In this document: piece by piece, positions 1 to 58,181 of the stretch | Position numbering within the stretch: the stretch's first letter is position 1 | Layout of the letters: every line of letters starts with the position of its first letter | From: Halalkalirubrum salinum | GTDB taxonomy: Archaea > Halobacteriota > Halobacteria > Halobacteriales > Haloferacaceae | Length of the DNA: 58,181 nt | NCBI RefSeq assembly: GCF_005543295.1 | Contig: NZ_SRSG01000037.1 | Location: 14,754-72,934, forward strand | Reading direction: 5' to 3' | Made by a program: the position numbers and the translations under genes | Notes under the pieces: generated by a model | What the model was told of the DNA's origin: nothing | Seen by the model: only the letters and a program-made list of their open reading frames with translations | The model's database searches: none

Positions 1-1226
1 TCGTGTGCGCTCGAAAGGTGTCGCGAACCGAGCGCAGCGAGCAGTGACAGCTCACCGGCGAGCGCGCCGGTCGCGATGCACTCCGCGAGCGCATCCGCGT
101 TCGACCCCGCAGGATCGCCGCCGCCGCGGATCCCGAGCACGTCGAGTGCTTCTGACTGTGTCGGGAGCTTCGTTCCGCCGCCAACGGTCCCAACCTCAAG
201 GCTCGCAAGCGAGACCGAAACGTATAGCGACCCATCATCTGTGACCTCGGCAGTCGTGATCGCGTTCGCCCCTTCGACAACCTGCGCTTCGTCTTGGCCC
301 GTCGCGAGAAACATCGACGCAACGACGTTCGCAACGTGGGCGTTGAAGCCGATCGACCCAGCCTTCGCCGACCCAAGCAGGTTCTTTCGGGTGTTAATTT
401 CGGCGATCGCCGCGGGCGTGGTGTGGAGCTTTGACTCGACGACATCACGTGGGATCTTTACGTCCGCAGTTACCGAACGCCCGCGACCCTCAATCGCGTT
501 GATCGCGGCGGGCTTTTTATCAGAACAGACGTTGCCCGACAGCGCAATGAGCGAGGCGTTGGTTTCGGCCTCGATCACGTCACAGGCGGCCTTGGTGGCG
601 ATCGTGGCCATGTTCATTCCCATCGCGTCTTTTGTATCGTAGCGGAATCGCGGATAGACGTTGTTTCCGACAACGTACGGCGTCACGTCAAGTAGTTCGC
701 CGTGGTTCGTCGTTTCTTCGGCGGCCGCGGCGAGTGCGTCTTCGTTGTCTCGAATCCACGAGACGAGCGCCTCGGCTTCGACGACATCTGCAACGCGAAA
801 CACCGGTGCGCGAGTCATTCCAGACTTCGTCACGCGTGCGGTTGCGCCACCCGCGCGGTTCAGCGCCGAACACCCCCGGTTGACCGAGGCCAAAAGCGCC
901 CCTTCCGTGGTCGCGAGTGGGAGATACGCCTCTCCGGTGTAGGCACCACCGTCGATCGACACCGGACCCGCGACGCCGATCGGCACCTGGGCTGCCCCGA
1001 GCATGTTCTCGATGTTGGGTTCGGCGTCGGCCGCGGGGAACGCGTACGAGCCGATCGTTTCGAGGTCTGCACCCGTCTCCTCGGCGACGATCTGCCGGCG
1101 AGCGGCGGTCGCGATGTCAGGGTCGGCGTGGGATTCGAACTCGTGAAAGCGGATGTCGTTCGCTCGGAATCCTTCGACGAGTCGATCGATCGCGTCCGAC
1201 GGCTGGCTGGCGTCCGGATCAGTCAT
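1..1226 (-). CDS. hmgA: HMG-CoA reductase, C-terminus off window
   Basis: Reduces HMG-CoA to mevalonate with NADPH, the committed step toward isoprenoid membrane lipids. Reading backward from ATG at 1226 the frame is open to the window edge, giving about 408 residues; the family in haloarchaea is just over 400, so only a few residues are missing. Visible hallmarks are the substrate-binding segment ENMLGAAQVPIGVAGP near residue 65, DAMGMNM in the middle (NADPH domain), and GTVGGGTKLPTQ near the C-terminus. The reading ends with LSLLAALGSRHLSSAH, which carries the catalytic His region. The frame lacks a stop inside the window and the opposite strand is filled with shadow frames. Confidence 0.95.
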   Translation of the reverse strand, partial: MTDPDASQPSDAIDRLVEGFRANDIRFHEFESHADPDIATAARRQIVAEETGADLETIGSYAFPAADAEPNIENMLGAAQVPIGVAGPVSIDGGAYTGEAYLPLATTEGALLASVNRGCSALNRAGGATARVTKSGMTRAPVFRVADVVEAEALVSWIRDNEDALAAAAEETTNHGELLDVTPYVVGNNVYPRFRYDTKDAMGMNMATIATKAACDVIEAETNASLIALSGNVCSDKKPAAINAIEGRGRSVTADVKIPRDVVESKLHTTPAAIAEINTRKNLLGSAKAGSIGFNAHVANVVASMFLATGQDEAQVVEGANAITTAEVTDDGSLYVSVSLASLEVGTVGGGTKLPTQSEALDVLGIRGGGDPAGSNADALAECIATGALAGELSLLAALGSRHLSSAH

Positions 1227-1373
1227 GGCAGTACCTCATTCGGGCGGCCGCAAAGGAATATCGGCTCGCGATCGCCGGCACGTATACCAGATACTGCTAT
1301 AGCAAATTGGTGTGGCCCACGTTAGAGTAACCGTACAGAGGGATAGACAGGGCGCTAACCACTCACACGAATG

Positions 1374-2795
1374 CTAGTCGGTCAGTTCGAACACAAACCG
1401 TGCTCCACCAGCAGTGCCATCGGTCACGGACAGTTCCCAGCCATGAGCTTCTACGACCCGTTTTACGATGGTCAACCCAAACCCGGTGCCACCACGCATC
1501 GACGAGTGGCCTGGTTCAAATACTGTTTCGCGCTTGTCCGCTGGAATCCCAGGCCCATCGTCTTCGACGTATATTCCTTGTTCACCGTGCGCTCCGACGT
1601 GTACAATCACTCCAGGGCCGCCGTGTTCCACGCTGTTCCGGAACAGATTCTCGAAGACGTGCTGGAGTCGATCAGAATCACCCTGAAATATCATCTCCTC
1701 GGTGATTTTGATGGTTGCGTCTTCGGTGTCCACCGTCGCCCAGCACTTCCCGACGAGGTCTGTCAAGCTAATTGACTCCGTTTCCGCAATTACGTCGCCC
1801 TGACGAGCAAGCGTCAACGTATCGTCAACGATCGCCTCCATCCGGTTGAGCGCTGTCAGGAGTGGCGCAAGATGCTCGCTCTCGGTCTGCTCGGCGAGGA
1901 GCGTCGCACGCCCCTGAGCGACGTTGAGCGGGTTTCGCAGGTCGTGGGAGATAACACTCGCAAATTCGTCGAGGCGCTCGTTCTGCTGGCGCAACCGTCG
2001 CTCTCGTTCGACGCGTTTAGTCACATTTCGAGTGATTCCAACAAGTTCAGTTATCTGCCCATCAGTGATGATAGGTGCAAGCTTCGTTTGCCAGAAGCGG
2101 GCTCGCTCGTCGATCCGTAGTTCTTCCTGATAGGAAATTGGCTCACCAGCGTTGACACAGCGGTGGTAGTTTGCTTCAAGTTCTGCACCCTGGTCGGCCC
2201 CGAATACGTCTTGAGGGGTTTGTCCCTGGACGTCTTCGGTCATGATGCCGGTCTGTTGCTCATAGGAGGGACTGAGTCGTTCGAATTCGAATCTGATAGA
2301 GTCAGCTGGCCCTTCGACATTGACAAGAAAAATCGCGTCTTCCACGTTGGTCAACAGCGCTTCGTACTCTTCGGCGAGTTCGCGAGCTTCGGCCTCGTAC
2401 GCTTTTCTCGTGGTAATATCTCGACTGCTGAGGAGGATGCCATCGACAGCGTCATCGTCAAGTCGATTGCTCATCGTTGCTTCGATCCAGCGCCACGATC
2501 CGTCAGCGTGCCGGAATCGGACCTCAACAGTCTCGGACCCCGAACGAGTCGATCGAACCGCGGCCACCGCGTTGGCATTTCGCGCCCGATCTTCGGGATG
2601 GACAAATTCGTATCCTTCGTGGCCGACCAACTCGTCAGGGTCGTAGCCGAGAACGCGTGTGACAGCAGGGCTGACGTAGGTGATCGTTCCGTCGGTATCA
2701 ATGACTGTTGCGATGTCAGTTACTTTCTCAACGATCGTCCGATACCAGTCAGCCCCTTTTGTACCATGCTCTTCAGGGGTCAGACTGTCTGTCAT
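1374..2795 (-). CDS. PAS-PAS sensor histidine kinase
   Basis: A 473-residue sensor kinase with no membrane segment, so presumably cytoplasmic. Two PAS domains (about 17-135 and 145-265) precede a HisKA box SHDLRNPLNV (His near 287) and a HATPase domain with N box ENLFRNSVEHGG, G1 DDGPGIP and G2 GGTGFGL. An upstream in-frame codon would add 13 hydrophobic residues, but ATG at 2795 begins the normal MTDSL-type start and is preferred. No response-regulator gene is adjacent, as is usual for haloarchaeal orphan kinases. Ligand and target are unknown. Confidence 0.93.
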   Translation of the reverse strand: MTDSLTPEEHGTKGADWYRTIVEKVTDIATVIDTDGTITYVSPAVTRVLGYDPDELVGHEGYEFVHPEDRARNANAVAAVRSTRSGSETVEVRFRHADGSWRWIEATMSNRLDDDAVDGILLSSRDITTRKAYEAEARELAEEYEALLTNVEDAIFLVNVEGPADSIRFEFERLSPSYEQQTGIMTEDVQGQTPQDVFGADQGAELEANYHRCVNAGEPISYQEELRIDERARFWQTKLAPIITDGQITELVGITRNVTKRVERERRLRQQNERLDEFASVISHDLRNPLNVAQGRATLLAEQTESEHLAPLLTALNRMEAIVDDTLTLARQGDVIAETESISLTDLVGKCWATVDTEDATIKITEEMIFQGDSDRLQHVFENLFRNSVEHGGPGVIVHVGAHGEQGIYVEDDGPGIPADKRETVFEPGHSSMRGGTGFGLTIVKRVVEAHGWELSVTDGTAGGARFVFELTD

Positions 2796-2915
2796 AAATA
2801 CTAGTATGATTTCGAGATACAAAAACAGCCCCAAACGCCGGTAGCAGTACCAAATGGACAGAATAAAGGGATTTCAGCTGTCCCGAGTGTCAAGAAGATT
2901 ATCTGGATGTGGCCG

Positions 2916-3857
2916 CTACAGCGACCCGATCGCCGGATCCGTCAGATCAGCACCCAAGACAAAGTCGGGTTCGTCGGCAACGGGCACCCGTGCCCGCGCA
3001 GTGTCAGCGATCCACCGGGCTGACTCCGGAATCAGCACGCGGGTTCGATCGACACCCGCGGCCGCCGCATCTCGTTGAATCGCGTGATACAGCGCCTCGG
3101 CTGCAGCCGGCGTCTCCCAGGCGGCAACACCGTACAGCGCCCATGTTTCGGTTTCGCCAGCCTCGGCCGATCGTTCGATCGTTCGGTCACGGTAGGCGAT
3201 ACCCGCGACACCCCCGTCGCGGACGGTCAACAGCCGGTCATCCGCGGCGGCCCCAACGAGTCGATCGCGGGTGAGCGTCGACAGCGCCCACGACTCTTCG
3301 TCGTCCATGACGAGTCCGCGAAGGTCCTCGCGGGCGGCTGCGGTCGTCCAGAACGACCACGCCGCAGTCGGGTTGTCCCCGATCGGGAGGGCAGGTTCGG
3401 CATTCGGATCGGGTTCGGGCTCAGCAAAGCGGAACTCCGTTTCTGGCTCGAAGCCGACCGACTGCGCCTGGCCCAAGCCGGCGATGTTCCACGAAAAGAC
3501 CATCACGCGCGCGACGGTCGCTCCTTGCTCGCGACACCACCGGAGGCCAGCGTTCGCCAGCGACTTCGATCGGCCCTGTCCCCGGTATGCGGGGTTCATC
3601 CGCATCCCCTGCAGCCATCCCTCGTGGTCGCTGAGCATAGCCGCCTGACAGATGCCGGCGATGTCCTCACCGTGGTTGACGTCGAGAACGAACGTCCGCT
3701 GGGCAGCGCCATCAGTCTCGACCCACTCAGCGAAGACCCGCGGGATATAATCGGAGACGTCGCGATCACTCCAAGTGTCTTCGGTGAACGCGACGACGGC
3801 CGCCTCGTCGTCGGATTGAGCCTGTCGAACGGTGAGCGTTGGAGACGATCGAGTCAT
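2916..3857 (-). CDS. GNAT-family N-acetyltransferase
   Basis: A 313-residue GNAT-fold protein. The acetyl-CoA-binding motif A is visible as GMRMNPAYRGQGRSKSL near residues 84-100, with the Q/R-x-x-G-x-G/A loop as RGQGRS. The C-terminal 150 residues look like a second, more diverged GNAT half. It starts two bases after the gatD stop, so the two genes are almost certainly cotranscribed; that says nothing certain about its substrate, which cannot be read from sequence. Confidence 0.85.
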   Translation of the reverse strand: MTRSSPTLTVRQAQSDDEAAVVAFTEDTWSDRDVSDYIPRVFAEWVETDGAAQRTFVLDVNHGEDIAGICQAAMLSDHEGWLQGMRMNPAYRGQGRSKSLANAGLRWCREQGATVARVMVFSWNIAGLGQAQSVGFEPETEFRFAEPEPDPNAEPALPIGDNPTAAWSFWTTAAAREDLRGLVMDDEESWALSTLTRDRLVGAAADDRLLTVRDGGVAGIAYRDRTIERSAEAGETETWALYGVAAWETPAAAEALYHAIQRDAAAAGVDRTRVLIPESARWIADTARARVPVADEPDFVLGADLTDPAIGSL

Positions 3858-3859
3858 GC

Positions 3860-5167
3860 TTATCGCCAGGGTTGGGACTCTTCGGTGAGTTCGCCGGCAA
3901 GATCAGAACGCATGGCGTCCCGAACAGCGGTCTGCTCGCCGGCGAGGTTTGCGAGCGCCCACATGAGCTTCACCTTCGCCGTGCCAGCCAGCGTGTCGCC
4001 GGCCTCGACGACACCCGCATCGAGGAGATCACGGCCCGTGTCGTAGACGCGATCGCACACCCGGCCAGCGAGACACTGACTCGTCATAACGACCACGGTT
4101 CCATCGTCGACGAGCGATTCGATCCGCGGAATCAGATCGGTGTGCACGTGTCCGAGCCCGGTTCCCTCGATGACGACACCGGCCATTCCGTCGAGATAGT
4201 CCCACGCGCGTGGGTCCATCCCGGGGGTGAATTTGACGAGTTCGACCGCCGGTTTGAGATCATTGGCGAGCGAAAGACTCCGTTCGCCGCGTTCGGTGTA
4301 CTCGCGGACAAACTCGATCGCCGCTGTCGCGACTGATCCGTCAGCGCCGTCGTCTGTTGCGGTCTCGTAGGCGATCGTCCCAAGCGGTTGGTTGCCGATC
4401 GTCTCGAAGGCGTCTCGCCGGGAGGTGTGGTTTTTGCGGACGCGGGTTCCCCGGTGCAGCGCACAGCTATCGTCGCTTTCAGAGCCGTGCATGCATACGA
4501 GCACTTCGGCGCAGTCAGCTTTTGCGGCTTCAACTGCACAGATCGCGTTCATGACGTTGTCCGAGGAGGGCCGATCGGCCGACCGCTGGCTTCCGGTGAA
4601 CACGATCGGCACGGGCGTCTCAAGCATGAACGACAGCGCCGCCGCGGAGTACTGCATCGTGTCGGTCCCGTGCATGACGACGACGCCGTCAGCGCCGGCG
4701 TCGATCTCCTCGTAGACGGCGGTTGCGAGGTCACTCCAGATCGAGGGATCCATGTTTTCAGAGAGGATGTTCGCAACGACGCGTCCGCGGTAGTTCGCCC
4801 GGCCGGCGAGCTCTGGAACTGCCCGAAGGACGTCTTCGGCGTCGAACTGTGCAGTCACCGCGCCCGTCCGATAGTCGACCGTCGACGCGATCGTCCCGCC
4901 AGTAGAGATGAGCGAGATCGTCGGGAGATTGTCCTCGAACGTGATTTCGGAGACGTCGCTGGAGTCATCTGTGTCGTCTGTGTCATCATCGCCAACGTCG
5001 TAGACATTCGTTTCGAGCACGTCGACAGTGGCGTCTGTCCGATCGATACCGATGTTGTAGCCACCGTCGAGTTTGATTACGAGATTGTCGCTGTCCGAAG
5101 AGGGCATCAACACGCCCTCGTTGGTGACGTCGTCGCGGGTGACGCGGACCCGATCGCCTGGATGCAT
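3860..5167 (-). CDS. gatD: Glu-tRNA(Gln) amidotransferase subunit D
   Basis: Asparaginase-like subunit of the archaeal GatDE complex, which releases ammonia from glutamine and feeds it to GatE to convert Glu-tRNA(Gln) into Gln-tRNA(Gln). The 435-residue protein opens with MHPGDRVRVTRDDVTNEG, the small N-terminal domain seen in GatD. It continues with asparaginase motifs: ISTGGTIAS (first catalytic Thr), VVMHGTDTMQYSAAAL (second Thr and Asp) and VFTGSQRSADRPSSDN. A longer frame reaching 5503 exists, but the ATG at 5167 matches the family start and the extension is arginine-rich shadow. gatE is not in the window. Confidence 0.95.
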   Translation of the reverse strand: MHPGDRVRVTRDDVTNEGVLMPSSDSDNLVIKLDGGYNIGIDRTDATVDVLETNVYDVGDDDTDDTDDSSDVSEITFEDNLPTISLISTGGTIASTVDYRTGAVTAQFDAEDVLRAVPELAGRANYRGRVVANILSENMDPSIWSDLATAVYEEIDAGADGVVVMHGTDTMQYSAAALSFMLETPVPIVFTGSQRSADRPSSDNVMNAICAVEAAKADCAEVLVCMHGSESDDSCALHRGTRVRKNHTSRRDAFETIGNQPLGTIAYETATDDGADGSVATAAIEFVREYTERGERSLSLANDLKPAVELVKFTPGMDPRAWDYLDGMAGVVIEGTGLGHVHTDLIPRIESLVDDGTVVVMTSQCLAGRVCDRVYDTGRDLLDAGVVEAGDTLAGTAKVKLMWALANLAGEQTAVRDAMRSDLAGELTEESQPWR

Positions 5168-5286
5168 ACCGATCGGTTGCCGGTGGGCGGACTTGAAACC
5201 AACCGTTTGTGCCGAGAAACGGTGTGTGAAAAACACACAAATCGATGGGGAGAACACACAAGTCGATCGCTCGCGTATACACGGCC

Positions 5287-5796
5287 ATGCAGCGTTCCAA
5301 GAGCCGATCGAGCGACGGACAGACAGTCGCCGAGGGGACAGACATGGACGGTCGACTTGGTGGGACGGGAGCCGACAGTGGTTCGGAGCAAGCCGACAGT
5401 CCTGGACGAATCGGCATGGACGGAACGCTCTTTTCAGCGAAAGCGCTGGGCCTGTCGCTCGTCCTCCTCGCAGTCGGGGCGGTCGCCGGCGGCGCGATCC
5501 CACTTGTTGGTGTGATTGGTCGGCTCGCCGGTGTCTTTGTCGCCGCGTTCGTCGTTGGACTCCTCGCGAGCCGATCGCGATATCTCGAAACGACGATCGC
5601 GGGTGCGATCATCCTCGCAGCGTCGTTCGCGTTCGGGCTGTTATCTGTTGGCGTGTTACCCGTCGGATTAGATTTCTTGTCGCAGTACGGGCTGGGCTTT
5701 TCAGCGCTTGGGGCGGCGATCGGTGGCGGAATCAGTGTAGTCGGCCACTACTTTGGACGCGATCTCCGCGCCGGCCTCACAGAAGAGATTCCCTGA
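5287..5796 (+). CDS. Haloarchaeal membrane protein, unknown function
   Basis: About 169 residues. A polar Ser/Asp/Gly-rich leader of roughly 45 residues is followed by four hydrophobic segments (AKALGLSLVLLAVGAVAGGA onward), and the protein ends shortly after GHYFGRDLRAGL. Divergent from gatD with about 120 bp between starts. Start is uncertain: ATG at 5245, 5287, 5344 and 5416 are all in frame; 5287 leaves room for a promoter shared with gatD. No catalytic motif is seen. Confidence 0.7.
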   Translation: MQRSKSRSSDGQTVAEGTDMDGRLGGTGADSGSEQADSPGRIGMDGTLFSAKALGLSLVLLAVGAVAGGAIPLVGVIGRLAGVFVAAFVVGLLASRSRYLETTIAGAIILAASFAFGLLSVGVLPVGLDFLSQYGLGFSALGAAIGGGISVVGHYFGRDLRAGLTEEIP

Positions 5797-5816
5797 ACAG
5801 AGGACCGCACCCCGGC

Positions 5817-6476
5817 TTATTTGACCGTCCAGCGATCGCCCGTTCGTTCGATAAGACCGCGGTCTTCGAGCAAATCGAGGGCGTCGGTGGTCGCAGTCGC
5901 GGCGGCACCGACGCGTTCGATCACCGAACTCGTCTGCCCATCGGATTCGGCGACCGCAGCAAGAACCTCTGCGTAAAATCGGCTGTCTGTCTCGGTGCCG
6001 AGTCGATCATTGAGCTGATCAAGCGTGTCGTTGATCCGCCCGTGAACCCACCGTTGGGCGAGCGAAAGCTCGTTTTCGAGCGATTGGAGTCGCGCAAACT
6101 CAGTAGCTAGCTCCTCGACCGAGTTGGCTCCGAGATTCTCGGTTGCTGAGTCGATAGAGAGGTGCGGACAGCGCCCGGACATATCCAGCGATGTACTCGC
6201 GGGATACGCGCTTTTGGTCCCAAACCCGTGCGGGGAGACGTTGACTTCGAGCCGGAGACTCCGAGAGATGTGAAAGTACTTCCGTCGCTGGTTGTCCGTC
6301 CGGCTCTCGATGAGTCCTGCCTCTTCGAGCTTTCGAAGGTGATCGATTACCGCCTTGGGGCTGACGCCGAGGTACTCGCTGATTTCGGTCACGTAACACG
6401 GCTTCTGTGAGAGCAAACGGAGAATGCGCCGCCGGTTCTCGTTTCCGAGTAAGTCCAAAAGCACCGCGGAATCCAT
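5817..6476 (-). CDS. ArsR-type winged-helix regulator
   Basis: N-terminal winged helix: LLGNENRRRILRLLSQKPCY then VTEISEYLGVSPKAVIDHL as the recognition helix and a wing ending QRRKYFHIS. This is followed by a linker (SPHGFGTKSAYPAS) and a helical, probably dimerising, C-terminal half with a second helix-turn-helix-like end (LLEDRGLIERTG). ATG at 6476 gives the compact MDSAVLLDLLG start; 6518 is an in-frame alternative. It ends 20 bp past the convergent membrane gene and lies directly downstream of the DUF1405 gene on the same strand. Effector unknown. Confidence 0.88.
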   Translation of the reverse strand: MDSAVLLDLLGNENRRRILRLLSQKPCYVTEISEYLGVSPKAVIDHLRKLEEAGLIESRTDNQRRKYFHISRSLRLEVNVSPHGFGTKSAYPASTSLDMSGRCPHLSIDSATENLGANSVEELATEFARLQSLENELSLAQRWVHGRINDTLDQLNDRLGTETDSRFYAEVLAAVAESDGQTSSVIERVGAAATATTDALDLLEDRGLIERTGDRWTVK

Positions 6477-6527
6477 ACCCGTCGATAGGTCACTGCGGTT
6501 GAAAACGTTGTCTCCCACGAAGCACGC

Positions 6528-7253
6528 TCATTCGTCAAGCTGATCGAACGCCCACGCCGCCACCGCGACGGTGACGATCGACAGTCCGACAGTCACCGTC
6601 GCCAACACGATCCCAGGATCGTACCGGATCGGGGGATGATACCCGAAGCCGTAATCGAAGAGATCGTTTGTGAGCAACAACGCGAGTGCGCCCACGAGCG
6701 CACCGCGCGTGGTTCGGCCGTAGTGGACGATGAGAAACGCCTGAACGACGAATAACAGATGTGTGAACAGAATGAACCAGTACGCGTACAACGAGGCGAC
6801 GTCGAAGCCGATGTACAGGTCAATCCGACGATTGAGCGCGATAAACGTCCAGATGCCATACTTGAAAAGCCACACAAATGCGAGGGTGTGTAGATATGCC
6901 AGTGGACGGTTTTGCGGTACATTGTCGAGTGGATGCCCAAGGGTGGGTAACAGCGTCGCCAGTGAGAGCGTTGCCAGCGCGATCGCTGTCGGCGAATCGC
7001 CGTACAGCGGCCACAGAAACGTCGGTACACTGGAAAGTGTCTCGACGTAGTACAGCACGCCGACGAGAAATGCCATTGCGTTGACGACGAGCAACACAAC
7101 GAGACTCGGCGCGTTGGTGAGATAGTATTCCGCGTGTCGTTTTGCGATTGGTCGGCGAAGCGAGGCCATCCGTGCAACCGTTCGTGGAGTATCGTGAAAT
7201 CGGTTGCCTTCGTCAAAGCGATCGTCAGGGGCGGGACCCGTGGAAACGACCAT
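6528..7253 (-). CDS. DUF1405 membrane protein (copy 1)
   Basis: About 241 residues with six or so hydrophobic segments, starting around SLVVLLVVNAMAFLVGVLYY. Conserved residues of the family are visible: WPLYGDSP, FKYGIWT and HLLFVVQAFLIVHYGR. Function of DUF1405 proteins is not established. Starts at 7328, 7253 and 7169 are possible; 7253 is a compromise, since 7169 gives a short N-terminus just before the first membrane segment. A second member of the family lies at 31462-32187. Divergent from gpmI with a short shared promoter region. Confidence 0.85.
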   Translation of the reverse strand: MVVSTGPAPDDRFDEGNRFHDTPRTVARMASLRRPIAKRHAEYYLTNAPSLVVLLVVNAMAFLVGVLYYVETLSSVPTFLWPLYGDSPTAIALATLSLATLLPTLGHPLDNVPQNRPLAYLHTLAFVWLFKYGIWTFIALNRRIDLYIGFDVASLYAYWFILFTHLLFVVQAFLIVHYGRTTRGALVGALALLLTNDLFDYGFGYHPPIRYDPGIVLATVTVGLSIVTVAVAAWAFDQLDE

Positions 7254-7341
7254 GATTGGGCTGGATGCATCGAAACAGATCTCGGGCGGTTGGATGCGTC
7301 GAAACAAAGCGTAATTACGCGCGAGCACGCACAGGGTAGGT

Positions 7342-8856
7342 ATGGACGCAGGTCTCGTTATTCTCGATGGGTGGGGATTAGGCGATCACGATCGCCGCGA
7401 TGCGGTCAAAGCCGCCGACACGCCGAACTTCGATCGACTCAAAGCCGCTGGCGCGTACGGGACACTGAAAGCCGACGGCCGGGCGGTCGGATTGCCGAAC
7501 GGGCAGATGGGCAACAGCGAGGTCGGCCACCTCAATATCGGTGCGGGCCGGGTGGTAAAACAATCGTACACGCGAATCGGCGATTCGATCGCCGACGGAA
7601 GCTTCCGAACCAACGAGGCGATCAACGGGGCGTTCCAATACGCCGACGAACACGATGGCCGAGTGCACTTCATGGGCCTCCTCAGTGACGGCGGCGTCCA
7701 CTCGGACATCGAACACCTCAAGGCGCTCATTCAAATGGCCGCCGAATACGGGATCGAAGCGGTTACCCACGCGTTCACAGACGGTCGAGATACATCACCG
7801 ACGGGTGGCGCGTCGTATCTTGCCGACCTCGAGGGGACGATCGCTGACGCGGGAACAGGTGAGGTGGCGACTGTCGTCGGAAGATACTACGCGATGGATC
7901 GAGATCAAAACTGGGAGCGGACTAAACGCGCCTACGATGCGATCGTCCTCGGGAAGGGCGACTACGAGGTTGATAGCGCTGTCGAAGCTGCGGATGCCTC
8001 CTACGACCGTGGCGTGACAGACGAATTCATTGAGCCGACAACAATCAAGAGAACACCGCCACTCGGTAACGGCGACGCGATCGTCTGGTTCAATTTCCGG
8101 GCCGATCGCGCCCGACAACTGGTTCGCATGCTCGCGGATATCAATCCCGAATGGGACTTTCAGACCAACCCGCCGGAGGCGCGGTTGGTCACGATGACCC
8201 AATACGACAAAACCTTCCACCTGCCAGTGGCGTTTCCGCCCGAACAACCCACCGACACGCTCGGGGAGATCGTCTCAGCGGCCGGCCGGACACAGTTGCG
8301 ACTCGCCGAGTCCGAAAAGTACGCCCACGTCACCTACTTTCTCAACGGGGGCCGCGAAATCATGTTCGACGGCGAGATCCGAAAAATTGTCAAAAGTCCC
8401 GACGTGCCGACGTATGACTTCAAACCAGAGATGAGCGCTGCGGAAGTCACAGACACCGCAATCGCGGTCATCGGGTCCGACGATCCAGATTTGCTCGTCT
8501 GTAACTACGCGAACCCAGACATGGTCGGTCACACCGGCGATTTCGAGGCGGCGATAGCCGCTGTTGAGGCCGTTGACGAACAGCTCGGTCGGCTCGTTGA
8601 TGCAATCACTACCGCTGGTGGCGCAGTACTCATCACGGCCGATCACGGTAACGCAGACGACATGGGGACCCCGGAGAATCCACACACTGCGCACACCTAC
8701 AATCCAGTTCCGATTATTTATCTCAACGCCGAGGGGACAAGCGGCGGTAACCAGATTCGCGCCGGTGGCGCGCTGTGTGACCTCGCGCCGACACTGCTTA
8801 CAATGATGGGACTCCCCCAGCCCGAAACGATGACCGGTAAATCGCTACTTGAGTGA
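7342..8856 (+). CDS. gpmI: 2,3-BPG-independent phosphoglycerate mutase
   Basis: Interconverts 3- and 2-phosphoglycerate in glycolysis/gluconeogenesis; alkaline-phosphatase superfamily with two metal ions. The 504-residue length fits the bacterial-type iPGM. Visible motifs: LVILDGWGLGDH at the N-terminus (metal Asp), NGQMGNSEVGHLNIGAGR with the phosphorylated Ser, HAFTDGRDTSP, RADRARQL in the phosphotransferase/mutase part, and the metal ligands NPDMVGHTGD and TADHGNADDM. Many archaea use the unrelated ApgM form; haloarchaea commonly use this type. Confidence 0.97.
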   Translation: MDAGLVILDGWGLGDHDRRDAVKAADTPNFDRLKAAGAYGTLKADGRAVGLPNGQMGNSEVGHLNIGAGRVVKQSYTRIGDSIADGSFRTNEAINGAFQYADEHDGRVHFMGLLSDGGVHSDIEHLKALIQMAAEYGIEAVTHAFTDGRDTSPTGGASYLADLEGTIADAGTGEVATVVGRYYAMDRDQNWERTKRAYDAIVLGKGDYEVDSAVEAADASYDRGVTDEFIEPTTIKRTPPLGNGDAIVWFNFRADRARQLVRMLADINPEWDFQTNPPEARLVTMTQYDKTFHLPVAFPPEQPTDTLGEIVSAAGRTQLRLAESEKYAHVTYFLNGGREIMFDGEIRKIVKSPDVPTYDFKPEMSAAEVTDTAIAVIGSDDPDLLVCNYANPDMVGHTGDFEAAIAAVEAVDEQLGRLVDAITTAGGAVLITADHGNADDMGTPENPHTAHTYNPVPIIYLNAEGTSGGNQIRAGGALCDLAPTLLTMMGLPQPETMTGKSLLE

Positions 8857-8868
8857 ATCTCTCGGCGA

Positions 8869-10476
8869 TCAGACAAACTCGAATCGCGCGCCGCCGGCCG
8901 TGCTTTCGGTAATCTGCATCTCCCACCCGTGTTCGGTAGCGATGTCTTTGACGATCGCGAGGCCGAACCCGGTATTGTCCGGGCTCGTTGAATAGCCCAT
9001 CTCGAGCACGTCTGTCCGCTCGTCTGGGGCTATCCCAGGACCACTATCTTCAACAAAAAACCCACCGTCAGAGAGCCCACCAACTCTGACGTCGATACTG
9101 ACACGTGCACCCTCGTCAGCCTGACTTGGTTGTGTGCGGTGAGCCGTTGCGCCGTGTTTGACTGCGTCGTCGGGCTTCGCCCGGTTGCCCGTGGAACTGT
9201 GTTCCACGCTGTTTCGAAACAGGTTTTCGAGCAGCTGTCGGAGCCGGCTTGGCTCCGCATCGATCGTCTGATCACTCTCGATCGACAGTGTCGCTTCGGG
9301 TACCGAAACGGTTCCCCAGCAATCCCGAGCGACCGATGCCAGCGAGACGGAACGCAACTCAACATCCGGATCAGGTTCTTTGGCAAGCCGGAGTAGATCG
9401 TCGACAAGAGTGTTCATCCGGTCGATCGCATTCAGCGCAGCGTCGATATTATCACTGTCATATTCTTCTTGAACGAGTTCGAGGCGGCCGTGTGCGACGG
9501 TGAGCGGGCTACGGAGGTCGTGTGAGAGGACAGTAGCGAACTCGTTGAGCCGATCATTTTGTCGCTCAATTCGGTCCCGTTCAGATCTGAGCGTGCTTTC
9601 GCGTTCTTGGGCACGTAAGGCGGTTTTTCCAGCGGTTGCGAGGATTCGTGTTGAAAATACGTCTGTCTCATCGAACGCCGACGATGTGGTCTCACCGACC
9701 GCGATCGTCCCGTACTCGTCTAGTGGAACATGCAACAGACTCCGAAGGCCAGTGTCTTGATCGGCGGCAAATGCAAGCTCCTCGATGTCGTCGTAGACCC
9801 GCACCGCTCCAGTCTCGTAGGCCTGCCAGTTTAGACTCCCTCCCTCAGGAGTAAACACATCTCGTTCGGGAAGTTTCTCCGATACGGAATCAGAGCCAGC
9901 GATTGGGACGAGACCGCCGGCATCGGCGTCGTACAGCCGGACGACGACGATCGAAAAGCCAAGAATATCTTCGGCAGCCCCGACGAGGCGATCGGCGATT
10001 TCCTGCGTGGAGTCACACTCGATCAACTCGCCAGTCGCGTGGTGAAGCGCTTCGAGCTGATTCCGCTGTATCTCCAGTTTTTGTCGGCTTTGAGCCTGTG
10101 AAACAGCATTTTCAATTCGATTGGCGAGTAACGTGTACTGTTCGCTCCCCGAACTCTTTTGCAGGTAGTCGGTGACTCCCGCCGAAATCGCTTTGCTTGC
10201 AACCTCCTCGCTACCTCGTCCAGTAAAGAGAATAAACGGGAGGTGTTCGAACTCCGATTTGACGGTTCGAAGCAGTGAGATCCCGTCGGTTCCGGGCATA
10301 TTGTAATCGGACACGACACAGTCGTATGTGTTCAAATTGAGCCGCTGCATGGCCTCCTCGGCGTTTGCTGCGGTGTCGACGACCATCGATTCGCACTCCC
10401 GGACAAGGTACGTCGCCGTCAGATCTGCGAAGCCGGGATCATCGTCAACGTGTAAGACCCGGATCGTGTCCTCCAT
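8869..10476 (-). CDS. Receiver-GAF hybrid histidine kinase
   Basis: About 535 residues: receiver domain first (VLHVDDDPGF, phospho-acceptor Asp in CVVSDYNMPG, Lys in YLQKSSG), then a GAF domain (about 150-300), HisKA (LSHDLRSPLTVAHGRL) and HATPase (ENLFRNSVEHSS, DSGPGI, NTGFGLAIV). Between the N box and G1 box sits a polar insertion of roughly 35 residues rich in Lys/Thr/Gln. The receiver-first order suggests it receives phosphate or signals rather than sensing at a membrane. ATG at 10476 (MEDTIRVLHV) is preferred over 10488. Confidence 0.93.
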   Translation of the reverse strand: MEDTIRVLHVDDDPGFADLTATYLVRECESMVVDTAANAEEAMQRLNLNTYDCVVSDYNMPGTDGISLLRTVKSEFEHLPFILFTGRGSEEVASKAISAGVTDYLQKSSGSEQYTLLANRIENAVSQAQSRQKLEIQRNQLEALHHATGELIECDSTQEIADRLVGAAEDILGFSIVVVRLYDADAGGLVPIAGSDSVSEKLPERDVFTPEGGSLNWQAYETGAVRVYDDIEELAFAADQDTGLRSLLHVPLDEYGTIAVGETTSSAFDETDVFSTRILATAGKTALRAQERESTLRSERDRIERQNDRLNEFATVLSHDLRSPLTVAHGRLELVQEEYDSDNIDAALNAIDRMNTLVDDLLRLAKEPDPDVELRSVSLASVARDCWGTVSVPEATLSIESDQTIDAEPSRLRQLLENLFRNSVEHSSTGNRAKPDDAVKHGATAHRTQPSQADEGARVSIDVRVGGLSDGGFFVEDSGPGIAPDERTDVLEMGYSTSPDNTGFGLAIVKDIATEHGWEMQITESTAGGARFEFV

Positions 10477-10586
10477 GCAATAACTCAAGAATCCCGAGGT
10501 ATATCAATTCTGCCGATACCCGAAAAAAATAGATCAGCCTGAGATCCCGATACACGTTTGACGCAGCACCGAGAAGGCTCAATCGA

Positions 10587-10967
10587 ATGGGCGACAGGAG
10601 CGATCGTGAAGCCACCATCGAGCTTGCCCTTGAGTTACTCGCACATCTTGAGCAGCCGGAACTTGAGCTGGCCGATCTGGTCGATCGGATCGAAACGGTC
10701 ACCAATGACCCACATCTAACACGAGATATCCTCGATAGAGCCGAAACGCGCGGGATTATCACACGCGAGGGTGCACAAATCCGTACCCGGCGTGGAGGGA
10801 CGTTTGTTCGGTTCGAGAGTCAGGTTACGGTGCGTTCCGGTGAGTTCACGTGTCGCCGATGTGGGGCCTCAATCGAGAACGGCCATTTTATTCGGTTCGA
10901 TGCTGGTGAACTTGGGCCGTTCGGCTCGTCGTGTATTCGAAAGGTCACCGGTCGGGAAATAGATTGA
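10587..10967 (+). CDS. Conserved haloarchaeal protein with zinc-ribbon-like Cys pairs (DUF5830-like)
   Basis: A 126-residue protein with a helical, winged-helix-like N-terminal 70 residues (DLVDRIETVTNDPHLTRDIL, RAETRGIITREG). The C-terminal segment carries FTCRRCGASIENGHF and SSCIRKVTG, three or four cysteines that could hold zinc. Divergent from the kinase at 8869-10476. It resembles the haloarchaeal DUF5830 family; a role in DNA binding is inference from the fold only. Confidence 0.78.
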   Translation: MGDRSDREATIELALELLAHLEQPELELADLVDRIETVTNDPHLTRDILDRAETRGIITREGAQIRTRRGGTFVRFESQVTVRSGEFTCRRCGASIENGHFIRFDAGELGPFGSSCIRKVTGREID

Positions 10968-11014
10968 CGTGGTAATACTGTGAAGTACCTCGGCCTGCTT
11001 TCTCTGTAGATGGA

Positions 11015-12070
11015 CTACCGGCCACGGCGGAGCTCGGCGATCAGCTGCTCGAGTAAATCTCCCTGCCGTTCGAGCTGTGCCGCTTGCGTCTCGACAGCGT
11101 CGGTGAGCTTCGCAAGCTGTACGGAGAGATCCTCCTCGTCGACCGGACCCGCAGATTCGAACGGAGAGCCCTCGAAGGCATCAGCCGTAGTTGGAGATTC
11201 TTCGGGAATCGTATCGTCTGAGGTGATCGTCGCAGACCCATCAGTAGTAGATACTGACCGCACGGCCGAGTCCCCTCGTGTGGACTCTGTTGGAGCCGAA
11301 TCGGCACTGTTTGAGCCCAGTGGATCAAGGCCAGTGTCACCGAAATCGAGTGAATCGGAGCCACCGTCATCTGCGTTTTCGGGCGATCGGTCCGCTACGG
11401 GCGCATCCGCGTTTGCTTCTACTTCTGCTTCTGCTTCGCGTATTTCTTGCAGCTCGGATATTGTCTCGACGTCGTGATACGTACAGATCGCGTTCGTGAG
11501 CCGCTCTCGGACTGCACGTGACTGCTCGTTCGGCGTTTTAAATCGTTCTTGTCGACCATCGAGGGTCAAGACGATCGAGGTCGCAACACTTCCTTGTTCG
11601 AACGTTAGATCGACGACGTCATCGAAACTGTACTGCTCGGCGTCAAGATCCCAGACTGCTGCACCGATATGTTTCACCACGCGATCGCTCGTGACCACGA
11701 GGGTCAGATCGTTGAATCGGAACAACTCCAGAACCGACTCATTGTCGTGGACGGTTCCAGCGGCTTCTAAAACGCCGGCGATGACCGGTTCCAGTACCGT
11801 ATCGACGTGCTTTGTGGGTACTGCAATCGTCTCCTCGCCGTCGAGACCGTACGTGAGCGTGATCTTTGCCTTGCGTCGGCCGACTGAGACGCCAACGCGT
11901 TCGGCGTCGAGTGAGTACGTCTGAATCGATTCGTCGGACAACAGTCCTTCGGCTCGGTAGATGAGGACCCGCGTCGGCGTCACTGCGAGCACGTCGTCAC
12001 CACCAAGTGACACGCGCTCTCGGACCGACTCCTCGTCGAGCGTCGTTTCGAGAAGCTCGGGCAAACTCAT
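11015..12070 (-). CDS. Conserved haloarchaeal protein, two-domain with acidic linker (DUF7115-like)
   Basis: About 351 residues. Residues 1-200 contain two similar beta-rich repeats: VLAVTPTRVLIYRAEGLLSD and LTLVVTSDRVVKHIG, reminiscent of PH-like folds. Residues 205-310 are a low-complexity acidic Asp/Ser/Thr linker, and the last 45 residues form an amphipathic helix (SVQLAKLTDAVETQAAQLER) likely to make a coiled coil. ATG at 12070 has a TATA-like sequence about 25-32 bp upstream, consistent with a leaderless transcript. No enzymatic motif is visible. Confidence 0.78.
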   Translation of the reverse strand: MSLPELLETTLDEESVRERVSLGGDDVLAVTPTRVLIYRAEGLLSDESIQTYSLDAERVGVSVGRRKAKITLTYGLDGEETIAVPTKHVDTVLEPVIAGVLEAAGTVHDNESVLELFRFNDLTLVVTSDRVVKHIGAAVWDLDAEQYSFDDVVDLTFEQGSVATSIVLTLDGRQERFKTPNEQSRAVRERLTNAICTYHDVETISELQEIREAEAEVEANADAPVADRSPENADDGGSDSLDFGDTGLDPLGSNSADSAPTESTRGDSAVRSVSTTDGSATITSDDTIPEESPTTADAFEGSPFESAGPVDEEDLSVQLAKLTDAVETQAAQLERQGDLLEQLIAELRRGR

Positions 12071-12094
12071 TGTCAAGGTGTTTTATCGCCAGCG

Positions 12095-12102
12095 TATAAA
12101 TT
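12095..12102 (-). promoter_or_regulatory. TATA-like box for the gene at 11015-12070
   Basis: The sequence TATAAATT (plus strand), read as AATTTATA on the coding strand, lies 25-32 bp upstream of the ATG at 12070. That is the spacing expected of an archaeal TATA box on a leaderless mRNA. Confidence 0.5.
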
Positions 12103-12210
12103 CGATGGATGTTGCTGTGCTGTCATTGTGCGCTGCGCTGCGTGTGGTTTCGTACCACGATCGATCGAGATGAGAAGGTTAAAGACTGTCATCGCAGTAC
12201 GTAGCGGTGA

Positions 12211-12362
12211 GGCCGGGTGGCTTAGCTGGACATAGCGCCGCACTCATAGGGTTACTGAGATTCGGTGCGGTAACCGCCTTGGAAGCATCCGCTCCCTTGA
12301 GGCTTGCCGAGCCTCACACCTGGGCTATGCGGAGATCGCGGGTTCGGAGCCCGCCCCGGCCA
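12211..12362 (+). tRNA. tRNA-Met (CAT), elongator type, with intron
   Basis: Acceptor stem GGCCGGG pairs fully with CCCGGCC at the 3' end; discriminator A at 12362; CCA is not encoded. The anticodon stem CCGCA (12238-12242) pairs with TGCGG (12328-12332). The anticodon CAT lies at 12245-12247, and a 78-nt intron (12249-12326) interrupts the loop after position 37, the canonical archaeal site. The T arm reads GCGGG-TTCGGAG-CCCGC. Elongator tRNA-Met of haloarchaea is known to carry an intron of about this size, which separates it from initiator tRNA and the tRNA-Ile read as CAT. Confidence 0.9.
12249..12326 (+). other. tRNA-Met intron
   Basis: A 78-nt intron between positions 37 and 38 of the tRNA. 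Removing it restores a 7-nt anticodon loop CTCATAA closed by a 5-bp stem. It would be excised by the archaeal splicing endonuclease at a bulge-helix-bulge. The exact exon boundaries could shift by one base because flanking bases are similar. Confidence 0.8.
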
Positions 12363-12448
12363 TCTACCAATTCGTGTGCATGGCCACGAACGGATTTTGT
12401 GGATATCGTGAGAAAGAGTGGTTGTTGTCGAATGAGTCGTTTATCGAA

Positions 12449-12634
12449 TTATACCGGGCGGCCACCCTCGCTCGTACCGAGGAGGAGGGTGCCGACAGTG
12501 AGAAGGACGGCTGCGATCGCGAGTCCCACGTAACCGATGGTACCGGTGCCCGTGGCGATCCACGGAAGAAACAACGCGACACCAATGACGAGCAACACCG
12601 CGCCGACAAGCGCCTGCTTCGGGATGGTTGGCAT
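12449..12634 (-). CDS. Small two-helix membrane protein
   Basis: A 61-residue protein starting MPTIPKQALVGAVLLVIGVA, with two hydrophobic segments (about 8-24 and 31-52) separated by a short Gly/Thr loop and ending in a short polar tail. An upstream in-frame extension to 12724 is polar and unlike a natural start. It lies between the tRNA-Met gene and msrB on the opposite strand. Function unknown. Confidence 0.7.
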   Translation of the reverse strand: MPTIPKQALVGAVLLVIGVALFLPWIATGTGTIGYVGLAIAAVLLTVGTLLLGTSEGGRPV

Positions 12635-12764
12635 AGATGCTGATGCGTGACCACGAATAATGAGGTTTCCCCTTTTGCCGGAAGGTGCCGCAGACACGCG
12701 CGATATGTCGCCTGGGAAGGTCATCGGGACGACGGTTTATGCCCCGCGATCCCGTAGGGACTGT

Positions 12765-13184
12765 ATGGCCCAATCAAACAGGAGCGATCGATCTGTTGAC
12801 GTTCCAGAAAGCGACGATGAGTGGCGCGAACGGCTAACTGACGAGGAGTATCGCATCCTCCGTGAAAGCGGCACGGAACCACGGTTCAGCGGCGAACACG
12901 TCGATCGTGACGACGATGGCACGTACCGCTGTGCGGGCTGTGGTAACGTCCTCTTCGATTCGGAGACAAAGTTTCACTCTGGCTGTGGGTGGCCTAGTTT
13001 CTACGCTGCCGAAAGCGACGCGGTAACCAAACATACCGACACGAGCCACGGGATGCACCGAACCGAGATCCGCTGTTCGGCGTGTGACAGCCACCTCGGT
13101 CACATCTTCGATGACGGCCCAGAGCCGACCGGCAAGCGATTCTGTATCAACTCTGTGGCAATTGATTTCGAGCCCGAAGCGTGA
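12765..13184 (+). CDS. msrB: Peptide-methionine (R)-S-oxide reductase
   Basis: Repairs the R epimer of methionine sulfoxide in proteins using thioredoxin. The 139-residue protein shows the zinc CxxC pairs [11 protein letters not shown] and [12 protein letters not shown], the family core [11 protein letters not shown] and the catalytic Cys in [13 protein letters not shown] near the C-terminus. ATG at 12765 follows a leader without coding character; the longer frame from 12660 is not supported. Single-copy gene with no operon partner evident. Confidence 0.96.
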
Positions 13185-13706
13185 ACACAGCGACGACCGA
13201 GTGTTCGTCAATCGTGAGCGTGTGATCGCATCCCCAGCGATCGTTCTTCGCAGACATGAGAGACGTATTATAATCCCTGCTCAGTTCCGCTCGCCAGTCG
13301 TGACTTTCAGTACCTTGGGATGGATTGAGGGCGTTTGCGAACAGATTCTCCTGGATGACTCGAACACGAGAGCGAAACACGTCGTAGTCTCGGTACCGCC
13401 GTGCTTCGATGCCCGGAAGGATGGTGATCTCCACGATAGGCGTGGGCCATCACCGAACCGAGTCCCGTACTGTCGTCAACCATTTCGCGGCCAATCTCCC
13501 GTTGGTCGGGTGCTGTTGGGTCGAACTCGTCGCGACTTGAATCGGTGATAAAGGAGAGACATCACCTTGCTCGATAAGCAGGTATGGTAACCACATAGAC
13601 ATAGAGGGCCTCGTTATCCAGTTCTTCGGGCGAATCGCGTCCGTCTTTTGGCACCCTTTCATGTGCAAGCAACAGGCAGTAGCCGTGCTCTCCTTCACTG
13701 AAGAAT
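13185..13706. other. Intergenic stretch with possible decayed reading frames
   Basis: No gene could be recognised with confidence. On the minus strand two consecutive frames (13450-13698, 82 residues; 13147-13434, 95 residues, overlapping the end of msrB) have no family features and contain odd Cys/Trp content. They may be one decayed gene split by a frameshift, or chance. No tRNA, inverted repeats or strong promoter were seen apart from the leader of the DsrE gene. Confidence 0.4.
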
Positions 13707-14054
13707 ATGAAGACTGTTATTCATATCGTATCAGGAGACGAGACCGAACAGGAAACAGCACTGGCTATTGCCAGAAACCTCTTGGACGATGAGAGTGGAA
13801 GTATCGACGATGTTGCGGTTGTCGTTCAGGCGGATGGAGTGAAGGCGATCGAAACTGGCCAGGAGAGCGAGAAGCAGGTCCGGGCCCTCTTGGACGATGG
13901 TGTCCCATTCAAGGCCTGTAGCAACACAATCGAGATGATGGATCTTGACGAATCAGACCTCGTGGATGGCGTTGAGACCGTCCCGGAGGGCGCTGTGGAA
14001 GTAACACGACTGGAAACAGAAGGGTTTCGTAACTGCTACAAAAAACGGGCGTGA
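13707..14054 (+). CDS. DsrE-family protein
   Basis: A 115-residue protein of the DsrE/DsrF-like fold: MKTVIHIVSGDETEQETALAIARNLL at the N-terminus (beta strand then helix), VAVVVQADGVKAI in the middle and GVPFKACSNTIEMMDLDESDLV with the single conserved cysteine position. Such proteins often take part in sulfur relay or act as small-molecule binders, but many have no known role. The gene lies directly upstream of an IS remnant. Confidence 0.85.
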   Translation: MKTVIHIVSGDETEQETALAIARNLLDDESGSIDDVAVVVQADGVKAIETGQESEKQVRALLDDGVPFKACSNTIEMMDLDESDLVDGVETVPEGAVEVTRLETEGFRNCYKKRA

Positions 14055-14099
14055 TTGGGAGTGTTCGGTAACAAACCTAACCCAAACATTTATTTTATA

Positions 14100-15125
14100 T
14101 TGAGTATAAATCCAATATAATGGCCGAGTTCACGTTTGAGGGTCGAGAAGCCCTTGAGAAAGAAGCAAAACCTATTGGCGGTGGTGCACACGTCCTTGTG
14201 CCGAAAGACTGGATTGGCGAAAAAGTCGCAGTCATCCGCCTCGAACAGCAAGAAACTGAAGACGACGAGTAACACCGTATGGCGTTCACACACCTCTCAC
14301 TCCCAATCCATCTTCAGTTCGAGGAGCGAGAGCGCCACGTTCGACTAGACACACTCACGGCCAACGTAGCCAACGCTCTCATCGAAAAATACTGGACGCC
14401 CGAACACCTCGCCGGGATTGACGACTACTCGTATCAAGCGTGGAAATACTTTGACGCGAGCGAAGCGTTCGCAGACGTTGAATTGTACCTCCCATCGCGG
14501 TACAAACGGTGTGTGATGCAAAAAGTCGGTGAAACACTCCGAAGCCACGCCGACAAACGCAAAGCGTTCCAATCCATTCATTCCGTTCTCTCCAACCGAA
14601 AGATTCGGAGCATCGAAACCCGGCGAATCAAAGAACAACTTTGGAACGCAGAGGAATACATCAAATCAGGGTACGTTGACCTTCTCATCGGCCAACTCAA
14701 CTCGTACTACGACCGTCACGGGCGATTCCCCGAGTCATATTTCGATATACAAAAGTGTCCCACGTACTCGAAAGGCGTTCTTCCGTACTCCGCAGACGAC
14801 GGGCCAACGAGTGGACAGAGTGTAAAATACGACTACGACGAAGACACGCAAACACTCACAGTCAAACTCAAAACACCGGACATACTTGAACCCGGGTCTC
14901 GTGGTGATTGGACGTGGACGAAACACGAACTTGAGGGATACGAAGCGTTCCACGAATTGCTCGACCACGGCAGTCTCTCCGCCCCCTCGTTCCACCCCAC
15001 ACAGACCAAAACTGGGGAAGATTACTACGAACTCTCGTTCCCTGTCGAAGTCGAACACGCAGAGAAACCAGACGACGTGGAAACCGTCTTAGCAATTGAT
15101 GGTGGTCTCCGAAAAGACGCGACTG
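14100..15125 (+). mobile_element. Truncated IS1341-type element (TnpB with DUF2080)
   Basis: Remnant of an IS200/IS605-group element without TnpA. It contains the small DUF2080 gene and a TnpB gene cut at the first RuvC motif. The left boundary is placed roughly at the AT-rich stretch before 14120. The right side stops abruptly near 15125, where host CorC-like coding sequence begins. The 3' part of tnpB, and with it the omega RNA region and right end, is missing, so the element should be immobile. Confidence 0.8.
14120..14272 (+). CDS. DUF2080 transposon-associated protein
   Basis: A 50-residue protein (MAEFTFEGREALEKEAKPIG to EQQETEDDE) resembling an AbrB-like swapped-hairpin strand set: GGGAHVLVPKDWIGEKVAVI is the typical core. 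Members lie immediately upstream of IS1341-type tnpB genes in haloarchaea, exactly as here (6 bp before the TnpB frame). A DNA-binding or regulatory role is likely but not proved. Confidence 0.85.
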   Translation: MAEFTFEGREALEKEAKPIGGGAHVLVPKDWIGEKVAVIRLEQQETEDDE

Positions 15126-15133
15126 CAGTTTGA
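14279..15133 (+). pseudogene. TnpB (IS1341-type) truncated after RuvC-I
   Basis: The 284-residue frame holds the N-terminal TnpB/OrfB region (helical, Tyr/Trp/Arg-rich) and reaches the RuvC-I motif VLAIDGGLRKDATAV, where the catalytic Asp sits, then hits a stop. Full-length relatives are about 400 residues or more and continue through RuvC-II, RuvC-III and a zinc finger, all absent here. Without them it cannot cut DNA. The stop lies inside the fused CorC-like sequence, so the end of the frame is not native. Confidence 0.88.
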
Positions 15134-15821
15134 CGATACCGTGGTGCGGGAAGTCATGGTCCCACGACCGGACGTGGTGAGTGTTCCGGCGGATGCCACA
15201 CTATCTGAATTTCATTCGATCGTTTTAGCGGCCGCACATACGCGCTATCCGGTTCTTGACGCCAACGATGGTGACCAAGTGATCGGATTCGTCGATGTCA
15301 AGGACGTGCTGCGAGCAGAGGTGGACAATGAGGATGCCAAGAGAGTCGATGACATTTCCCGTGAGATTCTCATCGTCCCAGAGACGATGTCAATTAGCGA
15401 TCTCCTGAGACAGTTCAGAGAGGATCACCAGCAGATGGCCGCAGTCATCGACGAGTGGGGAGCGTTCGAGGGGATTGCAACGGTCGAAGACATCGTCGAG
15501 GCCCTCGTCGGGGATCTCCGGGACGGGTTCGATCTCGATGAGCACGAACATTCGATACGCCAGCGTGACGATGAGGGGTACGACATTGACGGCGGAGTCC
15601 CATTGTCGAACGTTTCCGACGCCCTCGATGGCGACTTCGATAGTGAAGCGGTCGAAACGATCGGTGGACTGGTGCTGGAACGACTCAACCGCGCGCCAGA
15701 ACCTGGCGATCGCGTCGAGATCGACGGTCACGTCGTTGAGGTAACGAGCGTCGAAGGAACCCGAATTTCGACGGTATGGGTCCACGAAAGGGATATGGAC
15801 GATCCAGCAGTGGACCGGTAA
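15099..15821 (+). pseudogene. CorC/hemolysin-type CBS protein lacking its membrane domain
   Basis: The frame encodes two CBS domains (VVREVMVPRPDVVSVPADAT and REILIVPETMSISDLLRQF regions) and a C-terminal CorC_HlyC domain (DIDGGVPLSNVSDALDGDF, ETIGGLVLERLNRAPEPGDR). The usual N-terminal DUF21 membrane domain of about 200 residues is gone. The first nine or so residues come from TnpB sequence read in another frame. It could still be made as a soluble CBS protein, since the frame has an ATG, but it is best regarded as a gene cut by the adjoining IS. Confidence 0.85.
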
Positions 15822-16004
15822 CCCGCGTGAAGTTCTTTCTCCACTTCTCACACCTAAAATGCGCCTACGATCCGCGGTTCTCTTGACTCGTATGCCCGCT
15901 GAACACCGTTGGCTTGTGTACGTCGCGTCCACACACTCCAATGCAGGGCCCGTTGGTGACCTGCGTAGGAGAAGATAAAATAGCGATCGGTCTAAATTAT
16001 CGGT

Positions 16005-16391
16005 ATGGCTGTTCCACGCCTCGTTTACGACGATGATTGTGGGTTCTGTATGTATATGATTCGGTGGCTGCTGCGGTTTGGTACGTTCGATCCTGTCGGG
16101 TTCAGCGAGCTCACACCGGATCAGAAGGCCCGGCTTCCAGACGAATACGATAGCTGTATGCACCTGTTGACCGACGAAGCGGTCTATTCTTGTGGTCACG
16201 CGCTTGAACAGTGCGTTAGCCGGTGTGGCGTTTTCGGGCAGTATCTCGTTCGCACAGCGCGTCTGATTCCGTTTTGGGGATGGATTCGAGAACGTGGCTA
16301 CCGATTCGTCGCCGATCGCCGATCAACCTGGGGACGGTTTCGATCCTGCGAGCACGTCGAGGGGAGTCTTTCTGGTTCCCAATCGACATAA
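16005..16391 (+). CDS. DCC-family thiol-disulfide oxidoreductase (DUF393)
   Basis: A 128-residue protein beginning MAVPRLVYDDDCGFCMYMIR; the DxxCxxC-type motif (YDDDCGFC) is the signature of the DCC family, thioredoxin-like proteins thought to act on thiols. Extra cysteines and a Trp/Phe-rich stretch (LIPFWGWIRERGYRFVADRR) follow. The intergenic 15822-16004 upstream holds no gene. Substrate unknown. Confidence 0.86.
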   Translation: MAVPRLVYDDDCGFCMYMIRWLLRFGTFDPVGFSELTPDQKARLPDEYDSCMHLLTDEAVYSCGHALEQCVSRCGVFGQYLVRTARLIPFWGWIRERGYRFVADRRSTWGRFRSCEHVEGSLSGSQST

Positions 16392-16462
16392 ATCCATACG
16401 GATACAGACACGCTGTCTCTTGCACGCCAGTAAGACGCCACAAAACCACCACCAATCGATCG

Positions 16463-17152
16463 CTACAACAGCGATTTCACGTGTGAGACGTATTGATCGC
16501 CAACGGCACGTTCGATCGCGGCTGGCTCCTGTTCGCCGTTAACCGAGACGATGTAGGCCCGACCGTCGACAGCACCGTACGCGCCATGGATGTCGTAGAC
16601 AAAGCCGTACACGTCGACGTGATCAGGAATCGAATCCGCATCGAGTAAAAACGATACCTGTTCAAGAACGTTGTACTCTACGAGACGGTTGATTGTGGTC
16701 TCTCTGTCAACTTCGTCGGCCAACCCGGCTTCGAGACCGGATTTGACGATCGGGATGAGCCCATCGATGTCATGTGCGATCCCCGGGTCAGTCGGATATT
16801 CGTCCTTGGTCACGGCGTCGTACGCGGCCGTGACCGCGCCACACCCAGTATGTCCGACGACTGCGATCGCGGTGGTTTCGGTGTGGTGAATCGGGTACGT
16901 GATGCTCCCCGAAATAACGGCGTCGCCGTCGATCGTCGTCCGGACTTGATTGCCAATATTGGTTGCGGTAAAGAGCCACCCCGGTTCGGTGACGTTCCAC
17001 ATTCCCTCGTGAGCGACCCTAGAGTCTGAACAGGAGACCGAGACGACTGGCGGTTTCTGGCCGTCTCGGACCGCCGTGAACAGATCAAGCGTGAGTGACT
17101 GATGATGATCGTCGTTTCGGGCTAACAGCTCCGAGAGGAGATCATCTCGCAT
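16463..17152 (-). CDS. Beta-class carbonic anhydrase
   Basis: Catalyses interconversion of CO2 and bicarbonate with a zinc ion. The 229-residue protein shows the zinc ligands and catalytic dyad in SVSCSDSRVAHEG (Cys, Asp, Arg) and AVVGHTGCGAVTAAY (His, Cys), the arrangement of the beta class. Length is normal. A 40-residue membrane-peptide gene lies one base upstream on the same strand, so they may share a transcript. Confidence 0.94.
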   Translation of the reverse strand: MRDDLLSELLARNDDHHQSLTLDLFTAVRDGQKPPVVSVSCSDSRVAHEGMWNVTEPGWLFTATNIGNQVRTTIDGDAVISGSITYPIHHTETTAIAVVGHTGCGAVTAAYDAVTKDEYPTDPGIAHDIDGLIPIVKSGLEAGLADEVDRETTINRLVEYNVLEQVSFLLDADSIPDHVDVYGFVYDIHGAYGAVDGRAYIVSVNGEQEPAAIERAVGDQYVSHVKSLL

Positions 17153-17153
17153 A

Positions 17154-17276
17154 CTACAAGACGAGTAGGACGAGTTGATAGGCGATCCCGAGCGCGAACG
17201 CGGCGATCAACAGCGCCGTGGCGATGACGACTGCCGGCGCAAGCGTCTGTTCATCGCTGACGAGATACTGCTCCAT
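17154..17276 (-). CDS. Single-span membrane peptide, 40 residues
   Basis: Reading from ATG at 17276: MEQYLVSDEQTLAPAVVIAT followed by a hydrophobic helix (about 14-40) to a TAG at 17154. The stop lies one base before the start of the carbonic anhydrase gene on the same strand, which suggests an operon. The codon use is like that of neighbours, and its size and tight spacing support a real gene, but no family is recognised. Confidence 0.5.
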   Translation of the reverse strand: MEQYLVSDEQTLAPAVVIATALLIAAFALGIAYQLVLLVL

Positions 17277-17340
17277 ACTCTCGACCACGGACACGACCTA
17301 AATAGGCGTTGTGTTGTGCGTACCAATGCACGTTCGTCAG

Positions 17341-17817
17341 TCAGCCGATCAATCCGAGCACGACTACCACGACTGGGACCAACACGAAGAGATAGCCCGC
17401 CGCGGAGATCGCCCAATCACGGGCGATCGATCGTTTCCTCGCCGTCGAGATCCCGGTCACAAGCTGGAGCGGAACGAACACAAAGAATCCCACCATGAGC
17501 GCGTAATAAACGATCGTACTGGCGAGAAGTGCGGCGAGCGACGAGCCAACGATCGCAGTACCCGCAAGAAGGAACCAGATGAACAGCGCCCCGGCCCCCG
17601 TTCCAGCGAGATAGTGGACAACGGTTGCGAGCCGCTTCGGCGCGCTGTCAGGGTGGGTCTCTGTGAGTACACCAGCCGCGATGGTCGGGGGCGTCGTTCC
17701 CTCCGGAAGCGCGGCCATGATCCGATCCATGACCAGCGTTCCAAGTATCCCTGCTGTAAGGCCGATTGGAAACGCGATAATTGGATTCTGGACACCGGCG
17801 ATCGCGGTTGTCAACAT
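17341..17817 (-). CDS. Membrane protein, unknown function
   Basis: A 158-residue protein with four hydrophobic segments: IIAFPIGLTAGILGTLVMDR, around LAGTGAGALFIWFLLAGTAI, YYALMVGFFVFVPLQLVTGI and a C-terminal YLFVLVPVVVVVLGLIG. The MDRIMAALPEG loop and the RDW motif before the last helix look conserved, but I cannot assign a family. It lies between the carbonic anhydrase operon and tRNA-Pro. Confidence 0.7.
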   Translation of the reverse strand: MLTTAIAGVQNPIIAFPIGLTAGILGTLVMDRIMAALPEGTTPPTIAAGVLTETHPDSAPKRLATVVHYLAGTGAGALFIWFLLAGTAIVGSSLAALLASTIVYYALMVGFFVFVPLQLVTGISTARKRSIARDWAISAAGYLFVLVPVVVVVLGLIG

Positions 17818-17961
17818 CGTTCACGTATACGTGACGTGCCCAAAAGACCCTCGCGATTGAGAGACTCACCGATCGAGAAGAAACTCAGATCGCGACAATC
17901 GGTATTACAGAGAAACAGGACATGTGAGCCGCTTGTGTATGACAAGCGGTGTAATTGTGAG

Positions 17962-18032
17962 TGGGACCGCTGAGAATTGAACTCAGGTCCAACGGACCCC
18001 ATCCGCAGAGGATACCACTACCCCACGGTCCC
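17962..18032 (-). tRNA. tRNA-Pro (GGG)
   Basis: On the minus strand the 71-nt gene begins GGGACCG and ends CGGTCCC plus discriminator A, giving a perfect 7-bp acceptor stem. The anticodon loop reads ATGGGGT, with anticodon GGG, U33 and the G37 expected for proline tRNAs. The T arm carries GTTCAATTC. No intron. A T/A-rich patch (CTTAATTG, around 18058-18066) upstream is a candidate promoter element. Confidence 0.93.
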
Positions 18033-18101
18033 GTATTTCGATCGAGGAGAGTCGGTCAATTAAGCGCTTCGTTTCGATCGCCCGTCCGGACAGTAGCCCA
18101 C

Positions 18102-19004
18102 TCAAACCAATACTCGTTCGAGGTCGACAACCGTCCCGGAGTCGGCGTCTGGATCGCCGACAAGCCGGCCGAGACAGACGACTGAACCACTCGGGACATG
18201 ACATGCGAGCAGTTGTCCCTGGGCTGGGTCCCCCGAGACCTCGATCACGCCGGGGGCGTACACCGGCGCGCCGCGGGCGACCTGCTCGGCGGCCGAGGGA
18301 GCGATCGTCACTGACGGTAATCCAGACAGCGCACGTTCGGCCGGTGAGAGGATCGATCGCAGGGCTTCTTCGTCACCTTCTTTCGCGAACTCGATCGCGT
18401 CGACGAGATCGTACATCGAAACGAGGTCGGTGTCATCGAACGGATCGGTTGCCGTCCGGCGGAGGTGGCCCATGTGTGCCCCAGTCCCGAGCGCGAGCCC
18501 GATGTCGTGACACAGTTTACGAACGTAGGTGCCGCTCTCACAGCGGATTCGAAGCAGGACCTGTCGGTCTGCAACGTCAAGCACGTCAAGGTCGTATATT
18601 TCGCGGCTCCGGAGTCGGCGGGTGACCGCGCTCTTTCGCGGCGGCTTCTGATAGATTTCGGCTTCGAACTCGGCGATCGTCTCCGAAAGTGTCGCAGGCG
18701 TAGGGCCATGGAGTTCTAACACGGCGACGTACTCTTTGGTCCCTTCGAGGAACACCTGTGCGATCCGCGTTGCGTCGCCAAACAACACCGGCAGACAGCC
18801 CGTGACCTTCGGATCGAGTGTGCCCGAATGCGCCGCCTCTTCGATCGGCTCCGCACCAAACGCGGGACACGCATCTACGACCGTGTCGCGAGCCCAGCCG
18901 GTGACTTGGTGGGCGGACGGCCCCGGAGGCTTGTCGAGGTTGACGACCCCAAACGTGAGCAACTCGGCGATCGACCGATCTTCGGGCGCTGGGCGAATAG
19001 ACAT
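18102..19004 (-). CDS. truB: Archaeal tRNA/rRNA pseudouridine synthase (Cbf5/TruB)
   Basis: Archaeal Cbf5 homologue, which makes pseudouridine in rRNA as part of H/ACA RNPs and U55 in tRNA. The catalytic loop AHSGTLDPKVTGCLPV contains the active-site Asp. Other motifs are KPPGPSAHQVT, KEYVAVLELHG and CESGTYVRKLCHDIG, and a PUA domain fills the last 75 residues (ARGAPVYAPGV, GDPAQGQLLAC). ATG at 19004 follows the cmk stop by two bases, so they are one transcription unit. Confidence 0.94.
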   Translation of the reverse strand: MSIRPAPEDRSIAELLTFGVVNLDKPPGPSAHQVTGWARDTVVDACPAFGAEPIEEAAHSGTLDPKVTGCLPVLFGDATRIAQVFLEGTKEYVAVLELHGPTPATLSETIAEFEAEIYQKPPRKSAVTRRLRSREIYDLDVLDVADRQVLLRIRCESGTYVRKLCHDIGLALGTGAHMGHLRRTATDPFDDTDLVSMYDLVDAIEFAKEGDEEALRSILSPAERALSGLPSVTIAPSAAEQVARGAPVYAPGVIEVSGDPAQGQLLACHVPSGSVVCLGRLVGDPDADSGTVVDLERVLV

Positions 19005-19006
19005 GC

Positions 19007-19585
19007 TCAAAAGTCGTAGTTGACGCCGGTCACCGCCGCTTTGCCTTCGTCACTGTCTGGATCGTAGGAGTCGATCGCGGTCGTGAGCATGCCAAGAACG
19101 CCTTCTGGACTCCACCGGGCGGTGTTGTACGCGATATCGTAGATAGTGAGATCTCCGATGTTGATGTTGTAGTACTCGCGGTAGCGTTTGGCTTCACTCT
19201 GTTCGCGGCGATCGGTCTCCGTTTCGGCGACCGCGACCGGCTTGTCCTCGCGATCGGCGATCCGCTCGGCACGGATCGAAAGCGGCGCGTCGAGCCAGAT
19301 CTTGATGTCGGCGTGATCGCCCGCCAGCCAGCCTGCAAGCCGGGATTCGAGGAGCACGTCGTCGCGTTCGACGGCAATCTCGTAGAGCCGTCGATCGAGT
19401 TCGCGATCGATCGAGTCGTCGCTTTCTGCGTGTTCGTTAAACTCCACAGGCGTCATGTCTCGTTCGGCCGCCATCTCTCGGAAGATGTCGCCGCCAGAGA
19501 TGTGTTCGAGATCGAACGCCTTCGCGAGCGCGGCGGCGGTCGTGCTCTTGCCGCTGCCCGGCGGACCGGAAACGGTGAGTAACAT
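19007..19585 (-). CDS. cmk: Cytidylate kinase
   Basis: Phosphorylates CMP/dCMP. The 192-residue protein has the P-loop GPPGSGKSTTAAALA, then HISGGDIFREMA, a lid region with RIADREDKP and the conserved REYYNINIGDLTIYDIAYNT of archaeal cytidylate kinases. It is followed directly by truB; upstream is the DUF106 gene on the same strand. adk-DUF106-cmk-truB is a common haloarchaeal arrangement. Confidence 0.95.
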   Translation of the reverse strand: MLLTVSGPPGSGKSTTAAALAKAFDLEHISGGDIFREMAAERDMTPVEFNEHAESDDSIDRELDRRLYEIAVERDDVLLESRLAGWLAGDHADIKIWLDAPLSIRAERIADREDKPVAVAETETDRREQSEAKRYREYYNINIGDLTIYDIAYNTARWSPEGVLGMLTTAIDSYDPDSDEGKAAVTGVNYDF

Positions 19586-19684
19586 ATGTACTCTCCGCCG
19601 GTGTCGCTAAAAGAGGTTGTCCTTCGACCGCGCCCTGCGAAACAAAACCACAACTGAGACCGCTGTACCCGATCGCCCGTCCGA

Positions 19685-20566
19685 CTAAGCGGCCGACGGA
19701 CTCATACTGATGTTGAGTCCCTTCTGGATGATCTGGTTGAACGCCATCGAACAGAGGAAGTACCAGACAATCCACATCTGCATCGGCCCAACGATCCCCG
19801 TCGTCCACGTGACTTCTCCGGCCAACGGAACGACGATCTCGCCGAGCGCATCGCCGTGGCCGTCCCAGACGCGCCAGTACAGCCAGAGGAACGCCGGGAT
19901 CGTGAGGAACATGATCCACACCATCGGGCGGAACTGCTCTTTCATCATCCCGACCTGATCGCCCATCATCTCCATCTGTTGTTCTTGCAGCTCGTCCATC
20001 TTCTCGTCATCGCCGGCTTCTTTGGCCTCTTTTCGTTTCTCGGACATCTCTTTCATCCGAGCCTGGTATTTGCCCATCTTTTCGGTGTCCATCAGGCCAA
20101 CCCGCAGCAGCGAGGAGTACAGCCCCGTCACGAGCGCGAGGATCATGATAACGAGGTAGAAGGGTAACATCGCGTCGATCGGCCCCAACACGATGTTGAC
20201 TGTCCCCCCGATAACCGATCGGACTGGTTCGTAGGCATAGCCAACGAACAACAGCAGGGTGAACAGGCCTGCGCCCTTGTCCCACTTGGTCCAGGTGTTC
20301 GATTCGATCTCTTCGTACTCGAAGTCTGCTTCGGCTTCGAGTCCCTCGCGGGCTTCCTCGAGGTTCTCGACGCGGAATCCCTCCTCGCCGTCGACGAGAA
20401 TTTCTTTTTCGATGAGCCGGCCCCACTGCCCGCTCGTGATTTCGTCGCGAACGTCGACCCACTTGACGTCGCCCTCGCTGGCCCGATCAAGGACGGTTTC
20501 GATCGCCGATCGCATCTCCTCGCTCTCGCGGGCAAGCGATCGGACTCTCGATTCGATTCGACTCAT
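19685..20566 (-). CDS. DUF106 membrane protein (YidC/EMC3-like insertase family)
   Basis: A 293-residue member of the archaeal DUF106 family, related to the YidC/Oxa1/EMC3 insertase superfamily. A charged N-terminal region of about 90 residues is followed by a hydrophobic segment near residue 100 (GLFTLLLFVGYAYEPVRS), a second (LPFYLVIMILALVTGLYSSL), and a long Met/Glu/Lys cytoplasmic coiled coil (MKEMSEKRKEAKEAGDDEKM). Two more hydrophobic segments (MVWIMFLTIPAFLWLYWRVW and MQMWIVWYFLCSMAFNQII) complete the chain. The Met-rich coiled coil fits binding of nascent membrane proteins. A TATA-like GTTAAGAAC lies at 20590-20598. Confidence 0.92.
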   Translation of the reverse strand: MSRIESRVRSLARESEEMRSAIETVLDRASEGDVKWVDVRDEITSGQWGRLIEKEILVDGEEGFRVENLEEAREGLEAEADFEYEEIESNTWTKWDKGAGLFTLLLFVGYAYEPVRSVIGGTVNIVLGPIDAMLPFYLVIMILALVTGLYSSLLRVGLMDTEKMGKYQARMKEMSEKRKEAKEAGDDEKMDELQEQQMEMMGDQVGMMKEQFRPMVWIMFLTIPAFLWLYWRVWDGHGDALGEIVVPLAGEVTWTTGIVGPMQMWIVWYFLCSMAFNQIIQKGLNISMSPSAA

Positions 20567-20725
20567 TAGTACTCGATTAGCAACCAGACGTTAAGAACCT
20601 TTTACTCTGGGTGCGCGGTCGAACTAGCCCACACAGCGGTGATCCCCGCCAGTTGCCAGCATCCACGATTGTCAGCGCTATAGTAATCGTTAGAACTTAT
20701 TGCTCAAAAAGTGTTGCAGTAGATA

Positions 20726-21412
20726 GTGAACCATCTCGACGAGATCTCCGTCGAGGAATTGCAAGACGCCCTCGACAACGTGGACAATAAGAAGCCGATA
20801 CAACGGCTCTTAGCGGCAATAGCGTACAAAAACGGTGTTTCCCAAACCGAGTTAGCTGAGTGGTACGACGTGCAACGGCGGACAATCTACAGCTGGCTCA
20901 AGCGACTCGACACAAACGAGTCGCTTGAGCAGGCCGTGTCTGATGATAAACGAACTGGAAGAAAACGAAAACTTTCAGAACCACAGCAAGAAGAATTTGA
21001 AGAAGCCGTTCACGAACCACCTAGTGAGGCCGGGATTGACGCGCCGGCGTGGACGCCAGCGCTTGCTCAAGATTTTCTCGAAGAAATGTACAGCGTCGAG
21101 TATTCAATCCCAAGTTGTCGGCGGTTGCTGAAAGAAGCGGGATTGAGCTACCAGAAACCCCGGCGATCAACCGCCGAAGCTGATGAAGACGAGCAAGAAG
21201 CGTTCCAAGATGAGCGCAGAAAAAGCGGCGGGGGATGGACGCCACCGTAGTCTGTATCGACCAAAGCAAGAGATCTGTGCACGCGGCGCTCCGTCGAACT
21301 CTCTGGGCAACGCGACTGGACGCGTCTACTGGACGCGATCACCGAAGGCAGTGGTCGCTTTTTTTGCCGAGTCACCGAGTACGTCACCGCCGATTACGAA
21401 ATCAGTTCATTT
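20726..21412 (+). pseudogene. IS630-type transposase, N-terminal part (frameshifted)
   Basis: The GTG at 20726 opens a frame with helix-turn-helix KNGVSQTELAEWYDVQRRTIYSWLKR and the Lys/Arg-rich linker typical of IS630 (YSIPSCRRLLKEAGLSYQKP). The frame is lost near 21225; the next part, MDATVVCIDQSKRSVHAAL with the first catalytic Asp, continues in another frame from 21235. A third frame resumes with SGQRDWTRLLDAIT and FFCRVTEYVTADYEI to about 21404. At least two frameshifts are therefore present. The coding sequence stops at the 8-bp repeat GTTCATTT that flanks the nested cassette. Confidence 0.85.
21405..21412 (+). repeat. 8-bp target-site duplication, left copy
   Basis: GTTCATTT directly before the left inverted repeat of the nested cassette; an identical copy follows the right repeat at 22512-22519. 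Eight bases is the duplication length known for IS6-family transposition. Confidence 0.8.
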
Positions 21413-21569
21413 GGCGTTGTTGAAATCCTATTCTTCAGACACAGAGTAGGATGAAACAGCCGGTCGCTGAAGAGTGCGTATTGACTACCAATAGCTCAGC
21501 CAGTTCAACGAGGTGACCCGGTGGCTACTGCGGAAAACCATTTCCCGTTGTGACCTCTACATTCTAAAG

Positions 21570-22058
21570 ATGGTTTCCAAGGAACTCGACAGCGTGGATA
21601 AAGGCATACTGTATCTTCTCCAGAAGGATGCCCGACGTAATACGACCGAGGACATGGCTGAGAAAGTCGGTGTTTCGTCCAGTACGGTTGCTAATCGAAT
21701 CAACAGTCTTGAGGAGCGTGGCGTCATTATCGGTTATCACCCAATCATCAAGTATAGTGAAACAGGGTTAGGTCACCACCTCCTCGTGACCGCCACAGTC
21801 CCCCTCCAAGACCGAGAGAAGATACTGGCCGACCTTATGGAGGTTTCCGGTGTCGTTAGCATTCATGAGCTATTGACTAACAATGAGAACCTGTCACTAG
21901 AAGTAGTGGGCCGCACGTCGGAGGACATTGAGGACACCCTCGAAGCTCTGGACTCACTCGGCGTCGATATTGAGCGGATGGAGATGATGAAACAGGAGCG
22001 AACGAACCCGTACAACCACTTCGGTCAGGAGTTTGCGAATAAGGAGGACACTGGCTAA
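21570..22058 (+). CDS. Lrp/AsnC-like winged-helix regulator on cassette
   Basis: A 162-residue protein: MVSKELDSVDKGILYLLQKD leads into the HTH NTTEDMAEKVGVSSSTVANRINSLEERGVI, as in Lrp/AsnC proteins, followed by an alpha/beta domain (HHLLVTATVPLQDREKILAD, VSGVVSIHELL, NLSLEVVGRTSEDIEDTLEA) like a RAM ligand domain. ATG at 21570 matches the usual start; the longer frame from 21513 would begin in IS end sequence. With the following HalOD1 gene it is the only cargo of the cassette. Target genes and ligand are unknown. Confidence 0.88.
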   Translation: MVSKELDSVDKGILYLLQKDARRNTTEDMAEKVGVSSSTVANRINSLEERGVIIGYHPIIKYSETGLGHHLLVTATVPLQDREKILADLMEVSGVVSIHELLTNNENLSLEVVGRTSEDIEDTLEALDSLGVDIERMEMMKQERTNPYNHFGQEFANKEDTG

Positions 22059-22136
22059 TTTCCAGCCTCTCTTAAGTCACTCTGGAAACTATCAATACTC
22101 CAATAGGTTCAACAAGGGCGGGGACTATAGGAGTGT

Positions 22137-22388
22137 ATGGTCAAAGCACAGACCGCAACAGCGACCGTCGATACTGTAATCAATGAAGTAGTTGAGACAG
22201 TAGCCAAAGCAGAAGACGTTGACCCTCTCGAACTTACTCCCCCGCTCTATGAAGTAATCGACCCCGACGCCTTAGAGAGCTTATTTGCCAACCACCGAGT
22301 ACTTGGGAAGGTTATTTTCAATTATGCTGGCTACGAGGTGAGTGTTTTCTCTGATGGGGATGTTTCGGTCAAATCCCACGGTACATAA
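22137..22388 (+). CDS. HalOD1 output-domain protein on cassette
   Basis: An 83-residue single-domain protein. The HalOD1 signature is clear: LELTPPLYEVIDPDALESLF followed by GKVIFNYAGYEVSVFSDGDV. HalOD1 is a haloarchaeal domain predicted to act as an output module of signalling proteins; its biochemical function is unknown. It starts 78 bp after the Lrp-like gene on the same strand, suggesting a two-gene unit. Confidence 0.9.
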   Translation: MVKAQTATATVDTVINEVVETVAKAEDVDPLELTPPLYEVIDPDALESLFANHRVLGKVIFNYAGYEVSVFSDGDVSVKSHGT

Positions 22389-22511
22389 CCACAATCGCTG
22401 ACAGAATCGATGATACCCGCACCGCTGTAGATAACACTTTGCTGGATACACACTCTGTACTGATCGAGACTGGGTCAGAATGTATCACTTGCTGAGGATT
22501 TCAACAGAGCC

Positions 22512-22519
22512 GTTCATTT
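22512..22519 (+). repeat. 8-bp target-site duplication, right copy
   Basis: GTTCATTT directly after the right inverted repeat of the cassette, identical to 21405-21412. The interrupted transposase reading resumes at this point (FILLSVNGFEDSLIVVFD). Confidence 0.8.
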
Positions 22520-22743
22520 TATTATCAGTAAATGGATTCGAGGATAGCTTGATTGTAGTATTTGATGTGGCACTGTATTTCCAGGCATCGTATCCTCCGG
22601 AGTTGAATCCTGTCGAGAGGTGCTGGAGACAGCTTCAAGCGTCTCTTCGCAACCGCTTCTTTGACTCACTCGACGAGTTGACGACAGCGATTGATACAGC
22701 TCTCGACCAGCTCTCAATCCCAAAAGTGAACAACTACTTATAA
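22520..22743 (+). pseudogene. IS630-type transposase, C-terminal part
   Basis: Resumes the interrupted transposase with FEDSLIVVFDVALYFQAS (second catalytic region; family members have LDGAP here) and runs into YPPELNPVERCWRQLQASLR, with the last acidic catalytic residue, then DELTTAIDTALDQLS and a stop. About 20 residues normally found between YFQAS and SPELNPVE are missing, and the Asp-Gly-Ala-Pro core is altered, so this part is also damaged. Confidence 0.82.
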
Positions 22744-22823
22744 AACTACTATAGTAGAGATACGAACGTCCCTTCTATCGGTACTCCCTGCCGATTTGTC
22801 GGCGCGCTCTCTGAAACACTGAG

Positions 22824-23156
22824 TTAGGCGCTCGATTCGATCGGCTTGGCGACTGCTTCGAGTTGGTCCATGGTGAGTGTAATCCGGCCCGTCGTCTCTG
22901 CCTCTTCGGACCGGCCGGGGTCGAATTTCAGCTCATACTCGTGCCAGTCACCGAGACGGGCAGTCGGACAGAGGATTTCTTCCTCGCTGAAGCCCGCTTC
23001 GGACTGCGTCACGACAACCGTTCGACGGCTTCCAGTGGCAGGTTCGAGTTTCAGCGCGTAGCTGTGCCAGTCACCAAAGCGTGCGGTGACATCCAGGATG
23101 TCTCCCTCTTCGAAGCCAGCGATCGAGTCTGTGATTTCGTAGTTATGTGCGTTCAT
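22824..23156 (-). CDS. Small protein with internal 45-residue duplication
   Basis: A 110-residue protein made of two similar units: GFEEGDILDVTARFGDWHSYALKLEP and GFSEEEILCPTARLGDWHEY, each containing TAR-F/L-GDWH-x-Y-x-L-K, in about residues 12-50 and 53-88. It ends with a Thr/Glu segment, ITLTMDQLEAVAK. ATG at 23156 (MNAHNYEI) is preferred over 23165. No known family is recognised. It lies in the mobile patch between adk and DUF106 but outside the IS630 ends. Confidence 0.65.
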   Translation of the reverse strand: MNAHNYEITDSIAGFEEGDILDVTARFGDWHSYALKLEPATGSRRTVVVTQSEAGFSEEEILCPTARLGDWHEYELKFDPGRSEEAETTGRITLTMDQLEAVAKPIESSA

Positions 23157-23165
23157 TACATGCAA

Positions 23166-23658
23166 CAGTACGAGCTGGAGTCATAAAAATCCAATTTATA
23201 ATTATTAACTGGTCTTCTGTGGACAATTATTTAGAAATATAGCCCTATATAGAACAAATATATGTTACTCAGCCGTGTGGCTGTGAGAATCACCCGAGAG
23301 CCAGGTTACTCTCATTCCGACGAGTAACGTGCATCTCTCACTGCTCAAGATCCCGACGCCTGGTCAGTCTTGTTAGTTGCAGAAAACGCACCGCAAGTGA
23401 TCTACTGTACGATCGGTAGCTTCCGGTTGAACTCTGTCTAACGGATTTACACCGGGAAACACAGCTATCGTAACGTTTGCGACGATTTGCAACAGGTACC
23501 TCCGAATCCTGTCTGAGAGAGCGTGAATCAGCAGCTACTGAATCACTGTGAGATCATAAGTGCAAACGCTGCTATAGCCGTCATCGTCAGCGGGAGTCAC
23601 CACCCGTCGTCAGCATCTACGGTTGTCACCGCCATCCGTGCCGATCGCCCAAATCGCG
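23166..23658. other. Intergenic stretch, no gene seen
   Basis: About 490 bp without a credible coding frame. The part near 23170-23270 is AT-rich, suggesting foreign DNA. Near 23605-23628 it holds a diverged copy (20 of 24 bases) of the sequence at 20658-20681 on the other side of the mobile patch. No tRNA or clear terminator was found. Confidence 0.5.
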
Positions 23659-24267
23659 TCAGTCCAGAACCGCGACGATACGCTCGAAAACCTCGTCGGG
23701 CGATGCCTCGCCGTCGATCTCGACGAGATCACCCTCCTCGCGGTAGTGTTCAATCACTGGTTCGGTGTTTTCTTCGTAGACACGGAGTCGATCGCGGACG
23801 ACATCCTCGGTGTCGTCATCGCGCTGGACGAGTCGATCGCGAACGGCCTCGTCGTCGGGCATGTTGAACTCGGTGTGGTAGATGTCGCCTGTTTCTGGAT
23901 CCATTCGCCGGCCGGTAAGCCGTCGAACGAGTTCCTCCTTGCCGACACTGAGGTAAATTACCGCGTCGAGATCGGTGATTTCAGAGAGATACGTTGCCTG
24001 TTCGAGGTTCCGTGGATAGCCGTCCAGTACGTAGCCGTCCGCGTTCGACAGCGCTTCGCGGACGATCTCGTTTACTACCGCATCAGGGACGAGTTCGCCC
24101 GCGTCCATGTACTCCCGAGGGGTGCCGTACTCGGTTTCCATGTCCTTGTTCGCCCGGAGCGCATCACCAGTCGTGACGTGTTCGATGTCGTATTCGTCAG
24201 CCAGTCGCTTGCTCTGTGTTCCTTTGCCCGCCCCGGGCGCCCCAAGGAGCAAAATTCGTGGTTCCAT
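23659..24267 (-). CDS. adk: Adenylate kinase
   Basis: Interconverts ATP+AMP and 2 ADP. The 202-residue protein has the P-loop [20 protein letters not shown], the AMP-binding [12 protein letters not shown] and [13 protein letters not shown], and the lid entry [20 protein letters not shown]. It is the normal upstream partner of DUF106-cmk-truB, from which it is now separated by mobile DNA. A TATA-like ATAAATAT at 24291-24298 lies 24-31 bp upstream of the ATG, fitting a leaderless transcript. Confidence 0.96.
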
Positions 24268-24290
24268 ATCTGTATCAACCGTGGGGACTC

Positions 24291-24298
24291 ATAAATAT
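24291..24298 (-). promoter_or_regulatory. TATA-like box for adk
   Basis: ATAAATAT on the plus strand (ATATTTAT on the coding strand) lies 24-31 bp upstream of the adk ATG at 24267, the spacing of an archaeal TATA box for a leaderless message. Confidence 0.5.
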
Positions 24299-24416
24299 CT
24301 AAAGAAACGTCTGAGCAGTGTCCCTTGGGTAAAGATCACGGGGCGATCAAACAGTACACAGAAATCTCGAAACCGAACAAGTATTAGCCCTCTCCGGCCG
24401 AACCGATCGGTAGACA

Positions 24417-24566
24417 ATGCCGGATCAGCGCAGGAGCACCAGACCGATAGCAGATAGGGTGTCGGCCGTTGCGTCCCGGTTGGGGGACATCGATCGCGGC
24501 TGGCTGGCCGTGCTCCTGGGGTTTTTGATCGTTGGGATCCAGTTGGCGATCCAGCTTCTGGGCTAA
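24417..24566 (+). CDS. Single-span membrane protein, 49 residues
   Basis: From ATG at 24417: MPDQRRSTRPIADRVSAVAS, then a membrane segment WLAVLLGFLIVGIQLAIQLL and stop. The basic N-terminus fits an inside location. The stop lies four bases before the GTG start of the YeiH-type transporter, so the two look cotranscribed. No family recognised. Confidence 0.6.
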   Translation: MPDQRRSTRPIADRVSAVASRLGDIDRGWLAVLLGFLIVGIQLAIQLLG

Positions 24567-24570
24567 AACA

Positions 24571-25590
24571 GTGGCCACATACATACGAACTTACGCGCCG
24601 GGATTTGGGCTGCTGGTTGCCGCTGGCGTGCTCGCAGTCGCGACCGCGTCGCTGTCGCCGCTGGTGAACGCACTCGTTGTCGCCGTATGTATTGGGGCTG
24701 TGTTGGGTAATCTCGTTGATATCCCAGAGCAGTTCGAAGCAGGGATCGGGCTCAGACGACTCTTTTTAGAAACCGGAATTGTTCTCCTCGGAGTGAGCGT
24801 CGCGCTTGCAGAACTCCTCACGGCCGGACCGCGACTTCTTGCAATCGTGCTCGGAACTGTCGCGTTCGGTTTGGTCGTGGTTGAATCGATCGGTCGCGTC
24901 GTGTTTGGGCTCACAGATGAATTGCCGTCGTTGCTCGCGGCCGGTTCGAGCATTTGTGGGGTGTCTGCGGTTGTGGCCATTGGTCGGGTGATCGGCGCAC
25001 GCGACGGGCCGCTTGCGCTCGCTGCTGGGACGGTTTTGTTTTTTGACGCGGTGACGCTCGTGTTGTTTCCGATCGTCGGGAGGGCGTTATCGCTTTCGAG
25101 CGTTGAGTTCGGCGTGTGGGCAGGATTGAGCATGTTCAGCACGGGACCGGTCGCAGCCGCGGGGTTTGCATACTCGCCGGAAGCAGGCCAGTGGGCAACA
25201 GTCACGAAACTCGTCAGAAACTCGCTTTTGGGGCTCGTTGCGATCGGGTATTCGATCGTCGCGGTCCGGCTCAGACACACAGTCGGTACAGGAACGAAAA
25301 CACGTGCGACTGATCCGTCGGTGACCCGGCTGTGGAGAGACTTTCCAAAGTTTCTCGTCGGGTTTGTGCTTCTGGCCGTGGTTGCTAACACGGGCGTGCT
25401 CACCGCGTCGTCGATCGAGGCAATCGGGACGGTCACCGACTGGCTGTTCGTGCTCGCATTTGTCGGCCTAGGAACGACGATACAGCTCTCGACAATGCGC
25501 GACGCCGGGGGTACGCCGGTGGCGATCGTGCTCGTGTATCTGGTTATTATTGCTGGAGTGTCGCTTGTTGCGGTCATGGCGTTGTTTTGA
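24571..25590 (+). CDS. YeiH/UPF0324-family membrane transporter
   Basis: About 339 residues, ten or so membrane segments. The family features are visible: AVCIGAVLGNLVDIPEQFEAG, RRLFLETGIVLLGVSVALAE (first helix pair), SSICGVSAVVAIGRVIGA with the conserved Cys/Ser patch and FVGLGTTIQLSTMR near the C-terminus. Members are called putative sulfate exporters, but substrate evidence is thin. GTG at 24571 directly after the upstream stop is chosen; an ATG at 24532 inside the preceding gene is unlikely. Confidence 0.87.
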   Translation: MATYIRTYAPGFGLLVAAGVLAVATASLSPLVNALVVAVCIGAVLGNLVDIPEQFEAGIGLRRLFLETGIVLLGVSVALAELLTAGPRLLAIVLGTVAFGLVVVESIGRVVFGLTDELPSLLAAGSSICGVSAVVAIGRVIGARDGPLALAAGTVLFFDAVTLVLFPIVGRALSLSSVEFGVWAGLSMFSTGPVAAAGFAYSPEAGQWATVTKLVRNSLLGLVAIGYSIVAVRLRHTVGTGTKTRATDPSVTRLWRDFPKFLVGFVLLAVVANTGVLTASSIEAIGTVTDWLFVLAFVGLGTTIQLSTMRDAGGTPVAIVLVYLVIIAGVSLVAVMALF

Positions 25591-25666
25591 CGGACGAACC
25601 CAACAGGCTGAGATATCAGCCCAGCGATACCCAAACCAATTTGCAAGTACCCGATAGAGTATACGC

Positions 25667-26062
25667 ATGACACGATTTGACGCGTCAACACCCGGCGATC
25701 GCCGATCGCTCTTTGCTGATGCGATCCTCGCACACAGACAACGGAACAGCGAGTTTCTGACAGTCGAACCGGATGCAGCCCCACCAACGGCCGAGGACGA
25801 ACTCCTGCCGTGGATCCAGTTCACCGAACGGACGTTCGCAATGGACTGTACGGACGCCGAACTCGATCGGCTCAAATCCCTCGTCTCGGAGTTCCCGGAG
25901 TTTCGGATTGAATCACTCGACAGTCCCGAAGAGGCCGAAGGAACTCACGCGAAGATCTCGGCACGATCGGACGCGAATCGACTCGCGTCGTTTATTGATG
26001 GCGCGTTTCAGCGGGTGTACGGCTACGATGAAGAATATACGGCGTGGGTCGTTGCGATCTGA
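25667..26062 (+). CDS. Conserved haloarchaeal protein, unknown function
   Basis: A 131-residue soluble acidic protein, MTRFDASTPGDRRSLFADAI at the start, with a Trp-containing core (LLPWIQFTERTFAMDCTDAE) and an aromatic end (GAFQRVYGYDEEYTAWVVAI). The amino-acid bias and clean start argue for a real gene. No motif or family can be assigned. Confidence 0.7.
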   Translation: MTRFDASTPGDRRSLFADAILAHRQRNSEFLTVEPDAAPPTAEDELLPWIQFTERTFAMDCTDAELDRLKSLVSEFPEFRIESLDSPEEAEGTHAKISARSDANRLASFIDGAFQRVYGYDEEYTAWVVAI

Positions 26063-26085
26063 AGCGCGGTGCAGTCAACGATCGC

Positions 26086-26139
26086 CAAACCGGTTCGTCA
26101 GCCGGTGAGTGGTTGTCAAACCGGTTCGTCAGCCGGTGA
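26086..26139 (+). repeat. 31-bp-period tandem duplication at the end of a membrane gene
   Basis: A 23-bp segment (CAAACCGGTTCGTCAGCCGG plus TGA) occurs at 26086-26108 and again, identical, at 26117-26139. The second copy contains the stop codon and last codons of the minus-strand gene at 26129-26371; the first copy lies beyond its end. Confidence 0.85.
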
Positions 26140-26371
26140 TCGATCCCTCGTGTTTTCGTCTGAGATACAGATACAACAGGTGCGACACCGCTGGCACGAG
26201 CAGCCCGAACACCCCCCAGCCGATCGCGATCGCGATCGACTGTCCCCGTCGATAGGCGTCTCGAGCGATCCAGATCGAGGCGACGATCGTGATACCATAG
26301 ATTGCAAGAAAGTATGCGCCGGTTCGGAGTGTATCGATCGCGAGTAAGGCGAACGGCGCCGTGGTGCTCAT
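26129..26371 (-). CDS. Small membrane protein
   Basis: An 80-residue protein with two to three hydrophobic segments (APFALLAIDTLRTGAYFLAI, ITIVASIWIARDAYRRGQSI, GWGVFGLLVPAVSHLLYLYL) and a basic C-terminus (RRKHEGS). The arrangement resembles phospholipase-D N-terminal-type or CcmD-like small membrane proteins, but no family can be claimed. The gene's 3' end lies in a short tandem duplication. Confidence 0.65.
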   Translation of the reverse strand: MSTTAPFALLAIDTLRTGAYFLAIYGITIVASIWIARDAYRRGQSIAIAIGWGVFGLLVPAVSHLLYLYLRRKHEGSITG

Positions 26372-26442
26372 CGTTCATTCATTCGGACGGGTAGAAAAGA
26401 GAATAGCGGTTCACACTGCAGGCAATCAGCGATCGGCTCCAA

Positions 26443-27438
26443 TTACACGTCGAAGCTGCTGATGAGAGTCTCCGTGTTGAAGACGCTCTTCAGAAACGTC
26501 AGTTGGTGGCCAAAAGAAGTCTCGAAGTCCTCACCGAGGGGACTCGAATGTGTGGCCGGGAACCGGACGAGCGAGGAATCGTCGATCGCGTCGGCCGCAG
26601 TCTCGATCTCGTCGGCTGGAATCACCTCGTCGTCAGTGCCGGCGAGCAAGAGTGTCGGTGTGGTGATTTCCTCGGCAGTGACGATTGGTCGGTACCGACC
26701 AATCGAGAGGAAAATCCGCGCAGGCGTCTCGTTACTCCACGAGGATTCACGATCGACCAGATCGAGATACTCTCGGCGGATTCTCGGCGAGGTAACGACC
26801 GCGGACGATCCTGGATCACCGACGATCGGCACATGATAGTGGACCCCAACGATTGAACCGATCCGGTCACGCAGGCCACGAGCGATCGAACCGATCGCGC
26901 GCTTCGGTTGCCGGAGCATTCGCTTCAGAGCGTTTCGCCCGTCTGTGAACGGACTCATCGCGATGACAGCGTCAACGTCGAATCGATCCGCCGCAACCGA
27001 AAGGACGTGGCCGCCGGACAGCGAGTAACCCCAAAGCACCAGTTGGGTCCCGTCGACAGCGTCGAGTCGCTTTGCGGTCGCAATCGCCGCCTCGTAATCC
27101 TCAATTTGAGCGTCAATGGCGACGAGCGATCTCGGCTCGCCGTCGCTGTCGTTGTGACACCGGAAGTCAAACAAGAGCGTCGCGTAGCCCGCCTGTGCGA
27201 ACCGCTCGGCGTAGGCAGGGTAGCCGAAGGTTCGCCACGCGCCGAGTCCCGGAGCCATGACGATCACCGGCGGATTTGCAGGCCGATCGGGGAGGTACAG
27301 CGTGGCCGAGAGTCGATCGGCGTCGGCTGGATCTGCATCGATCGGCGTCGTGAACTCGACGCGGCGGGTGGAGTACGCCTCCCGAGCAGGCCGTCGAATT
27401 GACTGTTGGGCGTAGTTCTTCGGGTTTCGACGGGTCAC
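26443..27438 (-). CDS. Alpha/beta hydrolase
   Basis: About 331 residues of the alpha/beta-hydrolase fold. The oxyanion-side segment is VIVMAPGLGAWRTFGYPAYA and the nucleophile elbow is LWGYSLSGGHVL (GxSxG, Ser near 147). The acid follows in LLLAGTDDEVIPADE, and the catalytic His is probably in RFPATHSSPLGEDF near the end. GTG at 27438 overlaps the upstream stop as GTGA, indicating translational coupling. An upstream frame to 27552 is shadow of that neighbour. Substrate unknown; no signal peptide, so cytoplasmic. Confidence 0.85.
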   Translation of the reverse strand: MTRRNPKNYAQQSIRRPAREAYSTRRVEFTTPIDADPADADRLSATLYLPDRPANPPVIVMAPGLGAWRTFGYPAYAERFAQAGYATLLFDFRCHNDSDGEPRSLVAIDAQIEDYEAAIATAKRLDAVDGTQLVLWGYSLSGGHVLSVAADRFDVDAVIAMSPFTDGRNALKRMLRQPKRAIGSIARGLRDRIGSIVGVHYHVPIVGDPGSSAVVTSPRIRREYLDLVDRESSWSNETPARIFLSIGRYRPIVTAEEITTPTLLLAGTDDEVIPADEIETAADAIDDSSLVRFPATHSSPLGEDFETSFGHQLTFLKSVFNTETLISSFDV

Positions 27439-27827
27439 GGCTGGCCCTCCGGTGCGTCGTTCGATTCCTCGGCCGTGTGTGTAATCGTGCTCAATACCCG
27501 CGTCGAGAACGTCTCCTCGGAGATTTTGTACTCGGCCAGGTCCCGGAACCACTCGGGTTTGGCATGCCAGACTCCCATCGGATCGTCAGGAGATCGCACA
27601 ACAGTCGCCTCAAGCCGGCAGGGCTCAAGACGATCATCCTCACAGAGGTCGATCACTGTATTCAGCGCGCGGCCCATCTCCGGGTGGTTAATCTGAAACC
27701 CCGGATACGCAGTCATGTACGTGAGTTCGATGCGATCGGGATCCGCCGATGGGACCGCGGCTACGTCAACCACGTCGATACCGTGGTTTCGGAAGGCTTC
27801 TTCCAGCTCGGCGATCGGTTCGGTCAT
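27435..27827 (-). CDS. Conserved haloarchaeal protein, unknown function
   Basis: A 130-residue acidic protein: MTEPIAELEEAFRNHGIDVV, then VPSADPDRIELTYMTAYPGF, INHPEMGRALNTVIDLCEDD and GVWHAKPEWFRDLAEYKISE. No membrane segment. ATG at 27827 gives a normal start; the frame extends upstream to 27944 without coding character. It overlaps the alpha/beta hydrolase by four bases, so the two are expected to be made together. Family not recognised with confidence. Confidence 0.7.
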   Translation of the reverse strand: MTEPIAELEEAFRNHGIDVVDVAAVPSADPDRIELTYMTAYPGFQINHPEMGRALNTVIDLCEDDRLEPCRLEATVVRSPDDPMGVWHAKPEWFRDLAEYKISEETFSTRVLSTITHTAEESNDAPEGQP

Positions 27828-27904
27828 GATTTGGAATTCACTCCCCGGGGGTAAAACCTTGTTCGCAGAGCTGGACAGTTCGACGACGGCCCGCAGACAG
27901 GAAA

Positions 27905-29944
27905 TCAGTACCTGACATCGAGAAACCTGAAGAGAAAGGTCCACTGTTCAGCCTGCTCAGTGACAATCATCGATCGCGACTTGCCAGTTCCGTGGCCGGT
28001 GTCAGTACGGACCCGAAGGGCGATCGCATCTTCGCCGGTCGTTTCTGCCTGGAGCCGCGCGGTCATCTTCCGCGCATGAGCCGGGTGGACGCGCGTATCT
28101 CCCTCGGCAGTCGCAATGAGCGTCGCTGGATAGTCAGCCGGTTCGACGTTATGGTACGGCGAGTACTCCCGAAGGTATTCGAAGTCCTCGGGATCCTCGG
28201 GATGGCCGTACTCGGTTGTCCAGGAGGCACCCAGCAAGAAGGTGTGGAACCGAAGCATGTCCAAAAGCGGAACCTGACACAGTACGGCGCCGAACAGATC
28301 GGGTCGCTGTGTCATCGCCGCCCCGACCAGCAGGCCGCCGTTTGAGCCACCCGCGATCGCAAGCCGTTTCGGGCGGGTATACTGGCGATCGATCAGTCCC
28401 TCCGCGACCGCGATGAAATCGTCGAAAACGCGCTGTTTGTGCTCGCGGCGGCCAGCCTCGTGCCACGGCTCGCCATACTCGCTGCCGCCTCGAAGCGTCG
28501 CGAGCACGTACACCCCACCTGCTTCGAAGAATGGGAGCGCAAAGCGGTTGAACGATGGCGTGCGGTTGACCCGAAAGCCGCCGTAGCCGGTGAGCAGCGT
28601 CGGATTGTCTCCGTCGAGAACGAGGCCCTCGCGATGGACGACGAACGCGGGAATCTCGGTCCCGTCAGCGGACGTAAACCACTCTTGTCGGACGCGAAGA
28701 TCGACGGCTACGTCGACATCGATCGACGCAATTTCCGTTGGCTCGCCGTCGTTCAGGTCGTGGAGATACACTGTCGAGGGGCGGTTGAACCCCTGAATTG
28801 TGTACGATATCTCCGATCCCTCGTCGTCGCCAAGCACCCCACCAACACTGCGCAGTTCCGGAACCGCGAGATCGCGATCGTGGTCACCCTCAAATCCGAA
28901 GACAGACAGCTTGGAGGCCGCATCGACGTGATAGTGCGCGACGAGTCCCGCGGCGGTTGTCGTGACACCTCGGAGGACGCCCTCTGACTCGGAAATCGTC
29001 TCTGTTACCGTCGCTGGATCGATCGGTCCCGCGAGCGCGTCTTCGATCGGAACCGAGAGCAGCCGCGATCGGGGTGCGTCGTGGTCGGTGAGCAAGTAGA
29101 GTCGATCGTTGGCTACGTGTGGCGCAAAGCTGTGTTCAGTGTCGGTGATGACAGGCGAGAGATCAAGCGAGTCGGTCGCGGGATCGGACGCCGAAAGAGC
29201 GTACACCTCCGATCGATCCCATCCCTCAGAGAGAGTCACAATGAGCACGTCGTCGTCTGTCGTGACGCCCGGCCAAGTTGTCTCACCGACGTCCTCGAGA
29301 ACGACGCGATCGGTTGCCTGCTCGGTCCCCAGGTGGTGGTACAGGACGGACTTTTCGAGTTGACCGCCTTCGTCCGCGTCGGCGGTGCCGGTTGCGACGT
29401 AGTAGAATCCGTTGTCGGTCCACGCGAGGCTGTGCGTACGGCCGGTTTCTTCGAGGTTATCGATCTCGTCGCCGGTGTCGACGTCGATCACGTACACGTC
29501 GTAGTTCTCCGTGCCGCCGGGGCTGACCCCGTAGGCGAGCCGATCGCCCGTCTCATCTGGAGCGTACCAATCAACCGAATCTGTCGCCTCTTCGCCCCAC
29601 GTGTTGGGATCGACGAGCACGCGTGGATCGGCTTCTGGCGCGTCACGGACGGCGACGACCGACTGTTCCATCTCGGCACGGCGATATCGCTGGAAGTACC
29701 GGTCTCCCACGGGATTCAACGGCCCGAATTCGTCGATCGAGGCCAGCGTTTCAAAACGCCGTTCGAGCCGATCGCGAACGGGATGGTCAAGCACCCAATC
29801 GGTGTACTCGTTCTGTGCGTCAGTCCACGTAGCAACAGCGTCGTCCTCATCAGGATCGGCTTCGAGCCAGCGATACGGATCGGTGATCTCGACGCCGTGG
29901 TGCGTTTCGGTGACTGGGCGGCGAGCGGTATCCGGCGGATTCAT
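27905..29944 (-). CDS. Prolyl oligopeptidase (S9A)
   Basis: About 679 residues. A seven-bladed propeller region (about 60-400) is flanked by the N-terminal segment TETHHGVEITDPYRWLEADP, typical of S9A enzymes, and the C-terminal hydrolase domain. The active-site Ser is in LAIAGGSNGGLLVGAAMTQR, the acid in IATAEGDTRVHPAHARKM and the catalytic His in VRTDTGHGTGKSR. Cleaves short peptides after proline; no signal peptide, so cytoplasmic. Start is uncertain between 29944 and 29974. Confidence 0.93.
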   Translation of the reverse strand: MNPPDTARRPVTETHHGVEITDPYRWLEADPDEDDAVATWTDAQNEYTDWVLDHPVRDRLERRFETLASIDEFGPLNPVGDRYFQRYRRAEMEQSVVAVRDAPEADPRVLVDPNTWGEEATDSVDWYAPDETGDRLAYGVSPGGTENYDVYVIDVDTGDEIDNLEETGRTHSLAWTDNGFYYVATGTADADEGGQLEKSVLYHHLGTEQATDRVVLEDVGETTWPGVTTDDDVLIVTLSEGWDRSEVYALSASDPATDSLDLSPVITDTEHSFAPHVANDRLYLLTDHDAPRSRLLSVPIEDALAGPIDPATVTETISESEGVLRGVTTTAAGLVAHYHVDAASKLSVFGFEGDHDRDLAVPELRSVGGVLGDDEGSEISYTIQGFNRPSTVYLHDLNDGEPTEIASIDVDVAVDLRVRQEWFTSADGTEIPAFVVHREGLVLDGDNPTLLTGYGGFRVNRTPSFNRFALPFFEAGGVYVLATLRGGSEYGEPWHEAGRREHKQRVFDDFIAVAEGLIDRQYTRPKRLAIAGGSNGGLLVGAAMTQRPDLFGAVLCQVPLLDMLRFHTFLLGASWTTEYGHPEDPEDFEYLREYSPYHNVEPADYPATLIATAEGDTRVHPAHARKMTARLQAETTGEDAIALRVRTDTGHGTGKSRSMIVTEQAEQWTFLFRFLDVRY

Positions 29945-30102
29945 TACGGACAGGTCATCCGGACGATACATCAACGTCAGGGTCTCGGAAGCTCACGAAC
30001 GCACAGCCAGACAGCCAACTGCGACTCGTCACGCTATCGCGTGCCAACCAGGCAGATAGTCAACACTTCTTTCATGAATGCTCGAATAGTGTTACCTAAC
30101 TA

Positions 30103-31392
30103 ATGAGCGTCGTCGGCCGTGTTGCCGAGCGATCGGGCTTCGTGCTCGCCAGTCTCCTCGTGTTAGCGTTCGGATTCGTCTCTGGCGTCCGGTACGAGGA
30201 ACTCACGCTCGACCTATTATTGATTACAGTCCGTGTTGCGATGCTCGACGCCGCGTCTGCGGCGATCGTATTCTCGGGGTTCGTCGTCTTGAGCGGCGGG
30301 CTGTTGTTCCGTGAGATCCGGCGCGATCGGGCCGCGGATCCGATCCGTGAGGATGGTCCACCGATTACCGCAATCGTCCCGGTGTACAAAGACGGCGACG
30401 TGCTCTCTCGAAGTGTTGAGAGTCTCATCGACTCGACATACCGGAACCTGTCGATCGTCGTTGTCGGCGAACCGGATGACGACGAGACGATGGCGGTCGC
30501 CGAGGAGTATGCCAATCGCTACGACGACGTCATCGCGTGCACGAACCGCTACCCTGGCTCAAAAGCCGGGGCGATCCAGACAGCCGTCGAGCGATCGGAA
30601 GCCGCCGCGTTCGCTATCTTCGACGCTGATGAGGTCGTCGATCCGTCGTTCATCGCTGCGGGCGCGTATGCGGTGTTCGATGACGGGTACGGCGTGTTTC
30701 AGGGGCGGCGAATCCCTGAGCCGACAGGACTCGTTGAGACGCTTGCGTACTGTGAGCGGGCGGCGTTCCACGCGAGCTACAAGCTCATCGAGCCAACCGG
30801 ATTCTACAACTGCCGGAGCTCCTCCACGATCGTCTCCCGAGACGCCTACGAGACGGTCGACGGCTACGACGACCTGCTCACCGAGGATCTCGCGTTCGCG
30901 CACAAGTGTTTCCGCCACGGAATCGAGGTGAACCAATCGCGGAACCACACGAACCTGATGGAAGCCCCGCACTCGCTATCGGACTTCTGGGGACAACGAA
31001 AGCGATGGCGGACTGGGCAGGTCGAGGTGCTTCACGAAACAATCCGCGGGACGCTCACCGGCGGCACCTGCAGGCGACGGCTGCTCTCGTTCGGCCGGCT
31101 GGCGTCGAGCCTCGTTGGTAGCCTGTTCACGCTCGTAATCGCCTCGAAGCTGCTCGTGTTGATCCTCGCCGGCGCGGAGATCTTCTTTTTGTTGCCGGCA
31201 GCCGCGATTGTACTCACGATGGCCGCGATCGCACTCGTCGACTATCGGGCGGGCCAGATACAATACCCGCCGGGTGTCGTTCTCTCGCCACTCGTGTACC
31301 CGGTGTTCGGGCTGTTGACCGTCAAATCTGCGCTTGTATATGCGCTGAGCTGGGACGGCTCGTGGTACCGCGTCGAAAAGAAGGGGGCGTAG
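30103..31392 (+). CDS. Family-2 glycosyltransferase, membrane-bound
   Basis: A 429-residue GT2-like protein. An N-terminal pair of hydrophobic segments precedes the catalytic domain: PPITAIVPVYKDGDVL, NRYPGSKAGAIQTAVERS, the metal-binding FAIFDADEVVDP, the acceptor-side LTEDLAFAHKC and the QRKRWRTG (QxxRW) motif. Two or three C-terminal membrane segments follow. The arrangement resembles processive beta-glycosyltransferases such as cellulose/hyaluronan synthases or polyisoprenol-linked sugar transferases. Sugar and acceptor are unknown. Confidence 0.92.
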   Translation: MSVVGRVAERSGFVLASLLVLAFGFVSGVRYEELTLDLLLITVRVAMLDAASAAIVFSGFVVLSGGLLFREIRRDRAADPIREDGPPITAIVPVYKDGDVLSRSVESLIDSTYRNLSIVVVGEPDDDETMAVAEEYANRYDDVIACTNRYPGSKAGAIQTAVERSEAAAFAIFDADEVVDPSFIAAGAYAVFDDGYGVFQGRRIPEPTGLVETLAYCERAAFHASYKLIEPTGFYNCRSSSTIVSRDAYETVDGYDDLLTEDLAFAHKCFRHGIEVNQSRNHTNLMEAPHSLSDFWGQRKRWRTGQVEVLHETIRGTLTGGTCRRRLLSFGRLASSLVGSLFTLVIASKLLVLILAGAEIFFLLPAAAIVLTMAAIALVDYRAGQIQYPPGVVLSPLVYPVFGLLTVKSALVYALSWDGSWYRVEKKGA

Positions 31393-31461
31393 TGATCGTT
31401 CGGAGCACCGTATGCGTACTTCGATCGCCACCGCTTTGATCGCCCACGCGGACCCTCACGT

Positions 31462-32187
31462 ATGGCTCATGCACGTACCGACGAGGACGGTCCCGATCGG
31501 GCGCCGCTGCCGCGGTGGCTCGCTCCAGTGCCGCGGGCGATTGAAGACCTCGGATTGCGGCTCGTCTGGCTCGTCGTCGCGATCAACCTCGCGGGCACGG
31601 CGTTCGGCTTTTGGTACTATCGGTTACAGTTTACTGACACGCCGGCGAGTATGTGGATTTTCGTGCCCGACAGCCCGATGGCGACGCTCTTGGCGGCGAT
31701 CGCATTCGGGCTGTGGGCGATCGGCCGGCAAAACGACTACGTGTCGGCACTCGCGTTTTTCGGCAACATCAAGCTTGGATTGTGGACACCGTGGGTGCTC
31801 GCAGCCTTCTTTGACGCCTTCTATGGGATAAACGGCCCGGCGATGTACGCGTTCTTGTTTGTGAGCCACCTCGGAATGGTTGTCCAGGCGTTTGTCCTCC
31901 ATCGGATCACCGACTTTCCAGTGAAAGCCGTCGCCGTCGCGCTGGCGTGGTACACGATCGATCTCACCGTCGACTATTTCCTGCCGATCGTCGGCCGAAC
32001 GGATCCGTTCGGATATCTCCCAGTCCTGCCGCACCACACTCGGATTCCGGTGCGATACAGTACGGAGATCGCCGCCGGCGCGAACGCGTTTCAGATCGCG
32101 GCGTGGGGGGCGGTGTTGTTGACGATCGCACCGCTGTTTTTCGCGCTCGCGACGCGCGTGAAGACGATCGCACAACGGTCACCCTGA
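31462..32187 (+). CDS. DUF1405 membrane protein (copy 2)
   Basis: A 241-residue relative of the gene at 6528-7253, with WIFVPDSPMATLLAAIAFGL, a NIKLGLWTPWVLAAFF segment and HLGMVVQAFVLHRITD corresponding to WPLYGDSP, FKYGIW and HLLFVVQAFLIVHYG in copy 1. Six hydrophobic segments are evident. Function of the family is unknown. It follows the glycosyltransferase by 69 bp on the same strand. Confidence 0.85.
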   Translation: MAHARTDEDGPDRAPLPRWLAPVPRAIEDLGLRLVWLVVAINLAGTAFGFWYYRLQFTDTPASMWIFVPDSPMATLLAAIAFGLWAIGRQNDYVSALAFFGNIKLGLWTPWVLAAFFDAFYGINGPAMYAFLFVSHLGMVVQAFVLHRITDFPVKAVAVALAWYTIDLTVDYFLPIVGRTDPFGYLPVLPHHTRIPVRYSTEIAAGANAFQIAAWGAVLLTIAPLFFALATRVKTIAQRSP

Positions 32188-32386
32188 AACCATTCGTTCG
32201 AGTCAGAACGCATACACTCAACGCGATGTCTGGAAGTATTTAGTCCATATTACAGCAAACCTACGAGTAGTATAATGACGAGTGTTTCTAAAATTTCAAT
32301 AAAATATTTGATACAACATAATATAAGATTTTATACATGAATATACAACAAATTCTGCGCTAGAAATACAAATTATCAAATAAATA
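32188..32386. other. AT-rich spacer before an IS
   Basis: About 200 bp, strongly AT-rich from about 32265 on, quite unlike the GC-rich flanks. No coding frame. Such stretches are typical insertion targets and possible relics of acquired DNA; the IS at 32387 is inserted at its end. Confidence 0.55.
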
Positions 32387-33677
32387 CTCGGCTCTGCACG
32401 TTTATATACAACCCTCAGAGCCCTCTGAATGGAGGAAGAGATGGTCGATTTCTTCCATCAACCCATCGAGATCCCGCTCTGGCTGCTCGCGCACCCACGA
32501 AAACATGTTGTAGATCGCCTCTTTGAGACCGTGTTCAAGCTGGGCTCGGAGCGACGAGGCTTTCGAGACGAGTCGCTCCGAGACGCTCGACGGAGAACCA
32601 AGCCGAAGCAGACTGTAGGTGAGCATCTGAAGGTGCCAGTGACGACTGGCACCATCAGAATCACGCACCTCGCAGCCTCCAAGGCCAAGATCCCCCTTCG
32701 AGTCCTCGAAGAATGTCTCAATTCGCCACCTCTTGGAGTAGCTTCGAATGATATGAGCTGACGGAGCGTCAATCTTGTTTGTCGCCAAGTACTTGACTGG
32801 ATTCTCTTCGTCCTCGTCAACTTCTTTCTCGGTGATTACTAGCCGTACCTCTCCCAATTTTGATACAGGCAGCGTTTTCGTCCAGATGTTGTAGACCTCA
32901 TCGTCAATCTCCCGTTCTTCAGTGTCGATGCTCTCTGCGAGCGCATCGACCCGCTTCTGTTCGCCATCGTATGTGACCTGTCGATTGCTCCTGAGAGGTC
33001 CAATCCAGTCCTTTCGGTGGGATTCGACATGCTTGATCAGCTCAGAACCGTGAGCGAACCACGAATCGAAGAGATAGGTGGCCGCAGGCACACCTATCTC
33101 GTCTTCGAGTTCTGTGATTATCTCCTGTGCAAGCTCGTACTTCGTCGCTTCTACGTCCTCCTCGTCGTCATCAGCTTTCTCGTACTGGCGAAATGCTAGT
33201 GGATAGGACGTTTTGTGGTCAGTATAGAACGCATAGACGAGATTTTGTCCCCAGACAGGCTTGCCTTCGCTGTGATCATAGAACGATCCAGCACCGGGAA
33301 GTTCCTTCCCGGTTCGCTGGAGCACTGAATCGTCGATGACAATGTAGCCGTCCTTCGACCACCGCGTCTCACCGTGATTTTGCAGTTCCTCTAACCGTTC
33401 GTGATTAAGTTTGTCTTCGTCCCAGTTGTACTCGGTGATGAACTTGTTGAGTGCCCGATCGCTTCCGGCCGGAAGGACTTCTCGTGCAATCCCGGTGACG
33501 GTCTTGCTGCTGGCCGCAGCAAGACCTGTCACGTACGTTTTGGCATGCTGAGTCTGATGATACGATAGTGAGTCGAACTCATCCAACGGGTCAGTACACG
33601 AGAGGAAGTCTGTGATCGGCAGCATTAGCTGTCAACGCCATCTATATCGCGGCCTTACTTAAACGTGCAGAGCCGAG
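32387..33677 (-). mobile_element. Intact insertion sequence, DDE transposase (ISH8-like)
   Basis: Perfect 18-bp terminal inverted repeats: CTCGGCTCTGCACGTTTA at 32387-32404 and its complement at 33660-33677. TAAATA flanks both ends (32381-32386 and 33678-33683), consistent with a 6-bp target duplication, though the repeat also extends the inverted-repeat match by two bases. It carries one full-length transposase gene. Both ends and the gene appear intact, so it is probably still mobile. Confidence 0.9.
32402..33625 (-). CDS. DDE transposase of IS4/IS701 superfamily (ISH8-like)
   Basis: A 407-residue protein starting MLPITDFLSCTDPLDEFDSL, with YIVIDDSVLQRTGK (first catalytic Asp), FDSWFAHGSELIKHVESH (second), GPLRSNRQVTYDGE and RWRIETFFEDSKGDLGLGGC (Glu of the Y(2)R(3)E(6)K-like signature). 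The ORF ends inside the left inverted repeat region, as often in this family. Length matches the group. I assign ISH8-like from recall of the family sequence; family naming should be checked. Confidence 0.87.
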   Translation of the reverse strand: MLPITDFLSCTDPLDEFDSLSYHQTQHAKTYVTGLAAASSKTVTGIAREVLPAGSDRALNKFITEYNWDEDKLNHERLEELQNHGETRWSKDGYIVIDDSVLQRTGKELPGAGSFYDHSEGKPVWGQNLVYAFYTDHKTSYPLAFRQYEKADDDEEDVEATKYELAQEIITELEDEIGVPAATYLFDSWFAHGSELIKHVESHRKDWIGPLRSNRQVTYDGEQKRVDALAESIDTEEREIDDEVYNIWTKTLPVSKLGEVRLVITEKEVDEDEENPVKYLATNKIDAPSAHIIRSYSKRWRIETFFEDSKGDLGLGGCEVRDSDGASRHWHLQMLTYSLLRLGSPSSVSERLVSKASSLRAQLEHGLKEAIYNMFSWVREQPERDLDGLMEEIDHLFLHSEGSEGCI

Positions 33678-33715
33678 TAAATATCTATTTGTAGGTGAAT
33701 GATTAATTGTGAAGT

Positions 33716-34111
33716 ATGGAGGGGCCAAAGAACGGCCCAAATCAGATGGGTCAATCATCAGTGGAAGATCGTCCACCAGTGTTAACTGAAGATCAATTCT
33801 ACCGAGCCCTCGCCTCAAAATATCGCCGGCGTGTTCTTTATTGTTTATTTGATATGAAAAGTACCACGGTTGAGGAACTCGCGACCATCCTCTGTGGTTG
33901 GGAAGCGACGACCACAGGGACAATGCAACTTCCAGCAGATCGAAACAAGATCCACATCGCATTGATGCACAGCCACTTGGCCCAACTCGCGAATGCAGGA
34001 CTAATCGAATACGATTTCCAATCCGATTCTGTCCGGCTAAAGCCGCTGCACCCGAAGGTCAAAGACGTCATTCGTCAAAGTGTGAAAACTGGTCAACAGG
34101 ACGAGTCGTAA
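33716..34111 (+). CDS. DUF7344-type winged-helix protein
   Basis: A 131-residue protein: LTEDQFYRALASKYRRRVLY (helix with the conserved Arg-rich segment), then a winged helix with HIALMHSHLAQLANAGLIEY and RLKPLHPKVKDVI. This is the haloarchaeal DUF7344 pattern, a predicted DNA-binding module. It starts 38 bp from the IS end and is followed, four bases after its stop, by the DICT gene, so the pair forms an operon. Confidence 0.85.
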   Translation: MEGPKNGPNQMGQSSVEDRPPVLTEDQFYRALASKYRRRVLYCLFDMKSTTVEELATILCGWEATTTGTMQLPADRNKIHIALMHSHLAQLANAGLIEYDFQSDSVRLKPLHPKVKDVIRQSVKTGQQDES

Positions 34112-34115
34112 CGAT

Positions 34116-34817
34116 ATGTTCGATTCACTATTCACCGATCTCGAAAGTCGAGATCAGCAGATGACAGCGTACAGGAGTGGTGAGCCATCTGCAATCGAAC
34201 AGTGGCTTGCTACCCACGGCGTTGCAATCGAGTCCCGATCGATTCTACCCGATGGGCTGGACCCATTTATCGAAATCAAAGCTGATGGCAAGGTTGTGGG
34301 TATCATCGGGATCGAAGCGCTCAACGCGCTGATTGAACCACCGATCGACAGACCTGGCGAAAGAGACGAGATCTCAGAGGGGTACCGAGTACTCTTTGAG
34401 ATCCTCGAGAAGACCCTGTTCACTGGGATGAGCCGTCGTGACCTCCTCGCAGTCAGCCGTGAAATCGAGGATCGCGCCTTTCGCGTTGGGGAAGGCTGCC
34501 TGCAGGCTACTTTTCAAACACCCTCAATATTCAAGTCACAAACGGCTGTGTATCGAACACTTGCAACCGAAACAGATCTAGATATCCACGTGTATGCTGT
34601 CGAAGACTGGGACCCACCATCGATTCGTGGGATTACATATCACACTGATGCAGTCGAGCGGTTCGAATCCTATTGGGCGCTAGCGTACAATGGCGGGACT
34701 GATGAAACACAGGCGTGCGGTCTGGTTGCCAAACAACGATCGGATGCGTACACTGGGTTCTGGACGAACGATCCAGCACTTGTCGAAGAAATCAGGACCG
34801 CACTGAGCACAGTCTGA
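34116..34817 (+). CDS. DICT sensory-domain protein
   Basis: A 233-residue protein with the DICT domain: HGVAIESRSILPDGLDPFIE, TLFTGMSRRDLLAVSREIED (core), GCLQATFQTPSIFKSQTAVY and ALAYNGGTDETQACGLVAKQ. DICT is a predicted sensory domain occurring with light- and redox-linked regulators and as HTH partners in haloarchaea. Here it is preceded by a DUF7344 winged-helix gene in the same operon. Ligand is unknown. Confidence 0.85.
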   Translation: MFDSLFTDLESRDQQMTAYRSGEPSAIEQWLATHGVAIESRSILPDGLDPFIEIKADGKVVGIIGIEALNALIEPPIDRPGERDEISEGYRVLFEILEKTLFTGMSRRDLLAVSREIEDRAFRVGEGCLQATFQTPSIFKSQTAVYRTLATETDLDIHVYAVEDWDPPSIRGITYHTDAVERFESYWALAYNGGTDETQACGLVAKQRSDAYTGFWTNDPALVEEIRTALSTV

Positions 34818-34883
34818 CTCGTCTCCGAACGTCTGTACACCGAGACGTGACGCTGTTATAATTTCGTCGTCGAAATGGGGGTT

Positions 34884-35567
34884 CTACGACGATTCGTCTT
34901 CGTAGGAGACCGCAGTCCCTCGTGCGACCGGCTGCAAGAGGTACCGATCGGTCTGACCGCGACGGACCGGCGTGAAGTCACCGGTGAAGGAGGTTGTTTG
35001 CTCCTCACGGATCTCGAAGGGCATCTTGAACTGCAGCGGCGCGTTCCCGGGTGTATCTACCTCGGCTGACTCGCCATCGGAGAGCGTCCCCTCAACGTTG
35101 GATACGTCCAGTTGGAGGAACTGATATTCGCCGGTCTCGATCTCTCGTTCGTCGATCAGATCGGTTTCGCCGTCCTGTAGCTCGACGAGATCGGCCTCCT
35201 GTGACTCGTCGAACTCGAAGTATTGCCGATCGTCGCTTTCGTCGACATCCGCCTCGTCGGTCTCGTTTGCGGTCGTATCCGATTCTTCTGTCTCGTTTTG
35301 GTCGTCCGACCCGTTTTCGTTGTCTATTTCGTCTTCGTCGTCTGTCTCATCTGATGCAGGCTTGATCCAGATTCCGTCGATCGTGACGATACACGACTCG
35401 AAGTCCGAGATATCGCCGGGTTGGTCGGTGACCCGCGTCGCGAGCGTGCCGGTCGCTGCCTGTGCGCTCGAACAGCCAGCCAAGGCCGTTGTGCCGATCG
35501 CTGCGATACCTGCCGTTTTGAGATACGTTCGCCTGTCAAGTTTCGATGAGTCTGTAAATGGTGTCAT
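34884..35567 (-). CDS. Tat-exported DUF4382 lipoprotein
   Basis: A 227-residue protein with a twin-arginine signal (KLDRRTYLKTAGIAAIGTTA) ending in a lipobox LAGCS near residue 31, so it is exported folded and lipid-anchored. The DUF4382 fold follows: ATRVTDQPGDISDFESCIVT, FLQLDVSNVEGTLSD and QFKMPFEIREEQTTSFTGD. Between about residues 75 and 120 lies an Asp/Glu/Asn/Thr-only stretch (DDEDEIDNENGSDDQNETEE, then more). An upstream frame to 35825 is not credible; ATG at 35567 opens the signal. Confidence 0.88.
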   Translation of the reverse strand: MTPFTDSSKLDRRTYLKTAGIAAIGTTALAGCSSAQAATGTLATRVTDQPGDISDFESCIVTIDGIWIKPASDETDDEDEIDNENGSDDQNETEESDTTANETDEADVDESDDRQYFEFDESQEADLVELQDGETDLIDEREIETGEYQFLQLDVSNVEGTLSDGESAEVDTPGNAPLQFKMPFEIREEQTTSFTGDFTPVRRGQTDRYLLQPVARGTAVSYEDESS

Positions 35568-35640
35568 AGTAGTTGCTGTGTTTGAGGTACGGTGTTGGGT
35601 GTAATTGGTGCTCAATTCTGGATTCAAACTGGGATCTTCC

Positions 35641-35910
35641 CTACGGAGCCCCAGCGTCCGATGGTCGGAGGTCGCGGAGTGATTCGCCGAGGTTCTCGAT
35701 CGATCCGTCGAGGAACGAGTCGATCGTCTCGTGGATGTCACCGACGAAATCAGGGACCGGGCCAGGGAGTCCGCCGTCTGGACCGATCGAACCGGGACCA
35801 GTTCCATCCGCTGCGGGCGTGCCACCCGGTGCTGCGGCTCCGACAGCCGCCGTTGCGGCGAGCGCTACTGTCAGTCCGATCGCGATCGCAAGGATCGTTC
35901 GTGTGTTCAT
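35641..35910 (-). CDS. Small secreted Gly/Pro/Asp-rich protein
   Basis: An 89-residue protein with an N-terminal hydrophobic signal (MNTRTILAIAIGLTVALAAT), a Gly/Pro/Asp-rich middle (APGGTPAADGTGPGSIGPDG) and an acidic helical end (DIHETIDSFLDGSIENL). Exported, perhaps cleaved after AVGA; there is no Cys for a lipid anchor. It lies on the same strand, 73 bp upstream of the DUF4382 lipoprotein gene. Confidence 0.65.
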   Translation of the reverse strand: MNTRTILAIAIGLTVALAATAAVGAAAPGGTPAADGTGPGSIGPDGGLPGPVPDFVGDIHETIDSFLDGSIENLGESLRDLRPSDAGAP

Positions 35911-36074
35911 TGCATTTGGGTCGTTGGCTGCGATCGGGATAAGACACCCAGACCGTCTATCCGAATTTACCCCGATTGTCGGCGATTGACGGACGGTTGG
36001 CCTGAGTATCACCCGTTTTGTGTGGCGATTTGGGCCGATCGGCCTCTCAACCGTTGAAACAACACGGTCGTAGG

Positions 36075-36132
36075 TTGAACGCGGATCGTTCGCCGATCGC
36101 TCGTTGATTGAACACGGATCGTTCGCCGATCG
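36075..36132 (+). repeat. 33-bp-period near-identical direct repeat
   Basis: A 25-bp segment, TTGAAC[G/A]CGGATCGTTCGC followed by CGATCG, occurs at 36075-36099 and 36108-36132 with one mismatch. It lies in the spacer between the secreted-protein gene and the divergent HTH gene. Either a duplication or a repeated binding site. Confidence 0.75.
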
Positions 36133-36200
36133 TTTCCGGGACACTTGCAGATCGATCGTGGATCGAGCGCCGAAGTGAGTCAGGCTCAGCGACTAGCGGG

Positions 36201-36209
36201 TATATAAAA
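36201..36209 (+). promoter_or_regulatory. TATA box of the HTH gene at 36264
   Basis: TATATAAAA in a GC-rich context, a strong match to the archaeal TATA box. Expected transcription start lies about 25 bp downstream, near 36225, inside the palindrome next to it. Confidence 0.75.
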
Positions 36210-36211
36210 CA

Positions 36212-36227
36212 CCCCGCATATGTGGGG
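36212..36227 (+). promoter_or_regulatory. Operator-like palindrome over the predicted start
   Basis: CCCCGCATATGTGGGG is a 16-bp inverted repeat with only one non-matching pair (the fifth base with the twelfth). It begins three bases after the TATA box and should cover the transcription start. A dimeric winged-helix protein bound here would block the pre-initiation complex; the gene downstream encodes such a protein, so autorepression is an obvious hypothesis. Confidence 0.55.
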
Positions 36228-36263
36228 CGTGTGTTTGGGTCGATCGAGAGCCGTTCAATATAT

Positions 36264-36650
36264 ATGCAACAGTCAAGTGATGGACCGTCATTTGCAGACG
36301 ACGGCACACGCGACCCAGACGCGGACACCCAGGCTGTATTCGAGGCACTCGCAGATCCTGACTGCCGGATGATTGTCGGTGCGGCAACAGAGCCGATGAC
36401 TGCTGGCGAACTCGCCGAAGCCTGTGAGATCCCGTTGTCGACGACATATCGCAAGATCGATCGACTGGCGGCGACCCCGCTGCTCGAAAAGCGCACACGC
36501 CTCGATATGGACGGCAACCACAGTGCTGAGTACATCTCCCGTGTCGAGGACGTGAGCGTCTGTTTCGAGTCGATCGGCGCTGCCATCGAGGTCACCGGGC
36601 CCGAAGATGAGGCGACGGTCTCGATTCCGCGTCGAGTCTCGGCGGACTGA
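36264..36650 (+). CDS. Helix-turn-helix regulator
   Basis: A 128-residue protein with an HTH of the ArsR-like winged-helix type: FEALADPDCRMIVGAATEPM (helix 1), TAGELAEACEIPLSTTYRKI (recognition helix), and wing LLEKRTRLDMDGNHSAEYIS. The C-terminal 40 residues form a short acidic strand segment. ATG at 36264 follows a TATA box and palindrome by a 5' leader of about 40 bp. Divergent from the small secreted and lipoprotein genes, which it may control. Confidence 0.85.
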   Translation: MQQSSDGPSFADDGTRDPDADTQAVFEALADPDCRMIVGAATEPMTAGELAEACEIPLSTTYRKIDRLAATPLLEKRTRLDMDGNHSAEYISRVEDVSVCFESIGAAIEVTGPEDEATVSIPRRVSAD

Positions 36651-36728
36651 ATACTGGTTTCACGCTATCTCTCCGTGATTCGATCGCGCCGTGACACACA
36701 CTAAGTGTCCTGCGCACCCAGTGATCGT

Positions 36729-37784
36729 ATGGTAACGTACGATCACGTCCGAACGCTGCCGATCGAGATCGAGCGGATCGAACGATCGACGCGAACCGCT
36801 GAGACCACGAGCGACTTCACTCGCTGGACGACCGTTTTCGAACTGCATGGCTCCGAGACAGTCGGCCGCGGCGAAGACGTGACGTACGATACGGTCGATC
36901 ACGAAGCGCTCGCAGACGCACCTAATGACGTGTTTGACTGGCTGGAGGGCACGTGGACGGTTGATTCGCTCTCGGAAGCCGTCGGCGATCGCGATCTGTT
37001 TCCGACAGGCGAACCCGAGCGGGCGGATTCGAGACACTACCGCCGATGGGGAATCGAGAGCGCGGCGCTGGATCTTGCGCTCAAGCAGGCCGAAACAAAC
37101 CTCGCAGCTGCGGTTGGACGCTCGTACGATCCGGTTCGGTTCGTAACCAGCCTCCGCGTCGAGGATGCTACCGCAATCGACCGGCTCCGCACTGTCCGCG
37201 AGCAGGTACCAGATATCGGATTCAAGCTTGACCCAACGCCTGCGTGGGATGACGAGTTAACCGACGCGATCGCGGCGATCGGCGGCGTCGACATCCTCGA
37301 TTTGAAGGGATGGTACGAGGGGACGGAGGTAGATCAAGAACCCGACCCCGAGCTGTATGAGCGAGTGTGTGCGGCGTTTCCCGACGCGATCGTCGAGGAC
37401 GCGGCGTTTCTGCCCGAAACCGAGTCGCTGCTTTCGGCCGAGCGCGATCGGCTCTCGTTTGACTATCCGATCACGAGCGCGGCGGACATCGCCGATATGC
37501 CGATCGATCCCGAGTGGATTAACATCAAACCCTCGCGGTTTGGCTCGATCGAGTCACTCTTCGAGGCGATTGACTACTGCGAGGAAAACGGGATTTCAAT
37601 GTACGGCGGCGGTCAGTTCGAACTCGACGTTGGTCGCGAGCAGATTCAGGCGCTCGCGTCCGTGTGGTACCCTGAGACGCCGAATGACGTTGCCCCCGGC
37701 GCGTACAACGACCCGACGAGCGAAGAGCCGTTGCCACCGAGCCCATTGCTGCCGAGTGAGCGGCCGATCGGGTTCGGTCTGTGA
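36729..37784 (+). CDS. Enolase-superfamily protein (mandelate racemase/OSBS-like barrel)
   Basis: A 351-residue protein with an N-terminal capping part and a TIM-barrel C-terminus: RWGIESAALDLALKQAETNL (start of barrel), VRFVTSLRVED, DIGFKLDPTPAWD, VDILDLKGWYEG, AIVEDAAFLPETE, LSFDYPITSAADI, WINIKPSRFGSIESL and GISMYGGGQFELDVGR. Asp, Glu-Asp and Asp at the strand ends can be metal ligands and KPS supplies the opposite Lys, but the usual KxK is reduced to FKLD. Function unknown. Confidence 0.78.
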   Translation: MVTYDHVRTLPIEIERIERSTRTAETTSDFTRWTTVFELHGSETVGRGEDVTYDTVDHEALADAPNDVFDWLEGTWTVDSLSEAVGDRDLFPTGEPERADSRHYRRWGIESAALDLALKQAETNLAAAVGRSYDPVRFVTSLRVEDATAIDRLRTVREQVPDIGFKLDPTPAWDDELTDAIAAIGGVDILDLKGWYEGTEVDQEPDPELYERVCAAFPDAIVEDAAFLPETESLLSAERDRLSFDYPITSAADIADMPIDPEWINIKPSRFGSIESLFEAIDYCEENGISMYGGGQFELDVGREQIQALASVWYPETPNDVAPGAYNDPTSEEPLPPSPLLPSERPIGFGL

Positions 37785-37800
37785 CCGACGAGTGTACGGG

Positions 37801-38490
37801 TCAGGTGGTTGAGACTAACTCTTTGAGAGACTGAACCGTTCGGGACGGCGTGGGACCAGCTTCGGGTATCGCGTGTGGATCGCCGACAAATATTGATCGG
37901 ATGCCTGCGGCGTGGGCACCACGCACGTCTGATCGGAACGAATCGCCGATGTGAACTGTCCGATCGAGAGCGACATCAAGTGTCGAACACACAGAGCGGA
38001 ACGGCTCCGGATCGGGTTTTGCAGCCGTGTCCGTACCAGCATACACGACCGTATCGGCATCGATTTCGCTGCCAAGGAGCTTCTGTCGCTGGGCTGCCGG
38101 CGGGCCGTTCGTGACGATGGCAGTCGTCCGGCCGCTGGCGTTGATCGCGTCGAATAATGGGCCGACACCGGGGCACCGATCGACGTTAGTGTGATCACGT
38201 TCGTCAGCGAACGCGCGTGCGACTTTCCGACCGATTGTGCGCTCGAAGCCCGCAGCTGCGGCAAGATCGGCGAAACAGCGCGCCCTCAGTTCGTCAATCG
38301 AGACGGTCTCTTCGAGCATCGAATCGAATCGATCCTGATAAGCGTCGACATCGAAAAGCGGCTTGATCCCGACTGTGTGGAACGCGATCGAAAGCAGCGC
38401 CGCTGGAGATCGACGGTATTGCACGAGGGTCCCATCGAGATCGAACAACACAGCGTCGACGTCATCGAAGATCGGATCGAGCGCGGACAT
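37801..38490 (-). CDS. HAD-superfamily hydrolase
   Basis: A 229-residue HAD phosphatase: motif I VLFDLDGTLVQYRRSPAALL, motif II IVTNGPP (Thr), motif III Lys in AAKPDPEPF, motif IV HIGDSFRSDVRGAHAAG. A helical cap lies between motifs I and II. ATG at 38490 follows the upstream stop by one base. It is the last gene of a tight set mch-unknown-HAD. Substrate cannot be predicted. Confidence 0.9.
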   Translation of the reverse strand: MSALDPIFDDVDAVLFDLDGTLVQYRRSPAALLSIAFHTVGIKPLFDVDAYQDRFDSMLEETVSIDELRARCFADLAAAAGFERTIGRKVARAFADERDHTNVDRCPGVGPLFDAINASGRTTAIVTNGPPAAQRQKLLGSEIDADTVVYAGTDTAAKPDPEPFRSVCSTLDVALDRTVHIGDSFRSDVRGAHAAGIRSIFVGDPHAIPEAGPTPSRTVQSLKELVSTT

Positions 38491-38491
38491 G

Positions 38492-39001
38492 CTACACACC
38501 AACCGTATCAGGATCTGCGAGCGCGTATCGATCGTCCATCCGATCAACGTGGCCCAGCAGCACGAGCCACGTGAGCAGGCGATCGCACGCTACACGCCAT
38601 GTTTCGCGCCACGTAGGACTTCGGCGGCGCTCCCACTCGGGTGCCAGTTCGACGATGGGTTCGCACAGCTCAGCGGCCGTCAGCGGGCCCTCGCGTTCGA
38701 GGGCACCACACACGGTTTTGACGCTCAGCACTGCCGACGGAAACCGATCGGCAATCGTCTCTGCTGTAACCGACTCACGTGTTCGGACAATCCCAGAGTC
38801 GGACGAGCGAATGACCGACAGCGATCGCAGTAATGCGAGCCAGTCGCGAGCGTCTTCAGGCGTTTCAGCCGGGCCACGACGCTGCAGCCGAGACTGACAC
38901 GCCACTGTCGTTGCGGGGACCAGTGGAACGAGTTTGCGGACCGCGAGGACCGCATCGACCGACGCCGGAACGGGCGGCAATCGGGTCGGCTTGAGCCGCA
39001 T
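38492..39001 (-). CDS. Conserved haloarchaeal protein next to mch, unknown function
   Basis: A 169-residue helical protein, MRLKPTRLPPVPASVDAVLA at the start and HVDRMDDRYALADPDTVGV at the end. Starts with ATG overlapping the mch stop as TGATG, and its own stop lies one base before the HAD start, so all three must be translated from one mRNA. No motif is recognised; the C-terminal half (VCGALEREGPLTAAELCEPI) looks winged-helix-like. Confidence 0.72.
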   Translation of the reverse strand: MRLKPTRLPPVPASVDAVLAVRKLVPLVPATTVACQSRLQRRGPAETPEDARDWLALLRSLSVIRSSDSGIVRTRESVTAETIADRFPSAVLSVKTVCGALEREGPLTAAELCEPIVELAPEWERRRSPTWRETWRVACDRLLTWLVLLGHVDRMDDRYALADPDTVGV

Positions 39002-39936
39002 CAGGGCAGGTCAAACGACTCTGCGAGCAGCGTTTCGTTCGTCTCGCCAATCACGTGGGTGTCCCCGCCGAGCACGTCGATCGTCACTTTCGCGGGGGCA
39101 AATACCGACTCCGGCACCTCGTAGAAGTCCCAGTCGGCGTCTTCGAAGATTTCGACGAACGGCGTGCCATACTCCTCGGTAGCTGTCGAGGCGACCTCGT
39201 CGAATCGTGCGAACTCCTCGTCGACCTGGAGGAACACCTCCGCGCCGTACGCCAGCGCGTCGTTCGTGCGCCCCATCGCGATCGTCTCGTCGTCACTTAC
39301 GGGTGCCATCGGGGCGGCTCCCGAGGCGGTCTTGATCGACATCGGGTCGTAGCCGAGATCCGAGAGCCGAAACGCCGCGAGTTCGGCGGCTCGGGAGGCC
39401 ATCGTCACGCTGCCGACTGTCGAGGCTGACGGGTGGACGGGCAGGAAGATTCCTGTCGGCTGGACACCAGTCAACTCAGAGATATGTTCGACGATCCGGT
39501 CATCGGGGAACGCGTCAGATTCGATCGACAGGACAGTAAAGTCGCTTTTGTCGTAGTAACCCATCCGATCGAACTCCGACTCGCGTCGGGCAAGCGCACG
39601 GGCAGGCCCAGACCCAAGTCCGTTGAAGTCTGCAGTGTCGAGTTCCCAGCCGGCCTTCTGTGAGCACAACAGCGCAATTCCCGGCGAATCAGTCGTCAAC
39701 TCAACGTACGGGCGTGGCGATCCCGCAAGAGAACGCATAGTTGTGTGAACGGACGCGAGGCCGGCGGTCTGGATCTCAGCCAGAAACAATCCGGCTTCGA
39801 TACCGCCAGGCGCGTCTATGCCGAAATCGAGGACCGTTGCGCCCGAATCAAGCTCAAAGGCCTCGATACCGAGCGAGTCGGTGAAGTCGAGGGCCTCGTC
39901 GACGAGTTCGAGGGCTGATCGATTGATGCTTTCCAT
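39001..39936 (-). CDS. mch: Methenyltetrahydromethanopterin cyclohydrolase
   Basis: Hydrolyses or closes the methenyl-tetrahydropterin in the C1 branch; haloarchaea keep it although they use tetrahydrofolate-type chemistry. The 311-residue protein shows conserved Mch segments: SALELVDEALDFTDSLGIEA, SGATVLDFGIDAPGGIEAGL, SLAGSPRPYVELTTDSPGIA, SGPARALARRE and a Gly-rich end VLGGDTHVIGETNETL. ATG at 39936 (MESINRS) is preferred over 39957. It heads the three-gene overlapping operon. Confidence 0.93.
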   Translation of the reverse strand: MESINRSALELVDEALDFTDSLGIEAFELDSGATVLDFGIDAPGGIEAGLFLAEIQTAGLASVHTTMRSLAGSPRPYVELTTDSPGIALLCSQKAGWELDTADFNGLGSGPARALARRESEFDRMGYYDKSDFTVLSIESDAFPDDRIVEHISELTGVQPTGIFLPVHPSASTVGSVTMASRAAELAAFRLSDLGYDPMSIKTASGAAPMAPVSDDETIAMGRTNDALAYGAEVFLQVDEEFARFDEVASTATEEYGTPFVEIFEDADWDFYEVPESVFAPAKVTIDVLGGDTHVIGETNETLLAESFDLP

Positions 39937-40056
39937 ACGAAGAAGTTTATCCGGCATCCGCTAAAGAGATTGTCCGTTCAGTTTCGATCGGTAATCCTCG
40001 CAGATGCACTTCGATCGGCACTCGCCCACATCGAGTGGCGATCACTAAGCGGACAA

Positions 40057-40371
40057 TTACGACCGATCGCTCCGAGCCGGCCGACCCAGGTGTGTCTCGA
40101 CCGCGTCGACTTTCTCGTTGGCGGACTGGCTGACGGTCCGCTTATCGTCAATTTTTAACACGGTGCTGACGCGGTCGGCGTCGACGGCATTGTGTGCTGC
40201 GGCCGCCGCCGCCAACAGTTCGTCGATCGATTCGGCTTCGATGACGGTTCCCATCGGATTCGTCTCGTAGGTAACATCGAACGCATCGAGCGCGTCGACG
40301 GCTTTTGCGACTTCACCAGACATGCTCCCTTCGATCACTGGTGCGACGCTGAGCAGTGCGATTACTGTCAT
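40057..40371 (-). CDS. MTH1187-family thiamine-binding protein (UPF0045)
   Basis: A 104-residue protein, MTVIALLSVAPVIEGSMSGE at the start, then VTYETNPMGTVIEAESIDEL and a helix-rich end (RVSTVLKIDDKRTVS). This is the small ferredoxin-like fold of MTH1187/YkoF, which binds thiamine or related small molecules. ATG at 40371 fits; the frame to 40398 adds nine residues. Divergent from the large kinase at 40513. Confidence 0.9.
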   Translation of the reverse strand: MTVIALLSVAPVIEGSMSGEVAKAVDALDAFDVTYETNPMGTVIEAESIDELLAAAAAAHNAVDADRVSTVLKIDDKRTVSQSANEKVDAVETHLGRPARSDRS

Positions 40372-40512
40372 GAACGGTGGTACGCTTGCGGTCGACAAAT
40401 CGGTTGCGCGGCTTGGACACGCAGATCCGTATTGGTGCTCGATCGTTTCGATCGTACTCTGTACCCTACATGTTGCGGTACGTCTATTAGGTTCGCTTTC
40501 ATCACAATTTCC

Positions 40513-43182
40513 ATGAGCGGTTTACAGACCGATCGGATTCACATTCTCCATGTCGATGACGATCCATCGGTTACTGAGCTCTTGGCGGCTATTTTCGAGC
40601 GGGACTTTCCTGAGTGTACCGTCCACTCGAGTCGCGACCCAGACGAAGCACTCGAGGTAATTGTACAAAAGGACATTGAGTGTGCTGTCCTCGACTACGA
40701 TATGCCGGAAATGAACGGCATCGACCTCCTTCGGCGGATTAAATCGGTCCGTCCAGCGCTGCCAGTGATACTCTTTACCGGCCACGGGAGCGAAGAAATC
40801 GCTGCCACCGCAATCCAGGCTGGCGTTGACGGCTACGTTCAAAAAGGTGGCCGAGAAACGTTTGGGCTGCTTGCCACCCAAATACGGAATCTTGTGACAA
40901 CTATGCGGCTCGATCGTGAGCGCCACGAACGAACCAAAGAGCTGTCTGTGCTGCATGCAGCGACACTCACCCTTTTAGAAGATCGATCGATGGAAGCTCG
41001 ACTGACCGATCTGACGTATACGATCCCATCAGGATACCAATATCCAGAACACACCGCAGCACAAATTAGTGTCGGCGAATCAATATATAAAACGCCGAAC
41101 TTTCGCAAAACGGATCCCAAACAGACGAGTTCACTCACACTTGAAGACGGTCGTCAGCTCGAACTAACAGTTTCGTACACCCGAGCGTTCGGTTCAGACG
41201 CATCGACAGGAGTGGAGGATAGTTCAGTGGCTGCCAGCGATGACAACACGCCGTTTCTCGAAGAAGAGCAGGCGTTGTTGGACTCGATCGCGAATATCGT
41301 TCGGGTGAACCTCGAACGCGATGAACTGATCCATCGGCTGTCTCGGACGAATGCAGAACTGGCTGCGCTGATCGACAATACGCCGGCTGTCGTGTATCTC
41401 AAAGACGCCGACGGTCGGTACCTGTTGGTCAACGATGAGTTCGAACGGCGAATGGGGAAACCGCGAGCAGCAGTGCTTGGTCGCACACCTGCAGAGGTAC
41501 ACGATGAATCGTTCGCCGAGTTAATCGAAGCACACGACCAGGTGGCCCGCGAACGTGGCGAGCCTGTCGAGTTCACTGAGACAGTGTGGATCGACGGGGA
41601 ACCAACCACGTATTTGTCGATTCGAGTGCCGCTGTTTGATGATACCGGCGAGCTGTACGCGATGTACGGTATTTCGACGGACATCACGGCACAGACTGAA
41701 CTCGCAGAGCGGAACAAACGGCTGCTCGATCGCATGACGGACGCGTTCTTTGCGCTAGATACCGACTGGCGGTTTACGTACCTCAACGAAACCGCTGAAG
41801 ATGTCCTCGATCGATCGGCTGCCGAGCTGCTCGGCACGACCGTGTGGGAAACGTTTCCCGAGGCGATTGACACACCGTTCGAGACGAGATATAAAGAAGC
41901 GATGCAAACACAGGAGCCGGTGACGTTCGAAGAGTATTACGCCGAACTCGATGCCTGGTTCGACGTTCGTGCGTATCCCTCTCCGAGCGGGTTGTCAGTG
42001 TACTTTTACGACATCACCGATCGGAAGCGCCAGCGGGAAGCACTTGCGCACCGCGAGGAGACGCTCCGACAAATGCACAATATCATTGCGGACCGAGAGC
42101 GCTCGTTCGACGAACAGGTTCGTGACCTCCTTGCATTGGGGCGGTCCAAACTCAAAACGGCGTACGGAACACTTTCTGAGATCCGTGGCGACGAATACAT
42201 CTTTGAGATCGTCGACGCAAACGACGATAGCATCGAAGCCGGTGACATTGTTCCGCTGTCGGCGACAAACTGTGAAATTGCTGCGAGCAACGAGCGGACG
42301 CTCGTTCTCGGTGACGTCGCGAGGGATGCCCCCGAAGAGACCGATCGGGCCGGTTACACCGAGTGGGGGATTGCCTGTTATATCGGCGCACCGGTGTACG
42401 TCGGCAACAAAGTGTACGGTACCTTCTGTTTTTATGACACCGAACCGCGAACGGGCCAGTTTTCTGACTGGGAGGTGGCGCTGGTCGACCTCATGAGCCG
42501 ATGGGTGACGTACGAACTAGAGCGACAACGGACAAACGACCGCCTCGAACGTCAAAATGAGCGACTTGAAAGCTTCGCGTCAATCGTCAGTCACGACCTC
42601 CGGAATCCACTGAATGTCCTCGTTGGGTCGATCGAACTCGCCGAAGAAACCGGGGGAGCCGAACAGTTCGAGCGCTGTTACCGCGCGATTGAACGAATGG
42701 TGGCACTTATTGAGGACCTTCTCGCCCTGGCGCGAAGCGGCGAGTCGATCTCAGCGCTCGAAGCTGTGCCGCTCACGGCAGTCACACGGAATAGTTGGGA
42801 GACGGTTGACGTCGGCGGTGCAACCCTGGCTACTCCGACCAAAGTGGAGATCAAGGCGGATCGAACTCGGCTCCAACAGCTTCTAGAAAATCTCATACGA
42901 AATGCGATCGAGCACGGCGGCGAGAACGTGAATGTAACTGTTGGCGACCTCCCGGACGGGTTCTACCTCGAGGACGACGGTCCAGGAATCCCCGCAAGCG
43001 ATCGCGAACAGGTCTTCGAAAGCGGCTATACCACCAGCCAGTCGGGCACCGGATTTGGTCTCTCGATCGTCAAATCGATCGCGGACGCCCACGGGTGGAC
43101 GGTCGAGATTGTCAAGGGGTCAGACGGCGGCGCACGGTTCGAGTTTGCTGGCGTCGATCGTCCGATATCGGAAAAAGCGTAG
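40513..43182 (+). CDS. Receiver/PAS/PAS/GAF hybrid histidine kinase
   Basis: An 889-residue kinase. Residues about 8-125 form a receiver (ILHVDDDPSVTELL, CAVLDYDMPEMNG, VQKGGRETF). A diverged GAF-like or bat-type segment follows (150-270), then a PAS domain (285-400: TPAVVYLKDADGRYLLVNDE), a second PAS (405-520), a GAF domain (530-665: ECTEWGIACYIGAP-like region, GTFCFYD) and HisKA (SHDLRNPLNVLVGSI, His near 696) with HATPase (NLIRNAIEHGGE, DDGPGIP, SGTGFGLSI). ATG at 40513 marks the receiver start; the longer frame overlaps the divergent MTH1187 gene. Confidence 0.92.
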   Translation: MSGLQTDRIHILHVDDDPSVTELLAAIFERDFPECTVHSSRDPDEALEVIVQKDIECAVLDYDMPEMNGIDLLRRIKSVRPALPVILFTGHGSEEIAATAIQAGVDGYVQKGGRETFGLLATQIRNLVTTMRLDRERHERTKELSVLHAATLTLLEDRSMEARLTDLTYTIPSGYQYPEHTAAQISVGESIYKTPNFRKTDPKQTSSLTLEDGRQLELTVSYTRAFGSDASTGVEDSSVAASDDNTPFLEEEQALLDSIANIVRVNLERDELIHRLSRTNAELAALIDNTPAVVYLKDADGRYLLVNDEFERRMGKPRAAVLGRTPAEVHDESFAELIEAHDQVARERGEPVEFTETVWIDGEPTTYLSIRVPLFDDTGELYAMYGISTDITAQTELAERNKRLLDRMTDAFFALDTDWRFTYLNETAEDVLDRSAAELLGTTVWETFPEAIDTPFETRYKEAMQTQEPVTFEEYYAELDAWFDVRAYPSPSGLSVYFYDITDRKRQREALAHREETLRQMHNIIADRERSFDEQVRDLLALGRSKLKTAYGTLSEIRGDEYIFEIVDANDDSIEAGDIVPLSATNCEIAASNERTLVLGDVARDAPEETDRAGYTEWGIACYIGAPVYVGNKVYGTFCFYDTEPRTGQFSDWEVALVDLMSRWVTYELERQRTNDRLERQNERLESFASIVSHDLRNPLNVLVGSIELAEETGGAEQFERCYRAIERMVALIEDLLALARSGESISALEAVPLTAVTRNSWETVDVGGATLATPTKVEIKADRTRLQQLLENLIRNAIEHGGENVNVTVGDLPDGFYLEDDGPGIPASDREQVFESGYTTSQSGTGFGLSIVKSIADAHGWTVEIVKGSDGGARFEFAGVDRPISEKA

Positions 43183-43195
43183 CTATCGAGGGAGA

Positions 43196-43405
43196 TCACC
43201 GTTGCCAGGCAGCGGGCGCGATCCCGATCGCTCGGACGAGAGTCGGGTACGTGAGCGCGACCGCGAAGACAATCCCCAGCGACGGCAGAAACTCCATCTC
43301 ACCGACCAAAAGCTCGACAAGTTGCAAAATAAGCATCATGAGGAGGAACATCGCGATCCAGTGCGGGAGTAGCTGCCGAATTGAACCCACTGGCGTATTG
43401 CTCAT
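43196..43405 (-). CDS. Small two-helix membrane protein
   Basis: A 69-residue protein with two hydrophobic helices, HWIAMFLLMMLILQLVELLV and FLPSLGIVFAVALTYPTLVR, and short polar ends. It is convergent with the large kinase (14 bp apart). No family recognised. Confidence 0.68.
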   Translation of the reverse strand: MSNTPVGSIRQLLPHWIAMFLLMMLILQLVELLVGEMEFLPSLGIVFAVALTYPTLVRAIGIAPAAWQR

Positions 43406-43487
43406 ACAAACTTCTCAACGGGGATTCGTATTCATTTGTCGGTTTCGCGGCGGTTCAGGTCCGCTGAAACGGAAATCAGACGAGTGG

Positions 43488-44333
43488 TCAGTACCGGGAG
43501 GGGAGGAACGCCAACATTAACAACAAGCCGACAATCGAGAAACTCGTGACGAGAATGTACCACAGTCCGCTGATGCGATCGTTGAACCGATCGACCTGCG
43601 CAACCTGTGCCTCGTAGCTCGATCGATCTTCAATGAGCCCCACAGAACTATCGCTTTCGAAGAACACGAGGAAGGTCTGGTCATTCTCAAGCGTGACTTC
43701 CTGTTCCTGTTCGAGGTCCTCGGAGTACGTCTCCTCGCCCGTCCACGTGACGATCACGAAGTTAGGATCAACCGTATCAACAGTCACTGTTTCATTGTTG
43801 TACGTCAGAGTATCCCCACTCGAAAACGTCTCAGATCGTGGCTCAGGGAAGTATTCGTCCGCAGGGACGAGCACTTCCTGGCCGTCCTCAACGACAATGA
43901 CCGACTCGTTTCCGTCCTCGTCTTCGACGGTCTCGTTTCCGACGTCAGGGTCCTCTTCGAGGATCGCCTGCCGATCAAGCTGTTCAACGAGCGTGAAGCC
44001 GTCGGGTTCATCGCCGCTGTCGACCGCCACTTCCCACTCGGCGTCGTCGTACTCGATCGTGCTCTCGTTACTCCACTGTTCGGAGAGCTCTGCCTCGGGA
44101 TCGCTCCACTCGATCGTTCCACTGTACACTGTCTCGCCGTCTTCTTCCTCACCGGAGAGCTCTGAGGCCGTATAGGTCGTGCCGTTGATTTCGAAGGTAT
44201 CTCCGTCTGAAAGCTGATACTCGGCGTCATCGATCGACACGGTCGGTGCCTGAGCGGTCGTGATGAGCGCGTACGACCCCACGCCAACCAATAAAAAGAT
44301 CGCGACGTACACTGCCACAGCGCGTCGTTGCAT
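43488..44333 (-). CDS. Bitopic membrane protein with acidic extracellular domain
   Basis: A 281-residue protein starting MQRRAVAVYVAIFLLVGVGS (membrane segment about 7-25). A soluble acidic domain (28-245) carries beta-like repeats such as GDTFEINGTTYTAS and GDTLTYNNETVTVDTVDPNF, and a second membrane segment (ILVTSFSIVGLLLMLAFLPS) closes the chain. The middle is rich in Glu/Asp/Thr and NxT/S sites, so it is likely surface-exposed and glycosylated. No family assigned. Start 44333 preferred over 44390. Confidence 0.72.
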   Translation of the reverse strand: MQRRAVAVYVAIFLLVGVGSYALITTAQAPTVSIDDAEYQLSDGDTFEINGTTYTASELSGEEEDGETVYSGTIEWSDPEAELSEQWSNESTIEYDDAEWEVAVDSGDEPDGFTLVEQLDRQAILEEDPDVGNETVEDEDGNESVIVVEDGQEVLVPADEYFPEPRSETFSSGDTLTYNNETVTVDTVDPNFVIVTWTGEETYSEDLEQEQEVTLENDQTFLVFFESDSSVGLIEDRSSYEAQVAQVDRFNDRISGLWYILVTSFSIVGLLLMLAFLPSRY

Positions 44334-44456
44334 AATTTGAGCATGGACGACCCGTCGTATAACGGTTACTAACCGCGGCAGGGATACCACGAATATCTAC
44401 GATGGTTCGGCGGGGTCACGCGTCCCGATCAACTCGCCCGCGGTAGCTGTCTCAAC

Positions 44457-45284
44457 TCATCCAGCCCGGCCATCGAGCGTATCGAAATCGAACCCTGAGA
44501 ATCCCGTCGGGACGACGCCGTCGCGTGCGTACACGTACAACGCTGTCCGAACGATCGTCCGGACAGTCCGCCCAAAGAGGTACGCTGCGAAGACCGCCCC
44601 GAGGATCGACCAGACGTAGACCCCACTCGGTAGGGCCACGAGTTGTCCAAGAGCCAACGCGCCGGTGGTAGCGATCGCAAGCACCACGAAGCCAGCGACT
44701 ACCCCGATAATTCCAAGCCCGAGCCCTGTGCTCAGGGTCTCGCCCCACGTCTGTTTGAAAATCGAGACACTCCGGGTGAACATCCCACGAGCGAAGACGT
44801 CTTCGAACACGATCGCCGGGAGGACAAAGAACGTCGCGACCAGCCACCCCATCGCAAATGCCGACCCGATAATCCGGGAGATCGCAGAGTCAGACTGGGT
44901 GAACCACCGGAGAACGAGCCCGGCGACCGCCGCAACGAGCGCCCAAATAAAAAGCGGCCAACGGCGATCCCACGCGACGGCCACACTAGCCATGATCGGC
45001 GGTCGATTTCCACGGAAGCGCTCGTAGACCGCGTGTGAGAGCGCAGCAGCGAAAAAGGCAGTAGAAAACGCCGAGACGAGGTATACCACGGCAACCGCGA
45101 TCCACCCGCGGATTCCCCCGAACAGCGATCCGGCACTCATCATAATGAAGACGATCGCGGCGAAGGCGATCGCAGCGAGTCCGCCCGCCGCCGGCAAGAC
45201 GACGAGACGCGGCTCTCCACGGAGCAGCCGGACGCTGGCGGCCGTCAGCCGCATGGCGGTTGTCAGTCGGCTCACGAACCACAT
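44457..45284 (-). CDS. DUF6159-like membrane protein
   Basis: A 275-residue protein with about six hydrophobic segments: LRGEPRLVVLPAAGGLAAIA, VAVVYLVSAFSTAFFAAALS, WPLFIWALVAAVAGLVLRWF, GWLVATFFVLPAIVFEDVFA and two more near the C-terminus. The RLTAASVRLLRGEPRLVVLP start and the IFKQTWGETL segment fit the DUF6159 family, of unknown function. ATG at 45284; the upstream frame carries a tandem duplication and is not coding. Confidence 0.78.
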   Translation of the reverse strand: MWFVSRLTTAMRLTAASVRLLRGEPRLVVLPAAGGLAAIAFAAIVFIMMSAGSLFGGIRGWIAVAVVYLVSAFSTAFFAAALSHAVYERFRGNRPPIMASVAVAWDRRWPLFIWALVAAVAGLVLRWFTQSDSAISRIIGSAFAMGWLVATFFVLPAIVFEDVFARGMFTRSVSIFKQTWGETLSTGLGLGIIGVVAGFVVLAIATTGALALGQLVALPSGVYVWSILGAVFAAYLFGRTVRTIVRTALYVYARDGVVPTGFSGFDFDTLDGRAG

Positions 45285-45323
45285 ACCGATGCTGGCGGGC
45301 GGTGAGCGCAAATGTCTTGCGCA

Positions 45324-45393
45324 CGCGATCGCCAGCGCTTTCGACCACCTGCACCCGCGATCGCCAGCGCTTTCGACCACCTGCACCCGCGAT
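45324..45393 (+). repeat. 32-bp tandem repeat, two full copies
   Basis: A 32-bp unit beginning CGCGATCGCCAGCGCTTTCG is repeated exactly at 45324-45355 and 45356-45387, and a third copy starts (CGCGAT) at 45388. It fills the spacer between the DUF6159 gene and the YbjQ-like gene. No spacers between copies, so not a CRISPR array. Confidence 0.88.
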
Positions 45394-45408
45394 AACCTGC
45401 AGCTCCGA

Positions 45409-45738
45409 TCACTCCCGAGTGGTTCGGACAGCCGTTCCGGAAATATTGACCCACAACATCCCCTCTCCCATCTCCTCGTAGTCGAACGACGCCCCGACGA
45501 TCGCGTCCGCCCCGAGCGCCTCCGCCTCAGCGGTGGCGTCGTTGATCGCCTCCGTTCGACCCGCTTTGATCTTTTTTTCGTAGGAGCCGCTCCGCCCACC
45601 GACCACGTCTCGAATCCCGGCAGCGAGGTCACTGATGACGTTCGCACCAATAACGGCTTCCCCGGCGACGACACCAAGGTACTCGGTCACGTTCTGTCCG
45701 TCCAATCCGTCTGTCGTTGTAATTGTAATGTCCGACAT
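45409..45738 (-). CDS. YbjQ/UPF0145-family protein
   Basis: A 109-residue protein with the YbjQ pattern: TEYLGVVAGEAVIGANVISD near the N-terminus, GGRSGSYEKKIKAGRTEAIN in the middle and GADAIVGASFDYEEMGEGML at the end. The family is annotated as heavy-metal-binding from structure only; the biological role is unknown. Divergent from the FtsZ-like gene, with about 85 bp between starts. Confidence 0.9.
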   Translation of the reverse strand: MSDITITTTDGLDGQNVTEYLGVVAGEAVIGANVISDLAAGIRDVVGGRSGSYEKKIKAGRTEAINDATAEAEALGADAIVGASFDYEEMGEGMLWVNISGTAVRTTRE

Positions 45739-45822
45739 ACAGTCGGGAGTACGACGGGCACAGCGATAAATCGCGCCGGCGTCCGCCCCGGTTTTATGCT
45801 ATGTTCGCGTGAACGATCGCAC

Positions 45823-46926
45823 ATGAAGTTCCACGCGATCGGGCTCGGCGGGGCGGGCTGTCGTATCGCCAATCATCTCGCCAAACGGTACGGCTCCGAG
45901 TGTACCGGAATCGTCGGGTTCGACACCGATGTCGAGGAGCTCGCGCAGGCGACGTCGATCGATCCAGAAAACCGACATCGGATTGGTGACGAAGCAGGCG
46001 GAGCGGGACTGGGTGGCAATCTCGATGCTGGGTTTGCGATCGGCACCGATCACAGCAAGGAGATGAGCCGGGCGATCGATCAGACACAGCCCTCCAGCGC
46101 AGAGGCGTTCGTGTTGCTCTGTGGGCTCGGCGGCGCGACGGGCGCCGGGTTCGCACCCGCGCTTGGGTCGGCACTGAAGACGATTACAGACGTGCCGGTG
46201 TACGCGCTGTGCACGCTGCCAGCCGCGAGCGAAACCGATGCCGTTCCTGAAGGTGAACTCGGGATCCACCGACCAAACGTCGCGAGTAACACGCAGCGGG
46301 CGCTCAATCGTCTCGATAGCGTGGTTGACGCGTTCATCTGTTTCGACAACAATCGGTGGCTCAAGGCTGACCAACGCCTCGTCGCTCACGAGGATCGTCT
46401 GAATGGGACGATCGTCGAGCGGCTCGCGTCGCTGTTCGGTGCGGGTGAGAGCGATGACGGACGCCCGACCGCCCAGCAGATCATCGACGCTAGCGATATT
46501 GACCGAGCGCTCGGCAACAGTGGAGACATTGCGACGATCGGCTATGCCGAACAGGCGGTCGAGGTTGACCGAGGCTCGCGGTTTGGGCTGGGGCTGTTCG
46601 GCTCCAAAGAGCCAGAGCCAGTCGACACGGCAAAGGCAGTCAGCGCAATTGAGACGGTGATCCGCAAGGCCGCGCGGGGAAAACAGACCGTCGAACCGAT
46701 CGACGGACGAGCTAATCGAACACTCCTCGTCGTGGGGGGACCGCCCTCGTGGCTCAATCGCCAGGCGATCGCCCAGGGCCGTGAGTGGCTCACCGAAGAG
46801 GTTGGGTCGGGTGCGCTGTTGCACGGAGACGCACCTGATCCAGAAGCAAATGCCGTGTACGCGGTCGTCTTGCGTGCGGGGATCGAGCCCGATAATTGGC
46901 TATTGAAGACAGACACAGATCCGTGA
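45823..46926 (+). CDS. Non-canonical FtsZ/tubulin-superfamily GTPase
   Basis: A 367-residue protein with the tubulin/FtsZ nucleotide fold. MKFHAIGLGGAGCRIANHLA is the Gly-rich start, LLCGLGGATGAGFAPALGSA matches the GGGTGTG-type T4 loop, and IIDASDIDRALGNSGDIATI resembles the T7 synergy segment of FtsZ with its Asp. It is not FtsZ1 or FtsZ2 (no long tail) and lacks the CetZ N-terminus. A TATA-like GTTTTATGC lies about 24-32 bp upstream. Probably part of the FtsZL-type group with unknown cell role. Confidence 0.8.
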   Translation: MKFHAIGLGGAGCRIANHLAKRYGSECTGIVGFDTDVEELAQATSIDPENRHRIGDEAGGAGLGGNLDAGFAIGTDHSKEMSRAIDQTQPSSAEAFVLLCGLGGATGAGFAPALGSALKTITDVPVYALCTLPAASETDAVPEGELGIHRPNVASNTQRALNRLDSVVDAFICFDNNRWLKADQRLVAHEDRLNGTIVERLASLFGAGESDDGRPTAQQIIDASDIDRALGNSGDIATIGYAEQAVEVDRGSRFGLGLFGSKEPEPVDTAKAVSAIETVIRKAARGKQTVEPIDGRANRTLLVVGGPPSWLNRQAIAQGREWLTEEVGSGALLHGDAPDPEANAVYAVVLRAGIEPDNWLLKTDTDP

Positions 46927-46971
46927 ATTCGTGGCAAAGTTTATCACATCCCGAGCGCATTCTCAAGCTAG

Positions 46972-47313
46972 ATGGCTACCGTTACCATGCCACCTAGCGA
47001 GGAGGCGAGATCGGTGTTCAAACGCCTCGGATACGCCATAGACGGGGACGGAATGGAATTCATCGCCGAACGAAAGTGGCGACGTGTGCTGGTGACACCA
47101 GTACCCGAGACTGACGCGGAGTCGCCCGCGGAACTGCTCGAAGACGAGGATGCGAGCGACTATCCACGGCTCCGTTGTTTCGTGACATGGAACGGATCCG
47201 CAGACAAACTCAAACGGTATCTTCGATCGACAAAGCCGCCATACGACTGGGCAATTATCGGCGTCGACGGAGAGGGCGACTTCGAGGTCGTCTACCCGAA
47301 CAGTTGGGCCTGA
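46972..47313 (+). CDS. Conserved haloarchaeal protein (DUF7116-like)
   Basis: A 113-residue protein: SEEARSVFKRLGYAIDGDGM, EFIAERKWRRVLVTPVPETD, RCFVTWNGSADKLKRYLRST and DWAIIGVDGEGDFEVVYPNS. Compact and soluble, with aromatic residues in a beta core. It matches the haloarchaeal DUF7116 type from memory, but the function is unknown. It starts 45 bp after the FtsZ-like gene and is read in the same direction. Confidence 0.72.
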   Translation: MATVTMPPSEEARSVFKRLGYAIDGDGMEFIAERKWRRVLVTPVPETDAESPAELLEDEDASDYPRLRCFVTWNGSADKLKRYLRSTKPPYDWAIIGVDGEGDFEVVYPNSWA

Positions 47314-47367
47314 GAAGTCGACCCACCACCTACGCTTTTGTTTCCGTGTGACGATGTGACACCTGCG

Positions 47368-47568
47368 ATGGTATACAAAAAAGTTACATTGATCGGCAAG
47401 AGCACAGAGAGCTTCGACGACGCGGCCGACGATGCGATCGACCGCGCCACAGACACCCTCGACAACGTCCACTGGATTGAGGTCAAGGAGCTGGGTGTCG
47501 AACTCGCGAGCGTCGAAGATCGAGAGTACCAAGCTGAGGTCGAGGTTGCGTTCAAACTCGAGGACTGA
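47368..47568 (+). CDS. Dodecin
   Basis: A 66-residue flavin-binding storage protein that forms hollow dodecamers. [20 protein letters not shown] and [20 protein letters not shown] show the dodecin fold; the Trp in HWIEV stacks on the isoalloxazine ring in Halobacterium dodecin, which buffers riboflavin. ATG at 47368 is preferred over the frame start at 47338. Confidence 0.95.
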
Positions 47569-47642
47569 TCGCCGCAGGTACCAGTCCTGTCGATCGGCTC
47601 CAACCCGACGAGTTGAAGCAATCGGAGCCGCCACCGTAGGCT

Positions 47643-49001
47643 ATGGTTCGACTTTTACACTATTCGGATATCGAGAATATCTACGACGAGCCCGATCGCG
47701 TCGGTCGGTTCGCCGGTCTTTTGTCGGCGCTCGACGGCGAGGACGCACTCGTCGTCGGGACGGGTGATAACACTGCCCCGGGTGTGACCTCCCTCGTCAG
47801 CAACGGCCGGCAGGCGCTCGACCTCTACAGTGCGATCGATCCGGATCTCGAAACGTTTGGAAATCACGACTTCGATTACGGCCCCGATGCGGCGGCAGAG
47901 ATCGTCGCCGACTCCCCACAAACGTGGGTGAGCACCAACGTTCGGACCCGCGCAGGCGATCGGTTTGCCGCCGACGCGGGCGTCGTACCAACAGCAACCC
48001 GAACTGTCGATGGAGTCACGATCGGATTTTTCGGCGTGACCGATCCGGCCACGCCGTCGCTGAATCCGATGGCGACTGAGCTTGCGTTTGACGATCCCAT
48101 CGAGGCCGCCAATGAGGCGATCGAGACACTTCAAACAGACGGAGTCGATCGAATCGTTGCACTCTCACATTTGGGCTCGGGCGACGACGAACTCGCTCGC
48201 AAGACAGACGTCGATGTCATCCTTGGTGGCCACATCCATCGCGAGCGGATCGATCGGATAGACGGAACGCTTCTCACCCGACCGGGCGTCAACGGTGAAA
48301 CGGTCCTCGAAGTTGTCCTCGATGGCACAGAGCCAACAGTACAACAACACACTCTCAACGGCGCAGCGACGGTCGACTCTATCGTCGCATCGCTCCGTGG
48401 ACGCCTGGAGGCAGCAGGTGTGGATACGGTCGTCGGAACCGTCGACGATGCTATCGATCGCGACCCAGAGACTGTCCACGGCGGGGAGTGTCGGATCGGC
48501 AATTTCGTCGCCGACGCGTACCGGTGGGCCGCCGACACCGATGTCGGATTACAAAACAGCGGTGGAATCCGACCGGGTATGCCCCTATACGGCGAGGTGA
48601 CGATCGCCGATCTGATAAGCGTCATTCCGTTCGAGGAGCCAGTGGTTTCGATCGAACTCACCGGCGAGGAGCTATGGAGTGCTTTCGAGTCGCTCGGCGC
48701 ACCTGCTGTCGATTTCGGCGCAGACGACTGGTGGCACGGCCACGTGAGCAATGCCACTGTTCGGTGGGACGAGGACGCAAACGAACTCACGGCAGCGACG
48801 GTTGGGGGCGAACCGATCGATCCCGATCGCATCTACACTGTCGCGACTGCAGAGTACCTACTGCACTCAGATCACGAGTTTCCGGTGATCGACTCGACAC
48901 ACTACCTTGACGATCACGGCGTCCAACACGAGGTGCTCGCGTCGTACGCACGAACGCACGGAATCAATCCGGCGATTGAGGGACGGATTGTCCGTGAATG
49001 A
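47643..49001 (+). CDS. 5'-nucleotidase-like metallophosphoesterase, cytoplasmic
   Basis: A 452-residue UshA/SoxB-type protein. The metallophosphoesterase domain shows LLHYSDIENIYDE, GTGDNT, FGNHDFDYG and GGHIH; the C-terminal 5'-nucleotidase domain shows GNFVADAYRWAADTDVGLQN and SGGIRPG. There is no signal peptide, and SDIEN replaces the more usual DxH (family DVH/DNH), so metal binding may differ. Acts on nucleotides or related phosphates. Its stop lies at the start of a 26-bp tandem repeat. Confidence 0.9.
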   Translation: MVRLLHYSDIENIYDEPDRVGRFAGLLSALDGEDALVVGTGDNTAPGVTSLVSNGRQALDLYSAIDPDLETFGNHDFDYGPDAAAEIVADSPQTWVSTNVRTRAGDRFAADAGVVPTATRTVDGVTIGFFGVTDPATPSLNPMATELAFDDPIEAANEAIETLQTDGVDRIVALSHLGSGDDELARKTDVDVILGGHIHRERIDRIDGTLLTRPGVNGETVLEVVLDGTEPTVQQHTLNGAATVDSIVASLRGRLEAAGVDTVVGTVDDAIDRDPETVHGGECRIGNFVADAYRWAADTDVGLQNSGGIRPGMPLYGEVTIADLISVIPFEEPVVSIELTGEELWSAFESLGAPAVDFGADDWWHGHVSNATVRWDEDANELTAATVGGEPIDPDRIYTVATAEYLLHSDHEFPVIDSTHYLDDHGVQHEVLASYARTHGINPAIEGRIVRE

Positions 49002-49060
49002 TCAACGGTCGAAAGGTCCGCGAGTGCTTGCCGATCGAATTGTCCGCGAGTAATCGCTCA
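48987..49060 (+). repeat. 26-bp tandem repeat overlapping the nucleotidase stop
   Basis: Three diverged copies of a 26-bp unit with the core GTCCG[T/C]GA[A/G]T at 48990, 49016 and 49042. The first copy encodes the last codons and stop of the nucleotidase gene (ending IVRE); the third would again encode IVRE and a stop. It looks like a tail duplication. Confidence 0.75.
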
Positions 49061-49129
49061 CCATCTGGAGTGGATCGTCGCCGCTGTCGATCGATGTCGT
49101 TTTCATGATGTCGATCCGAAAAATAGCCA

Positions 49130-49552
49130 ATGACACTCGTCGTTGTGCCAGTTCGGTATCCGCTAACCGATCACTCAAAGACAACGCTTTCGGAGGCGAT
49201 CCGCGTTGCCGACGAGCGTGCGGCCGATCTCACAGTTCTCCACGTCAACCTCTTTCAAAACGGCGAGCACGTGACACGAACCGAACTCAAGCGCGCAGTC
49301 GAGCGGGAGTTCGGCGGGATTCCCAACGCTCGGTACGTGGTCAGAAAGGGCTTTCTCGTCGAGGAGACGATCCTCGAAGAAATCGCCGGTGAGGGTGCAG
49401 ACGTTGTCGTCATCGGATCCAAGCAAGCCGGACGATGGCGACGGATGGTCAGAAAGCTCCTCTCAGACCCCGATATCGACTCGTATCTCCGCGAGAAACT
49501 CGACTGTACAGTGATTACCGTGAGCGCGACCGGTGACGTGACAACAACCTAA
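49130..49552 (+). CDS. Universal stress protein (UspA family)
   Basis: A 140-residue UspA-fold protein: MTLVVVPVRYPLTDHSKTTL, ADLTVLHVNLFQNGEHVTRT, VEETILEEIAGEGADVVVIG and the ATP-binding-type loop GSKQAGRWRRMVRKLL. The full Gx2Gx9GS/T motif is altered, so ATP binding is doubtful. Single-domain form, unlinked to an obvious operon. Confidence 0.9.
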   Translation: MTLVVVPVRYPLTDHSKTTLSEAIRVADERAADLTVLHVNLFQNGEHVTRTELKRAVEREFGGIPNARYVVRKGFLVEETILEEIAGEGADVVVIGSKQAGRWRRMVRKLLSDPDIDSYLREKLDCTVITVSATGDVTTT

Positions 49553-49576
49553 CTAAAATTCATGATCAGCGGCGTC

Positions 49577-50713
49577 TCAAACCCCGAGTGTCGCTCTCAG
49601 GAAGTCTCGTGTCCCTGGCCCGAGTCCAACAGCGAGCACCGCGATGAGAAGCACCCACGAGTATCGGGGGCTCTCTTCGAACATCTCGGGGTTGAACAGC
49701 CAGACGACGAACACCGCGGCACCGATCTTGACGAACAAAAACGGCCACGCAGTGCCGATCGCCGCTGACATCGACGCAGGCTGGATGGCTCCGGTGATGT
49801 CGATGATCGCTGAATTGACGACGTGTTTCGGTGAGTAGCTCGGAATCCCGAGCGGCCCTGACCAATCAAGGCTCAACACGTTCGCAATGCCGTCGACCGT
49901 GTGGCCCCACACGATGAGTGCACCCGCCAAGCCGGTCCCTGCGTGGATCTCCGGCATCGACGCGCGGGTACCGTACCAGACGATCGCTGTCAACACTGTC
50001 GCGCCGCCGAGCGTGATTGTTGGAACCGCCCACCGAACAGAGATGACCGTCGTCGTCGCAGCCACGTACGCGTAGTAGACAAGCGTTGTCGCGAACGCGA
50101 TCGCGCCGATCGACGCGAGGACGTACTCGTAGCGATCGACGAGCCCACGGCGCTGTGCGCCGACCGCGAGTAACAGCCCTGTGACGGCAATGAAGAAGAC
50201 GGTGAAGTAGATGAACGGACTGATCAACAGTGCACTCAGGGGGAACGGCAGCGCCGCAGATGCGCCGCCGCCGAGGGCGATCCCAACGTCTTCGACCGTC
50301 CGGAGCGATCCGCCGAACAACATGAACGGAAACAGCGCGAAAAACAGCCCGCTGTCACGGCCAACGTCCAGCCGCCGGACGAGGAACACGACACCGGCCA
50401 ACATCAACACGAGGATCAGCGCGTAGCTGAGCGTCGATACCGTGGTGTACCCCGGTTGGGCAACGATTCCTGACGCGGCCGAACAATCGGCCGCCGAGTA
50501 GTACAGCGAGGTCTCTCCGCCGGCCCGAACCGCACACGAGGCACCCTCACCGTCGGCGACGACAGGCCCCCAGAAGTACCGCCAGATGAACCCGTCGTAC
50601 ACTGTGCGCGGGAACAACAGCGAACCACCGACGAGTGCCACCGCGAGCAGCGCTACGACAGTGCCCCACGCGGTCTCGGGGTCAGCGAACCGGCCATCAG
50701 AAACTGCAGCCAT
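49577..50713 (-). CDS. DUF63 membrane protein
   Basis: A 378-residue protein with about nine membrane segments. DUF63 marks are FIWRYFWGPVVADGEGA, LSYALILVLMLAGVVFLVRR, FMLFGGSLRTVEDV (the characteristic loop) and AHVVDG-like GHTVDGIANVLSL, then YSPKHVVNSAIIDIT. The family is archaeal and of unknown function, possibly a membrane enzyme. Normal length. Confidence 0.93.
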   Translation of the reverse strand: MAAVSDGRFADPETAWGTVVALLAVALVGGSLLFPRTVYDGFIWRYFWGPVVADGEGASCAVRAGGETSLYYSAADCSAASGIVAQPGYTTVSTLSYALILVLMLAGVVFLVRRLDVGRDSGLFFALFPFMLFGGSLRTVEDVGIALGGGASAALPFPLSALLISPFIYFTVFFIAVTGLLLAVGAQRRGLVDRYEYVLASIGAIAFATTLVYYAYVAATTTVISVRWAVPTITLGGATVLTAIVWYGTRASMPEIHAGTGLAGALIVWGHTVDGIANVLSLDWSGPLGIPSYSPKHVVNSAIIDITGAIQPASMSAAIGTAWPFLFVKIGAAVFVVWLFNPEMFEESPRYSWVLLIAVLAVGLGPGTRDFLRATLGV

Positions 50714-50782
50714 ACCAGTACACGGGCAGACGATCCTGTTGAGCGTTGCGGTCGATCGCGCTCACCGTACACAGCCCGTCGA

Positions 50783-51232
50783 CTACACCGGAGGCCCTGG
50801 CGTTTCGTAGTCGGTACCGAGGATGATCATCGTCTGCGATCGCGAGAAGCCATCCATAGCGGCGACGTTGTCGAACATGAGTTCTCGGAGTCCGTCTGTG
50901 TCTTTAGCGAATACCCGCAGGATGACGTCCCATTCGCCGGTCGTGAGGTGGATTTCCTCGACGCCGTCGATCTCTCGGAGCCGCGAAAGGGCATCTTCCT
51001 CGCGGCCCTGTTCGACGCGCAGCCCGACGAGCGCCGAGACGCCGTAGCCGACGGCCTTCGGATCGATGTCGGCGTGGTACCCACGGATCACACCAGCGTC
51101 CTCGAGGCGACTAACGCGGTCGTGGACGGTGGCGCTCGACATCTCGATCCGCCGTGCGATCTCGCTGAACGGGGTTCGAGCATCCGCTGAGAGAATGCGG
51201 AGGATGGCCCGATCGGTCTCGTCAAGCTCCAT
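50783..51232 (-). CDS. Lrp/AsnC-family transcriptional regulator
   Basis: A 149-residue Lrp: MELDETDRAILRILSADART then the HTH PFSEIARRIEMSSATVHDRVSR, an RAM/AsnC domain GVSALVGLRVEQGREEDALS and IHLTTGEWDVILRVFAKDT. Amino-acid sensing is the usual role. ATG at 51232 matches the family start; the frame to 51667 is shadow. Targets unknown. Not closely similar in detail to the cassette-borne Lrp-like protein at 21570-22058, which has a shorter, different ligand domain. Confidence 0.92.
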   Translation of the reverse strand: MELDETDRAILRILSADARTPFSEIARRIEMSSATVHDRVSRLEDAGVIRGYHADIDPKAVGYGVSALVGLRVEQGREEDALSRLREIDGVEEIHLTTGEWDVILRVFAKDTDGLRELMFDNVAAMDGFSRSQTMIILGTDYETPGPPV

Positions 51233-51324
51233 ACCCACACTACGTGTGCAGCGGCCTTTTCCGTTGCGGCCGCTGGATAGAGAACACGTCCGGTTGCAAC
51301 TGATCGACAAGGCGACAGCCGACA

Positions 51325-52128
51325 CTACTTTAGCGAGTCCGGATCGATCGCCCGCGCGGCCGCCAATACGTCGTCGTGGACCTCGCCGTTCGAAGCGACG
51401 AGGCCGATCGAGTCGTGTCGCCAGCGATCGCCGTTGAGGTCGGTAACCCTTCCACCAGCTTGTCGGATGAGGTACACGCCGGCGACGGTATCCCAAGGGT
51501 GGGCGTCGAGGTTCGTGATGACACCGTCGAGTGAGCCGTCTGCGACCATCGACAGCGACGCCTGTGCGCTTCCGTAGCGCTTGAGATCGCCAAATCGGGT
51601 GACAATCGCCCGGCCGGCGTTCGCGTACGCCTCTCTGTCGTCGAAATCCCACCACATCGTTGGACACACGCTACACGCTTCGGGATCCGATTCGGTCGAC
51701 ACCGTGATCGGGTCACCGTTTCGGTACGCGCCGGTCTCGTCGGCTGTGTAGGTGTCGCCGATTGCCGGGAGGACGTTCGCGGCGGCGATCGGTTCACCGT
51801 CGTCGACCGTAGCGACAGACGTCGCCCAGATTCGGGCGTTATGGACGTAGTTGTTCGTGCCGTCGATCGGGTCGACGATCCAAGACGGCCCTGTGTCGGG
51901 GACGGTTTTGCGTGCGTCGGCTTCCTCGCCGACAACGGCGTGGTCAGGATAGTGTTCGGTTATCGTCTCGATCACGCGGCGCTGGGCGTCTCGATCGGCA
52001 GCGGTAACGACGTCGGTTTTGTTCGTTTTCGTCTCGACGTGAATTCCGGTCCGAAATCGATCGAACGCGAGTTCGGCACCGGCGATGGCAGCCGAAAGTG
52101 CGACGCTGGCGCGATCGTCTTCGTTCAT
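51325..52128 (-). CDS. Inositol-monophosphatase-family phosphatase
   Basis: A 267-residue member of the IMPase/FBPase/CysQ family, metal-dependent and lithium-sensitive in general. The motifs are VVGEEADARKT (GEE), SWIVDPIDGTNNYVH (DPIDGT) and NLDAHPWDTVAGVYLIRQAG (WD). Possible substrates are inositol phosphate, fructose bisphosphate or PAP; sequence alone cannot decide. ATG at 52128 (MNEDD) is preferred; a GTG at 52134 is possible. Divergent from the next small gene. Confidence 0.93.
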   Translation of the reverse strand: MNEDDRASVALSAAIAGAELAFDRFRTGIHVETKTNKTDVVTAADRDAQRRVIETITEHYPDHAVVGEEADARKTVPDTGPSWIVDPIDGTNNYVHNARIWATSVATVDDGEPIAAANVLPAIGDTYTADETGAYRNGDPITVSTESDPEACSVCPTMWWDFDDREAYANAGRAIVTRFGDLKRYGSAQASLSMVADGSLDGVITNLDAHPWDTVAGVYLIRQAGGRVTDLNGDRWRHDSIGLVASNGEVHDDVLAAARAIDPDSLK

Positions 52129-52241
52129 ACCCACTCTCGTTGACTCGAACGCCTATATACACCGATTTCGATCGACGCCACTACGGCCCGGAGTTGAGTG
52201 AGGGCCAGACCTTTTTTGTTCGTTCGCAGCCACGGCTATCT

Positions 52242-52514
52242 GTGTCCGCAGAGGTTCCGGAGGACGTTCGATCGACGCTTATGCAACTGTCCACCGAGGC
52301 CGCCGAACGGGCCCGCGACGGCAACCGCGAGCCAGTTTTGCGGATCCTCGGGACGATCGAAACAGTTGCACAAAACAAGCTCCCTGTCGGCGACCTTCAA
52401 GATCGACTTCTCCACGGCTGTGCAGCCGTCAGACAGGTGGCCGGCCACGAACCGCTCGTCGCCGCCGAATATCTCGACTCGATGGCTGCAATTCTTGCAA
52501 CATCCAACGAGTAA
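52242..52514 (+). CDS. Small haloarchaeal protein (DUF8101-like)
   Basis: About 90 residues from a GTG start: AEVPEDVRSTLMQLSTEAAE, ARDGNREPVLRILGTIETVA, NKLPVGDLQDRLLHGCAAVR and VAAEYLDSMAAILATSNE. All-helical, with a conserved HGC segment. An ATG at 52098 lies in the divergent promoter region and overlaps the IMPase gene start, so GTG at 52242 is used. Family from memory; function unknown. Confidence 0.62.
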   Translation: MSAEVPEDVRSTLMQLSTEAAERARDGNREPVLRILGTIETVAQNKLPVGDLQDRLLHGCAAVRQVAGHEPLVAAEYLDSMAAILATSNE

Positions 52515-52570
52515 TTTACTCAATTTCGAGTCGGAGTAAATACTTATATCATGCCCGCATATACTCGAAT

Positions 52571-52834
52571 ATGCACCCCGAGGAAGCGGTCAAACAGCTC
52601 CGATACGTGATCGATGCAAGTATCGATGAAGAGGGCAACCGAACGGCACCCATGTACGGACAGACGTTCGAACGCGTCGCTACGGAGGGTACAGGTCAGG
52701 ATGTCACAGTACTGGCCGATCGAATTGGTCAAGCGGTTCGTGCGGGCGATCGACCGCTTCCACAGGAAGCGAACCGTCTCGCCGAGGATATCCTCTCAAC
52801 ACGGCGGCTGACCGACGGCGGCGTCGACGAATAA
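52571..52834 (+). CDS. Small conserved acidic protein, unknown function
   Basis: An 87-residue soluble protein: MHPEEAVKQLRYVIDASIDE, EGNRTAPMYGQTFERVATEG and RAGDRPLPQEANRLAEDILS. Helical with an acidic end. Follows the previous small gene by 56 bp on the same strand and could share its transcript. No family recognised. Confidence 0.66.
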   Translation: MHPEEAVKQLRYVIDASIDEEGNRTAPMYGQTFERVATEGTGQDVTVLADRIGQAVRAGDRPLPQEANRLAEDILSTRRLTDGGVDE

Positions 52835-52847
52835 CCCCCCAACCCGT

Positions 52848-52854
52848 TTTTATT
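52848..52854 (+). promoter_or_regulatory. TATA-like box for the DUF2237 gene
   Basis: TTTTATT lies 23-29 bp upstream of the ATG at 52877, the spacing for a leaderless archaeal message; this supports the longer start of that gene. Confidence 0.4.
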
Positions 52855-52876
52855 GTTCTCTTTTCGACGAAGACGT

Positions 52877-53317
52877 ATGCGTATGCAGTCCAAACCATCA
52901 CATATGAGCCACGACGATCGCCACTCTGCGGATGAGATAGATTCCGATCGAGAGCCCAACGTCTTCGGCGACCCGCTCAAGCCGTGCAGCGTCTCGCCCG
53001 AGACGGGTTATTTACGAGACGGCAACTGTCGGCACATCCCGCGGGATCCTGGCCGCCACGAGATCTGTGCGGTCATGTCCCAGGAGTTTCTCGAGTACAG
53101 TCGCAGACAGGGCAATGACCTGATCACACCGCGCCCAGAACTGGAGTTCCCAGGGTTGCATCCCGGCGATCGGTGGTGCGTGTGTGTTCCACGCTGGCTC
53201 GAAGCCGAGGCTGCTGGTTTTGCGCCCCCGGTCGTGCTTGCAGGGACTGCGGAGGCGGTTCTCGGGGAGGTATCGATGAACATGCTTCGAGAGTATGCAC
53301 ACGACAGTGACGACTGA
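52877..53317 (+). CDS. DUF2237-family protein
   Basis: About 146 residues. The family core is clear: NVFGDPLKPCSVSPETGYLR, DGNCRHIPRDPGRHEICAVM, SQEFLEYSRRQGNDLITPRP and GLHPGDRWCVCVPRWLEAEA. Four conserved Cys suggest a metal site or disulfides. ATG at 52877 or 52904 is possible; the TATA-like box favours 52877. Function not established in any organism known to me. Confidence 0.9.
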   Translation: MRMQSKPSHMSHDDRHSADEIDSDREPNVFGDPLKPCSVSPETGYLRDGNCRHIPRDPGRHEICAVMSQEFLEYSRRQGNDLITPRPELEFPGLHPGDRWCVCVPRWLEAEAAGFAPPVVLAGTAEAVLGEVSMNMLREYAHDSDD

Positions 53318-53421
53318 TTCATTACGCTAACAGCGGGTGGCAACCGTGCATGAAACCGGACAGTTAGCCGCCAGATGTTACGACACCCCACATATTTCCG
53401 ATGACACATCGTGGGTAGCGC

Positions 53422-54558
53422 ATGGCACAGATTTCTGCAACCGATCAAGACCAGCTCAGAGCCGAGTTCGATCGCCAGCTGGCGGTTGGATTACATCACG
53501 GTGCACAACTGGCAGTGTACGTCAACGGCGAACTCGTGGTTGATTTCGCCGGCGGAACAACGGGCCCGGAAGGGGGAGAAACAACACCAGACACCCGACA
53601 TCTCCTGTTTTCGTGTACGAAACCATTCGTGGGCGTGGGGCTGCACCAACTCGTTGAAGATGGGGAGGCAGCGTACGACGATCGCGTGGTCGCCCACTGG
53701 CCGGAGTTCGCGGACGCCGGCACAGAAAAATCGGACATCACGATACGACACGTACTCAGCCACACGGCGGGGATCCCGTACGGAGCGTTCGACGACCAAG
53801 CCGAAAAGTGGGGAGACTGGGACGCCGTTGTCACGGCGATGGAAGAGATCGATCCGGTGTTCACACCGGGCGAACAGCCAGCGTACCACACGCTCAATTA
53901 CGGTTGGCTCGTGGGTGAGCTTATCCGCCGGATTAGCGGACAGCCTGTCGACGAGTACGTCAAATCGAACGTATTTGATCCGCTGAAGATGGAGCACTCT
54001 GCGATCGGATTAGCTGAGGACGAACCAGACGATGTGGCGACACTCGCTGGGTTCGAGCTGTTCGATCGATGTCGTGAACCCGGCGAGGGACTTGGCATGC
54101 CAGCCGCGGAGTCAGCAGCGGCATTTAATCAGGACGCGGTTCGGCGGGCAGTCATCCCGGCCGCCAACGGCATCGGAACCGCTCGGGATATGGCCCGATT
54201 CTACGGCTGTATGGCAAACGGCGGTCAGCTTGCTGGGATCCGGCTTCTCAGCGAGGAAACGATCGCTGAAGCGACCCAAACGCACGCGGAAACAGACAAA
54301 GATGGGACGCTGGGACGGCCAGCGCGGTATGGACTGGGATTCTGGACCGGTGGGTTGGCCAACGATATGTTCGGATCACTGAGTCGGGAACGGATGTTCG
54401 GCCACGCTGGGCTGGGGAGTATTTTCGGCTGGGGCGATCCAGAGCTGAACGTTGGGTTTGCCTACGTAACAAATGGTATCCGTGAGGAGTCGTGGGAACA
54501 CGCGGCCCGGGTGAGCGGGCTATCTGATGCCGTCCGGTTAGCGCTTCTGGACTACTGA
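53422..54558 (+). CDS. Beta-lactamase-fold serine hydrolase/esterase
   Basis: A 378-residue EstB/class-C beta-lactamase-like protein. The catalytic Ser-Lys pair is in HLLFSCTKPFVGVGLHQLVE (SxxK), the Tyr motif is AYHTLNYGWLVGELIRR (YxN) and the C-terminal FGHAGLGSIFGWGDPELNVG fits the HxG box. Acts on esters or small peptides; true lactamase activity is unlikely in archaea. No signal peptide, so cytoplasmic. Confidence 0.9.
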   Translation: MAQISATDQDQLRAEFDRQLAVGLHHGAQLAVYVNGELVVDFAGGTTGPEGGETTPDTRHLLFSCTKPFVGVGLHQLVEDGEAAYDDRVVAHWPEFADAGTEKSDITIRHVLSHTAGIPYGAFDDQAEKWGDWDAVVTAMEEIDPVFTPGEQPAYHTLNYGWLVGELIRRISGQPVDEYVKSNVFDPLKMEHSAIGLAEDEPDDVATLAGFELFDRCREPGEGLGMPAAESAAAFNQDAVRRAVIPAANGIGTARDMARFYGCMANGGQLAGIRLLSEETIAEATQTHAETDKDGTLGRPARYGLGFWTGGLANDMFGSLSRERMFGHAGLGSIFGWGDPELNVGFAYVTNGIREESWEHAARVSGLSDAVRLALLDY

Positions 54559-54614
54559 GCGGCACTGATGCACGTTGGAGAGGTCATCGTTTCGCTTTGT
54601 TGGATTGTGAAAGC

Positions 54615-54621
54615 TTTATAT
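54615..54621 (+). promoter_or_regulatory. TATA-like box of tRNA-Leu
   Basis: TTTATAT lies 52-58 bp upstream of the mature tRNA-Leu end, which would give a 5' leader of about 30 nt to be removed by RNase P. Confidence 0.45.
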
Positions 54622-54672
54622 CTGACAGACCGGATACGTGCAGTACGGGACGCCGGGGTCCCAAGCATGCGT

Positions 54673-54756
54673 GCGAGGGTAGCCAAGCCCGGAAACGGCG
54701 GCGGACTCAAGATCCGCTCCTGTAGAGGTCCGTGGGTTCAAATCCCTCCCCTCGCA
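54673..54756 (+). tRNA. tRNA-Leu (CAA)
   Basis: Acceptor stem GCGAGGG pairs with CCCTCGC; discriminator A at 54756. The anticodon arm is GCGGA-CTCAAGA-TCCGC, giving anticodon CAA. A long variable arm (CTCCTGTAGAGG region) marks it as class II leucine. The T arm GTGGG/CCCTC contains one T-T mismatch. Length 84 nt without CCA. Its 3' end is repeated twice downstream. Confidence 0.9.
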
Positions 54757-54796
54757 TGAGTGCGCGCGAAAGCGCGCTACGAATGCACAACAGGGA

Positions 54797-54835
54797 GAAT
54801 TTGAATCAGGGAGCAGGACGTGGTGCTACGCACCA
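54797..54835 (+). other. Inverted T-arm-like sequence and hairpin
   Basis: GGGAGAATTTGAATCAGGGAG read on the opposite strand contains GATTCAAATTC, like the T arm of tRNA-Leu (GGTTCAAATCC), in inverted orientation. It is followed by the hairpin GTGGTGC-TAC-GCACCAC (54820-54836 or so). No tRNA can be built from it; probably a rearrangement trace. Confidence 0.35.
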
Positions 54836-54880
54836 CGCTTGCGAACGGGTGCTTTGCACCCGTGAATGCGCCAGCACGAC

Positions 54881-54966
54881 CGTGGTTCAAATCCCTCCCC
54901 TCGCATCGCCGGGGTTCATCCCCGTGATGCGGAAGACGCTCTCGGAGCGCTCTTCCCTCGCAAAAT
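54881..54966 (+). repeat. tRNA-Leu tail repeat B with downstream hairpins
   Basis: CGTGGTTCAAATCCCTCCCC then TCGCA (54881-54905) repeats the last 25 bases of tRNA-Leu with one base missing. It is followed by a 60-bp module containing the hairpins CGGGG-TTCAT-CCCCG and GACGCTC-TCG-GAGCG, ending CCTCGCAAAAT. The same tail plus module recurs 256 bp later (repeat C). Confidence 0.8.
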
Positions 54967-54994
54967 CTCACACCCAAATCACCTTTAGCCGCTG

Positions 54995-55161
54995 GTACAG
55001 CCAAGCCTAGCCTCAAAAAGGCGGCGGACGCAAGATCCGTTCCTGTAGAGTTCTCGTGAGCGAGCACCGCGAGCGATCGAGAGCACGCGAGTCGCAGCCG
55101 GCGAGTGAAACGAGCCGGAGCGTCTCGCGGTGGTCCGTGGATTCAAATCCCTCCCCTCGCA
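54995..55161 (+). pseudogene. tRNA-Leu-like pseudogene with an 82-nt insertion
   Basis: GCGGCGGACGCAAGATCCGT at 55021-55040 copies the tRNA-Leu anticodon arm (loop CGCAAGA, so U33 is replaced by G); TCCTGTAGAG continues the variable arm to 55050. Then come 82 extra bases, and GTCCGTGGATTCAAATCCCT from 55133 resumes at the exact next tRNA position and runs to the acceptor end at 55161. The D arm has extra bases and the 5' acceptor (GCGAGGG) is gone. Not functional. Confidence 0.78.
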
Positions 55162-55221
55162 TCGCCGGGGTCCAGCCCCGTGATGCGGAAGACGCTCTCG
55201 GAGCGCTCTTTCCTCGCAAAA
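55132..55221 (+). repeat. tRNA-Leu tail repeat C with downstream module
   Basis: GGTCCGTGGATTCAAATCCC up to TCGCA at 55161 repeats the tRNA-Leu 3' part; 55162-55221 matches the module after repeat B (CGGGG-TCCAG-CCCCG hairpin, GACGCTC-TCG-GAGCG hairpin, CCTCGCAAAAT) with few changes. Distance B to C is 256 bp. Confidence 0.8.
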
Positions 55222-55265
55222 TTCCTTCAGGAACCGACTACCGATCGCCGAGCGCAGCGACTACC

Positions 55266-55538
55266 TCACAGTGGCGGACGCTTACTTCGACTTGTCTGAC
55301 TCCGAGAGCCGTCGCGGTTCCCGGTCGTGCCGGTCGCATTGCGACCGAGAAGGAGATACAACACGATCCCGAGGATCGGCGCGAGGAAGACGACGACTGC
55401 CCAGAGGAACGCAGGGTGGTCACTGTTCTTTTCGGCATCGAGCCACGTCCAGACGACGAGCCCGAGCGCGACGACCATCATCAACACAAAGACAATAAAT
55501 AGCGGAGCTGCTGACTGGAGGGGGACTGTCGGGGACAT
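55266..55538 (-). CDS. PLDc N-terminal-type membrane protein
   Basis: A 90-residue protein with two membrane segments, LFIVFVLMMVVALGLVVWTW and FLWAVVVFLAPILGIVLYLL, the second followed by LLGRN. This is the small phospholipase-D N-terminal helical hairpin domain as a free-standing protein, common in haloarchaea. The C-terminus is Arg/Ser-rich. Function unknown. Confidence 0.82.
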   Translation of the reverse strand: MSPTVPLQSAAPLFIVFVLMMVVALGLVVWTWLDAEKNSDHPAFLWAVVVFLAPILGIVLYLLLGRNATGTTGNRDGSRSQTSRSKRPPL

Positions 55539-55610
55539 ACCGTCAACTACGATCGGGGTGAAAAAAGGCTTTGTGGGGCGTTTCAGTTCGAGATACTCGG
55601 TCAGAGATCT

Positions 55611-56168
55611 CTACTCAACATTCCGGATCGTTCTCGCCGGATTTCCCCCAACGACAGTCTCTGCGGGAACGTCGTCAGTCACAATCGCACCCGAGGCGAC
55701 GACCGCACCGTCGCCGATCGTCACACCCGGATTGAGCACCGCACGCCCGCCGATCCAGACATCGTCGCCGATCGTCACCGGCTCACCCGATTCCAGCCCT
55801 TCGGCGCGTTCGGCCCCTGAAATCGGATGCGTCGCGGTGTAGATGTGCACGCCCGGGCCGAGGAGGCAGCGATCGCCGACCTCGACGGGGCAGACGTCGA
55901 GGATCACACAATCAAAGTTCGCATAGAACTGCTCGCCGACACTGATGTTGTAGCCGTAGTCACATCGAAACGGCGGTTCGACGACTGCCTCGCCGGCAAT
56001 GGATCCGAACAACTCGCTCAGCAGCCGGTTTCGCTCCTCGGACTCGGCGATCGAGGTAGCGTTGTACGCCTCTGTCAGCTCTCGGGCCGCGCGGCGCTCA
56101 GCAACCAGTTCTGGATCGCTCGCATCGTACAGCTCGCCGGCAAGCATGTTCTGTTTCTCAGTGGGCAT
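55611..56168 (-). CDS. Sugar O-acetyltransferase (maltose/galactoside type)
   Basis: A 185-residue hexapeptide-repeat enzyme (left-handed beta helix) using acetyl-CoA. [20 protein letters not shown] at the start, [40 protein letters not shown] (catalytic His in TATHP), [20 protein letters not shown] and [20 protein letters not shown]. Length and motifs match the LacA/Maa family; the precise sugar is not predictable. Confidence 0.93.
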
Positions 56169-56274
56169 ACGCCGGATCGATCGGCGGCGAGCAAAGGAAT
56201 TTCTTTCGCGTTGATCGAGGCCAACGGTCGCGGATCGACGACGGGCTCATTAGTTTCCTCACCGTACTCCATAC

Positions 56275-56889
56275 ATGGATCGATCGGATGTCCGCCGCGA
56301 GTGGGACCGAATCTCCGAGACGTACGCAGACAGACGGGATCCCAGCGGGTCAGACGCTGGTCTGATCGGGGCAGTACTCGAAACGATCGATGGAACACCG
56401 CTGGCGTTGGATGTTGGTTGCGGTGACGGCGCGCGGACGCTTGCGAACCTCCCCAGTGGGTCGATCGGGATCGACATCTCTCGGAGCGGACTGTCGCTCG
56501 CCGCGGAAACGGTTCCCAAGTCGCGACTGGTCGAAGGTGAAATGACAGCGCTTCCGATCGCCGACAACGCTGTCGATCTCATCACGGCGTATCATTCAGT
56601 GTTTCACGTCCCGCGCGCTGAGCATCCGGCGGTCTACCGGGAGTTTGCTCGCGTCCTCGTCGACGGCGGTCAAGTACTCATGACGCTGCCTGGTGGACGC
56701 TTTGAGACGGTCCGACGGGGATGGATGGGCGGGCGGATGCTCTTTTCAGCACCTGGCAAACAGACAACGCTCAATCAGCTCAAGGAGGCGGGGTTCGTCG
56801 ATATCCAGATCCGAACGGTCGACGATCCGCTCGGGAGTCAAAGCGAATTCGCGATCGCGAGGCTCGACGAGGCCGCGATCGCAGAGTAG
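56275..56889 (+). CDS. Class I SAM-dependent methyltransferase
   Basis: A 204-residue Rossmann-fold enzyme: ALDVGCGDGARTLANLPSGS (motif I), GIDISRSGLSLAAETV, GEMTALPIADNAVDLITAYH (motifs II-IV), EFARVLVDGGQVLMTLPGG. Substrate unknown, small-molecule type likely. A diverged partner is not in the window. ATG at 56275 is the only credible start. Confidence 0.92.
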   Translation: MDRSDVRREWDRISETYADRRDPSGSDAGLIGAVLETIDGTPLALDVGCGDGARTLANLPSGSIGIDISRSGLSLAAETVPKSRLVEGEMTALPIADNAVDLITAYHSVFHVPRAEHPAVYREFARVLVDGGQVLMTLPGGRFETVRRGWMGGRMLFSAPGKQTTLNQLKEAGFVDIQIRTVDDPLGSQSEFAIARLDEAAIAE

Positions 56890-56947
56890 CTGTCGAAGCT
56901 GCCGTAGTCATTTAAAAAACCGAACGCACTACGCGCGAGTGGAACGC

Positions 56948-57403
56948 CTACCGATCGTCTTCGTGTTCGTCGTGATCGTCGTGTCCGTCGTGGTCCTCGT
57001 GGCTGTCGTGTCCGTCGTGGTCCTCGTGGCTGTCGTGTCCGTCGTGGTCCTCGTGGCTGTCGTGTCCGTCGTGGTCCTCGTGGCTGTCGTGTCTGTCGTG
57101 GTCATCGTGGCCGTTGTGATCGGCTTCGTCATCGCCTTGGACCTCGATAATCGTCCCAGAAGACGCCGAATCGTGGGCTGTCGACGATCGGGACTTCTTT
57201 TCAGCGGTTGCATACCCGACGACGTAGCCGGCGGTACCCCAGACGAGTCCGCTGAGTGCCGCGCCTGCGGGGCCGCCTGCAGCCCCCAGTACCGATCCGG
57301 TGAAGCCGGCAGCTGTCGCGGTTCGGCGGGCGGCGTCGCGTGCATCGTCAGAATCCCGATCGTCAGAGTTGCATCCGGTCGGCATGCTATGTCTGTGTCC
57401 CAT
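56948..57403 (-). CDS. Gly-rich protein with His/Asp repeat tail
   Basis: About 151 residues. The first half has a Gly/Ala-rich glycine-zipper-like membrane stretch (TAAGFTGSVLGAAGGPAGAA, then LSGLVWGTAGYVVGYATA). After residue 100 come four near-perfect HDSHEDHDG repeats and a final HDDHDEHEDDR. The tail, with alternating His and Asp/Glu, should bind divalent metals such as Zn, Ni or Cu. An ATG at 57385 is an alternative. The 27-bp coding unit is perfectly repeated. Confidence 0.75.
   Translation of the reverse strand: MGHRHSMPTGCNSDDRDSDDARDAARRTATAAGFTGSVLGAAGGPAGAALSGLVWGTAGYVVGYATAEKKSRSSTAHDSASSGTIIEVQGDDEADHNGHDDHDRHDSHEDHDGHDSHEDHDGHDSHEDHDGHDSHEDHDGHDDHDEHEDDR
56985..57108 (-). repeat. 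27-bp coding tandem repeat, about four copies
   Basis: A 27-bp unit, on the plus strand GTGTCCGTCGTGGTCCTCGT plus GGCTGTC, repeats about four times with almost no change and encodes the nine-residue HDSHEDHDG. Near identity at the DNA level indicates recent expansion or homogenisation. Confidence 0.85.
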
Positions 57404-57494
57404 ACGTTTCGTTGGTGTTTGAACGACAAAATGCTTCTGTCGGTTCGAGTTGCAGATCCGATGGAGTTAGGCCGATCGGCCCGAACATAACGGT

Positions 57495-57980
57495 ATGGAC
57501 GACCACACCCGCGATCCGAGCGTCGCGCCCCCGCTCGGGAACCCGACGGGGTGGCAACAGGATCGTCGCCGCTGGGAGCACGCGACGCTCCGTCGAGCGG
57601 TCGAACACGGCGTTCGGCTGTTCAATGCCGGCGCCTACCACGAATCACACGACTGTTTCGAAGACGAGTGGTACAACTACGGCTCCGGACGGCTCGAAAG
57701 CGCGTTCCTCCACGGGATGGTGCAGGTGGCCGCCGGCGCGTACAAACACGTCGACTTCGAGAACGACGACGGGATGCGATCGCTGTTTCGGACCGCGCTG
57801 CAGTACCTCCACGGTGTCCCGGCAGATTTCTACGGCGTTGACGTCACAGCTGTACGCGAGACGCTCCAAGCAGCGCTCGCAGAGCCTGAAACCATCGACG
57901 GATGGCGGATCACACTCGACGGGGAGACCCCCAGCGCGTATCCAAGTGACCACGCGTACGCCGAGCAGTTGGACGACTGA
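57495..57980 (+). CDS. DUF309-family protein
   Basis: A 161-residue helical protein. The DUF309 core is [40 protein letters not shown] (HxxxE-type metal ligands) and [20 protein letters not shown]. It may bind metal; function not known. ATG at 57495. It lies directly before the minisatellite. Confidence 0.9.
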
Positions 57981-58000
57981 TCAGTGGATCTGTTCGTAGC

Positions 58001-58181
58001 TGGCCGTGGATGCCCGTAGATGGCAGTGGCTGGCCGTGGATGACCGTGGATGGCTGTGGATGGCCGTGGATGACCGTGGATGGCTGTGGATGGCCGTGGA
58101 TACCCGTGGATGGCTGTGGATGGCCGTGGATACCCGTGGATGGCTGTGGATGGCCGTGGATACCCGTGGATGGCCGTGGAT
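58001..58181 (+). repeat. 10-bp minisatellite, continues past the window
   Basis: About eighteen units of 10 bp with consensus TGGCCGTGGA or TGGCTGTGGA run to the last base. From about 58040 they form a higher-order 30-bp period (one GGCTG, one GGCCG, one CCCG/ACCG unit). Open frames in it are not credible as genes. Confidence 0.85.

Follow-up and report, generated by a model that had tools for sequence, protein, structure and literature searches.

A probable mobile insertion cassette with IS5-family ends carries an Lrp-HalOD1 gene pair in the haloarchaeon Halalkalirubrum salinum

Mobile insertion cassettes (MICs) are transposase-less elements that are bracketed by inverted repeats and flanked by a target duplication; examples are MIC231 of Bacillus cereus and the qnrD mic of the Proteeae (PMC3913671). 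Both carry one or more passenger genes, with the helper insertion sequence lying elsewhere, and transposase-less cassettes have so far mostly been described singly and in bacteria. Related classes are the transporter IS (tIS), which has a passenger in addition to its own transposase, and the haloarchaeal MITEs and ISH2, which are transposase-free, are mobilised in trans and have terminal inverted repeats (TIRs) in common with a transposon (PMC3119063, PMC10264941). One transposon passenger gene has been described in haloarchaea (PMC10544981), and a review of the IS6 family records two MITEs and just one passenger-bearing member (PMC7986276). In the literature searched, which lay outside ISfinder and subscription journals, we found no description of a haloarchaeal IS5-ended cassette family.

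We compared these systems with a 1099-bp segment (21413-22511) of contig NZ_SRSG01000037.1 from Halalkalirubrum salinum; positions without a prefix refer to the window, the whole 58,181-nucleotide stretch of DNA that was analysed. The segment is bordered by exact copies of GTTCATTT (21405-21412 and 22512-22519), an 8-bp target-site duplication, and ends in 17-bp TIRs that match at 15 of 17 positions, GGCGTTGTTGAAATCCT on the plus strand (21413-21429) and, as reverse complement, GGCTCTGTTGAAATCCT on the minus strand (22495-22511). No transposase was found between these ends, and the only genes there (by Pfam) encode an Lrp-like regulator and a single HalOD1 protein, so that the octamers, repeats and gene content given in the sequence-only reading of this DNA all hold, coordinates included. 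Autonomous insertion sequences with matching ends are found in the same genome (C10:26531-28116) and in Natribaculum (L105). Like MIC231 and the qnrD mic, the segment is thus transposase-less, bracketed by inverted repeats, flanked by a target duplication and loaded with passenger genes, with a helper IS elsewhere, whereas it differs from those bacterial elements in being archaeal, in its IS5-family ends and 8-bp duplications, in its two-gene regulatory cargo, and in the dozens of unrelated cargos that occur on the same end frame. Its autonomous partners resemble a tIS in that a passenger gene separates their transposase from the left (L) end, but the window element itself is without a transposase. 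Like MITEs and ISH2 it is transposase-free and has its TIR in common with a transposon; however, MITEs are mostly short and non-coding, and at 1099 bp with a full operon of two conserved genes it does not resemble them in this respect, nor does it have the ISH8-type ends and 10-bp duplications of ISH2 (PMC3119063, PMC10264941). We consider it highly probable that 21413-22511 is a MIC of an IS5-family (ISH1-like) group, which captured lrp-halOD1 and was transposed in trans into a dead IS630 element.

The insertion site could be read directly. The cassette splits an IS630-family transposase pseudogene (20726-22743, plus strand; Pfam HTH_33 and DDE_3), and an uninterrupted IS630 copy in the same genome (L077, C17:123700) reads ...CATTTCATTTTAGCATTATG..., with TTCATTT present only once; the empty site is therefore visible and the cassette insertion is clean. 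The earlier description of a clean insertion into IS630 stands as far as this site is concerned, although alignment to L077 shows that the host copy also lacks ~35 bp and ~54 bp elsewhere, small deletions unrelated to the cassette. We also collected 330 end pairs from 100 harvested regions and from loci found earlier; 97 of these had an 8-bp duplication when one mismatch was allowed, compared to none of the 330 when the right flank was reversed. Together with the L077 empty site, this control refutes a chance origin of the octamers around an older rearrangement, an explanation for which only the imperfect TIR speaks and to which we give virtually no credence. Between the IS630 remnant and adk, the window also holds a dispersed repeat of ~115 bp (23465-23578), which has nearly 20 copies elsewhere in the same genome at 73-80% identity; the sister genome G188 has roughly a dozen.

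The sequence-only reading had assigned the cassette ends to the IS6 family. We find that they are of the IS5 family (ISH1-like). The IS5 element at C10:26531-28116 is 1586 bp long, has the TIR GGCTCTGTTGAAATCCT, TIRs matching at 16 of 17 positions and an exact duplication (ACATGAGA), and encodes a 273-aa transposase without stops (NCBIfam IS5 NF033579, E 5.5e-65) together with a passenger ORF for a 204-aa membrane protein. The Natribaculum relative L105 is likewise complete (1305 bp, duplication ATCCAAAT, TIRs 17/17), and the subterminal sequence at its non-transposase end is the same as that of the cassette left end. The L end of the window cassette is common to 15 transposase-bearing elements. 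When both ends were compared with the IS5 elements, the L end matched and the right (R) end only resembled the transposase-side (T) end.

An IS6-family origin, with movement by an IS6-family transposase, has some points in its favour: IS6 elements too have 8-bp duplications and GGC..TGTT-like tips (PMC7986276), and the PV6 plasmid of Halorubrum does hold one IS6 transposase (L090 290-1215) with an L end on one side and an R end on the other. That IS6, however, carries its own inner TIR (GGCGATGTTAAGTTAAG), and on this comparison of repeats it is an insertion or passenger and not the owner of the L...R frame. Three IS6 matches above the Pfam cut-off occur in the H. salinum genome, and in the two whose ends could be delimited the TIRs (GGCACTGTCTAGTTCAGGG and GGCGGTGTTCAGATAAG) are unlike those of the cassette, so that looking for a full IS6 element with the cassette ends returned only elements with other TIRs. 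By contrast, wherever a delimited element with these ends has a transposase, that transposase is of the IS5 family, as judged by homology to the IS5 protein. The IS6 explanation is thus largely refuted, and we regard it as very improbable. As a separate candidate helper, IS1595 was rejected: no member was found in the genome with PF12762, and the IS1595 near a Salinigranum copy of the end has different ends.

Cassettes with these IS5-type ends form a widespread and apparently undescribed family in which very different cargo sits on one set of ends. In the H. salinum genome we found five more intact transposase-less elements with the same TIR and 8-bp duplications, carrying HicBA (DUF7387 in the HicB position plus HicA; C42:107220-107908, L053 721-1409), MazE-PIN (one mismatch in the duplication; C16:33883-34727, L052 884-1728), a CAAX-type protease (C20:5323-6483, L112 2324-3484), a Tat-signal protein (C58:14653-15945, L050 854-2146) and a small membrane protein (C5:64825-65172, L054 826-1173). 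The L-end pattern (27 bases, at most one mismatch) was present in 102 of 392 sampled Halobacteriales genomes, covering 38 of 95 genera, and the reversed pattern, used as a control, in none. The 97 duplicated end pairs represent 64 distinct elements, of which ~40 lack a transposase and ~19 have an IS5 transposase, with a passenger between the transposase and the other end in nearly all of the latter; E008, a plain IS5, has a TIR that departs somewhat from the others. The cargo of the transposase-less elements, in a sample selected through the L end, which falls short of a complete census, includes HicBA, MazE-PIN, Mrr nuclease, proteases, a 7TM kinase and small membrane proteins, and several small ORFs of the short cassettes are predicted only. 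An Mrr-type restriction nuclease travels without a methylase on a Halorubrum plasmid (L080 2496-3871, duplication AGCTATTT). A 7TM histidine-kinase cassette occurs in two genomes (E045 and E051; loci L218 101-2017 and L226 1115-3006) with 97.5% identity and different duplications, which indicates that cassettes of this kind have moved recently.

The ends of these elements are modular. In the window, the L-type module (21413-21484, plus strand) comprises the TIR and ~55 bp, is common to other cassettes and to autonomous IS5-family elements, and has own-genome copies at 75-90% identity; the R-type module (22458-22511, plus strand) is common to other cassettes. In a search of plasmids, 42 from haloarchaea had the L end and 24 the R end. 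In consensus sequences the L end is identical in cassettes and autonomous elements for ~60 bp, and the R and T ends are alike yet distinct. With the spurious or compound pairs E011, E042 and E061 left out, the L end is combined with an R end in 29 of 41 cassettes and with a T end in 14 of 19 autonomous elements. The transposase module of the autonomous elements (~880 bp) is ~71-95% identical between them, with similarity ending right after the stop codon, and their passengers are mostly unrelated to one another.

This anatomy bears on whether the window cassette might simply be a decayed autonomous IS5 with a passenger, a remnant from which the transposase was recently deleted, and not a member of a stable non-autonomous class. 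Autonomous relatives do have passengers next to the L end, and the cassette E062 resembles the autonomous E014 minus its transposase module, as the two have a small membrane protein in common (79% DNA identity over 392 bp, spanning passenger and L end). However, most cassettes have the distinct R end where autonomous elements have T, and the cassette frame is still moving, as seen in the 7TM kinase pair, so that cassettes look like a separate frame that keeps moving. We therefore think decay unlikely, and favour a stable cassette class. Nested and compound elements suggest how such a frame could acquire cargo: E033 lies within E032, and in E003 the duplication adjoins an outer end, which lies 104 bp outside the inner L end, as would be the case if cargo is caught when transposition uses the end of a neighbouring element.

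The first gene of the window cassette, lrp (21570-22058, plus strand), encodes a 162-aa winged-helix regulator of the Lrp/AsnC family; its start was picked from relatives, and the ORF could open at 21513. The protein has Pfam matches to HTH_24 (E 2.5e-12) and HTH_AsnC-type (E 2.3e-11), and its residues 6-125 align with residues 2-116 of Pyrococcus furiosus LrpA (PDB 1i1g), so that the winged HTH is recognised by Pfam and the RAM-type C-terminal domain by the LrpA alignment, a separate Pfam match to the C-terminal domain being absent. The second gene, halOD1 (22137-22388, plus strand), starts 78 bp downstream and encodes an 83-aa stand-alone HalOD1 protein (Pfam E 8.7e-23). A single genome can encode as many as 49 stand-alone HalOD1 proteins, which are linked to signalling (PMC5847659), and one protein of this kind, the disk-determining factor DdfA, controls cell shape (PMC10869688). 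The window protein has the HalOD1 domain in common with these and passes the DdfA model (NCBIfam NF053557) marginally, at 71.8 bits against a cut-off of 70, but differs from DdfA in having an Lrp regulator as its cassette partner and in not being located beside rdfA/sph3.

Close relatives of the pair are patchily distributed, in 18 of 392 Halobacteriales genomes at E ≤ 1e-40, and of lrp alone in 10 of 391 at E ≤ 1e-60, own genome counted in both. The window lrp is 90% identical to that of a member of another family, compared to ~71-72% for adk even to other genera of its own family, and this difference points to horizontal transfer of lrp. HalOD1 is encoded next after Lrp in 26 of 27 loci examined, a set that holds a few places entered twice from two collections. 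The C-terminal half of halOD1 (22253-22388) has 83-90% DNA identity to L023 and L026 and ~55% to L022 and L028, while lrp is similar in all four, as if the half-gene had been exchanged. Two 6.5-kb stretches with Lrp-HalOD1 on one Halorussus aquaticus plasmid (L023 and L024) are 99.95% identical, a large duplication. Viral contigs yielded no Lrp relative and no exact L end; viral carriage was rejected, the phage match being to one partial HTH only.

The same pair with such ends and a different octamer, which the sequence-only reading had proposed to look for, does exist: a second complete Lrp-HalOD1 cassette is found in a Natrialbaceae MAG (L028 2708-4107, duplication GGTCGGGT). Its subterminal sequences differ from those of the window cassette at both ends, so that this pair was probably captured independently. 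The L028 cassette also has a third small ORF (3817-3990, 57 aa, without a family) that overlaps the end of halOD1 and is absent from the window cassette. Among the eight closest Lrp-HalOD1 loci on genome contigs, only L028 has both ends, and L027 (Halorubrum xinjiangense) retains a single perfect end beside the pair. Most close relatives therefore lie outside recognisable cassettes, as the earlier reading had considered they might, and the pair is not tied to such ends. Near the end-less relatives, the best degenerate TIRs in proper orientation have 6-8 mismatches, within the shuffled null; around the relatives as a whole, duplications of 3-7 bp are only chance pairs or a shadow of the 8-bp one of L028. 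The operon itself is ~80-98% identical to these relatives at the DNA level over a core of ~21527-22457 (plus strand) and falls to chance level beyond it at either side, ~55-110 bp inward of the cassette tips; these drops are likely capture junctions.

Our best guess at the function of the pair is that Lrp would regulate its own expression and its HalOD1 partner would feed into haloarchaeal signalling. The sequence-only reading had offered rewired host signalling or a dominance or addiction effect as possible roles. We also considered that the pair might be an addiction or toxin-antitoxin module holding the cassette in the genome. Consistent with this are the two-gene layout, the near-fixed lrp-halOD1 spacing among relatives, the HicBA and MazE-PIN cargo of sister cassettes, and the faster divergence of HalOD1 (53-80% identity) than of Lrp (84-93%) among the closest relatives. 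However, neither protein has a toxin domain by Pfam or NCBIfam, stand-alone HalOD1 proteins are numerous and linked to signalling as noted above, and HalOD1 occurs without Lrp in the cassette-like element L081 of Haloterrigena salifodinae (exact duplication AGTTCTCC, TIR 12/17). We thus find an addiction role quite improbable, and prefer a regulatory one.

Our model for the window cassette is that an lrp-halOD1 operon, found elsewhere without ends, came to lie within a pair of end modules, one L-type and one R-type, of ~55-110 bp and carrying the 17-bp TIR, most likely by use of the ends of neighbouring elements. An IS5 transposase supplied in trans, for which C10:26531-28116 is an intact candidate, would then have moved the cassette as a unit into the dead IS630, with duplication of 8 bp. 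Because the R-end subterminal sequence differs from the T end, the case for cross-mobilisation is the common 17-bp TIR, the L end and the 8-bp duplication; the assembly is a draft, and a better-matching helper could be absent from it. The pair, as an auto-regulated regulatory module, may itself gain from being carried. That this is an MIC carrying Lrp and HalOD1, moved by a transposase supplied in trans, had been suggested from the DNA alone and is now well supported by L028 with its other octamer, the empty site, the autonomous element with the same ends and the dozens of sister cassettes, with the trans step itself deduced from the matching ends.

MICs are already known in bacteria, and the haloarchaeal IS5 cassette system appears to be a new variety of them. 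One end frame recurs across 38 of 95 sampled haloarchaeal genera, and its cargo includes toxin-antitoxin pairs and even an entire sensor kinase. Tentatively, and with some doubt, we propose a haloarchaeal gene-cassette economy in which fixed IS5-type L and R modules exchange unrelated genes and operons and are moved in trans by passenger-carrying IS5 elements. If true, accessory genes would be supplied much as by integrons, but through transposon ends in place of attC sites, and Lrp-HalOD1 would be one regulatory cargo among others. Such cassettes are missed by standard annotation because no transposase is present, and their ends are easily searched, so that the accessory genes they carry can be catalogued. 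If trans-mobilisation holds, it would provide a route by which single genes and operons spread among haloarchaea, and the cassette system may be one reason why small regulators, stand-alone HalOD1 proteins among them, are patchily distributed and horizontally transferred.
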